33,081 bases of DNA, from contig DASVTZ010000206.1 of assembly GCA_036387335.1 (NCBI GenBank), positions 1 through 33,081 of the forward strand, written 5' to 3'. Position numbers and translations under genes: made by a program. The DNA is from Longimicrobium sp. GTDB taxonomy: Bacteria; Gemmatimonadota; Gemmatimonadetes; Longimicrobiales; Longimicrobiaceae. Each line of letters opens with the position of its first letter. Positions within the stretch are counted from its first letter, which is position 1. Positions 1 to 33,081 of the stretch are shown in pieces. Below the pieces are notes generated by a model, which was not told the DNA's origin, did not search any database, and was given only the letters and a program-made list of their open reading frames with translations.

Positions 1-24
1 GGGCCCGGAGTCGCCTCCGGGCCC
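1..24 (-). terminator. GC-rich hairpin downstream of the nuclease gene
   Basis: A perfect 10-bp inverted repeat (GGGCCCGGAG, loop TCGC, CTCCGGGCCC) lies about 30 bp after the stop codon of the minus-strand nuclease gene. The position suits a transcription terminator. Any T-tract would lie outside the window, so intrinsic termination cannot be confirmed. Confidence 0.5.
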
Positions 25-56
25 CGCCTCCTATCCTGCCCTGCCCTCCGCAGCGA

Positions 57-3000
57 TTACATCTGGATGCTGCGGATGATCCGGCGGGCGGCGGCCGTCA
101 TCGCGTCGGCCTGGGCCTGCGTGAGGCGGTCGCTGCGGACCAGCGCGTTGACCTGGTTGACGAACGCCTGCAGCTGGTTCACGGCGGGAGTCTCGTCGCC
201 GCGGGCCAGCGAGGCGTCGGCGGCGCGCAGCTTGGCCAGCAGGGCCTGCGCGTTGCCGCTGGTCAGGCTGCCGGCGCGCTCCAGCGTGGAGACCGCCGCC
301 TGGAGCCCCTGCAGACCCTCCGCCGGGCTCTGCACTGTCACCGTCGCCGTCTGCGTGCCCACGCCGCCGTCGTTGTCGCGCACCGTCACCGTGACGGTGA
401 ACGTGCCCGCCGCGGAGTAGCTGTGCGAGAGGGCCAGGTTGCGCCCCGAGATGGCCAGCGCGTGCGTGCCGGTCCCGTCGCCGTAGTCCACCGTGGCGGT
501 CCACTGGTCCGCGCCCGGATCGTCGAACGACGTGGACCCGGAGAACGTCTCACCCTGGAAGATCGTGCCACCGGCGAAGACGTGGACGCTCGGCGCCACG
601 TTGCCCACCGTCACGGTGGCCGTCGCCTGGTCCGTCGCCCCGAAGGCGTCGGTCACCGTCACGGTGGCCGTGTAGCTGCCGTTGTCGGCGTACACGTGCG
701 TCGGGTTGGCCCCGGTGCCCGTGGTGCCGTCGCCGAAGCTCCAGGAGTAGGTCAGCGCGTCGCCATCCGGATCCGACGACCCGGCGGCGTTGAACGAGAT
801 CACCGAGCCCTCGCTCCCCGCGTACCCGCTGCCGGCCGAGGCGGAGGGCGCGCCGTTCTGCACCACCACCTGCGCCGTCTTCGTGTCCGAGTCGCCGTCG
901 TCGTCGCGCACCGTCACCGTGACGGTGTACGTGCCGAGCGTGGCGTAGCTGTGCGAGAGCGTGAACCCGCGGCCGCTGACGGCCACCGCCTGCACGCCGC
1001 TGCCGTCGCCGTAGTCGGCGGTCACGGTCCAGCTGTCGCTGCCCGGGTCCACGATGGTGCCGGCCGCCGTGTAGGCGACGTTGCGCGCCACCAGGCCGTC
1101 CGCGATCGCGCCGAGCGAAGGCGCCACGTTCACCACCGTCACCGAAGTGCTCGCCACGTCCTCGGCGCCCGACGGATCGCTCACCGTCACGCGGGCGATG
1201 TACGCGCCGTTGTCGGCGTAGACGTGCGACGGGTTCGCGCCGGTGCCCGTGGTGCCGTCACCGAACTCCCAGGCGTAGGTGAGCGCGTCGCCGTCCGGAT
1301 CGGTGGAGCCGTTGGCGCTCAGGCTGATGGCCGAGCCCTCGGCGCCCAGGTACGGCCCGTCGACGTGCGCCACCGGGGCGCGCGTTCCGCTCTCAACCAC
1401 CCGCTCGATGCGGTCCGGCAGCGCGGCCAGGATGTCGTAGCCGCTGATCGCCTCCACCGCGTCCACCGTCGTCTTGTACGTCTCCCACTGCACGTTGCGG
1501 ATCCCCGCGTCGTTGGGCAGGATGGCGGCGATCACCTCCACGTCGTCGTAGCTGTCGACGTTCGCCAGGCCCTGGTCGCGGTTCATCACCACGGCCACCT
1601 TCCACACCTGCGCCGGGATCACGATGCGGCCCTCGTTCTTCAGCGTCCCCTTGCTGCCGGCGACGCCCGCGATCACGAACACTTCCTTGTTGTCGCGCCG
1701 GGCCAGGTCGCCCAGGTAGTTCTCCATCAGCGCCCACGGCCCCTGGTTGTTGTCGGCGGCCTGCGGGATGATGTTGCTGAAGTAGTACGTGTGCGCGTTG
1801 TCGAAGCTCCCGGCCGTGCGGTCGAACGAGCGGGCAAGGTGGCCGCGGTCGATGCCGTACCCGTGGAACGTGCCCGCGCCGGTGTACGCCGCCGTGGTGT
1901 AGCGCGGGAAGTCGGCCGGCAGAATGCCGTCGTAGGTGAAGCAGTCGCAGCGGTCCTCGGCGCCGAAGTGCGTGGCGTCGATGTTGTAGCTCACCCAGTT
2001 GGGGGTGTTGCGGTTCTTGTTGAACGACGAGGTGAACTGCGCGTAGCGAATGAGGTAGTCGTCGCTCGCGTCCGCGTCCGTCGGCTCGCCGAACTCGGTG
2101 TTGTGGCCGTACTGCGCCGTCTGGCTCGCCGTCGCCACGTGCATGGGCAGCGAATAGGTGGCCGTGGTGCCGTCCGTCGCCGTGGCGCGGAAGGTGGCCG
2201 TGCCCGCCGAGACCGCCGTGATCACGCCGTCCTGGTCCACCGTGGCGATCAGCGGGGTCTCGGAAGTCCACGCGAAGACGGTGGGGATGGTCGCGCCCGT
2301 GCCCGCGTCGCGCAGCGTGGCGAACAGCTGGTCCTGCATGCCGATCGGCAGCGCCGGGTCCGTGGTCGGGTGACGGCCGGTGAAGGTGATCCCCGTCTGC
2401 GGAAGGGGCGGCGTGGCCGGGTTGCAGGCGCCGAACGTGCTGGCGCTGGGCCCGTACCAGGTGCCGTTGCCGGCGCGCTGCAGCGAGCGGCCCGCGGCGG
2501 ACGTGCCCGTCTCGGCGACGCCCACGTCGGTCGAGGTCATCCCGGCGGCCGGCCCGTTGGTGGCGGTGAAGCTACCCTCGTAGGAAAGGAACTCGACCAC
2601 GGTGCCGCCGGCGTTCACCAGCGCGAAGCCGTCCTTGTCGCCGTTCTGCAGCCCCGCCGCCGGAAACGAGAGCACGCCGTGCGTGCCGCACGTGGAGGGG
2701 AGGGTGCCCGAAAGGACGATGGTGGAGTACGACTGACCCTGCGTGGCCGAACCGGTCGAGCCGCTGTAGAGCACCAGGCTCCACCCGGCGAGCGAGCCGC
2801 CGGCGTCGCCCTCGATCTCGACCGCCTCGCCCGTGTCCGTGCCGTCGTTGTCGTAGTGGAACTCGGAGATGCGCACGTTGCTCGCCGAGCCGCTGGCGGC
2901 GCTCACCGTGATGGTGGCGCTGCCGGACACGTTGTTCGGCGTGGTGGCGGTGATCGTCGCCGTACCCGGAGCGACGGCGGTGACGATGCCGGCCGAGCTG

Positions 3001-3827
3001 ACCGTGGCGACCGCGGCGTTGCTGGTCGTCCAGGTGAACGTCGTGCCGGCGACCGGATTGCCGGAGTCGTCCTTGCCCGTCGCCACCAGCTCCTGCTGCG
3101 TGCCGACGGTGATTGCGGCGTCGGTCGGCGCGATGGTGACGGTCACCACCGGGCGCGCCGGCACCGCCTGGCAGGTCCGCGTGGCCGAAGCCGAGTTGCG
3201 CGGGGCGGCGGCAACCGCCACGAAATCCGCGGAGTTGACGTCCGTATCCGTGCAGCCGTCGGCCTTGCGGAGATTCGAGTTGGCGTTGCTCGGCGCCGGA
3301 GCGGCCCCGGAGCCCTCGAAGCAGTTCGCGGCGCCGCTGCCGATGAAGTCGATCACGCTGGGTCCGAGCGGGCAGCTGCCGGTGAGCGCGGTAATGCTGC
3401 TCACGAGCGCGACCTTGCTGCCGGTGGCGCCCATCGGAATGGTGCCGACCACGTTGGCCGCGGGAAGCGCCGTGGTGCCGCCGGTGCCCGCCGCTTCCTG
3501 CACCAGGAAGTAGCCGCCGGGGGCGATGGTGCCCGAGAGCGCCGTCACCTGCCAGCTGGTGCCCGTGGTGCTGGCGTACTGCACCGACCAGCCGGCCAGC
3601 GAGACCGGTGACGCGCTGGAGTTGAAGAGCTCGATGAAGTCGTTCTTGTAGACCGAGCCGCTGTTCCCGCCCCCTCCGTACACCTGGCTGATGACGACGC
3701 CGCCCGTCGAAGCGGTGGTGAGCCGCAGCTCGCCCGGCGTCGGGGCGAGCATGTTTCCATCAGAGCACGACACCAGCGTAGCAGCCAGCACCATCGCACC
3801 TGCGGCCCGAAGCAACTTCGTCAGCAT
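57..3827 (-). CDS. Secreted multidomain DNA/RNA non-specific endonuclease (LTD, Ig-like, NUC1, PKD)
   Basis: This is a 1256-residue predicted outer-surface nuclease. The start at 3827 is chosen because it gives a lipoprotein signal with lipobox LVSC (Cys21); an in-frame ATG at 3905 would bury that signal. Domains in order: a lamin-tail-like domain (about 42-175), a bacterial Ig-like (Big_2) domain (224-312), a second lamin-tail-like segment (315-472), a second Big_2 (476-564), a NUC1/endonuclease G-type core (about 570-811) with the family motif DRGH and catalytic His663, four PKD-type domains with WxFGDG or xDYGDG motifs (816-1165), and a C-terminal helical segment of about 85 residues resembling a FIMAH domain. 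Family knowledge says NUC1 enzymes are Mg-dependent and sugar-non-specific. The inferred role is digestion of extracellular nucleic acid for nutrients or biofilm turnover, with the beta-sandwich repeats as spacers or adhesion modules. It is probably transcribed alone. Exact domain borders are approximate. Confidence 0.85.
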   Translation of the reverse strand: MLTKLLRAAGAMVLAATLVSCSDGNMLAPTPGELRLTTASTGGVVISQVYGGGGNSGSVYKNDFIELFNSSASPVSLAGWSVQYASTTGTSWQVTALSGTIAPGGYFLVQEAAGTGGTTALPAANVVGTIPMGATGSKVALVSSITALTGSCPLGPSVIDFIGSGAANCFEGSGAAPAPSNANSNLRKADGCTDTDVNSADFVAVAAAPRNSASATRTCQAVPARPVVTVTIAPTDAAITVGTQQELVATGKDDSGNPVAGTTFTWTTSNAAVATVSSAGIVTAVAPGTATITATTPNNVSGSATITVSAASGSASNVRISEFHYDNDGTDTGEAVEIEGDAGGSLAGWSLVLYSGSTGSATQGQSYSTIVLSGTLPSTCGTHGVLSFPAAGLQNGDKDGFALVNAGGTVVEFLSYEGSFTATNGPAAGMTSTDVGVAETGTSAAGRSLQRAGNGTWYGPSASTFGACNPATPPLPQTGITFTGRHPTTDPALPIGMQDQLFATLRDAGTGATIPTVFAWTSETPLIATVDQDGVITAVSAGTATFRATATDGTTATYSLPMHVATASQTAQYGHNTEFGEPTDADASDDYLIRYAQFTSSFNKNRNTPNWVSYNIDATHFGAEDRCDCFTYDGILPADFPRYTTAAYTGAGTFHGYGIDRGHLARSFDRTAGSFDNAHTYYFSNIIPQAADNNQGPWALMENYLGDLARRDNKEVFVIAGVAGSKGTLKNEGRIVIPAQVWKVAVVMNRDQGLANVDSYDDVEVIAAILPNDAGIRNVQWETYKTTVDAVEAISGYDILAALPDRIERVVESGTRAPVAHVDGPYLGAEGSAISLSANGSTDPDGDALTYAWEFGDGTTGTGANPSHVYADNGAYIARVTVSDPSGAEDVASTSVTVVNVAPSLGAIADGLVARNVAYTAAGTIVDPGSDSWTVTADYGDGSGVQAVAVSGRGFTLSHSYATLGTYTVTVTVRDDDGDSDTKTAQVVVQNGAPSASAGSGYAGSEGSVISFNAAGSSDPDGDALTYSWSFGDGTTGTGANPTHVYADNGSYTATVTVTDAFGATDQATATVTVGNVAPSVHVFAGGTIFQGETFSGSTSFDDPGADQWTATVDYGDGTGTHALAISGRNLALSHSYSAAGTFTVTVTVRDNDGGVGTQTATVTVQSPAEGLQGLQAAVSTLERAGSLTSGNAQALLAKLRAADASLARGDETPAVNQLQAFVNQVNALVRSDRLTQAQADAMTAAARRIIRSIQM

Positions 3828-3990
3828 GACAGCTCGCGGTAAGGGATTTCGGAGAGACTTCCGCGTGGGTGCGGAAGGAACGGCGGGACCTGCGGGAAAA
3901 AGCAACGGGTCGGTTCAGCCTGGAGGCCTCCCCGATCCGCGCGCACAACGATATACCGTTTCCCGCATACTGGCAACGAACAGATGTAAC

Positions 3991-4019
3991 AATATGCTAA
4001 CAAACGGGTTGTATGTCAA
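3991..4019 (-). promoter_or_regulatory. Candidate sigma-70 promoter of the nuclease gene
   Basis: On the minus strand a consensus -35 TTGACA (4019-4014) is separated by 17 bp from a weaker -10 CATATT (3996-3991). The predicted start would leave a leader of about 155 nt before the ATG at 3827. The patch is distinctly AT-rich compared with its surroundings. The rest of the 360-bp gap (3828-4187) holds only the hairpin repeat at 4091-4181; no other gene is seen in it. Confidence 0.5.
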
Positions 4020-4090
4020 TCGGACGGGGTTGCGGAGGGGGGCTGGGGCGCGAGTGCCACACTATTCCGATGCAACGGAGTACAACAGCG

Positions 4091-4181
4091 CCTCACACAG
4101 AGCCACAGAGGGGGGACGGCAAGAGGAACCGAAAGTAGTTCCTCCGCGGCTTGCGGTTTCTCTCTGTGACCTCTGTGTGAC
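4091..4181. repeat. Dispersed hairpin repeat, CACAGAG family, copy 1
   Basis: The left arm (CCTCACACAGAGCCACAGAG, from 4091) is answered by a right arm CTCTGTGACCTCTGTGTGA (about 4162-4180). It lies 7 bp beyond the original queD stop codon, so it could serve as a terminator for that transcript. Related copies occur near 11366, 30583 and 32932. Confidence 0.7.
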
Positions 4182-4187
4182 GCTTTT

Positions 4188-4544
4188 TCAATCGCCGCGG
4201 TACACGCACCCGGAGGTGCACGTCTCCCGCACCGCCACCTTGCTGAGGCCGGGCAGCGCGGGATGAAGGCGCGCCCAGATCTACCGCGCGAGGTTCTCGC
4301 TGGTGGGGTTCTCCAGCCCCTCGATGTCGTTGAGGTAATTGTGGTCCAGCACGTCGTACAGCGGGCGGAAGGCGCGCTTGAGCCCCGCGAAGTCCATCAC
4401 CCACCCCGCGTGCGGATCCACCGGGCCGCTCACGTACAGCTTCACGCGGAAGGAGTGGCCGTGCAGCCGCGCGCACTTGTGCCCCTCCGGAACGTTGGGT
4501 AGCCGGTGCGCCGCCTCGAAGGTGAACTCCTTGAAGATCTCCAT
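4188..4544 (-). pseudogene. queD: 6-carboxy-5,6,7,8-tetrahydropterin synthase interrupted by an in-frame amber codon
   Basis: QueD converts dihydroneopterin triphosphate to 6-carboxytetrahydropterin, an early step of preQ0 and queuosine synthesis. The open part (4544-4284, 87 residues) has the expected start FTFEAAHRL, the [11 protein letters not shown] segment with the family Cys and zinc His residues, the LDHNYLN motif, and ends [14 protein letters not shown] at 4283-4281 follows, exactly where the E. coli enzyme has Trp (AKWIW). In the same frame the sequence continues for 30 codons (IWARLHPAL ... RETCTSGCVYRGD) to a TGA at 4188-4190. The whole would be 118 residues, close to the E. coli length of about 121. 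The catalytic Glu in RETCTSGC lies after the stop, so a product ending at the amber should be inactive. One G-to-A change (TGG to TAG) explains it. Recent inactivation, suppression or a sequencing error are all possible. Confidence 0.85.
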
Positions 4545-4681
4545 GCCGCCTCGCGCTCCAATACGAAAAAGGGCCCACCACGACGATGGACCCCGGCCCG
4601 ATCCAGACCTTCGCCCGCGAATCTACACCGCGCCCCCGCCGCCCGTCCAGAGCGTCAGGAGCCTGCGGCCGCGGTCCCCGC

Positions 4682-5062
4682 CTAAGCGACGAGATGGTAC
4701 GCGAGCAATCCGCCGATCCCCAGCAGCACGGCTCCGGGCACGACGAAGATCCGCGCATCTTCGGGTGTGACCCTCGCCATGCTCCGCAATCCCGCCTGCG
4801 GATGGACGAACGCGACCACGCTCTTCGCCACCTGCGCCCACCCCAGCAAGGTGAGCACGGCGGGGATTCCCACCCAAACGTTGTGGAATCCCACGATCAA
4901 CGACCCGAACGACAGGCTCAAAAAGCCGTTCGCGAAGCTCCCCGCCGCGCCCTTTGCGCGTAGCCAAACGAAGAACTCCGCCCACGCGCGCGGCTGCACC
5001 ACGTGCGACAGCCCGATCACGATGCAGTTGATCGCCGCGACGTACTCGATTGCGCGTTCCAT
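4682..5062 (-). CDS. Small integral membrane protein of unknown function
   Basis: This 126-residue hydrophobic protein has about four predicted membrane segments (roughly residues 5-23, 41-60, 64-85 and 102-124) and a short charged loop around 90-100. I do not recognise the family; the size and topology recall DoxX-like small membrane proteins, but no signature is visible. The ATG at 5062 is chosen over an in-frame TTG at 5077 because GGAG lies 5 nt upstream of the ATG, and the TTG itself falls just ahead of that ribosome binding site. The gene ends 137 bp before the queD start, and the two may or may not share a transcript. A well-formed promoter with an embedded inverted repeat lies about 50 nt upstream, so regulation by a dimeric repressor is likely. 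Confidence 0.7.
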   Translation of the reverse strand: MERAIEYVAAINCIVIGLSHVVQPRAWAEFFVWLRAKGAAGSFANGFLSLSFGSLIVGFHNVWVGIPAVLTLLGWAQVAKSVVAFVHPQAGLRSMARVTPEDARIFVVPGAVLLGIGGLLAYHLVA

Positions 5063-5119
5063 GACTGCTCCATCCAAGACTGTGCGCTCGACGCAGTTCG
5101 CTAGTTTAGAAACATCGAC

Positions 5120-5148
5120 ACTATAATTTAGATCTATCTAAAAATCAA
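5120..5148 (-). promoter_or_regulatory. Promoter with perfect operator-like inverted repeat in its spacer
   Basis: On the minus strand, -35 TTGATT (5148-5143), a 17-bp spacer and -10 TATAGT (5125-5120) precede the small membrane protein gene by about 50 nt. The spacer is almost entirely filled by TTTAGATCTATCTAAA (5127-5142 on the plus strand), 7-bp arms around 2 bp. A further TTTAGA half-site lies at 5105-5110. A dimeric repressor bound there would block RNA polymerase. The cognate regulator is not in the window. Confidence 0.65.
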
Positions 5149-5187
5149 CTCCAGGAAGGAGCTACGGCCGAGCAGCACGTCGCGAGG

Positions 5188-5225
5188 AAGCCACAGAGAC
5201 ACTGAGGTTTCGTTCAGTGCCTCTA
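5188..5225. repeat. Degenerate copy of the CACAGAG repeat
   Basis: The stretch AAGCCACAGAGACACTGAGG, followed by TTCAGTGCCTCT, resembles a shortened copy of the dispersed hairpin repeat. It lies just downstream of the metallo-beta-lactamase-fold gene and contains a short CACTGA/TCAGTG stem. This may be a remnant acting as a transcript end. Confidence 0.35.
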
Positions 5226-5267
5226 TGCAGTCTATTCTCGATTGTTCGTCGCCCGGTCCACCCGCGC

Positions 5268-6239
5268 CTACGCTCCCGTGGTCACCTCCTCGTACGCCAC
5301 GCTGATCGGGTCGCGCGCGCCCGCCTGCCCAAACGGCCCCCACGCCTCGAAGCCGGGGAGCGCCGCGCGCATCGCCAGGATCTCCTCGCGCGAGCGCCCC
5401 GCCGCCACGTGCCGCTCCACGAACGCGAGCACCGCCTGCAGGTAGTCGCGGAACTGCAGCAGCTCGGCCCCGCTCCCGGTGACCGGCAGCCCTTCCTTGG
5501 CGTGGCCGAAGATGTAGATGGTGTCGCGCGCGTGCGAGTCCACAACCTCGCGCAGCAGCCGCGCCCAGTTGCGCATCGAGGCGCCGGCCGCGCGGTCCAC
5601 CACGGGGTGGCGCCGGTGGAAGCCGAGATCGCCCACGTGCACCACGTTCGCGCGCTCGAAGGTGATGACTGCGTCGCCGCTCGTGTGCCCGCGCCCGTAG
5701 TGCCGCGCCACGATGCGCTCGTCGCCGACCGCGGTGGACCACGTGTGCGAAAAGATGGTGTCCGGGTAAAGCGGCGGTGGAGGGGCCGGCTGGGCTGGCG
5801 GCTGCTGCGCGGGCTGCGCCTGCTGCGGCGGCTGCGGCGGCTGCGGCGGCTGCGGGGCGCGCCGCATATGCTGGTCCGCCATCCCGTGCGCCACCACCCG
5901 CCGCGCCACACCGCGAAACACACCGTTGCCGCCCGTGTGGTCCCCGTGGTGATGCGTGTTGATCAGCACGTCCACGCCCCGGTTGCGCGACCGCTCCTGC
6001 AGCCCCGCCAGCAGCGCCCGCGCCTCCGCCGGGAACTGCGTGTCCACCACCGCGACGCCGCGCGGGTTCACGAGCCACCCCACGGTCCCTCCGCGCATCG
6101 TAAACGTGCCGACGTTGCGCCGAATCGGCGTGAACACCGGCTGCTGCGCCGCCTGCGCCAGCAGGCGAAACGGGTGCCCAGCGAAGGCGCCGAGCGTGAC
6201 TGCGGAGGTGGCGAGGAAGTCGCGGCGGGTGAGAGACAT
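5268..6239 (-). CDS. Tat-exported metallo-beta-lactamase-fold hydrolase
   Basis: The 323-residue protein begins MSLTRRDFLATSAV, a twin-arginine signal (Arg5-Arg6), so it is probably exported folded to the periplasm. The start at 6239 follows AGGAG at good spacing; longer upstream readings run through the tRNA and are not real. The fold is marked by HHHGDH (96-101), the metal-ligand motif, followed by GHTSGD (His185), HVGDLGF (Asp204) and FGHAKEG (His246), the expected order of the other ligands. Two metal ions, probably zinc, are inferred. A proline/glutamine-rich insert (129-156), encoded by a 9-bp tandem repeat, interrupts the region between the first motif and His185. The substrate is unknown: members of this subgroup range from beta-lactamases to quinoprotein-relay-like and lactonase-like hydrolases, and nothing here decides between them. 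Confidence 0.85.
   Translation of the reverse strand: MSLTRRDFLATSAVTLGAFAGHPFRLLAQAAQQPVFTPIRRNVGTFTMRGGTVGWLVNPRGVAVVDTQFPAEARALLAGLQERSRNRGVDVLINTHHHGDHTGGNGVFRGVARRVVAHGMADQHMRRAPQPPQPPQPPQQAQPAQQPPAQPAPPPPLYPDTIFSHTWSTAVGDERIVARHYGRGHTSGDAVITFERANVVHVGDLGFHRRHPVVDRAAGASMRNWARLLREVVDSHARDTIYIFGHAKEGLPVTGSGAELLQFRDYLQAVLAFVERHVAAGRSREEILAMRAALPGFEAWGPFGQAGARDPISVAYEEVTTGA
5820..5858. repeat. 9-bp tandem repeat inside the hydrolase gene
   Basis: About four units of GGCTGCGGC (plus strand) encode Pro-Pro-Gln repeats in the proline-rich insert of the metallo-hydrolase. The unit is a multiple of three, so copy-number change would lengthen or shorten the linker without breaking the frame. Confidence 0.7.
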
Positions 6240-6354
6240 CGAGCGCTCCTGTGTTGGCTGGGGTTCGCGGGCGTGACTGTGCGCACCCGCACGCTGCGCG
6301 CCGCTTCGTCTAACAAGAATCAGTTCCGCATTCACGACCCCAGCCGCGTGCCAC

Positions 6355-6393
6355 AAAAAGCCCGCGGAGCGGCAAAGTGCCGTCCCGCGGGCT
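6355..6393 (-). terminator. Rho-independent terminator of tRNA-Ala
   Basis: On the minus strand a 9-bp stem (AGCCCGCGG / CCGCGGGCT, arms 6393-6385 and 6367-6359) is followed by TTTTT. It lies 13 nt past the tRNA 3' end, which makes it a textbook intrinsic terminator separating the tRNA from the metallo-hydrolase gene. Confidence 0.85.
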
Positions 6394-6405
6394 GTCCTGT
6401 GAAAA

Positions 6406-6478
6406 TGGAGCGTATCGGGATCGAACCGATGACCTCCGCATTGCAAATGCGGCGCTCTCCCATCTGAGCTAACGCCCC
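6406..6478 (-). tRNA. tRNA-Ala (anticodon TGC)
   Basis: The 73-nt minus-strand sequence folds into a full cloverleaf. The acceptor stem is GGGGCGT/ACGCTCC with one G-T wobble. The D-arm begins TAGCTCAGATGGGAGAGC, and the anticodon stem CCGCA/TGCGG encloses loop TTTGCAA, which reads TGC. The T-arm is ATCGG-TTCGATC-CCGAT, and the discriminator is A. The 3' CCA is not encoded. The gene has its own promoter and terminator. Confidence 0.97.
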
Positions 6479-6491
6479 CTACAGACCGAGA

Positions 6492-6520
6492 AAGATACAT
6501 AGGTCCGCTTCAGTATTCAA
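6492..6520 (-). promoter_or_regulatory. Promoter of tRNA-Ala
   Basis: On the minus strand, -35 TTGAAT (6520-6515), a 17-bp spacer and -10 TATCTT (6497-6492) end about 13 bp before the mature tRNA, as expected for a stable-RNA promoter. Confidence 0.7.
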
Positions 6521-6606
6521 GGCACGGCAGCCCGCTTCCGGCGCTACGGGGTATTCCGATTTATGGAACGGCGATCATACAACCTTCTTCCAGCGGGGCA
6601 GGTCAG

Positions 6607-7185
6607 ATGTGGAGCGAATGGGGCCGTACCACCCGGTTCCTCAACAGTACCCGCATCGCCTTCGCACGCGAGCAGGCACTCTGGCACAACCTGGAGCTCG
6701 CGGACCGGTCCACGGCGCGGATCCACACCGTCAGCGGTCCGGCGCGCTACCGCGTGTCGCTCGACGATCACATCCGTGCGCTGGGGGACGAGCGGCTGCT
6801 CCACGGTGCAATTCTGATCTACAGCTACACGCTCGCGGAAAGCCAGGCGGCGGATTATCTCGGGCTCAGCACCCGCGACCTCGGCGGAATCGAAGACTGG
6901 GCGCAGCGGCTCCTGCGCACGATCGGGCGGACGTGGGGCGACGTGCTGGACGGCAAAGCGGGGCTCGTGGAGGTCGCGGTGGTCCGCAACGCACTGGCGC
7001 ACGGCGTCCGGCGAATGGACCAGAGCGGGATCAACCGGATGGCGGCCGCGGGATCGACGTTCGGGTGGAGCGTGGGTGAGCCGGTGGATATCTCGTTCGA
7101 CCAGCTTCGGCTGTACCGCGACCGGCTCCGCAGCCTGCTACGCCTCGCATTCCCCACGCCTCCCCGGTCACGCCGCATCACGTGA
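6607..7185 (+). CDS. Hypothetical protein with HEPN-like RX4H motif
   Basis: A 192-residue, mostly helical, probably cytoplasmic protein. I do not recognise its family from the whole sequence. One segment stands out: VVRNALAHG (Arg127 to His132) within an amphipathic helical context, matching the RX4-6H motif of HEPN-domain ribonucleases and related helical-bundle proteins. Such motifs also occur in non-nuclease HEPN relatives, so activity is uncertain. It is not paired with an obvious nucleotidyltransferase antitoxin partner; the next gene in the same direction is an aconitase-family enzyme 102 bp on. A GGGGCAGG stretch 4 nt before the ATG could be the ribosome binding site. Its arginine-rich C-terminus could bind nucleic acid. 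Confidence 0.6.
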   Translation: MWSEWGRTTRFLNSTRIAFAREQALWHNLELADRSTARIHTVSGPARYRVSLDDHIRALGDERLLHGAILIYSYTLAESQAADYLGLSTRDLGGIEDWAQRLLRTIGRTWGDVLDGKAGLVEVAVVRNALAHGVRRMDQSGINRMAAAGSTFGWSVGEPVDISFDQLRLYRDRLRSLLRLAFPTPPRSRRIT

Positions 7186-7217
7186 GATCGGAACCCCGCT
7201 GACGAGCCGGGCGCGGG

Positions 7218-7246
7218 TTGCCTCGAACGCCCGTTCGGTCCATCTT
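7218..7246 (+). promoter_or_regulatory. Candidate promoter with SOS-box-like palindrome
   Basis: A possible -35 TTGCCT (7218-7223), a 17-bp spacer and a weak -10 CATCTT (7241-7246) lie about 40 bp before the aconitase-family start codon. The spacer begins with CGAACGCCCGTTCG (7224-7237). This matches the CGAAC-N4-GTTCG form of LexA box known from Firmicutes and Actinobacteria. Neither the promoter nor the LexA assignment is certain. Confidence 0.4.
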
Positions 7247-7287
7247 ACGCGCAGCCAAAACGCACCATCCTGGACACGGAAATTCCG

Positions 7288-9516
7288 ATGATCGAATCGC
7301 TTCTTTCCCGTACGATCGAAACGCTTCCGCCGGAGGTACGGCTGGAAGGGCGCATCCTCTTCCTAGTGGACGACCCCGAGCTGGTGCGCCGCCAGCTGGA
7401 GGGCGAGGACGTCGAGCTGACCGACGAGGTGCGCGCACTGCTGCGCGACAACATCTCGACCGACGAGATCACGCCGGCGTACATCTGCTACTACTTCGAC
7501 GAGACGCTGGGCGAGTTCCCGTACCTGGGGCTCAAGGCCGGCGACCAGTTCCCCATCAAGCAGGGGAGCGTCAAGAAGGGCGGCTTCGTGGCCTCGGTCA
7601 GCGGGCGGCGGCGCGGCAAGGGGTCGTCGCGCGAGCAGAGCCCGTACGCGGAGATGATGGCCGGGATCAAGGTGGTGATCGCCGAGAACATCGAGCGCAT
7701 CTACCGCGAGAACTGCCAGAACCTGGGCGTCCTCACCTCCACCAACTTCGAGCTGGTGGAGCGCATCCGCAGCGGCGAGACGATCCCGCTCACCGAGTTC
7801 ACGGACGGGGCGGACGAAATCACGCGCGGGATCATCGAGCACGGCGGGCTCTTCAACTACAACGTGGCTCGTCTTCAGGGGAAGGTGAACACGCCGCCCA
7901 TCTCCTGCCACCACGGGATGCCCGGCGACGCGCCCGCCCCCACCGACGCGGACGACGTGCGCGCCATGCGCGGGAGCGGCGAGGGGAACCTTCCCGGCCC
8001 CGGGCCGGACACCGGCGTGGACTACGCGGCGGCGCAGTTCGTGGCCACGTCGACGTCCAACGTGGAGTCGGACAAGCTGACGGCGCCCGAGGGGCACGCG
8101 CACGGCCGCCGGGCGCGCCCCATGACGATCGCGGAGAAGATCTTTGCGCGGCACTGGGTCAAGGACCTGGCGCGCGGCGAGATCGGCGTGGAGTGGGTGC
8201 AGCCGGGCGACTCGGGATTCGTGCAGACGGACATCCGCTTCAGCCACGAGTACGTGACGCCGATGTCGGCCATCTTCTTCGAGCAGCTGGTGGGGCCGGA
8301 CGAGCGGGTGCTGGAGCCGGAGTCGATCCTCTTCTTCCGCGACCACCTGACCTTCCTCAAGGACGCCATGTCGCCGGAGCGCGTGCAGCTCGGGCTGCTG
8401 GACGTGGCGAACCAGCTCGAGGTGAAGCAGCGCGAGTTCGCGGAGAAGCAGGGGGTGCGGCTGTACGGCGAGCTGGGGCACGGGAAGCACGGCTCCGAGG
8501 CGATCTGCCACAGCAAGATCCTGGAGGCGTACGCGCTTCCCGGCCACGTCATCATCGGCTCGGACAGCCACACGCCGCACGCGGGGGCGGTGGGGTGCGT
8601 GGCGTTCGGCGTGGGGACGACGGCGATCTTCAACTCGTGGATCACCAAGGACGTGCGCGTCGAGGTGCCGAAGTCGTTCCGCGTCGTCGTGACGGGTGAG
8701 AAGCCTGAGAACGTGACGGCCAAGGACTTCATGCTGGAGATCCTGCGCCACCCGTACATCAAGGACGGGCACGCGATCGGCCAGATCATCGAGTACGCCG
8801 GGCCGGCCGTGGAGTCGCTCTCCGTGGACGAGCGCGCCACCATGACCAACATGGCGGCCGAGGTGGGCGCCTTCACCGGCCTCGTGGCGCCGGACGCCAA
8901 GACGGTGGAGTACCTGGTGCAGCAACGCGGGATGGATCGCGCCGAGGCCGAGGCGCTCTGCGAGGGGCTCTTCTCGGATGAGGGCGCGGAGTACGTGAAG
9001 ACGATCGAGATCGACGCGTCGCGGCTCCGCCCCATGATCGCGCTTCCCGGCGACCCGGGGAACGGGATGTACGTAGAGGAGATGGCGGAGACGGTGCGCA
9101 TCGACATCGCGTACGCGGGGAGCTGCACGGCCGGGAAGAAGGAGGACATGGACATGTACGCCCGCGTCCTGCGCGAGGCGCACGAGCGCGGCGAGCGCAA
9201 GCCGGACCACGTGCAGCTCTACATCCAGTGCGGCTCGCAGGAGGTGTACGCGTACTGCCAGGAGCAGGGGTACGACCGCGTCTTCGAGGCGGTGGGGGCC
9301 ACCTTCATCGAGCCGTCGTGCGGCGCCTGCATCAACGCGGGCCCGGGCGTCAGCCGTAAGCCGACGGACGTGACGGTGAGCGCCATCAACCGCAACTTCC
9401 CCGGGCGCTCGGGGCCGGGGCAGCTCTACCTGGCCTCGCCCTACACCGTGGCGGCGTCGGCGATGGCGGGGTACATCACCGCCTACGAGCCGCTGGGCGA
9501 GCCCGCCGGCGTCTAG
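7288..9516 (+). CDS. Aconitase-family hydratase (swivel domain before catalytic core)
   Basis: A 742-residue Fe-S dehydratase. The N-terminal third is the small swivel domain: DNISTDEITPA (54-64) and the active-site loop GKGSSREQSP (110-119), which corresponds to the aconitase GSSRE motif. The catalytic core follows, with GSDSHTPH (a LeuC/aconitase signature) and three cysteines suited to a [4Fe-4S] cluster: Cys613 (GSCTAGK) and Cys678/Cys681 (PSCGACINAGPG), spaced much as in mitochondrial aconitase. This domain order matches AcnB but lacks the AcnB N-terminal HEAT-like domain, and it is the reverse of AcnA. The likely reaction is reversible citrate-isocitrate hydration in the TCA cycle. Homoaconitate, 2-methylaconitate or isopropylmalate activity cannot be excluded from sequence alone. 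No other pathway genes are adjacent. A GC-rich terminator-like hairpin follows. Confidence 0.85.
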   Translation: MIESLLSRTIETLPPEVRLEGRILFLVDDPELVRRQLEGEDVELTDEVRALLRDNISTDEITPAYICYYFDETLGEFPYLGLKAGDQFPIKQGSVKKGGFVASVSGRRRGKGSSREQSPYAEMMAGIKVVIAENIERIYRENCQNLGVLTSTNFELVERIRSGETIPLTEFTDGADEITRGIIEHGGLFNYNVARLQGKVNTPPISCHHGMPGDAPAPTDADDVRAMRGSGEGNLPGPGPDTGVDYAAAQFVATSTSNVESDKLTAPEGHAHGRRARPMTIAEKIFARHWVKDLARGEIGVEWVQPGDSGFVQTDIRFSHEYVTPMSAIFFEQLVGPDERVLEPESILFFRDHLTFLKDAMSPERVQLGLLDVANQLEVKQREFAEKQGVRLYGELGHGKHGSEAICHSKILEAYALPGHVIIGSDSHTPHAGAVGCVAFGVGTTAIFNSWITKDVRVEVPKSFRVVVTGEKPENVTAKDFMLEILRHPYIKDGHAIGQIIEYAGPAVESLSVDERATMTNMAAEVGAFTGLVAPDAKTVEYLVQQRGMDRAEAEALCEGLFSDEGAEYVKTIEIDASRLRPMIALPGDPGNGMYVEEMAETVRIDIAYAGSCTAGKKEDMDMYARVLREAHERGERKPDHVQLYIQCGSQEVYAYCQEQGYDRVFEAVGATFIEPSCGACINAGPGVSRKPTDVTVSAINRNFPGRSGPGQLYLASPYTVAASAMAGYITAYEPLGEPAGV

Positions 9517-9538
9517 CCGCGGGAACCGCTCTTGCGAT

Positions 9539-9570
9539 GCGGCCCCCGGCGCTTCGGTGCCGGGGGCCGC
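9539..9570 (+). terminator. Terminator-like hairpin after the aconitase gene
   Basis: A 12-bp perfect stem (GCGGCCCCCGGC / GCCGGGGGCCGC) with loop GCTTCGGT lies 22 bp past the stop. The tail GTTCCTT is only weakly T-rich. Confidence 0.65.
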
Positions 9571-9597
9571 GTTCCTTGGGCACGCACCACACGACGC

Positions 9598-9626
9598 TTG
9601 TGCGGGAACCGGAGAGCCGGTATCTT
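9598..9626 (+). promoter_or_regulatory. Candidate promoter of the small protein / AIM24 pair
   Basis: -35 TTGTGC (9598-9603), a 17-bp spacer and -10 TATCTT (9621-9626). The -10 is identical to that of the tRNA-Ala promoter in this window. It would give a leader of about 35 nt before the ATG at 9668. Confidence 0.5.
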
Positions 9627-9667
9627 CGGCCTTTGTTCGGAACCCGCCCTTTCCCCATCGCAGCCCG

Positions 9668-9868
9668 ATGAATCCTAAGAGCGAAGCCCTGCGGCTGATC
9701 CAGAGCCTTCCCGACAACACGGATTGGGACGACATCCTGCGCGTGCTGGCCGGGCGCGCGGCCCGCGCGGGCGGCAGCGCATCGGCGGCCATGCGCGAGC
9801 TGCGCGCGGCGATGTCGCCCGAGAGCATGGCCGTACCGGCGGAGGGGGGCGAGCGCGGCGACGGCTGA
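9668..9868 (+). CDS. Small hypothetical protein, 66 residues
   Basis: A short protein beginning MNPKSEALRLIQSLPDNTDW. It has an N-terminal helical segment followed by WDDILRVLAGRAAR and a Gly/Ala/Met-rich tail. The pattern LPDxxxWDDI faintly recalls the small components of addiction modules (antitoxin-like), but no toxin gene is next to it and the resemblance is short. It lies between a good promoter candidate and the AIM24 gene, 75 bp upstream of the latter, so the two may be co-transcribed. Function unknown. Confidence 0.55.
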   Translation: MNPKSEALRLIQSLPDNTDWDDILRVLAGRAARAGGSASAAMRELRAAMSPESMAVPAEGGERGDG

Positions 9869-9943
9869 CCCGCGCGCGGCTCCCCGCCGCGGCCGCCCGA
9901 GCACCCTGCCCCACCGAGCGATCCCAACACGCCAGGAGAGTCC

Positions 9944-10642
9944 ATGCCCGTCCAGACCGTACACGAGTTCGTCGCCGCCACCAGCCAGAAGGAGGACGCT
10001 CGTGGCAAGTTCGAGATGGAGAACCCGTACACGCTGGAGGTGAACCTCGACGGGCGCGTGTGGTGCAAGATGGGCGCGATGATCGGCTACGTGGGCGCCG
10101 TCAAGTTCACGCGGCAGGGGGCGCTGGAGCAGGGGCTGGGCAACCTGCTCAAGAAGATGGTTACCGGCGAGGGCGCCACGCTCATGAAGATGGAGGGCCG
10201 CGGCCGAGTGTACCTGGCCGAGGCCGGCAAGCGCATCCAGGTGCTGAACCTGGGCGCGGGCGAGACCATCTTCGTGAACGGCAACGACCTGCTGGCGCTG
10301 GAAGACGGGATGAGCTACGAGATCAAGATGATGCGGCGCGTGGCGGGGATGGCGTCCGGCGGGCTCTTCAACATCCGCGTCAGCGGGCCGGGGATGGTGG
10401 CGATCACGACGCACTACAACCCCATCACCCTGCGCGTGACGCCCGGCCAGCCCGTCTTCACCGACCCCAACGCCACCGTCGCCTGGTCCGGCGACCTGAC
10501 GCCGGGCATCCACACCGACATCTCCTTCAAGACGCTGATCGGGCGCGGGAGCGGCGAGTCAATCCAGCTTCGTTTCGAGGGGAACGGCTGGGTGGTGCTG
10601 CAGCCGTTCGAGGAGGTCTACATGCAGGCCGATTCGAAGTAG
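9944..10642 (+). CDS. AIM24 family protein
   Basis: A 232-residue protein of the AIM24 (TIGR00266-like) family, recognised from its long run of beta strands and Gly-rich turns: GALEQGLGNLLKKMVTGEG, GRVYLAEAGKRI, ETIFVNGNDLLALEDG, and a C-terminal SGEGIQ-like segment (GSGESIQLRFEGNG) ending in the usual PFEEVY. The fold is a double-stranded beta-helix-like prism. The bacterial role is not established; the yeast relative is a mitochondrial biogenesis protein. No signal peptide or membrane segment is seen. AGGAG sits 7 nt ahead of the ATG, and a strong intrinsic terminator follows the stop. Confidence 0.85.
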   Translation: MPVQTVHEFVAATSQKEDARGKFEMENPYTLEVNLDGRVWCKMGAMIGYVGAVKFTRQGALEQGLGNLLKKMVTGEGATLMKMEGRGRVYLAEAGKRIQVLNLGAGETIFVNGNDLLALEDGMSYEIKMMRRVAGMASGGLFNIRVSGPGMVAITTHYNPITLRVTPGQPVFTDPNATVAWSGDLTPGIHTDISFKTLIGRGSGESIQLRFEGNGWVVLQPFEEVYMQADSK

Positions 10643-10661
10643 CGCGTCCGGCTCCTGAAGG

Positions 10662-10693
10662 GCGGCCCGGCATCCGTTGCCGGGCCGCTTTTT
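10662..10693 (+). terminator. Rho-independent terminator after the AIM24 gene
   Basis: An 11-bp stem (GCGGCCCGGCA / TGCCGGGCCGC, with the loop TCCGT between) is followed by TTTTT, 20 bp past the AIM24 stop. Confidence 0.85.
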
Positions 10694-10794
10694 CGTTGTA
10701 TGGATACAGCTTACAAACCGCCAACGGCACACGCCCTGCCCTCCTCCGATGTCTCCAGCCGAGCGAATTCGCCACACGCACGAGCCAGGTGACC

Positions 10795-11328
10795 ATGGGC
10801 CGACCCCGTAAGCGCAGCGCCGCCGCACCCAACCTGGACGCGCCGGAGACGATCCGCGACTTCTCCGCGCTCACCCCCGAGCAGCTCGCCCGCGCGGCCG
10901 AGCAGCTCCAGCGCGAGTTGGAGGCGCCGCAGACCATCGAGGCGCGCCGGCTGAAGTACGCGGCGCTCTGCCGGATCGAGCGAAAGCTGGGGAGCCGGCG
11001 TGCGCTGCGCCGCGTCTTCGTGCCGCCAGCCGCGCGGGCTCGCCCCGGGAGCCGCATCTGGACGGAGCCGCAGATCCGCCCCGCGGCCTACCCCACGCCC
11101 TCGCGCGCGCTCGACGGGTTCCTGAGCATGCTGGAGGGGTGGAAGCTGGACTGGACAAACGCCGCCGAGATCGAGCGCGTGGGCGTGCCGGAGTACTCCC
11201 CCGAGCGTGCGCTGGGCGTCCTGCTCCGCGCCTTCACCGCCGGCCAGATCGCGCGGGCGACCATCGACATCGCGCCCGAAGCATCCAGCCGCGAGCAGCT
11301 CGTCCTGCCGATCCGCGAAGCCGCTTGA
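10795..11328 (+). CDS. Hypothetical protein with AT-hook-like N-terminus
   Basis: A 177-residue protein of unknown family. It opens MGRPRKRSAA, an AT-hook-like basic GRP motif, followed by an Ala/Glu/Arg-rich helical stretch (about 20-75) and a C-terminal half with WKLDWTNAAEIERVGVPEYS. DNA binding through the basic N-terminus is inference only. The start at 10795 is preceded by AGGTGA at suitable spacing; the long upstream reading in the same frame is an antisense-type artefact overlapping the AIM24 gene. It converges on the hinT gene across a two-sided hairpin terminator. Confidence 0.6.
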   Translation: MGRPRKRSAAAPNLDAPETIRDFSALTPEQLARAAEQLQRELEAPQTIEARRLKYAALCRIERKLGSRRALRRVFVPPAARARPGSRIWTEPQIRPAAYPTPSRALDGFLSMLEGWKLDWTNAAEIERVGVPEYSPERALGVLLRAFTAGQIARATIDIAPEASSREQLVLPIREAA

Positions 11329-11354
11329 CACGGTTTCTCGGGAATACGTGTGCA

Positions 11355-11448
11355 CGAAAAAAAGAGCCTCACGCGAAGGCGCAAAGGCGCAAAGAAAGTA
11401 CTTCCAATACTTTCCTTCGCGTCTTCGCGCCTTTGCGTGAGCCTTTTT
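11355..11448. repeat. Hairpin repeat, CACAGAG family copy 2, bidirectional terminator
   Basis: A long imperfect inverted repeat (arms about 11366-11400 and 11408-11443, GCCTCACGCGAAGGCGC answered by GCGCCTTTGCGTGAGCC) is flanked by seven or more A residues on the left and TTTTTT on the right. It therefore has the stem-plus-T-tract form on both strands, and it sits between two convergent genes. Confidence 0.75.
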
Positions 11449-11462
11449 TCTGTGCCTCTGTG

Positions 11463-11810
11463 TCAGGCCGTGCCGTGCCCCGTGAGCTGGCGGCCGCCGA
11501 TGACGTGGAGGTGCAGGTGCGGCACCGTCTGGCCGCCCTCGTCGCCGATGTTGATGACGACGCGGTAGCCGGTATCCGCGACGCCTGCCTGCTGCGCGAC
11601 GCTGCGCGCGGCGAGGAGGAGGCGGCCGGCGAGCTCCAGGTCCGTGTCCGCGAGGTGGGCGACGGACTGGACGTGCTTGCGGGGGACCACCAGCACGTGC
11701 ACCGGGGCCGCCGGGTGGATGTCCGGGAAGGCGACGACGTGCTCGTCCTGGTACACCAGCTTCGACGGGATCTCACCCGCGGCGATCTTGCAAAAGATGC
11801 AGTCGGTCAT
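11463..11810 (-). CDS. hinT: HIT-family nucleotide-binding protein (HinT-like)
   Basis: This 115-residue protein closely follows the HinT pattern, with phosphoramidase activity on AMP-lysine-type adducts expected from the family. The histidine triad is HLHLHVIGG (His98, His100, His102). The N-terminus has CIFCKI with Cys4 and Cys7, often a zinc site in this branch, then IPSKLVYQDEHVVAFPDIHP and HVLVVPRKH. The ATG at 11810 overlaps the prmA stop (ATGA), so translation is probably coupled and the gene is the last member of hrcA-dnaJ-prmA-hinT. The two-sided hairpin at 11355-11448 terminates the operon. Cytoplasmic; confidence in the family is very high. Confidence 0.92.
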   Translation of the reverse strand: MTDCIFCKIAAGEIPSKLVYQDEHVVAFPDIHPAAPVHVLVVPRKHVQSVAHLADTDLELAGRLLLAARSVAQQAGVADTGYRVVINIGDEGGQTVPHLHLHVIGGRQLTGHGTA

Positions 11811-12703
11811 GGAGTTCTCGCGGAGGATGCGACCGGCACCAGGAGGGCGCTCCACCACTCGTCCTCCTCGTCGGTGGTCTGCATGCGGAAGCCGGCGGCC
11901 TCGGCGTCGCGCAGGACGTCGGCGTGCTCGCTGAGGAGGATGCCGCTCACGATCAGCCGCCCGTCGGGTCCACCGCCCAGCGCGTCGCGGAAGGCGGGGA
12001 GGAGCGGGCGGATGACGCCGCTCAGGATGTTGGCGAGCACCAGGTCGAAGCGGCCCAGCTCCGCCATCATCCCCGGCTCGGCGAGTGCCTCCACGATGCG
12101 GACGCGGCCGGCGGTGCCGTTCTGCTCGATGTTCTCCAGCGCGTTGATGTTGGCGTCGGGATCGTACTCCACCGCGACCGCCTCCGCCGCGCCGAGCCGC
12201 ACCGCCGCGATGGCGAGGATGGCGGAGCCGGAGCCGACGTCCAGCACCCGGTCACCCTCGCGCACCACGCGGTCGAGCAGGCGGAGGCAGCCGCGCGTGG
12301 TGGCGTGCTCGCCGGTCCCGAACGCCATCTGCGGATCCACGTCGAGCACGATCTGGCCGGGGGCGGCGTCCCACTCCGTCCACGTCGGCTTCACCACCAG
12401 GCGCGGCGACAGGACGCGCGGGGCCAGCCCCTGCTTCCAGGTGCGGGCCCAGTCCTCGTTCTCCTGCCAGTGCCACAAGAGCTCGGGAGATGCGCCGTCC
12501 GGCAGCGCGTCCGCGAGAGCGGCGCGCGCCTGTTCGACGAGCGCGTCCGGGTCTTCGGGCGGCGCGAGGTAGGTGACGAGCGCGTCGGTCGTCTCCTGCA
12601 CCGCCCCGGCGCCGAGCCCGACGAGCGCCTCGCCGGCCAGCGCGCGCAGATCGGGATCCTCCAGCCGCACCGACAGCACGAGCCAGCGGTCGGGAGCGCT
12701 CAC
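11807..12703 (-). CDS. prmA: Ribosomal protein L11 methyltransferase
   Basis: PrmA trimethylates ribosomal protein L11 using S-adenosylmethionine. The 298-residue protein has the poorly conserved N-terminal substrate-recognition domain (1-100), then the family marker FGTGEHATT (128-136), the SAM-binding [10 protein letters not shown] (155-164), and [10 protein letters not shown] matching the NPPY-like catalytic region of PrmA. The start is a GTG at 12703 that overlaps the dnaJ stop (GTGA), which argues for coupled translation. prmA next to dnaJ is conserved synteny, known for example from Bacillus. Length is normal for the family. Confidence 0.93.
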
Positions 12704-13854
12704 GCGGCGAACACGTCCTTGACCCGGCTCCAGAAACCGGTCGGCCGGTCGCCGGTCGGCACGGGGCCCTCAAGCTCTGCGAGGCGGCGGAAGAGCTCCT
12801 CCTGCTCGGCGGAAAGCTCCGTCGGCGTCCACACGTGGATGCGGACGTGCTGGTCGCCTTTGGGGCCTCCGCCGAGCTGCGGAAGGCCCTTGCCGCGGAG
12901 CGTGAGCACGTCGCCGCTCTGGGTGCCGGCGGGGATGCGCACGCGCTCGTCGCCGTACACGGTGGGGACGTCCACCTCCTGCCCCAGCGCCGCGGCGCTG
13001 AAGGAGAGCGGGAGGTCGAAGACGAGGTCGGTGTCCTCGCGCTCGAAGCGCGGATCGTCCTCCACCTCGATCACCGCGATCACGTCGCCGCGCGGTCCGT
13101 TGCGCGGGCCCGCGTTCCCCTGGCCGCGCAGGGTCAGGTAGTTGTTGGTGCTGACGCCGGCCGGGATCTGGATCTCGAGCGTCTGCTCGCCGCGCTCGCG
13201 GCCGTCGCCCCCGCACTTCTTGCACGGGTTCTTGATGATCTGCCCCGCGCCCTGGCACTGCGGGCAGACGCTGGCGCTGACGAACTGGCCGAAAACGCTG
13301 CGCTGCACCCGGCGCACCTGCCCCGCCCCCTGGCACCCCGGGCAGGTGGTGGGACCGGACGGGTCTTCGGAGCCGGCGCCGCTGCACTTGGAGCAGGCGT
13401 CCAGCGCGCGGATCTTGACCGTCTTCTTGACCCCGCTGGCCACCTCGGGAAGGGTGACGGTCAGCTTGATCTGCAGGTCCTTGCCGCGCTGCGCCCCGCC
13501 GCGCCCGCGCCCCGCCCCGCCGCCGAAGAGGTCCTCCAGCCCGCCGAAGCCGCCGAAGTCGCGCATGAAGATGTTGAGCGCGTCCTCGAAGCCGAAGCCG
13601 CCGTACTGCTGCCCCCCGCCGCCGCCCGCGCGTCCCTTGACGCCCGCGTGGCCGAAGCGGTCGTAGGTGGAGCGCTTGTCGGCGTCGCGGAGCACCTCGT
13701 ACGCTTCGGTGGCCTCCTTGAACTTCTCTTCCGCCTCCTTGTCCCCGCCGTTGCGGTCGGGGTGGTACTGGAGGGCGAGCTTGCGGTACGCCTTCTTGAT
13801 TGCTTCGCCGTCCGCGGTACGCTCCACCGCAAGAATCTCGTAGTAGTCTCTCAT
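12700..13854 (-). CDS. dnaJ: Chaperone protein DnaJ
   Basis: DnaJ is the Hsp40 co-chaperone that stimulates DnaK ATPase and delivers unfolded substrates. The 384-residue protein is full length: J-domain with HPD at 31-33, a Gly/Phe-rich linker ([13 protein letters not shown] and after), four CxxCxGxG zinc repeats ([32 protein letters not shown]; about 154-220), and the C-terminal substrate domains with [18 protein letters not shown]. It lies 25 bp after hrcA and overlaps prmA. grpE and dnaK, which often separate hrcA from dnaJ, are not here and must be elsewhere in the genome. Confidence 0.97.
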
Positions 13855-13879
13855 CCCATTATCTGCGCAGCGGCTTTAA

Positions 13880-14929
13880 TCAGCCGAGAAGTTCGGAAAT
13901 TAGCGTCGAAGTGGTGTCCACCAGCGCCACCACGCGCTCGTACGGCATCCGGGTGGGCCCGATCACCCCGATGACGCCCTTGAGGTCGCCGGAACGGTAC
14001 TCGGAGGTCACCAGGGTGAAGTTGGAGAGCGCCGGGTCGTCGTGCTCCACGCCGATGGTGACGTTGAGGCCGCCGGCCGCGCGCGTCCCCACCACTCGCT
14101 TGAGGAGGTCGCGCCGCTCGGTGAGCTCCATCAGGGCGCGCAGCCGGTCGCCGCTGGCGAACTCCGGCTGGTCGGCCAGCACCGAGGCGCGCCCCAGGTG
14201 CAGGTCCGCGTCGCCGTGCGCGGGCGCCGCGAACCACTCGTCGGCCTGCTGCATGAAGACGTTGAGCAGCTCCGCCTCGCCGCGGCCGGATGATACGGTG
14301 TCGCGCAGCCGCTCGGGGAGGGTGGCGCGGATCTCCCCCAGCGTGAGCCCGCCCAGCCGCTCGTTCAGCACCCGCCCCACCGACTCCAGCGTCGTGGGCG
14401 CGATGAGCGTGGGCACGTCCACGTAGATGGTGCGCACCCCGGCGGCGCGCAGGCGCAGCACCAGGAGCACTTTGGCCTCGCCGAGCGGCACGAGGTCCAG
14501 CCGCTCCAGCACGGCCTCGTCCAGCCGCGGCGCCATCGCCACCCCAAGCTCCTGCGTGAGCAGCCCCACCACCTGCGCGGCCCTGCGCACCAGCTGCTCG
14601 ATGGCCGCCCCCTCCCCCGCCCCGGCCGCCAGCTCGCGGCGGATGGCGAGCTCCTCGCCGGAGGTGAGCGGGGTGCGGCACATGAGCACGTCCACGTACA
14701 GCCGGTAGGCCAGGTCGGTGGGGACGCGGCCGGCGGAGGTGTGCGGGTGGAAGAGGTAGCCCTTCTCCTCCAGGTCGCTCATGGTGTTGCGCACCGTGGC
14801 CGGAGAGATCCCCAGCCCGAAGCGCCGGGCCACCATGCGGCTCCCGGCGGGCTCGGCGGTCTCCACGTACGTGCGGATCACCGCCTCCAGCACCTCGTGC
14901 TCGCGCTCGCTGAGCGGCTGCTCGGTCAT
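13880..14929 (-). CDS. hrcA: Heat-inducible transcription repressor HrcA
   Basis: HrcA represses heat-shock operons by binding CIRCE elements. The 349-residue protein has an N-terminal winged helix with SPATVRNTMSDLEEKGYLFHPHTSAGRVPTD, the strongest family signature, a GAF-like middle domain, and the C-terminal GVIGPTRMPYERVVALVD. The start at 14929 is the only sensible Met; no Shine-Dalgarno sequence is evident before it. No CIRCE (TTAGCACTC-N9-GAGTGCTAA) is visible upstream, so this operon does not appear self-repressed by the classical element. It heads hrcA-dnaJ-prmA-hinT. Confidence 0.95.
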   Translation of the reverse strand: MTEQPLSEREHEVLEAVIRTYVETAEPAGSRMVARRFGLGISPATVRNTMSDLEEKGYLFHPHTSAGRVPTDLAYRLYVDVLMCRTPLTSGEELAIRRELAAGAGEGAAIEQLVRRAAQVVGLLTQELGVAMAPRLDEAVLERLDLVPLGEAKVLLVLRLRAAGVRTIYVDVPTLIAPTTLESVGRVLNERLGGLTLGEIRATLPERLRDTVSSGRGEAELLNVFMQQADEWFAAPAHGDADLHLGRASVLADQPEFASGDRLRALMELTERRDLLKRVVGTRAAGGLNVTIGVEHDDPALSNFTLVTSEYRSGDLKGVIGVIGPTRMPYERVVALVDTTSTLISELLG

Positions 14930-15010
14930 GGGTCCGTGGCCCGTGGAAAACGCTGGAAAACCCGTTGAATTTCGCGGTTCGGGGGGCGGGGCGCAATGCC
15001 GGGGGGAGGA

Positions 15011-15095
15011 GGCCCTCACCCCCGCTCGTTCCTCGCTGCCCCCACTCCCGATAACAGGAGAGGGCTGCGCCCTCCTGTCCTCGAGAGAGGGGGCG
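15011..15095. repeat. Dispersed repeat, CTCCCGATAACAGGAGAG family, copy 1
   Basis: GGCCCTCACCCCC is followed by ACTCCCGATAACAGGAGAGG and a GC-rich complementary stretch (TCCTGTCCTCGAGAGAGGGG). The same core is found at 21344-21412. The copy lies in the 403-bp gap between hemW and hrcA (14930-15332), which otherwise holds only the hairpins at 15122-15311. No gene or clear promoter is seen in that gap. Confidence 0.65.
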
Positions 15096-15121
15096 GATTT
15101 CCTTTGCCTGTCGCCGATGCC

Positions 15122-15311
15122 TGTAGGGGCGTGATTTATCGCGCCCGTGTCACGCGCTACACCGCCCTCTGCCCCCGCCGCACCAAACCCCGTAGGGGCA
15201 GCCCCGCGTGGCTGCCCGTGCCCTCCCGGGGTCCGCCGCCCGCCCATACGCACCACCCACGCCGCCCACACGGCACCTCGTAGGGGCGGACCTGCGTGTC
15301 CGCCCACCCTT
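15122..15311. repeat. Three related GTAGGGGC hairpins with covarying stems
   Basis: Three short hairpins begin GTAGGGGC at about 15123, 15192 and 15280. Stems pair as GGGCGTGA with TCGCGCCC (one wobble), GGGCAGCC with GGCTGCCC, and GGGCGGAC with GTCCGCCC. The loops of the last two (CCGCGT, CTGCGT) differ by one base. The stem bases change together while pairing is kept. Confidence 0.65.
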
Positions 15312-15332
15312 GCCGTGCCTCTACGCCCGGGT

Positions 15333-16490
15333 TCATCCCGCCAGCACCGCCCGCCCCTCCGCCGCTTCGGCCAGCTCCACCGCCAGGCGATCCAGCAGCA
15401 GCCACCCCTCAGCCGTCAGCCGCAGGATCGCATCATCCCCCTGCGCCAGCCCCCGCGCACGCCAGGCGGCGGCGAGGCGGAGCTCGGCGTCGCAGGCGGC
15501 GGCGAGAGGGTAGCCGGAGTCCGTGCGAAGACCGAGCCACGCTCCTTCCAGCGCGCGCGTTTCGTCGTCCACCGTCTCCTCGTCGTCGACCGGGAGGCGG
15601 CCGGCGGCGATGGAGTCGCGGTAGGTGTCCCAGCTTCGCACGTTCCAGCGGCGCAGCGGCGGGTAGAAGGCGTGCGCGCCGGGGCCGAGGGCGGCGTAGG
15701 GTGCGCCCGTCCAGTAGACGCCGTTGTGGCGCGACTCCCGGCCGGGAAGGCCGAAGTTGGAGACCTCGTAGTGGCGGAAGCCGGCCGCGGTCAGGTGGCG
15801 GTGCGCAAGGAGGTACTCGTCGGCGTAGCGGTCGTCGTCGGCGAGCGTCTCGCGGCCCTCGAGAACCCAGCGGCCCAGCGGCGCGGCGGCCTCCGCGGTG
15901 AGGCCGTAGAGGGAGATGTGCTCCGGCTCCAGCGTGAGCGCGTGGTGGAGGTCCGCGCCCCAGTCGCGGCCCAGGCGCTGCGGGAGGCCGAAGATCAGGT
16001 CCACGCTCACGTTGCCGAAGCCCGCCTCACGTGCGGCGTCCATCGCGCGGCGCGGGCCATCGACGCCGTGCATCCGCCCCATCCAGCGCAGCGCGGGCTC
16101 GTGGAACGTCTGCGCGCCCAGCGAGATGCGATTGACGCCGGCCGCGCGCCAATCGGAGGCGGTGGCCGCGGTGAAGCTCTCCGGGTTCGCCTCGCACGCC
16201 CATTCCGCCGCGTCGCTCCAGGTGGCGAAGGGGGCCAGCCGCTCGCGCAGCTCCGCCATCGCTCCGGGCCCGAGGAGCGACGGGGTGCCGCCGCCGATGT
16301 AGACCGTGTCCAGCGCGAGCGGCTCCGTCCACCCGCGCTCGTCCACCAGCAGGCGCATCTCGCCAACGATGGCGTCGAGCCACTCGGCCGTGGGCGCCTC
16401 GCGCGTGGCCTGCACGGCGAAGTCGCAGTACGAGCAACGGCGCACGCAGAACGGAACGTGGACGTACAGCGCGGATGGGCCAGACGACAA
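15333..16490 (-). CDS. hemW: Heme chaperone HemW (radical SAM)
   Basis: HemW binds heme and is thought to deliver it to cytochromes; older annotation calls it a coproporphyrinogen III oxidase homologue. The radical-SAM cluster motif is CVRRCSYC (Cys15, 19, 22), followed by IGGGTPSLL and the HemW-specific HNGVYW (HNxxYW form), which separates it from true HemN. The start is a TTG at 16490: AAGGAG stands exactly 6 nt upstream and the result is 385 residues, the normal length. Longer in-frame readings to 16775 invade the divergent flippase gene. hemW before hrcA is the conserved order in several phyla. A repeat-filled gap of 403 bp follows. Confidence 0.92.
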   Translation of the reverse strand: MSSGPSALYVHVPFCVRRCSYCDFAVQATREAPTAEWLDAIVGEMRLLVDERGWTEPLALDTVYIGGGTPSLLGPGAMAELRERLAPFATWSDAAEWACEANPESFTAATASDWRAAGVNRISLGAQTFHEPALRWMGRMHGVDGPRRAMDAAREAGFGNVSVDLIFGLPQRLGRDWGADLHHALTLEPEHISLYGLTAEAAAPLGRWVLEGRETLADDDRYADEYLLAHRHLTAAGFRHYEVSNFGLPGRESRHNGVYWTGAPYAALGPGAHAFYPPLRRWNVRSWDTYRDSIAAGRLPVDDEETVDDETRALEGAWLGLRTDSGYPLAAACDAELRLAAAWRARGLAQGDDAILRLTAEGWLLLDRLAVELAEAAEGRAVLAG

Positions 16491-16641
16491 CGATCTCTCC
16501 TTGCGACGGGTGGACCTCAGGGACACCGCAGCACGCCGGACGTTCCGCGCGGCACGAGGCTCGCAAAGGGCGTCGCGGACGATACCTCCCACACCGGAAT
16601 CATCCGTTGAACGAACCGCTCCTCTCGCAGCGCGCACTCCG

Positions 16642-18228
16642 GTGAGCGAAGCCAACGAATCCGCCGCGCCGCTGGCCGAGGGCTCCGGGGTCGCCGCGCC
16701 GTCCGCGGGCCCCGGCTTCGGCGCGCGTCTGCGGCGGCTCGGGTCCGAGTCGCTTGTGTACGGGCTCAGCTCCATCGTGGGCCGCTTCCTCAGCTACCTG
16801 CTGACGCCGTATTACGCCTACGCCTTCACCCCCGCGGACAACGGGGTGCAGTCTGTCGTATACACCTACATCCCGCTCGCGTCGCTGGTCTTCCTCCTGG
16901 GGCTGGAGGTGGCGTACATGCGCGGCGCTGCGGCCACCCGCGACGCGGACCTGACGACGCGGCAGCGCACCTTCAGCATGTCGTTCGGCACCATTGCGGC
17001 GGTGGGGGCGGCGGGGCTGGCGTTGGGATGGGTGGCCGCGCCCTGGCTGGCGGAGCTGGTGAAGCTCCCCGTCTACGCCGTGCGCTACATCCTGGCCATC
17101 GTGTACACGGACGCGCTCCTGACCGTCCCGTACGCACAGCTCCGGATGAGCAACCAGGCGAAGCGCTACGCCGTGCTGAAGCTGCTCTTCGCGGGGGCGA
17201 GCATCGCGCTGAACGTGGTGCTGATCGGGGTGCTGCACTGGGACGTGTCGGCGATCTTCTTCTCCAACTTGGTCGCCAACCTCGCCGTCCTGCTGCTGAT
17301 GCTCCCCATCATCCTGCGCCTCTTCCGCCCCGCGACGCTGCGGGGCGCGGAGTGGGGGCCGCTCTGGCGCTACGCCCTGCCGCTGATTCCCGCGGCGCTG
17401 GCGGTGGCGCTGGTGGAGAACGGCGACCGCATGGTCCTGAACGCCCTCCCCGACGCCACCGCGCGCGCCGTGTACGGGATGGACACCAAGGACGCGGTCG
17501 GCATCTACTCCTTCAACTACAAGCTGGGCGTGGCGATGCTCCTCGTCGTGCAGATGTTCCGCATGGCGTGGACGCCCTTTTCGCTCACGCAGGCGAAGCA
17601 GCCCGGAGCGCCGCAGCTCTTTTCGCGCGTGCTGACGGCACTGATGATCGTGTGCAGTGGCGTCCTGCTGGCGGTATCGCTCTTCCTGCCCGTGCTGGTG
17701 AGCATCCCGGCCGTCTACCACTTCCCGCGCACGCCGGCGTACTGGCTGGGGCTCTCCATCGTCCCGGTGATCCTGCTGGGCTACGTGTTCAGCGGCGTGT
17801 ACGCGGTGGTGACGGCGGGGCTGTACGTGGAGCGCAGGACGGGCGTGCTGCCGTGGATCGCGGGCGCGGGCGCGCTGGTGAACCTCGGGTTGTGCATGGT
17901 AGGCGCGCGGTTCGGGATGGTCGCCGTGGCGTGGGCGACCCCCGCATCGTACGCGCTGATGGCGGCGCTGGGCGCGCGGGCGGCGAACCGCGTCTTCCCG
18001 GTCCCGTTTGAATGGTTCCGGCTGGTGCACCTGGGCGCCATCGCGGGCGCCATCTTCGCGACGGACCACTGGCTCCTGCCGCGTGCGATCGAGCCCGGCT
18101 CCGCCCTCGGTGCGGCGGCCAAGCTGCTGCTACTCCTCGCGTTTCCCGCGCTGCTGCTGCTGACGCGGTTCTTCCGGGCGGGGGAGTTCGCGGTGATCCG
18201 ACGGCTCGTGCCGGGGCGGGCATCGTAG
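16642..18228 (+). CDS. Polysaccharide flippase of the MOP/MATE superfamily
   Basis: An inner-membrane protein of about 528 residues with some 12-14 hydrophobic segments, of the Wzx-like lipid-linked oligosaccharide exporter group. A short charged cytoplasmic N-terminus (to about residue 30) is followed by LGSESLVYGLSSIVGRFLSY LLTPYY, typical for the first helix of the polysaccharide biosynthesis protein family. Later segments include VENGDRMVLN and IYSFNYKLGVAM. The GTG at 16642 is a best guess: the ribosome binding site is weak and GTG starts are common here. No glycosyltransferase genes are adjacent, so the transported lipid-linked sugar cannot be named. It diverges from hemW across about 150 bp. 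Confidence 0.85.
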   Translation: MSEANESAAPLAEGSGVAAPSAGPGFGARLRRLGSESLVYGLSSIVGRFLSYLLTPYYAYAFTPADNGVQSVVYTYIPLASLVFLLGLEVAYMRGAAATRDADLTTRQRTFSMSFGTIAAVGAAGLALGWVAAPWLAELVKLPVYAVRYILAIVYTDALLTVPYAQLRMSNQAKRYAVLKLLFAGASIALNVVLIGVLHWDVSAIFFSNLVANLAVLLLMLPIILRLFRPATLRGAEWGPLWRYALPLIPAALAVALVENGDRMVLNALPDATARAVYGMDTKDAVGIYSFNYKLGVAMLLVVQMFRMAWTPFSLTQAKQPGAPQLFSRVLTALMIVCSGVLLAVSLFLPVLVSIPAVYHFPRTPAYWLGLSIVPVILLGYVFSGVYAVVTAGLYVERRTGVLPWIAGAGALVNLGLCMVGARFGMVAVAWATPASYALMAALGARAANRVFPVPFEWFRLVHLGAIAGAIFATDHWLLPRAIEPGSALGAAAKLLLLLAFPALLLLTRFFRAGEFAVIRRLVPGRAS

Positions 18229-18283
18229 GGCCTCGATTCCTTCAACTTTCAGCAACAGCCAGGGTGATCCGCTAGCTGACGCG

Positions 18284-18369
18284 AGGCCGCTCGGGCACGT
18301 TGTACACGCGTCCCGAGCGGCCTGTGTCATGATCGAATGCACTGAAGGCGTGCCACGCTCCGGCACGCC
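18284..18369. terminator. Two consecutive hairpins between convergent genes
   Basis: Two inverted repeats lie between the flippase stop and the lipoprotein stop: AGGCCGCTCGGG / CCCGAGCGGCCT (18284-18295 and 18312-18323) and GGCGTGCC / GGCACGCC (18347-18354 and 18362-18369). Neither has a T-tract. They may halt or stabilise the converging transcripts. Confidence 0.5.
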
Positions 18370-18401
18370 TCGGTCCTGCGGCGCCGCTCAGCGAGGGCGT
18401 C

Positions 18402-18983
18402 TCACGTGTCGTTCGCGGTGAAGACTCGGTCGTAGAAGTGGAACTCGCAGCCTGGGCGCACCGGCACGTACACGACGGGCGGCATGTGGCGGGTGCCGGA
18501 CATCCCCGCGTCGATGTAGATCGCCACGCCATGTTGCTCGTATTCCCCGAAGCGCTTGACCGACGATGCACCGAACACGTTCGACCGGGCGGACTTCACG
18601 TACCGGGATCCTCCGACGGTAATCGCCTCGCCATTGATGAACCAGGGCGCATCGGCCGCGTACTGCCCCAACCCCGGGGGCGCCCCCGCGATGCGCATCC
18701 CGCGGTGCATAGTGTCGGCGGGGGGTGCAGCGTTGACCCCGCTGGTGCTCGGCGGGCCGGAGCCCCGTTCCACGCAAGATTGCAACTCGGACCCGGTGGT
18801 CGCCAGCGACGCGTGCGCCGTCGGTGCCGCCGCGGGAGGCGCGGCGATCACATCGGGGGTCGGTGAGGCGGCGCCCGCGCACGCCGTGGCGAGCCATGCC
18901 ATGAGCAGGACTGCCATCGCGCTGCCCGCGTGGGCCTGCGCGCGCGCGATGCGTCGGTGGGCGGCTGCGTGTAACGTTGCCAT
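18402..18983 (-). CDS. Hypothetical lipoprotein
   Basis: A 193-residue protein with an unusually long basic N-region (HAAAHRRIARAQAH), a hydrophobic stretch MAVLLMAWLATACAG and a lipobox-like LATAC, followed by a Pro/Ala/Thr-rich linker (about 37-65). The C-terminal half (about 95-193) is more ordered, with INGEAITVGGSRYVKSARS and a closing GCEFHFYDRVF. I do not recognise the family. AAGGA stands 5 nt before the ATG at 18983, and a good promoter lies about 45 nt further upstream. The gene stands alone, convergent with the flippase. Confidence 0.7.
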   Translation of the reverse strand: MATLHAAAHRRIARAQAHAGSAMAVLLMAWLATACAGAASPTPDVIAAPPAAAPTAHASLATTGSELQSCVERGSGPPSTSGVNAAPPADTMHRGMRIAGAPPGLGQYAADAPWFINGEAITVGGSRYVKSARSNVFGASSVKRFGEYEQHGVAIYIDAGMSGTRHMPPVVYVPVRPGCEFHFYDRVFTANDT

Positions 18984-19032
18984 GCTTCCTTTTCGTGGAG
19001 GGCACCCCGGCGTTCATCCACGCCGCGACCGC

Positions 19033-19076
19033 AGTGTACGTCAGATTTTCAGGATGTGCAATGACATTGTCCTGAA
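19033..19076 (-). promoter_or_regulatory. Promoter of the lipoprotein gene with overlapping inverted repeat
   Basis: On the minus strand, -35 TTGCAC (19061-19056), a 17-bp spacer and -10 TACACT (19038-19033). An inverted repeat TTCAGGA-N15-TCCTGAA (19048-19076) brackets the -35, a plausible repressor or activator site. Confidence 0.5.
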
Positions 19077-19135
19077 GTGTACTTGGGCGTGCGTACGTAG
19101 CTGGCGAACCGGCACGTGCGGAAACTCTCCGATGG

Positions 19136-20245
19136 TCAGCGGCGGCGGAACTGCTTGCCGGGGAGCGACTCGGCGAGGTCCCGCAGCTCGAGGCTGAGAA
19201 GCGCGGTGAGGAGCGTGCCGGTGGGAAGAGACGCGGCGGTGGCCAGCTCGTCGACGTGGCGGGGCTCGCCGTGGAGGAGGGCGAAGACGGCCGCCTCCTG
19301 TGGCGGGAGATCCGGAGGCGGCGCGGGTGGTGGAGGAACGGGCGCGGGGTGGCCGACGCCGCGCAGCTCTTCGAGGATGTCGTGCGCGGAGGTGACGAGG
19401 CGCGCGCCTTCCTTGAGGAGCTGGTTGGTGCCCGCGCTCGCCGCGGAGCCGATGGGGCCCGGGACGGCGAAGACCTCGCGCCCCAGCTCCAGCGTGTACT
19501 CCACCGTGTGCCGCGCGCCGCTCCTTTCGCCCATCTCCACCACGAGCACGCCGTCGCTCAGCGCGGCGATCAGGCGGTTGCGGCGGGGGAAGTTGCCCGC
19601 GTTCGGGTCCTCGCCGGGAGCGAGCTCCGTGACGAGGAGGCCGCGCTCGCGCATGCGGGCGAAGAGGCGGTGGTTCTCGGGCGGATAGACGCGGTCGATC
19701 CCCTGCCCCAGCACGCCCACCGTCGCGCCGCCCGCGTCCAGTGCGGCGGCGTGCGCGGCGGCGTCGATCCCCTTCGCCATTCCGCTGACGATGGAGTAGC
19801 CGGCCCGCACCAGGTCCGCCGCCAGAGACGATGCGGCCTGGCGCCCGTACGGCGTGGGCGCGCGCGTGCCGACGACGCCGATCCCCGCCGTCCCCAGCAG
19901 CTCCAGCCGGCCGCTGGCGAAGAGCAGGAACGGCGCATCGGGAAGGAGGCGGAAGGCGGCCGGGTACGCCGCGTCGTCCGGCGTGATGGCGACGGCGCCG
20001 ACGCGGTTCATGAGCTGCTGCGCGTAGCGGGCCCGCTCGCGCCCCGCCGGCGACCCCGCCTCCGCCACGCGGCGAGCCATCTCCGCGCCGAAGCCGGGGA
20101 GCGCCGCGACGGCCGAGACGGATGCGTTCAGCGCGCGCTCCGCCGTACCGAAGCGGGCCAGGAGGGTGCCGATGCGGCCGGGCCCGATGCGCGGGACCAC
20201 GGCCAGCCGGAGGAGCGGCTCCAGCGCGGCGGGATCGAGCGGCAT
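19136..20245 (-). CDS. dprA: DNA-processing protein DprA (Smf)
   Basis: DprA binds incoming single-stranded DNA during natural transformation and loads RecA. The 369-residue protein has an N-terminal helix-hairpin-helix-like region (PRIGPGRIGTLLARFG), the Rossmann-type core with VGTRAPTPYG, SGMAKGIDAAAHAAAL, the signature FPRRNRLIAALSDGVLVVE and PGPIGSAASAGTN, then a Pro-rich linker and a C-terminal winged-helix domain (about 300-365) with HVDELATAASLPTGTLLTAL. All expected conserved parts are present, so it looks functional. It starts 7 bp after obg and is probably co-transcribed with it. Competence in this organism is plausible but is not shown by this gene alone. Confidence 0.95.
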   Translation of the reverse strand: MPLDPAALEPLLRLAVVPRIGPGRIGTLLARFGTAERALNASVSAVAALPGFGAEMARRVAEAGSPAGRERARYAQQLMNRVGAVAITPDDAAYPAAFRLLPDAPFLLFASGRLELLGTAGIGVVGTRAPTPYGRQAASSLAADLVRAGYSIVSGMAKGIDAAAHAAALDAGGATVGVLGQGIDRVYPPENHRLFARMRERGLLVTELAPGEDPNAGNFPRRNRLIAALSDGVLVVEMGERSGARHTVEYTLELGREVFAVPGPIGSAASAGTNQLLKEGARLVTSAHDILEELRGVGHPAPVPPPPAPPPDLPPQEAAVFALLHGEPRHVDELATAASLPTGTLLTALLSLELRDLAESLPGKQFRRR

Positions 20246-20252
20246 GCGTGGG

Positions 20253-21281
20253 TCAGGGGCGCCAGGGCTCGGGCTCTTCGCCCGCGGCGATCTCCTCGGC
20301 CACCACGCGCGCGGCGTGCGTCCACAACCCTTCGAGAAGCGCGTCCAGCCCGCGCCGCGCGACGGATGAGATCACGAACTGCCCCCACGCCTCGGGCGCA
20401 TCCACCCGCGGCTGCTCCCAGTCGGGCGGAAGCAGGTCCGCCTTGCTGAAGACGACGCAGTGCTGCTTGGCCGCGAGCTCCTCCGAGTAGCGCGACAGCT
20501 CCTCGCGCAGCCGGTCGTACTCCGTCTGCGGCTCCAGCGCGTCGGCCGGGATGAGGATCGCCAGCGTGCGGGTGCGCTCGATGTGGCGCAGGAACTGGTG
20601 CCCCAGCCCCTTCCCCTCGTGCGCCCCCTCGATGATTCCCGGGATGTCCGCGACGACGAACGAGCGGTGGTCGCTCAGCGTCACCACGCCCAGGTTGGGG
20701 GTGAGGGTGGTGAACGGGTAGTCGGCGATCTTGGGCGTGGCGGCCGAGACGGCGGAGAGGAAGGTGGACTTCCCCGCGTTCGGCTCCCCCACCAGCCCCA
20801 CGTCGGCGATCAGCTTCAGCTCGAGCACGATGCGGCGCTCGTCGCCCTCCGCGCCCGGATCGGCGCGGCGGGGCGCCTGGTTGGTGGCCGTGGCGAAGGC
20901 CGCGTTGCCTCGCCCGCCGCGGCCACCCTTCGCCACCACCACCTCGTCGCCGGGAGTCAGCAGCTCGCCCAGCAGTTCCTCCGTCTCGTCATCCTTGACC
21001 ACGGTGCCCAGCGGCACGCGCAGGATGAGCGGCTCTCCGTCGCGCCCGGTGCGGTCGTACCCCTGGCCGCGTCCGCCCGGCTGCGCCTTGTAGTGCTGCT
21101 GGTAACGGTAGTCCATCAGCGTGGTGAGCTGCGGATCGGCGCGCAGGATGATGTCGCCGCCCTTGCCGCCGTTGCCGCCGTTGGGCCCGCCGTGCGGCAC
21201 CCCCGTCTCGCGCCGGAACGACACCTCGCCCCCGCCGCCGTCGCCGGCCTTTACCTGAATCGTCGCGTGATCTAAAAACAC
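20253..21281 (-). CDS. obg: GTPase Obg (CgtA)
   Basis: Obg is an essential ribosome-associated GTPase acting in 50S assembly and growth control. The 342-residue protein has the Gly-rich Obg domain (1-158, start FLDHATIQVKAGDGGGGEVSFRRE), and the G domain with G1 GEPNAGKS (165-172), G2 threonines at 191-192, G3 DIPG (212-215) and EGKGLGHQFLRHIERT. The G4 motif reads SKAD instead of the usual NKxD. No extra C-terminal OCT domain is present. The start is a GTG at 21281; the N-terminus fits the family exactly. There is no Shine-Dalgarno sequence: heptamer repeats run right up to the start codon. dprA follows after 7 bp. Confidence 0.95.
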   Translation of the reverse strand: MFLDHATIQVKAGDGGGGEVSFRRETGVPHGGPNGGNGGKGGDIILRADPQLTTLMDYRYQQHYKAQPGGRGQGYDRTGRDGEPLILRVPLGTVVKDDETEELLGELLTPGDEVVVAKGGRGGRGNAAFATATNQAPRRADPGAEGDERRIVLELKLIADVGLVGEPNAGKSTFLSAVSAATPKIADYPFTTLTPNLGVVTLSDHRSFVVADIPGIIEGAHEGKGLGHQFLRHIERTRTLAILIPADALEPQTEYDRLREELSRYSEELAAKQHCVVFSKADLLPPDWEQPRVDAPEAWGQFVISSVARRGLDALLEGLWTHAARVVAEEIAAGEEPEPWRP

Positions 21282-21316
21282 TAGGGACTAGGGAACAGGG
21301 AATAGGGAATAGGGGG
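21282..21316. repeat. Heptamer tandem repeat abutting the obg start codon
   Basis: About five imperfect 7-bp units of the form TAGGGAC/ACAGGGA/ATAGGGA (plus strand) occupy the place where the obg ribosome binding site should be, directly upstream of its GTG. Similar heptamer tracts are known as short tandem repeats in cyanobacteria and other genomes. Confidence 0.7.
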
Positions 21317-21343
21317 CATTCGCGCCCCTCGTAGTTGCAGTGC

Positions 21344-21412
21344 TCCCCCTCTCCCGATAACGAGAGGGGCACCCTCTCCTGTTATCGGGAGAGGGGGCCG
21401 GGGGGTGAGGGC
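21344..21412. repeat. Dispersed repeat, CTCCCGATAACAGGAGAG family, copy 2
   Basis: Two back-to-back inverted elements, CCCCCTCTCCCGATAACGAG and ACCCTCTCCTGTTATCGGGA, followed by GAGGGGGCCGGGGGGTGAGGG. The right part forms the 3' end and stop codon of the carboxymuconolactone-decarboxylase-like gene. It resembles the copy at 15011-15095. Confidence 0.7.
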
Positions 21413-21987
21413 CGGATCGCGCCCCACAGCGCGCGGACCTCCTCCGCACGGTCATCGTCCAGAAACGCGCACGCCGCCTCGACCGCTTCGTCCACCTGCT
21501 CGGCGGTCGCGCCGGCATTCAAAGAGCCGCGCAGGTGCGAGTGGAGCTGGCGCGGCACGTTCCACACCGCCAGCAGCGCCGCGATGCAAAGCTCGCGCGT
21601 CACCAGGTCAAGCCCCGGACGGCCGATCACGCGGCCGTAGCCGCCGGTCACCATCCAGCCGTCCACGTCCGGGTGCAGCGAGCGGACGTTGGCACGCAGC
21701 TTCTCGTAGTTCGAACCGTAGACGGTCGCGCACACCGCCTCGCCGCGCGCGTCCCATTCCCGCGCGTCCTCGCCGAGCGAGGGGGATGCGGGACGGCCGC
21801 TGACCTCGCGCCAGAGCCCCAGCGCGTTCAGCGCGTCCGGGAAGCCGACGAAGAGGTGCGACTGGAGCAGGACCTCCTCGACCGCGACGGGATCGGCATC
21901 CAGAGCGCTCTCCATCGCCGCGCGGATCGCGGCGGAGTCGCGCGCTCCGAGCGATGCGGCCAGGCGCAGGAGGGCGGCGTCAGGCAT
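21382..21987 (-). CDS. Carboxymuconolactone decarboxylase-like protein
   Basis: A 201-residue helical protein of the CMD/AhpD-like superfamily, recognised from VTRELCIAALLAVWN and HSHLRGSLNAGATAEQVDEAVEAA. The CxxC redox pair of AhpD-type members is not seen, so a decarboxylase-like or unknown role is more likely than peroxidase activity. The start ATG at 21987 overlaps the end of the asparaginase gene by 8 bp, suggesting translational coupling. The final residues RPSPPGPLSR and the stop codon are encoded by a dispersed repeat, so the native C-terminus has probably been replaced or extended. Substrate unknown. Confidence 0.75.
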   Translation of the reverse strand: MPDAALLRLAASLGARDSAAIRAAMESALDADPVAVEEVLLQSHLFVGFPDALNALGLWREVSGRPASPSLGEDAREWDARGEAVCATVYGSNYEKLRANVRSLHPDVDGWMVTGGYGRVIGRPGLDLVTRELCIAALLAVWNVPRQLHSHLRGSLNAGATAEQVDEAVEAACAFLDDDRAEEVRALWGAIRPSPPGPLSR

Positions 21988-22990
21988 CCGGCGTCGTGAG
22001 GTGGATGCGGGGGCGGAGCTGGCCCACCGTCTCGCCGCGCGTGTTCACCACCTCGGGGAAGACGAAGGTGTGCAGCCGCCCCAGGTCGTCCTCGGAGATC
22101 AGGTCCAGCTCGCGCAGCACGGCGATGATGGCGGGGCCGGCGGCGCGCTGCGCTCCATCCTCCACCTTGAGCGCGATCCCCAGCTCCGCGCCGGGCACGC
22201 CGACGCAGTAGACCCCCTCCGCCCCGATCTTGGCGAAGACGCGGCCCCCCGCCACGCGCGTCAGCTCGGTGCAGATGCGCCCCTCGCCAGCCACCATCTC
22301 CGGGTGCGCGGTCATCGCCTCCACGATGCGGCTGGGGCCGGGCTCGCCCGCGCGCGCCGCTGCCGCGAAGCCGGCGTACGCGAGGGCCATGTGGCGCAGC
22401 GGCAGGGCGAATGTCACGACGCCGCACCCGTCCGTTCCCAGCCCGACCGCCTCCTGCGGCACCTGCGCCCAGCGCGCCACCTCGGCCAGCATGCGCCCCT
22501 GCACGGGGTGCTCCACGCGCTGATAGCCCTCCGTCTCCCAGCCGTGGGCCCGGGCCAGGAGGAGCATCCCGGCGTGCTTCCCCGAGCAGTTGTTGTGCAG
22601 CCGGCCGGGCGCCAGCCCCGCCTCCTCCAGCTCGTGCCGCGTGTGGTCGTCGAAGGGCGGATGCGCGCCGCACGCCAGCGCCTCCGCCGTGCAGCCGGCT
22701 TTGAGCAGGATCGACTCGGCGGCGGCCACGTGGCGCGCGCTGCCGGAGTGCGAGCCGCAGCAGAGCGCCAGCTCGGCGGGGGTGATGCCGAAGCGCTCGG
22801 CGGCGCCGTCGTCCACCAGCGGCAGCGCCTGCATCGGCTTGGACGAGGAGCGGAAGAAGGTGGACAGCTCCGGGTCGCCCGTGGAAGCGCGCAGCATCCC
22901 GCGCGCATCGACCACCGCCACGTGCACGCGATGCCAGCTCTCCGGCACCGCGTTCCTCACCACCTCCACCACGCTCACCGCTTCCGTCAT
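21980..22990 (-). CDS. L-asparaginase, rhizobial ReAV-type family
   Basis: The 336-residue protein belongs to the asparaginase family typified by Rhizobium etli AnsA/ReAV (COG4448), unrelated to the E. coli enzymes. Key segments: FFRSSSKPMQ with the first Ser-Lys pair, CCGSHSG, NNCSGKHAGM with the Cys and Lys expected at the metal site, GTDGCGVV with the second Cys, and FAKIGAEGVYCVG with the second catalytic Lys. The expected reaction is L-asparagine to aspartate and ammonia in the cytoplasm. The ATG at 22990 is chosen because an alternative Met at 23062 lies inside the upstream terminator. It overlaps the CMD-like gene by 8 bp. Confidence 0.88.
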   Translation of the reverse strand: MTEAVSVVEVVRNAVPESWHRVHVAVVDARGMLRASTGDPELSTFFRSSSKPMQALPLVDDGAAERFGITPAELALCCGSHSGSARHVAAAESILLKAGCTAEALACGAHPPFDDHTRHELEEAGLAPGRLHNNCSGKHAGMLLLARAHGWETEGYQRVEHPVQGRMLAEVARWAQVPQEAVGLGTDGCGVVTFALPLRHMALAYAGFAAAARAGEPGPSRIVEAMTAHPEMVAGEGRICTELTRVAGGRVFAKIGAEGVYCVGVPGAELGIALKVEDGAQRAAGPAIIAVLRELDLISEDDLGRLHTFVFPEVVNTRGETVGQLRPRIHLTTPDA

Positions 22991-23041
22991 CGCCGCGCTT
23001 GGTCCGGGGACACACCGCCGCGGGGTTTTCCGCGGACCCGT

Positions 23042-23079
23042 AAAATAAAGGAGGAGAGGCACCTTGGCACCCCTCCTCC
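23042..23079 (-). terminator. Rho-independent terminator after the S41 protease gene
   Basis: On the minus strand a long stem with three G-U wobbles (arms 23079-23066 and 23063-23050) is followed by TTTATTTT. It closes the tmk/S41 protease transcript just before the asparaginase gene. Confidence 0.75.
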
Positions 23080-23117
23080 CCTGCCCGCTGCTGGCCGCTT
23101 TTACCTGCCGGCGCTCT

Positions 23118-24761
23118 TTATCTCCGGCTGGCCGTCGCGGGCTGCCTGCTTCGCGCCGCTTCGGCCGCTCGGAAGAGCGCCGCCTGCGTTGGAGAGGTCC
23201 TCGCCAGCCGCAGCGCCTCCTGCAGCACGCGATCGGTGGCGTCGTTGCGCTGGGCCGCCACGCTCTCGCCGAAGCGCGCCCGCGCGATGGCGTTCACCAG
23301 GCGCAGGTCCACGTAGCGCTGGGCGGCGTCGTACTGGGCGCGCGTCACCCCGATCCCCGCGCGGGCGATCCGCTCGAAGAGGGTGTTGCGCATTGCCGCC
23401 GTCACCTGGAAGTCGGGGGTGAGCCCCGGCGTATTACGGCCGTACTCCACCGCGTAGCGCAGCAGCTCGCTCTCCCACTTCCCCAGGTCCTTGGCCAGGG
23501 CGCGGAAGAAGTCGCGCTCCACCGCGGTGGCCGAGTCCTGCTTCAGCTCCAGGTCCGGCACGATGCCGCCGCCGCCGAACACCGTGCGTCCGCCGTCGGT
23601 GCGGAAGGGCTGGCGCTTGGCCGTGTCCTGCAGCATCGGCGTCCCCGAGCGGCTCACCTCCGCCGTGTCCTCGGCCGCAAGGCCATCCTCGTCTTCCTCG
23701 TGCTCCTTCTGGATGGAGCGCCCCGCCGGCGTGTACCACTTGGCGGTGGTCATCTTGAGGAAGTTGCCCCCCGACAGCGGAAAGAGCGACTGCACCGAGC
23801 CCTTGCCGTACGTGGGGCTCCCCACCACCAGCGCGCGGTCGTGGTCCTGCAGCGCGCCGGCCACGATCTCCGCCGCGCTGGCCGAGTACTCGTCCACCAG
23901 CACGATCACCGGCAGCTCGGCATACGACGCGTCGTCGCGGGCGCGGAAGGTCTCGCTCTCGCGCGGGTCGCGGGCGCGGGTCTCCACGATGGCCTGGCCG
24001 GACTTCAGGAAGAGGTCCGACACCGAGACGCCCTGGTTGAGGAGGCCGCCCGGGTTGTTCCGCAGGTCCATCACCAGCGACTTCATCCCCTCGCCCTTGA
24101 GGCGGGTGATGGCCGCGCGGATCTCGTCGGTCGACGTCTCGGCGAAGACGGTGAGGTTGAGGTAGCCCACCCCCGGCGACGCCATGTACGCGTACGGCAC
24201 CGACTTCACGTGGATCTCGTCGCGCACGATGCGAAAGGTGACCGGCTCGTCCACGCCAACCCGCAGCACCTTGATGGTGACCGGCGAGCCCTTGGGACCG
24301 CGCAGCACCTTGACCGCCCGCTCGTCGCTCCACCCCTTTGCGTCCTGCCCGTCGATCTCGATCATGCGGTCGCCCACGCGCACGCCGGCGCGCTCGGCCG
24401 GGGTGCCGGGAAGGACGCCCACCGCGGTGATGTAGTTGTCGCGCGGCGCGATCTGGATCCCCACCCCCGCGTACTCGCCGCTCGTGGCCAGGTGGAGCTG
24501 CGCGTACTCCTCGGCGGACATGAAGGTGGTGTGCGGGTCACCCAGCTCACGGAGCATCCCCTTAATGGCCTTCTGGTACAGCTCCGATGCGGGCTGCGGA
24601 TCGACGTAGCGCGTCTGCACGTAGCGGACGACTTCGTCGAAGAGCTGCGCGCGCTGGATGACGCTGTCCTCGCGGCTCCCCTGCTGCAGGAGCCAGCCGC
24701 CGGACACGAGTGCGACGCCGGCCACCAGCGCGGGGGCGACAATGGTGCGATGGAGCTTCAT
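23118..24761 (-). CDS. S41-family C-terminal processing peptidase (CtpA/Prc type)
   Basis: A 547-residue exported serine protease. The N-terminal signal or anchor (about 5-27) is followed by the helical S41 N-domain (GDPHTTFMSAEEY), a PDZ domain (GVGIQIAPRDNYITAVGVLPGTPAERAG; about 95-175) and the catalytic core: LRNNPGGLLNQ, EYSASAAEI with Ser295 and TYGKGSVQ with Lys320. The 25-residue Ser-Lys spacing equals that of E. coli Prc. A long C-terminal helical extension (about 400-547) ends in an Ala/Arg-rich tail. The start at 24761 follows GGAGG. The expected role is trimming or degradation of periplasmic proteins from their C-termini. It lies 56 bp after tmk and probably shares its transcript. 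Confidence 0.92.
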   Translation of the reverse strand: MKLHRTIVAPALVAGVALVSGGWLLQQGSREDSVIQRAQLFDEVVRYVQTRYVDPQPASELYQKAIKGMLRELGDPHTTFMSAEEYAQLHLATSGEYAGVGIQIAPRDNYITAVGVLPGTPAERAGVRVGDRMIEIDGQDAKGWSDERAVKVLRGPKGSPVTIKVLRVGVDEPVTFRIVRDEIHVKSVPYAYMASPGVGYLNLTVFAETSTDEIRAAITRLKGEGMKSLVMDLRNNPGGLLNQGVSVSDLFLKSGQAIVETRARDPRESETFRARDDASYAELPVIVLVDEYSASAAEIVAGALQDHDRALVVGSPTYGKGSVQSLFPLSGGNFLKMTTAKWYTPAGRSIQKEHEEDEDGLAAEDTAEVSRSGTPMLQDTAKRQPFRTDGGRTVFGGGGIVPDLELKQDSATAVERDFFRALAKDLGKWESELLRYAVEYGRNTPGLTPDFQVTAAMRNTLFERIARAGIGVTRAQYDAAQRYVDLRLVNAIARARFGESVAAQRNDATDRVLQEALRLARTSPTQAALFRAAEAARSRQPATASRR

Positions 24762-24817
24762 TCCGCCTCCGAAGGAGCGATGCGGGGAGGCCGCGGGGAA
24801 AGCGCGGCTGGTGCTGC

Positions 24818-25486
24818 TTATCTTGTAAACCCGCCTGCCGGAAAGGTTTCCGGAAACCGGGCTGCGAGTTCGGCGACCACTCTGGCGTGGACCTCGACGG
24901 GCGGCGCTCCCGCGTCCACCCGCACGACTCCTGCCACGCGCCCGGCCATCTCGCGGTACGCGGCGGCCACGCGGGCATGGAACTCGGCCCCGGCGCTCTC
25001 CATGCGGTCGGGATCCATCCCGGCCGACCTCTGCCGCCGCGCGCCCTCCTCCGGATCGAGCTCCAGGAGGATGGTCGCATGTGGAGATACGCCGCCCGTG
25101 GCGATCCGGTTGCATTCGGCGATCTCGTCGGCCGGCAGCCCGCGCCCGCCGCCCTGGTAGGCGAGGGTGGAGAGCTCGAACCGGTCGGCGATCACCACCC
25201 GCCCGCCCGCCAGCGCGGGGCGCACCACCTGGTCCACGAACGCCGCGCGCGCCGCCAGCATCAGGAACAGCTCGCTCCGGGCGGGCACCGCCAGCTCCAG
25301 GTCCGCCAGCACGGTCGCGCGCACCCTCTCTCCGAGCGGCGTGGACCCCGGCTCGCGCGCCACCACCGCCTCGCGCCCCCGCGCCGCGAGCAACTCGGAG
25401 AGCAGCCGGACCTGCGTGGTCTTGCCGGAGCCTTCCACCCCTTCGAAGGCAAGGAACAGGCCCCGCGGCTCGGTCGGTGCGGTCAT
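24818..25486 (-). CDS. tmk: Thymidylate kinase
   Basis: Tmk phosphorylates dTMP to dTDP, an essential step of dTTP synthesis. The 222-residue cytoplasmic enzyme has the P-loop GVEGSGKT (16-23), the REPG motif (VAREPGSTPLGE), the DRF-type nucleoside motif in VIADRFELSTLAYQGGGRGL (the usual DRY/DRW position), and a short LID region around EEGARRQR. Basic residues in the LID are typical of bacterial type. The ATG at 25486 gives the usual N-terminus; longer in-frame readings enter repeat DNA. It is the first gene of a probable tmk-S41 protease transcript. Confidence 0.93.
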   Translation of the reverse strand: MTAPTEPRGLFLAFEGVEGSGKTTQVRLLSELLAARGREAVVAREPGSTPLGERVRATVLADLELAVPARSELFLMLAARAAFVDQVVRPALAGGRVVIADRFELSTLAYQGGGRGLPADEIAECNRIATGGVSPHATILLELDPEEGARRQRSAGMDPDRMESAGAEFHARVAAAYREMAGRVAGVVRVDAGAPPVEVHARVVAELAARFPETFPAGGFTR

Positions 25487-25514
25487 GGTGGGTGGGTTTG
25501 AACCGGGGGTTGGA

Positions 25515-25760
25515 CCGGGTTTGCCCGGGTTTGCCCAGGCGAGTGAACTCGCGGCAACAACAGCACAAAGTCCGCCTGCGCGGACTCGCGGGCGAGATCC
25601 CGGTGCGTCCCGAATGGCGGCGCCGCCCAGGCGTTTCTTCCAGGAGCGAATGAATTCGCGGCTGGAACCACGCAAAGTCCACCTTCGCGGACTCGCGATC
25701 AAATGCCTGCATGCACGAGCCGGCTTCAGCCGCCTTCGCGTAGTTCCAGCCGGGGGATTC
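25515..25760. repeat. GCGAATGAATTCGC-family repeats upstream of tmk
   Basis: A 10-bp tandem repeat CGGGTTTGCC occurs twice (25515-25534). Then come two direct copies of a unit of about 60 bp: GCGAGTGAACTCGCGG ... GCGGACTCGCG (25538-25600) and GCGAATGAATTCGCGG ... GCGGACTCGCG (25646-25706). A third partial element has CCGGGGGATTCATCCCCCGG (about 25750-25772). Each unit begins with a palindrome. The 532-bp gap 25487-26018 also holds the hairpin at 25971-26004; no gene is seen. Confidence 0.65.
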
Positions 25761-25970
25761 ATCCCCCGGTTGCGCGGGGCCGGGGCCCGCCACCGGCACC
25801 AATCGCGACCCCCGGTTGCGCGACCGGGCCAATGTGAGCCGGCATCCCCCCCGCCCCCAACCTGCGAAGGCAGGTTTCCCGCCGTTGTTGCAGCGGTTTC
25901 AACCGCCGGCCCTGGCTCGGTTTCCAACCATCAGCCAGGCCTCAACCCAATCACCCCCCCGCAACGCCAA

Positions 25971-26004
25971 CGCGGCCCGGCGCCTGTGAAGACACCGGGC
26001 CGCG
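25971..26004 (-). terminator. Hairpin downstream of the beta-barrel gene
   Basis: CGCGGCCCGG and CCGGGCCGCG form a perfect 10-bp stem with a 14-nt loop, 15 bp after the stop of the minus-strand barrel gene. No T-tract follows on the minus strand. Confidence 0.6.
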
Positions 26005-26018
26005 TGGGACGAAGTGGC

Positions 26019-27179
26019 TCACCGGGCGAAGAGCGTCACCGACAGGGAGCCGCGCCAGAAGGGCTCCTCGAACCCCGCCGCGTCGCCGCCGCGCGAGCCG
26101 CGCTCCACCGCCGCGTCCAGCATCGCCGCGCCGCGGCCCAGGCGCGCGCCGATACCCGCGGTGATGGCGCGCTCGTCCGGGAACGCCGAGTCCGCGCCGT
26201 CCCAGCGGAAGGGGAGGCGCGCCATGCGGGCACCCAGCCGCAGCGGAAGCGTCTGGCCCAGGAGGGTGAAGCCGTCGTACTCCAGCCCGCCCGCCAGGTT
26301 CAGCGCGTCGCGCGCGCCGCCGCGGTTGGTGATGTCGTCGTCGGCCGCGCCCCAGCCGGCCCACCGGGCGGAGCCGGCGACCAGCATGTTCCCCGTCACG
26401 CGGGCGCTGGCGCCCACGTCCAGCGTCACGGGGAGCGAGTAGTCCTTCTCCGCCACCGTCGAGTCGTCGGGGCTGGCGTTCAGCTTTCCGCCGCCCGACA
26501 CGGCCGCCGCGAAGCTGAGCGCCTCCACCGGCATCCAGCGCGTCCCCACGGAGATGCCGGTGCCCGTGTAGGTGACCGTGGTGGCGCTGACGGCCGGGTT
26601 CAGCCCCTCCACGAAGCGCTGGCTGGTGTCGCGCACGGCGCCGGTGAAGGCGTCCACCGCGAGGCCCACCGCGAAGCGCGGCCCGGCGCGGTAGCCGATC
26701 CCGCCGCGGAAGCGCGCGATGGCGCCCTGCGAACGGAAGCGCTCCTCCACCGCGACGCGTCCCGTGCTCAGCGTGATGGAGTCGCTGCGGGTGGCGCGGT
26801 AGTTCTGGTCCAGGAACGAGCCGTACCCCGCCATCAGCGTGAAGCGGGGACGCGGCTGGAAGACGGCCTGCACCGAGGGGAAACGGGCCGTGCTGCCGCT
26901 CGTGGCCTGCGTACCGGCGGTGGCGTCGTACTGGTCCGGCTGGAAGGTCACCGAGATGGCGGCCGTGGCGAGCCCCACCGGACCGGCCGGGTTCACCAGC
27001 GAGAAGGTGGCCTCCGGAAGGCCCAGGGCGACGCCACCCAGCCCGCGGGCGCGCGCGTCCACCGGCTCGATGGGGTACCCCAGCCCGCGGGACGAGAGCA
27101 CCGACTGCGCCTGGGCGCCGCCTGCTTGGACGGCGAAGGCCAGGGCCGCGAGGGCCCCGAGGCGAAAGGCGCGGCTCAT
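26019..27179 (-). CDS. Predicted outer-membrane beta-barrel protein
   Basis: A 386-residue protein with a clear signal peptide (MSRAFRLGALAALAFAVQAG, cleavage near AQA-Q at about 24). The rest is alternating hydrophobic strands with short turns (ARFRGGIGYRAGPRFAVGLAVDAF and similar), and an aromatic near-terminal residue (SVTLFAR) reminiscent of barrel C-termini. The opening DARARGLGGVALGLPEATFSLVNPAG resembles the FadL/PorV-type barrel family, where such a segment lies at the N-terminus. Its start overlaps the stop of the upstream lipoprotein (ATGA), so the two are translationally coupled and likely act together at the outer membrane. Substrate or partner unknown. Confidence 0.75.
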   Translation of the reverse strand: MSRAFRLGALAALAFAVQAGGAQAQSVLSSRGLGYPIEPVDARARGLGGVALGLPEATFSLVNPAGPVGLATAAISVTFQPDQYDATAGTQATSGSTARFPSVQAVFQPRPRFTLMAGYGSFLDQNYRATRSDSITLSTGRVAVEERFRSQGAIARFRGGIGYRAGPRFAVGLAVDAFTGAVRDTSQRFVEGLNPAVSATTVTYTGTGISVGTRWMPVEALSFAAAVSGGGKLNASPDDSTVAEKDYSLPVTLDVGASARVTGNMLVAGSARWAGWGAADDDITNRGGARDALNLAGGLEYDGFTLLGQTLPLRLGARMARLPFRWDGADSAFPDERAITAGIGARLGRGAAMLDAAVERGSRGGDAAGFEEPFWRGSLSVTLFAR

Positions 27180-28531
27180 GGCAGCTCGCTCCGGGCCGGC
27201 AGTGTGTAGACGATGCGAAGCCGCGGCTCCGGCAGGAAGGCCGCGAGGCCGAAGGTGTCGTAGATCTGGTTGTTGGGGCGCACCGACGGGATCCCCACCA
27301 GCGGCCCGCCCAGCAGCGCGAAGTCCTTGGGCACCGTGTCGCCGCGGGCCGCGCTGGTGGCGAAGGCGGTGATGTTCAGCTCCACCAGCGAGTCGGCCGG
27401 CGCGAACGCCGCCGCGCTCTGCGGCGACAGGAAGCCGCTCTGGTTGGTGAACCTCACCCGCTCGTTGGGGTCCAGCACCGGCTGCCCCAGCGGAGCGCGC
27501 CGCCCCAGCTCAGGCTCACGGATGGTGTAGATGGAGACGATCGCCGAGTCCAGCGGCGCGAACGCGGCCGAGACCGGAGAGCGCCGCAGCAGCAGCGACA
27601 CGCGGTTGAGCTGCACGTCGCGCAGCGCCACGCGCTGGCACGACCCGCCGCCTGCGGCGCACCCCGTGACCGAGTCCGGCAGCTCGAAGTGGAAGAGCGA
27701 GCGCGCGGAGCGGATGCCGCCCGCCGCCAGCATCCCCGCCGGCTGCGGCGGCTCCGGGGTGAAGACGAAGGTGTTGGGCTGCCCCTCGATGGGGATCGCC
27801 GTCTGCACGATGGTGTCGCGGACGGCGTTGGAGGGGCGCACGCCGGCGCGGAGCGTGGGGATGGCGCGGATCTGCACCCGCGCACCCGCCTGCGCCGCGC
27901 CCACCGTGAAGCCGAAGCCGGTGCTGTCGCGCAGCGCGGCGACGTCCGCCGAGTCCAGCGCGATCACCACCGAGTCGCCCGCCGCGCTCACCGTGTAGTC
28001 CCCCTGCGCCAGCAGCGTGCCGCGCGTGCCCCCCGGCGTCCGCCACGGGGTGCGCACGCCGCCCGTGTCGGAGGCCAGCTCCCACGTCGCGGTGGTCGCG
28101 TCCCAGTCCTGCGCCAGGCGGAAGACCTGGAGCGTCACCGGCCCGCCGCTGGAGAGCGCCGAGTCCACGCGCAGCACCAGCTCGCCCGAGACGAAGCGGG
28201 GGAGCGTGTCCGTGCGGTTGACGTTGTCCTGCGTATAGGTCACCGACCGCGGAAAAGCCGCCGCGCTGCGGTACAGCGCGTTGGCGCTCAGCTCGCCCGC
28301 GAAGCGGTTGGCGACCACCGAGTACACCACCCCGCTGGGGGCGCTGTAGCCGGTGAACACGCCCAGCGGCCGGAAGGCGGCGCCGGCCGGCACGATCACC
28401 TCTCGCGTGGGGCTGTTGCCGCCGAAGATCTCGGTGCCGGATAGGGTGGGCGACTCGTCGTCGCATGCCGCGAGGCCCAGCACGAGCGCGGCGAGCAGGA
28501 AGGTCCTGCACGGGCCGATACGACGTAGCAT
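27176..28531 (-). CDS. Large hypothetical lipoprotein coupled to the barrel gene
   Basis: A 451-residue lipoprotein with signal sequence and lipobox LAAC (Cys23), followed by DDESPTLSG. The mature part is beta-rich with repeated Ser/Thr/Val strands. VTLQVFRLAQDWDATTATWELASD recalls the DNRLRE-type surface domains of multicellular Gram-negatives, which carry similar W and D patterns, but I cannot assign it firmly. A pair GCAAGGGSCQ around residue 290 could form a disulfide. The TGA stop overlaps the ATG of the downstream barrel gene, and the start lies 51 bp after alr. A joint role in surface structure or export is inferred from coupling only. Confidence 0.7.
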   Translation of the reverse strand: MLRRIGPCRTFLLAALVLGLAACDDESPTLSGTEIFGGNSPTREVIVPAGAAFRPLGVFTGYSAPSGVVYSVVANRFAGELSANALYRSAAAFPRSVTYTQDNVNRTDTLPRFVSGELVLRVDSALSSGGPVTLQVFRLAQDWDATTATWELASDTGGVRTPWRTPGGTRGTLLAQGDYTVSAAGDSVVIALDSADVAALRDSTGFGFTVGAAQAGARVQIRAIPTLRAGVRPSNAVRDTIVQTAIPIEGQPNTFVFTPEPPQPAGMLAAGGIRSARSLFHFELPDSVTGCAAGGGSCQRVALRDVQLNRVSLLLRRSPVSAAFAPLDSAIVSIYTIREPELGRRAPLGQPVLDPNERVRFTNQSGFLSPQSAAAFAPADSLVELNITAFATSAARGDTVPKDFALLGGPLVGIPSVRPNNQIYDTFGLAAFLPEPRLRIVYTLPARSELP

Positions 28532-28558
28532 CAGAGAGAACCGGATCGGTGTGTGTGC

Positions 28559-28576
28559 GGGCGGCCTCGGCCGCCC
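28559..28576. terminator. Short hairpin between alr and the lipoprotein gene
   Basis: GGGCGGCC-TC-GGCCGCCC is an 8-bp perfect inverted repeat in the 51-bp gap. It lacks a T-tract and the loop is very short, so it may attenuate or mark the transcript end rather than fully terminate. Confidence 0.4.
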
Positions 28577-28582
28577 CGGGGT

Positions 28583-29746
28583 TCAGGCGCCCGCCGGCGC
28601 GCCCCGGTAGGTGCGCGGAAGGCGGAGCCCCAGCCCCGTGAGGATCTCGTAAGAAATGGTGCCGCAACGGGCGGCCACCTCGTCCACCCGGATCTCGCCG
28701 GGCCCGTCGCTCCCGATGAGGGTGGCGACGTCGCCGGCGCGGACCTCGCCGGGCACTTCCGAAAGGTCCACCACGGTCATGTCCATGGAGATGCGGCCGA
28801 TGACCGGCACGCGGCGCCCACGGACCAGCGCCTCCCCTCCCGCCGCGGCCAGGCGCCGGGGGAGCCCGTCGCCGTAGCCGATGGCCAGCGTTCCCCACCG
28901 CTCCTCGCGCCGCGAGGTGTAGGTGGCGCCGTAGCCCACGGTGGTCCCCGGCGGCACCGTCCTCACCAGCCCCAGCCGCGCGCGGAGCGATGCGACCGCT
29001 TCCGGGCGCGTGCCCGGCCCCGCCTCGCCGCCGTACATGAAGATGCCGGGGCGTACCACGTCGCCTCCGAAGCCGGCGCGGCGCAGTGCCGCGGCGCTAT
29101 TGGAGGTGTGGACCACGCGCCGCGGCCCGTCCGGCAGCAGTGCCAGCGCGGCCCGGAAGCGCCGCTCCTGCGCGTCCGCGGAGGCGAGGTCGGCCTCGTC
29201 CGCGGAGTGGAAGTGCGTAAAACACCCCTCCCACTCCAAAAGGTCCCCTGCCGCCTCCGCCACGGCCCTTCCCCACTCCGCCGCGTCGTCCGCCGGGAAG
29301 CCCGCGCGCCCCATCCCGGTGTCGGTCTCGGTGTGGAAGGCCAGGCGGGCTCCCGCGTCGCGCGCGGCGTCCGCCCACCCGCGCACCGCGTCAACGTCCG
29401 AGAGCGCCAGGGTGAGACGGGCCCGCGCGGCGCGCGCGTACTCGCCGGGCGGCGCGGGGGCGGTCACCACCACGCGGCCCCGCCACCCCGTCTCGCGCAG
29501 CGCCTCTCCCTCGGCCACCGCGGCGACGCCGAAGCCCCACAGCGCCTCCGGCTCCAGCGAGGCGGCCAGGTGGCGCGCCACGGGGGCGAGCCCCAGCCCG
29601 TAGGCGTTGGCCTTCACCATGGGGAGGAGGGCGGCGCCACCCGCGGCCTCGCGCACGCGGCGGAGGTTGCGCAGAAGCGCGTCCAGGTCTACCTCCACCC
29701 AGGCGCGGGAAGTGTCGTGCTCGGCGTCCGTTGACGGAATTGGCAC
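28583..29746 (-). CDS. alr: Alanine racemase
   Basis: Alr interconverts L- and D-alanine for peptidoglycan synthesis using pyridoxal phosphate. The N-terminal TIM-barrel carries the PLP lysine in MVKANAYGLG and the HTETDTGMGRAGF segment; the second catalytic Tyr lies in VGYGATYTS, with the downstream GYGDGLPR and GRISMDMTVVD. Length is 387 residues. The GTG at 29746 is preferred: it lies 9 bp beyond a good -10 and gives an N-terminus close to family norm. An in-frame ATG at 29779 would add 11 residues, would overlap mazG and has no ribosome binding site either. The gene diverges from mazG with overlapping promoters. Confidence 0.92.
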   Translation of the reverse strand: MPIPSTDAEHDTSRAWVEVDLDALLRNLRRVREAAGGAALLPMVKANAYGLGLAPVARHLAASLEPEALWGFGVAAVAEGEALRETGWRGRVVVTAPAPPGEYARAARARLTLALSDVDAVRGWADAARDAGARLAFHTETDTGMGRAGFPADDAAEWGRAVAEAAGDLLEWEGCFTHFHSADEADLASADAQERRFRAALALLPDGPRRVVHTSNSAAALRRAGFGGDVVRPGIFMYGGEAGPGTRPEAVASLRARLGLVRTVPPGTTVGYGATYTSRREERWGTLAIGYGDGLPRRLAAAGGEALVRGRRVPVIGRISMDMTVVDLSEVPGEVRAGDVATLIGSDGPGEIRVDEVAARCGTISYEILTGLGLRLPRTYRGAPAGA

Positions 29747-29784
29747 AAATCGCGTAGTATAGGCCCCTTGTGACGACATCGCAA
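29731..29784. promoter_or_regulatory. Overlapping divergent alr / mazG promoters sharing one -10
   Basis: Plus strand: -35 TTGACG (29731-29736), 18 bp, -10 TAGTAT (29755-29760), predicted start near 29767. Minus strand: -35 TTGCGA (29784-29779), 17 bp, -10 TATACT (29761-29756), predicted start near 29749. The two -10 boxes share five base pairs because TAGTATA is nearly symmetric. Start codons are GTG at 29770 and GTG at 29746, each about 3 nt from its predicted +1. Confidence 0.6.
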
Positions 29785-30576
29785 CCCGACTTCCGCCCCG
29801 CCGCGCCCGACTCCGGCGGCGTCCTGGACCGTTCCCTGGAGCTGGTCCGCTTCCTTCGCGCCCACTGCCCGTGGGACGCGGAGCAGACCCCGCACTCCCT
29901 CCAGCGCTACTTGCTGGAGGAGGCCCACGAAGTGGCGGACGCCATCAACGCGGGCGACCCCGCCGCGCTGCGCGACGAGCTGGGCGACCTGCTGCTGAAC
30001 GTGGCCTTCCAGGTGGTCATCGGCGAGGAACAGGGCGCCTTCAGCCGGGAGGAAGTGGTGGCCGGCCTGGAGCAAAAGATGCGCCGACGCCACCCCCACC
30101 TCTTCGGCCTGGGGGAGCGGGAGGAGTGGGCCGCCATCAAGGCACGCGAGCGCGCCGCGCACCCGAAAGCCCCCGGCCTCCTCAGCGCCCTCCCCTCGGG
30201 AATGGACCCGCTGCTGCGCGCCTTTCGCATGCAAGACCGGGTCGCCTCGGTCGGCTTCGACTGGCCGGACTGGCGCGGCGCGTGGGACAAGGTTCGCGAG
30301 GAGACGGACGAGGTTCGCGAGGCGCTGGAATCCGGCGACGCGGACCACCTGGAGGACGAACTGGGCGACCTGCTCTTCGCCATGGTAAACCTGGTGCGGC
30401 TGGCGGGCGCGCATCCCACGCCGGCCCTCGCCCGCGCCAACGCCAAGTTCGCGCGCCGCTTCGGCGCCATCGAAGCCCTCGCCCTGGAGCGCGGCGTCGT
30501 CCTCGGCGAAGCCACCCTCGAGCAGCTCGACGTGCTCTGGGACGAGGTCAAGCGCCGCGAACGGGCGGGATCCTGA
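29770..30576 (+). CDS. mazG: Nucleoside triphosphate pyrophosphohydrolase MazG
   Basis: MazG hydrolyses NTPs to NMP and pyrophosphate, cleaning the pool and tempering the stringent response. The 268-residue protein carries two MazG domains: the first with CPWDAEQTPHSL, EEAHEVADAI and DELGDLLLNV, the second with FDWPDWRGAWDKVREETDEVREAL and DELGDLLFAMVNL. The acidic EExxE and ExxD pattern binds Mg. This is the E. coli-like full-length tandem form. The GTG at 29770 is preceded by no Shine-Dalgarno sequence and lies about 3 nt from the predicted transcript start, so the mRNA may be leaderless. No mazEF toxin genes are nearby. A hairpin repeat follows the stop. Confidence 0.93.
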   Translation: MTTSQPDFRPAAPDSGGVLDRSLELVRFLRAHCPWDAEQTPHSLQRYLLEEAHEVADAINAGDPAALRDELGDLLLNVAFQVVIGEEQGAFSREEVVAGLEQKMRRRHPHLFGLGEREEWAAIKARERAAHPKAPGLLSALPSGMDPLLRAFRMQDRVASVGFDWPDWRGAWDKVREETDEVREALESGDADHLEDELGDLLFAMVNLVRLAGAHPTPALARANAKFARRFGAIEALALERGVVLGEATLEQLDVLWDEVKRRERAGS

Positions 30577-30582
30577 ACTGCA

Positions 30583-30730
30583 GCCTCACGCGGAGGCGCG
30601 GAGACGCAGAGAAAGAACGGCAGAGAAAAGCCACACAGGATAACTTCTCGCTGTTCTCTCTGTGTCTCTGTGTCTCTGTGTGAGCCTGCTGTTGCGGTTC
30701 TCTCTGCGCCTCCGCGTCTCCGCGTGAGGC
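30583..30730. repeat. Dispersed hairpin repeat, CACAGAG family, copy 3
   Basis: The outer arms GCCTCACGCGGAGGCGCGGA (30583 on) and CTCCGCGTCTCCGCGTGAGGC (to 30730) enclose an inner, more AT-rich version made of CTCTGTGTCTCTGTG units. It looks like one repeat nested in another. It starts 7 bp after the mazG stop. The remaining 88 bp before the histidine kinase gene hold only a weak promoter. Confidence 0.7.
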
Positions 30731-30784
30731 CCATGCCGTCCCTGCCCTTGCGCTGAAGGCCCGTGGACGGCACCGTCATCAGGC

Positions 30785-30814
30785 CCGACACGCGATTAGC
30801 CATCTGTTTACATA
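30785..30814 (+). promoter_or_regulatory. Weak promoter candidate of the histidine kinase gene
   Basis: CCGACA (30785-30790), an 18-bp spacer and TACATA (30809-30814) precede the GTG at 30819 by only 4 bp. If this is real, transcription would start at the start codon itself or just inside it. The -35 is poor, so the call is tentative. Confidence 0.3.
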
Positions 30815-30818
30815 GCCT

Positions 30819-32333
30819 GTGAATCTTCGCACACGATTCGTCCTTACCCTGCTGGCGATCACCACGGTGCTGCTCGTGCCGGCGGTGTCCGCGCTGTTCG
30901 GGCTGCGCGAGCTACAGTACGTGGCCGCGCAGCTCCGCACGCGCGACACCGAGGCGACCCGCATCCTGGGGCGCATCCACACCGGGCTGGAGGAGCTGGA
31001 CTACGCCCACAGCAACCACGTGGTGCTGTGGAACATCTCGCCGGACACGGCGCTCTACTGGCGCGCGCGCACGGACACCGCCACGCGCCGCCTGGAGGGC
31101 GAGATCCGCGGCCTGGGCGCGCGTCCCAACGCCACGCCGGAGTACCGCGCCGCCACCGGCCGCGCCGCCCGGGAATTCGAGCAGCTCCGCCGCGCCATCG
31201 CCGAAGAGCAGTCGCGGCTGCGCCGCGGCGTGGCGGACCCCAACACCGAGTTCCGGCAGTCGGTGGTCCTCCCCGCCTTCGACGCGATGGAGCGCTCGCT
31301 GGAGCCGGTTGCCGAGGCCATCAACGACGAGGGCGAGGAAAAAGTTCAGCGCGCGCAAGACATTGCCGAGCGCGCGGCCACCACCACGCTGGTGGCCTTG
31401 GCCGCCGCGCTGATCGCGACGCTGGTGCTGGGAAGCTGGCTCACGCGCGGCGTGCTGCGGCCCGTCAGCGAACTGCGCGCGGGGATGGGGCACGTGGCCG
31501 AGGGCGACTTCACCCCCAACGTGCGCGTCCCCACGCACCGCCCGGACGAGATCGGCGAGCTGGCGCGCTCCTTCACCTCCATGGCGGAGCGGCTGGCCGA
31601 GCTGGACCGGCTCAAGGCCGAGTTCGTCTCCGTGGCCTCGCACGAGATCAAGACGCCGCTCAGCGTCATCCGCGGCTACGTGTCGCTCCTGGCGGACGGC
31701 ATCTACGGTGAGGTCAACGACACGCAGCGCAAGACGCTCCTGGCCGTCAACGACCAGACGGACCGCCTCACGCGCCTGGTGCACCGCCTGCTGGACATCA
31801 GCCGCTTCGAGGCGGGGGGCGGGCGGCTGGAGCTGCGCCGCATCAACGTGCGCGACTTCCTTCAGGAGCTCACCAGCGGCTTCCAGGTGCTCGCCTACCA
31901 GAACGGGATCGACTTTCCCGTGGAGGTGGCGGACGACGTCCCCGTCAACGTGGTGGGCGACGCGGACCGCCTCAACGAGGTGCTGGGCAACCTGCTCTCC
32001 AACGCCTTCAAGTTCACGCGGCGCGGCGGCAGCATCCGGCTGGAGGCGCACCGCGACGGCGCCGGCATCCGCGTGACCGTGGCGGACACGGGCGTCGGCA
32101 TACCCGCGGACAAGCTTCCGCACATCTTCGAGAAGTTCTACCAGGTGGACAACGACGCCCAGCCGCGCTCCGTGGGCTCGGGGCTGGGGCTGGCGATCGC
32201 GCATGAAATCGTGGAAGCGCATGGGGGCACGATCAGTGCAGCGAGCGAGGAGGGAAAGGGCACTACTTTCACCGTGGTGATCCCCGAACGCCCACCGGCC
32301 GCAAGGGCCGGCGAGACGCTTCCTCACGGCTGA
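30819..32333 (+). CDS. Membrane-bound sensor histidine kinase
   Basis: A 504-residue two-component sensor. It has a first membrane helix (about 7-28), a periplasmic helical sensor of about 160 residues, a second membrane helix (about 188-210) and a HAMP linker (212-264). The HisKA dimerisation helix has SHEIKTPLS with phospho-acceptor His275. The HATPase domain has NLLSNAFKFT (N box), DTGVGIP (G1), FEKFYQVD (F box) and GSGLGLAI (G2). All kinase boxes are intact. The periplasmic helical bundle resembles the four-helix CHASE3/MCP-type sensors but the ligand is unknown. The GTG start fits the first helix. No response regulator gene is adjacent, so it is an orphan here; a lipoprotein gene follows after 4 bp. 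Confidence 0.92.
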   Translation: MNLRTRFVLTLLAITTVLLVPAVSALFGLRELQYVAAQLRTRDTEATRILGRIHTGLEELDYAHSNHVVLWNISPDTALYWRARTDTATRRLEGEIRGLGARPNATPEYRAATGRAAREFEQLRRAIAEEQSRLRRGVADPNTEFRQSVVLPAFDAMERSLEPVAEAINDEGEEKVQRAQDIAERAATTTLVALAAALIATLVLGSWLTRGVLRPVSELRAGMGHVAEGDFTPNVRVPTHRPDEIGELARSFTSMAERLAELDRLKAEFVSVASHEIKTPLSVIRGYVSLLADGIYGEVNDTQRKTLLAVNDQTDRLTRLVHRLLDISRFEAGGGRLELRRINVRDFLQELTSGFQVLAYQNGIDFPVEVADDVPVNVVGDADRLNEVLGNLLSNAFKFTRRGGSIRLEAHRDGAGIRVTVADTGVGIPADKLPHIFEKFYQVDNDAQPRSVGSGLGLAIAHEIVEAHGGTISAASEEGKGTTFTVVIPERPPAARAGETLPHG

Positions 32334-32337
32334 ATCC

Positions 32338-32922
32338 ATGCGAACTGTCTGTGCAATCTTTTCCGTGCTCCTCCTGGGTGCATGCGCCACGCTCCGGGGG
32401 GGCACGCCGGATGACGGCCGCCGCACGCGGCTGTGGGAGCAGGCGCACGCCGCGTACGCCCAGGACTCGTTCCGGGTGGCCGCGGCCGCGTTTCAGCGCC
32501 TGGCCAACGAGCATCCGCGCACGACGGAGGGGCACGAGTCGCGCTTCTACCTGGGCGTGCTGAGCCTGGAGCCGCGCAGCAGCGTCGACCTCGCCCTGGC
32601 GCGCCAGCAGCTGCAGATGTACCTGGCCGACGACAGCGTGCAGACGCTCCGCGGCTACCACCTGCGCGAGGCCGGCTCCCTGCTCCGCCTCGTCACCGAG
32701 CTGCAGCGACCCTGCGACGCGCGCGCGGGCGCCGTGGCGTGCGACCCGCGCGTGGTCACCCGCGTCGTCACCGAGCCGGGCTCCGGCGGCAACGGCGACA
32801 GCTCCGCCGAGGCCTCCCGCCTCCGCCGCGAGGTCGCCGAGCGCGACCAGACCATCCGCGACCTGCGCGAGGAGCTGCAGCGCATCCGCAACACGTTGGC
32901 CCCGCGGCGGCAGCCCAGGTAG
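32338..32922 (+). CDS. TPR-like lipoprotein with C-terminal coiled coil
   Basis: A 194-residue lipoprotein with lipobox LLGAC (Cys16). Residues about 30-115 form helical pairs of tetratricopeptide type (WEQAHAAYAQDSFRVAAAAF, SRFYLGVLSL and LARQQLQMYLADD), like the BamD/YbgF family of outer-membrane-associated proteins. A Gly/Ser linker (about 145-155) leads to a charged coiled coil (about 158-187, ASRLRREVAERDQTIRDLRE). It begins 4 bp after the histidine kinase stop, so co-expression is very likely, and it may relay or scaffold envelope sensing. That link is inferred from spacing only. Confidence 0.8.
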   Translation: MRTVCAIFSVLLLGACATLRGGTPDDGRRTRLWEQAHAAYAQDSFRVAAAAFQRLANEHPRTTEGHESRFYLGVLSLEPRSSVDLALARQQLQMYLADDSVQTLRGYHLREAGSLLRLVTELQRPCDARAGAVACDPRVVTRVVTEPGSGGNGDSSAEASRLRREVAERDQTIRDLREELQRIRNTLAPRRQPR

Positions 32923-32931
32923 TAAGAAAAG

Positions 32932-33081
32932 TCTCACGCAGAGGCGCAGAGACGCAGGGAGAGAACAACGGAGAAAAAGCCTCACACAGAGGCCACAGAA
33001 GAAACAGAAAGCCACAGAGGAAACCTTTTCGGTTCTCTCTGTGGGTCTGTGTCTCTGTGTGAGCCATGCAGTTGCGGTTCT
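32932..33081. repeat. Dispersed hairpin repeat, CACAGAG family, copy 4 (cut by window end)
   Basis: It begins TCTCACGCAGAGGCGCAGAG 10 bp after the lipoprotein stop. It continues through CCTCACACAGAGGCCACAGA and the answering CTCTGTGGGTCTGTGTCTCT to the end of the window, ending GTTGCGGTTCT as copy 3 does in its middle. It has the same nested architecture as copy 3 and is incomplete. Confidence 0.7.

Follow-up and report, generated by a model that had tools for sequence, protein, structure and literature searches.

Promoter and palindrome of the 126-aa gene

The window, i.e. the whole 33,081-bp stretch of DNA analysed here, contains a conserved ORF for a 126-aa protein, predicted to be a four-helix membrane protein, on the minus strand (4682–5062). 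A ribosome-binding-like GGAG was read from the sequence 5 bp before its ATG (5068–5071, minus strand), and a promoter scan identified only one sigma-70-like promoter in the region 4600–5400 (9/12 matches, 0.1 expected). Its -35 element TTGATT (5143–5148) and -10 element TATAGT (5120–5125) are both on the minus strand, which reads TTGATT / TTTAGATAGATCTAAAT / TATAGT with a spacer of 17 bp. A terminator-like hairpin (5146–5164, minus strand; 0.7 expected by chance) is present directly upstream of this promoter.

As the original prediction described, 16 of the 17 spacer bases between TTGATT and TATAGT are occupied by a perfect palindrome, TTTAGAT-CT-ATCTAAA (box 1, 5127–5142), which comprises 7-bp arms and a 2-bp centre and contains the core TTAGA-N4-TCTAA. 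The second TTTAGA half-site that it placed downstream is also present (5105–5110 on the plus strand), with 16 bp separating it from the palindrome. This half-site belongs to a degenerate second box (box 2, 5105–5120; TGTCGATGTTTCTAAA on the minus strand, 3 mismatches of 14), which starts 22 bp from box 1 and overlaps the expected transcription start.

Perfect 7-bp inverted repeats are not enriched in the window as a whole, i.e. 52 were seen versus 44–77 in 20 shuffles. When the 205-bp intergenic stretch was shuffled, a 7-bp repeat appeared in 12.1, 6.3, and 1.8% of the shuffles at gaps of up to 10, up to 4, and exactly 2, respectively. A first shuffle test had given zero occurrences of the palindrome, a count that is circular because the pattern was picked after being seen. 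By these frequencies the palindrome by itself is only mildly unusual, and therefore the case for a functional site is carried by the fit to the spacer and by the cross-genome evidence presented below, with which we conclude that the palindrome is very probably a real operator.

The protein family and the inserted segment

The 126-aa protein matched no Pfam or NCBIfam model, which agrees with its original description as a small four-helix membrane protein lacking a known family. Homologues were detected in 4 of 61 relatives and in 28 of 246 genomes of the class, and 29 homologue loci, in records labelled Gemmatimonadota, Planctomycetota, Acidobacteria, Verrucomicrobia, and others, were found among 75 candidate contig stretches. 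In 31 sequences, the residues G17, S19, H20, W27, G53, H60, W63, T71, G74, K80, P88, and G110 are invariant; the family alignment (A3) omits L040, and a mixed alignment (A4) served for scanning only. The AlphaFold model of the protein consists of four long and two short helices (pLDDT 96.1); a Foldseek comparison of the model with the PDB gave nothing at E 0.001, and the best Z value in a VIA search was 5.1, among unrelated helical proteins. Some of the relatives (of 31 or 4) gave weak matches to the small four-helix membrane families DUF2065, DUF7470, DUF4345, DoxX_2, and MerC, but all of these were under the curated cut-offs or had weak E-values, and the window protein itself matches none of the five. 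Assignment to DoxX_2, DUF2065, or DUF4345 was rejected, as no match exceeded the curated Pfam cut-offs. No HTH repressor family was seen beside the homologues among the matches listed (25 of 115 families; 94 of 126 listed flanking ORFs scanned).

The sequence surrounding the locus is 88–92% identical to that of the syntenic genome G006, where a metallo-beta-lactamase (MBL)-fold gene abuts the upstream region of queD. Positions 4664–5267 of the window (604 bp), which include the promoter and the gene, correspond to 12 bp in G006 (L085); relative to that genome, the 126-aa gene and its promoter are an insertion of ~600 bp between the MBL-fold gene and queD. Two of the nine other genomes of the genus possess a homologue, both at different places. 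Because the distribution is patchy, we read this difference as an acquisition rather than a loss, with apparent horizontal transfer of both gene and promoter. Among 154 genomes of the order, none yielded a DNA match to the promoter region, and the other DNA matches of the inserted segment in these genomes are short and start at query base 198 at least, i.e. at or in the gene. A plasmid search gave no match, no convincing terminal repeats were found at the insertion ends, and a tRNA was the sole match in a search for structured RNAs.

Other features of this region also vary. The stretch from queD to tRNA-Ala and aconitase differs within the genus (window 4281–6478; L085; L086): it carries the MBL-fold and 126-aa genes in the window, the MBL-fold gene adjoining queD in G006, and a PtuA/PtuB pair (Septu defence type) in G005. 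The queD-like (PTPS) ORF of the window (4281–4544, minus strand) contains an in-frame stop at 87 aa, the G006 homologue being open to 140 aa; the shortened ORF may be a pseudogene or reflect an assembly error, and a paralogue (C147) is present in the same genome. A 192-aa ORF between tRNA-Ala and aconitase (6607–7185, plus strand) has no Pfam or PADLOC match. Words resembling CACAGAG(A/C)CACAGAG recur beside genes in the window (about 4093–4110, 5190–5225, and 32950–33067) and in L085 and L086, and were judged by eye to form an interspersed repeat family.

The upstream regions of homologues were compared using 59 loci with a family match (52 distinct proteins); after exclusion of five weak homologues (L033, L034, L058, L059, and L060), the set comprised the window and 46 further homologues. 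Conservation of the palindrome upstream of orthologues of the 126-residue protein, on which the original prediction was to stand or fall, fails in its strict form: a close copy precedes 0 of the 46 other homologues, of which L022 and L040 come nearest with 10 of 14 (p 0.13 and 0.03 in shuffles, respectively), and the remaining scores are 9 of 14 or lower. The apparent horizontal acquisition of gene and promoter lessens the weight of this comparison. The regulated-promoter reading as originally proposed is thus upheld in its operator-like palindrome embedded in the promoter and its second half-site, but not in the conservation of the palindrome. A looser core, TTAG-N6-CTAA, occurs before 2 of the 46 homologues (L022 and L040), within 40 bp of the start codon, and TTAG/CTAA at other gaps from 0 to 12 gave no match in the 47 upstream regions. 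At least two such occurrences in 46 upstream regions were obtained in 0.35% of 2000 shuffles, in a test made after L022 and L040 had been noticed. Palindromes of any kind numbered 14 in the 47 regions (window included) versus 6.5 in shuffles, and those of the homologues are mostly GC-rich and in close relatives; in a word test over the homologue upstream regions, TTAG ranked 7th of 256, with GC-rich words higher.

Related sites and candidate regulators

In the genome to which the window belongs (G000), no second TTTAGAT-N2-ATCTAAA was found at up to 2 mismatches. With 3 mismatches, 10 sites were found versus 6 for the reversed control, and TTTAG-N6-CTAAA with one mismatch gave 7 sites versus 18 in the control; the looser versions are no commoner than in the controls. 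The identification of a partner by a shared site within the genome was abandoned, no second site having been found. One clear DtxR-family gene, G000:C97 (228 aa, 68.5 bits), is present, and its product shares 54% identity across 136 residues with a regulator of another genome (G008) whose own promoter contains such a box. No box lies upstream of G000:C97 itself (best 6 of 14). The HTH_20 model gave 14 matches in the genome, 9 of them over the cut-off, and no similar palindrome was found upstream of the DtxR- and HTH_20-hit loci (16 of 17 read; best 9 of 14). No cognate ArsR (HTH_20) or PadR gene lies beside the window site, the neighbours of which are the MBL-fold gene and queD.

These data bear on the possibility that the operator is a stranded foreign element, which came with the gene, is read by no regulator in this cell, and leaves the promoter constitutively on. 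Such an origin would agree with the insertion-like segment, a site that is unique in the genome, and a promoter region with no DNA relative in the order, but a DtxR gene sharing 54% identity with one that bears the box is present in the genome, and we consider a stranded operator very unlikely.

Across 394 genomes of the class, sites with up to one mismatch numbered 15 in 13 genomes, the window genome included (14 in 12 others); since the reversed control gave 16 by a hand count of the listing, the number of sites is in itself uninformative. The position of the sites is more telling. Seven of the other loci are in locally GC-rich DNA (60% GC at least), and in six of these a regulator gene starts 9–38 bp downstream, a count that refers to the motif sites alone. 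Three of the six regulators are of the DtxR/IdeR type, namely Fe_dep_repress/Fe_dep_repr_C proteins in G004 and G008 and an Fe_dep_repr_C-FeoA protein in G133. Two are ArsR-type (HTH_20) regulators followed by AHSA1 genes (G135, TTTAGTTATATCTAAA, and G023, TTTAGCTCGATCTAAA), the HTH_20 match of the G135 regulator being below the Pfam cut-off (22.0 versus 27 bits), and one is a PadR gene (G104, TTTAGATATATCTAAC, two differences from box 1). For the seventh locus (G011), no family was identified on either flank. At G004, G008, G135, and G023, the site overlaps promoter-like hexamers (motif sites only, uncontrolled), those of the two ArsR-type loci being TTGACA-17-TAAAAT (11/12) and TTGCTT-17-TAAAAT (8/12). 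No regulator start was found near the sites in L116 and L119, and the low-GC sites L117, L118, L120, L126, and L127 are known as flanking DNA alone. The ArsR-type and AHSA1 gene pairs at L115 and L124, which come from two different families of the class, have a TTTAG-N6-CTAAA palindrome overlapping the promoter. The genome-wide search originally proposed for naming the regulator therefore gave no copy in the genome itself but near-identical sites in related genomes before DtxR, ArsR, and PadR genes; the original prediction had listed the ArsR and PadR classes among its candidates, but not DtxR, the best-supported one.

The G133 site is one base off box 1 and is followed, at the identical distance downstream, by a second TCTAAA. 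A composite two-box pattern, built after the G133 site had been seen and searched at up to 2 mismatches, matched 10 loci in the 394 genomes versus 2 for the reversed control. G000 and G133 alone have the exact 22-bp two-box arrangement. Among the eight other loci, four (G231, G153, G097, and G081) also possess the complete left arm TTTAG in box 2, which the pattern did not demand; as G097 and G081 are loci of one kind, these four amount to three independent cases. In G133, the double box heads a DtxR-FeoA gene followed by a 277-aa ORF, which we read as the GTPase part of FeoB, and an FeoB_C ORF. In G231, it heads an operon for a ZnuA-type binding protein, an ABC ATPase, and an ABC-3 permease, and in G153 it precedes a gene for a TonB receptor. 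The G081 copy is flanked by a Phenol_MetA_deg outer-membrane-type ORF on one side and, on the other, by a squalene-hopene cyclase gene (the cyclase assigned from sequence only), and a squalene-hopene cyclase gene also adjoins the G097 copy. No gene family was identified at the loci in G018, G013, and G011, and the G300 locus (46% GC) has no nearby start and looks like a chance match.

Against this background, it can be asked whether the window site is simply an AT-rich promoter that happens to contain a 7-bp inverted repeat. The shuffle frequencies (6.3% of intergenic shuffles at a gap of up to 4), the lack of enrichment in the window, the absence of conservation before homologues, and the uniqueness of the site in its genome would all be compatible with a chance repeat. 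The exact filling of the spacer, the second copy spaced by 22 bp, the difference of a single base from the G133 double site, and the location of six of the seven GC-rich one-mismatch copies at regulator promoters argue against it, and we regard chance as quite unlikely.

The class of the regulator is a more difficult matter. The operator could be read by an ArsR-type (HTH_20, AHSA1/SRPBCC-paired), PadR, or other winged-helix repressor that responds to a small molecule or stress instead of a metal. Near-identical cores before the ArsR-type genes (G135 and G023) and the PadR gene (G104), the overlap of site and promoter in both ArsR loci, and the 14 HTH_20 matches in the genome (9 over the cut-off) point in this direction. 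However, the exact two-box layout is found with the DtxR-FeoA/FeoB operon, and no second box at 22 bp is present in the G135, G023, and G104 loci; moreover, the upstream regions of the resident HTH_20-hit genes have no similar site among the loci read (best 9 of 14), and the G135 regulator is itself below the Pfam cut-off. We therefore view an ArsR- or PadR-type reader as the chief alternative, possible but rather doubtful.

A DtxR-type reader has in its favour the G133 double site at the head of a DtxR-FeoA/FeoB operon and the three DtxR-type proteins among the six regulators; against it stand the unique site in the genome, the resident DtxR promoter without a box, and the ArsR-type and PadR genes that carry the same core. 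On this evidence, we tentatively favour, at close to an even chance, a reading in which a winged-helix repressor, most likely one of the DtxR/IdeR/MntR metalloregulator type, binds an operator embedded in the promoter and switches the four-helix protein in response to metal. The occurrence of this class of box before metal regulators and uptake genes suggests that iron or manganese controls the production of the 126-aa protein. Within the cell, the DtxR protein G000:C97 would be the most plausible partner, and this assignment is the weakest link of the reading.

A proposed metal switch and its known counterparts

If the site is indeed read by a DtxR-type protein, a metal-loaded dimer would bind box 1 (TTAGA-N4-TCTAA) between the -35 and -10 elements, and the degenerate box 2, offset by 22 bp or roughly two turns of the helix and covering the expected transcription start, could take up a second dimer. 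The bound repressor would exclude RNA polymerase; when iron or manganese becomes scarce, it would leave the DNA, and the four-helix membrane protein, which probably serves metal homeostasis, would be made. The gene and operator would have arrived together as the ~600-bp insertion, with G000:C97 as the likeliest reader. By extension, the 126-aa protein may represent an undescribed, horizontally spread family for iron or manganese homeostasis, in which H20 and H60 are possible metal or haem ligands, and the ~600-bp segment a self-regulated unit whose tandem DtxR-type operator is read by a resident metalloregulator; we consider this extended proposal speculative and rather unlikely.

The operator is ordinary in kind, and its value would lie in the functional lead that it gives for a membrane-protein family of unknown function. 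The searchable literature contains hardly any descriptions of operators from Gemmatimonadota-like bacteria, and a search for the exact motif strings found none in searchable papers. Through the two-box motif, an uncharacterized, conserved family of membrane proteins gains a testable connection with iron or manganese, and the 22-bp double-box form provides a handle for finding metal regulons across the class.

Among known systems, the operators of actinobacterial IdeR/DtxR share with the window site the TTAG-N6-CTAA core, a matching geometry, and an overlap with the promoter. In PMC8464063, IdeR/DtxR sites are redefined as a 14-bp half-site, TTAGGNNNNCCTAA, and TCTAA is tolerated in place of CCTAA: the Saccharopolyspora (S. 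erythraea) IdeR bound a full site with T for C at the start of each CCTAA repeat without significant loss (about 70 nM). Window positions 5128–5141 (TTAGATAGATCTAA) agree with this half-site if T is allowed at the first C, a tolerance taken from the full site. However, the full 19-bp IdeR box, TTAGGTTAGSCTAACCTAA, which accommodates two dimers, is absent around 5127–5142, where the inner repeat TTAG-S-CTAA is missing; the window site also differs in that its first repeat position is A/T, its two boxes of 16 bp start 22 bp from each other, and its host is high-GC and Gemmatimonadota-like. The Treponema (T. denticola) TroR operator, as given in PMC2628430, has a different sequence. The putatively autoregulatory promoters of the ArsR (HTH_20)-AHSA1 loci (G135 and G023) and the PadR locus (G104) carry nearly the same palindrome but have the regulator gene directly downstream and no second box at 22 bp. 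In its layout, the window site recalls MntR, for which the preprint PMC11275975 describes paired sites over the mntS promoter in Escherichia coli and arrays at mneP in Bacillus subtilis. The MntR sites are 18 bp long and 1 bp apart, whereas the window boxes are 16 bp long and 6 bp apart; in both cases, several DtxR-family dimers bind, or in the window would bind, neighbouring boxes that overlap a promoter, and mntS, too, codes for a small protein.
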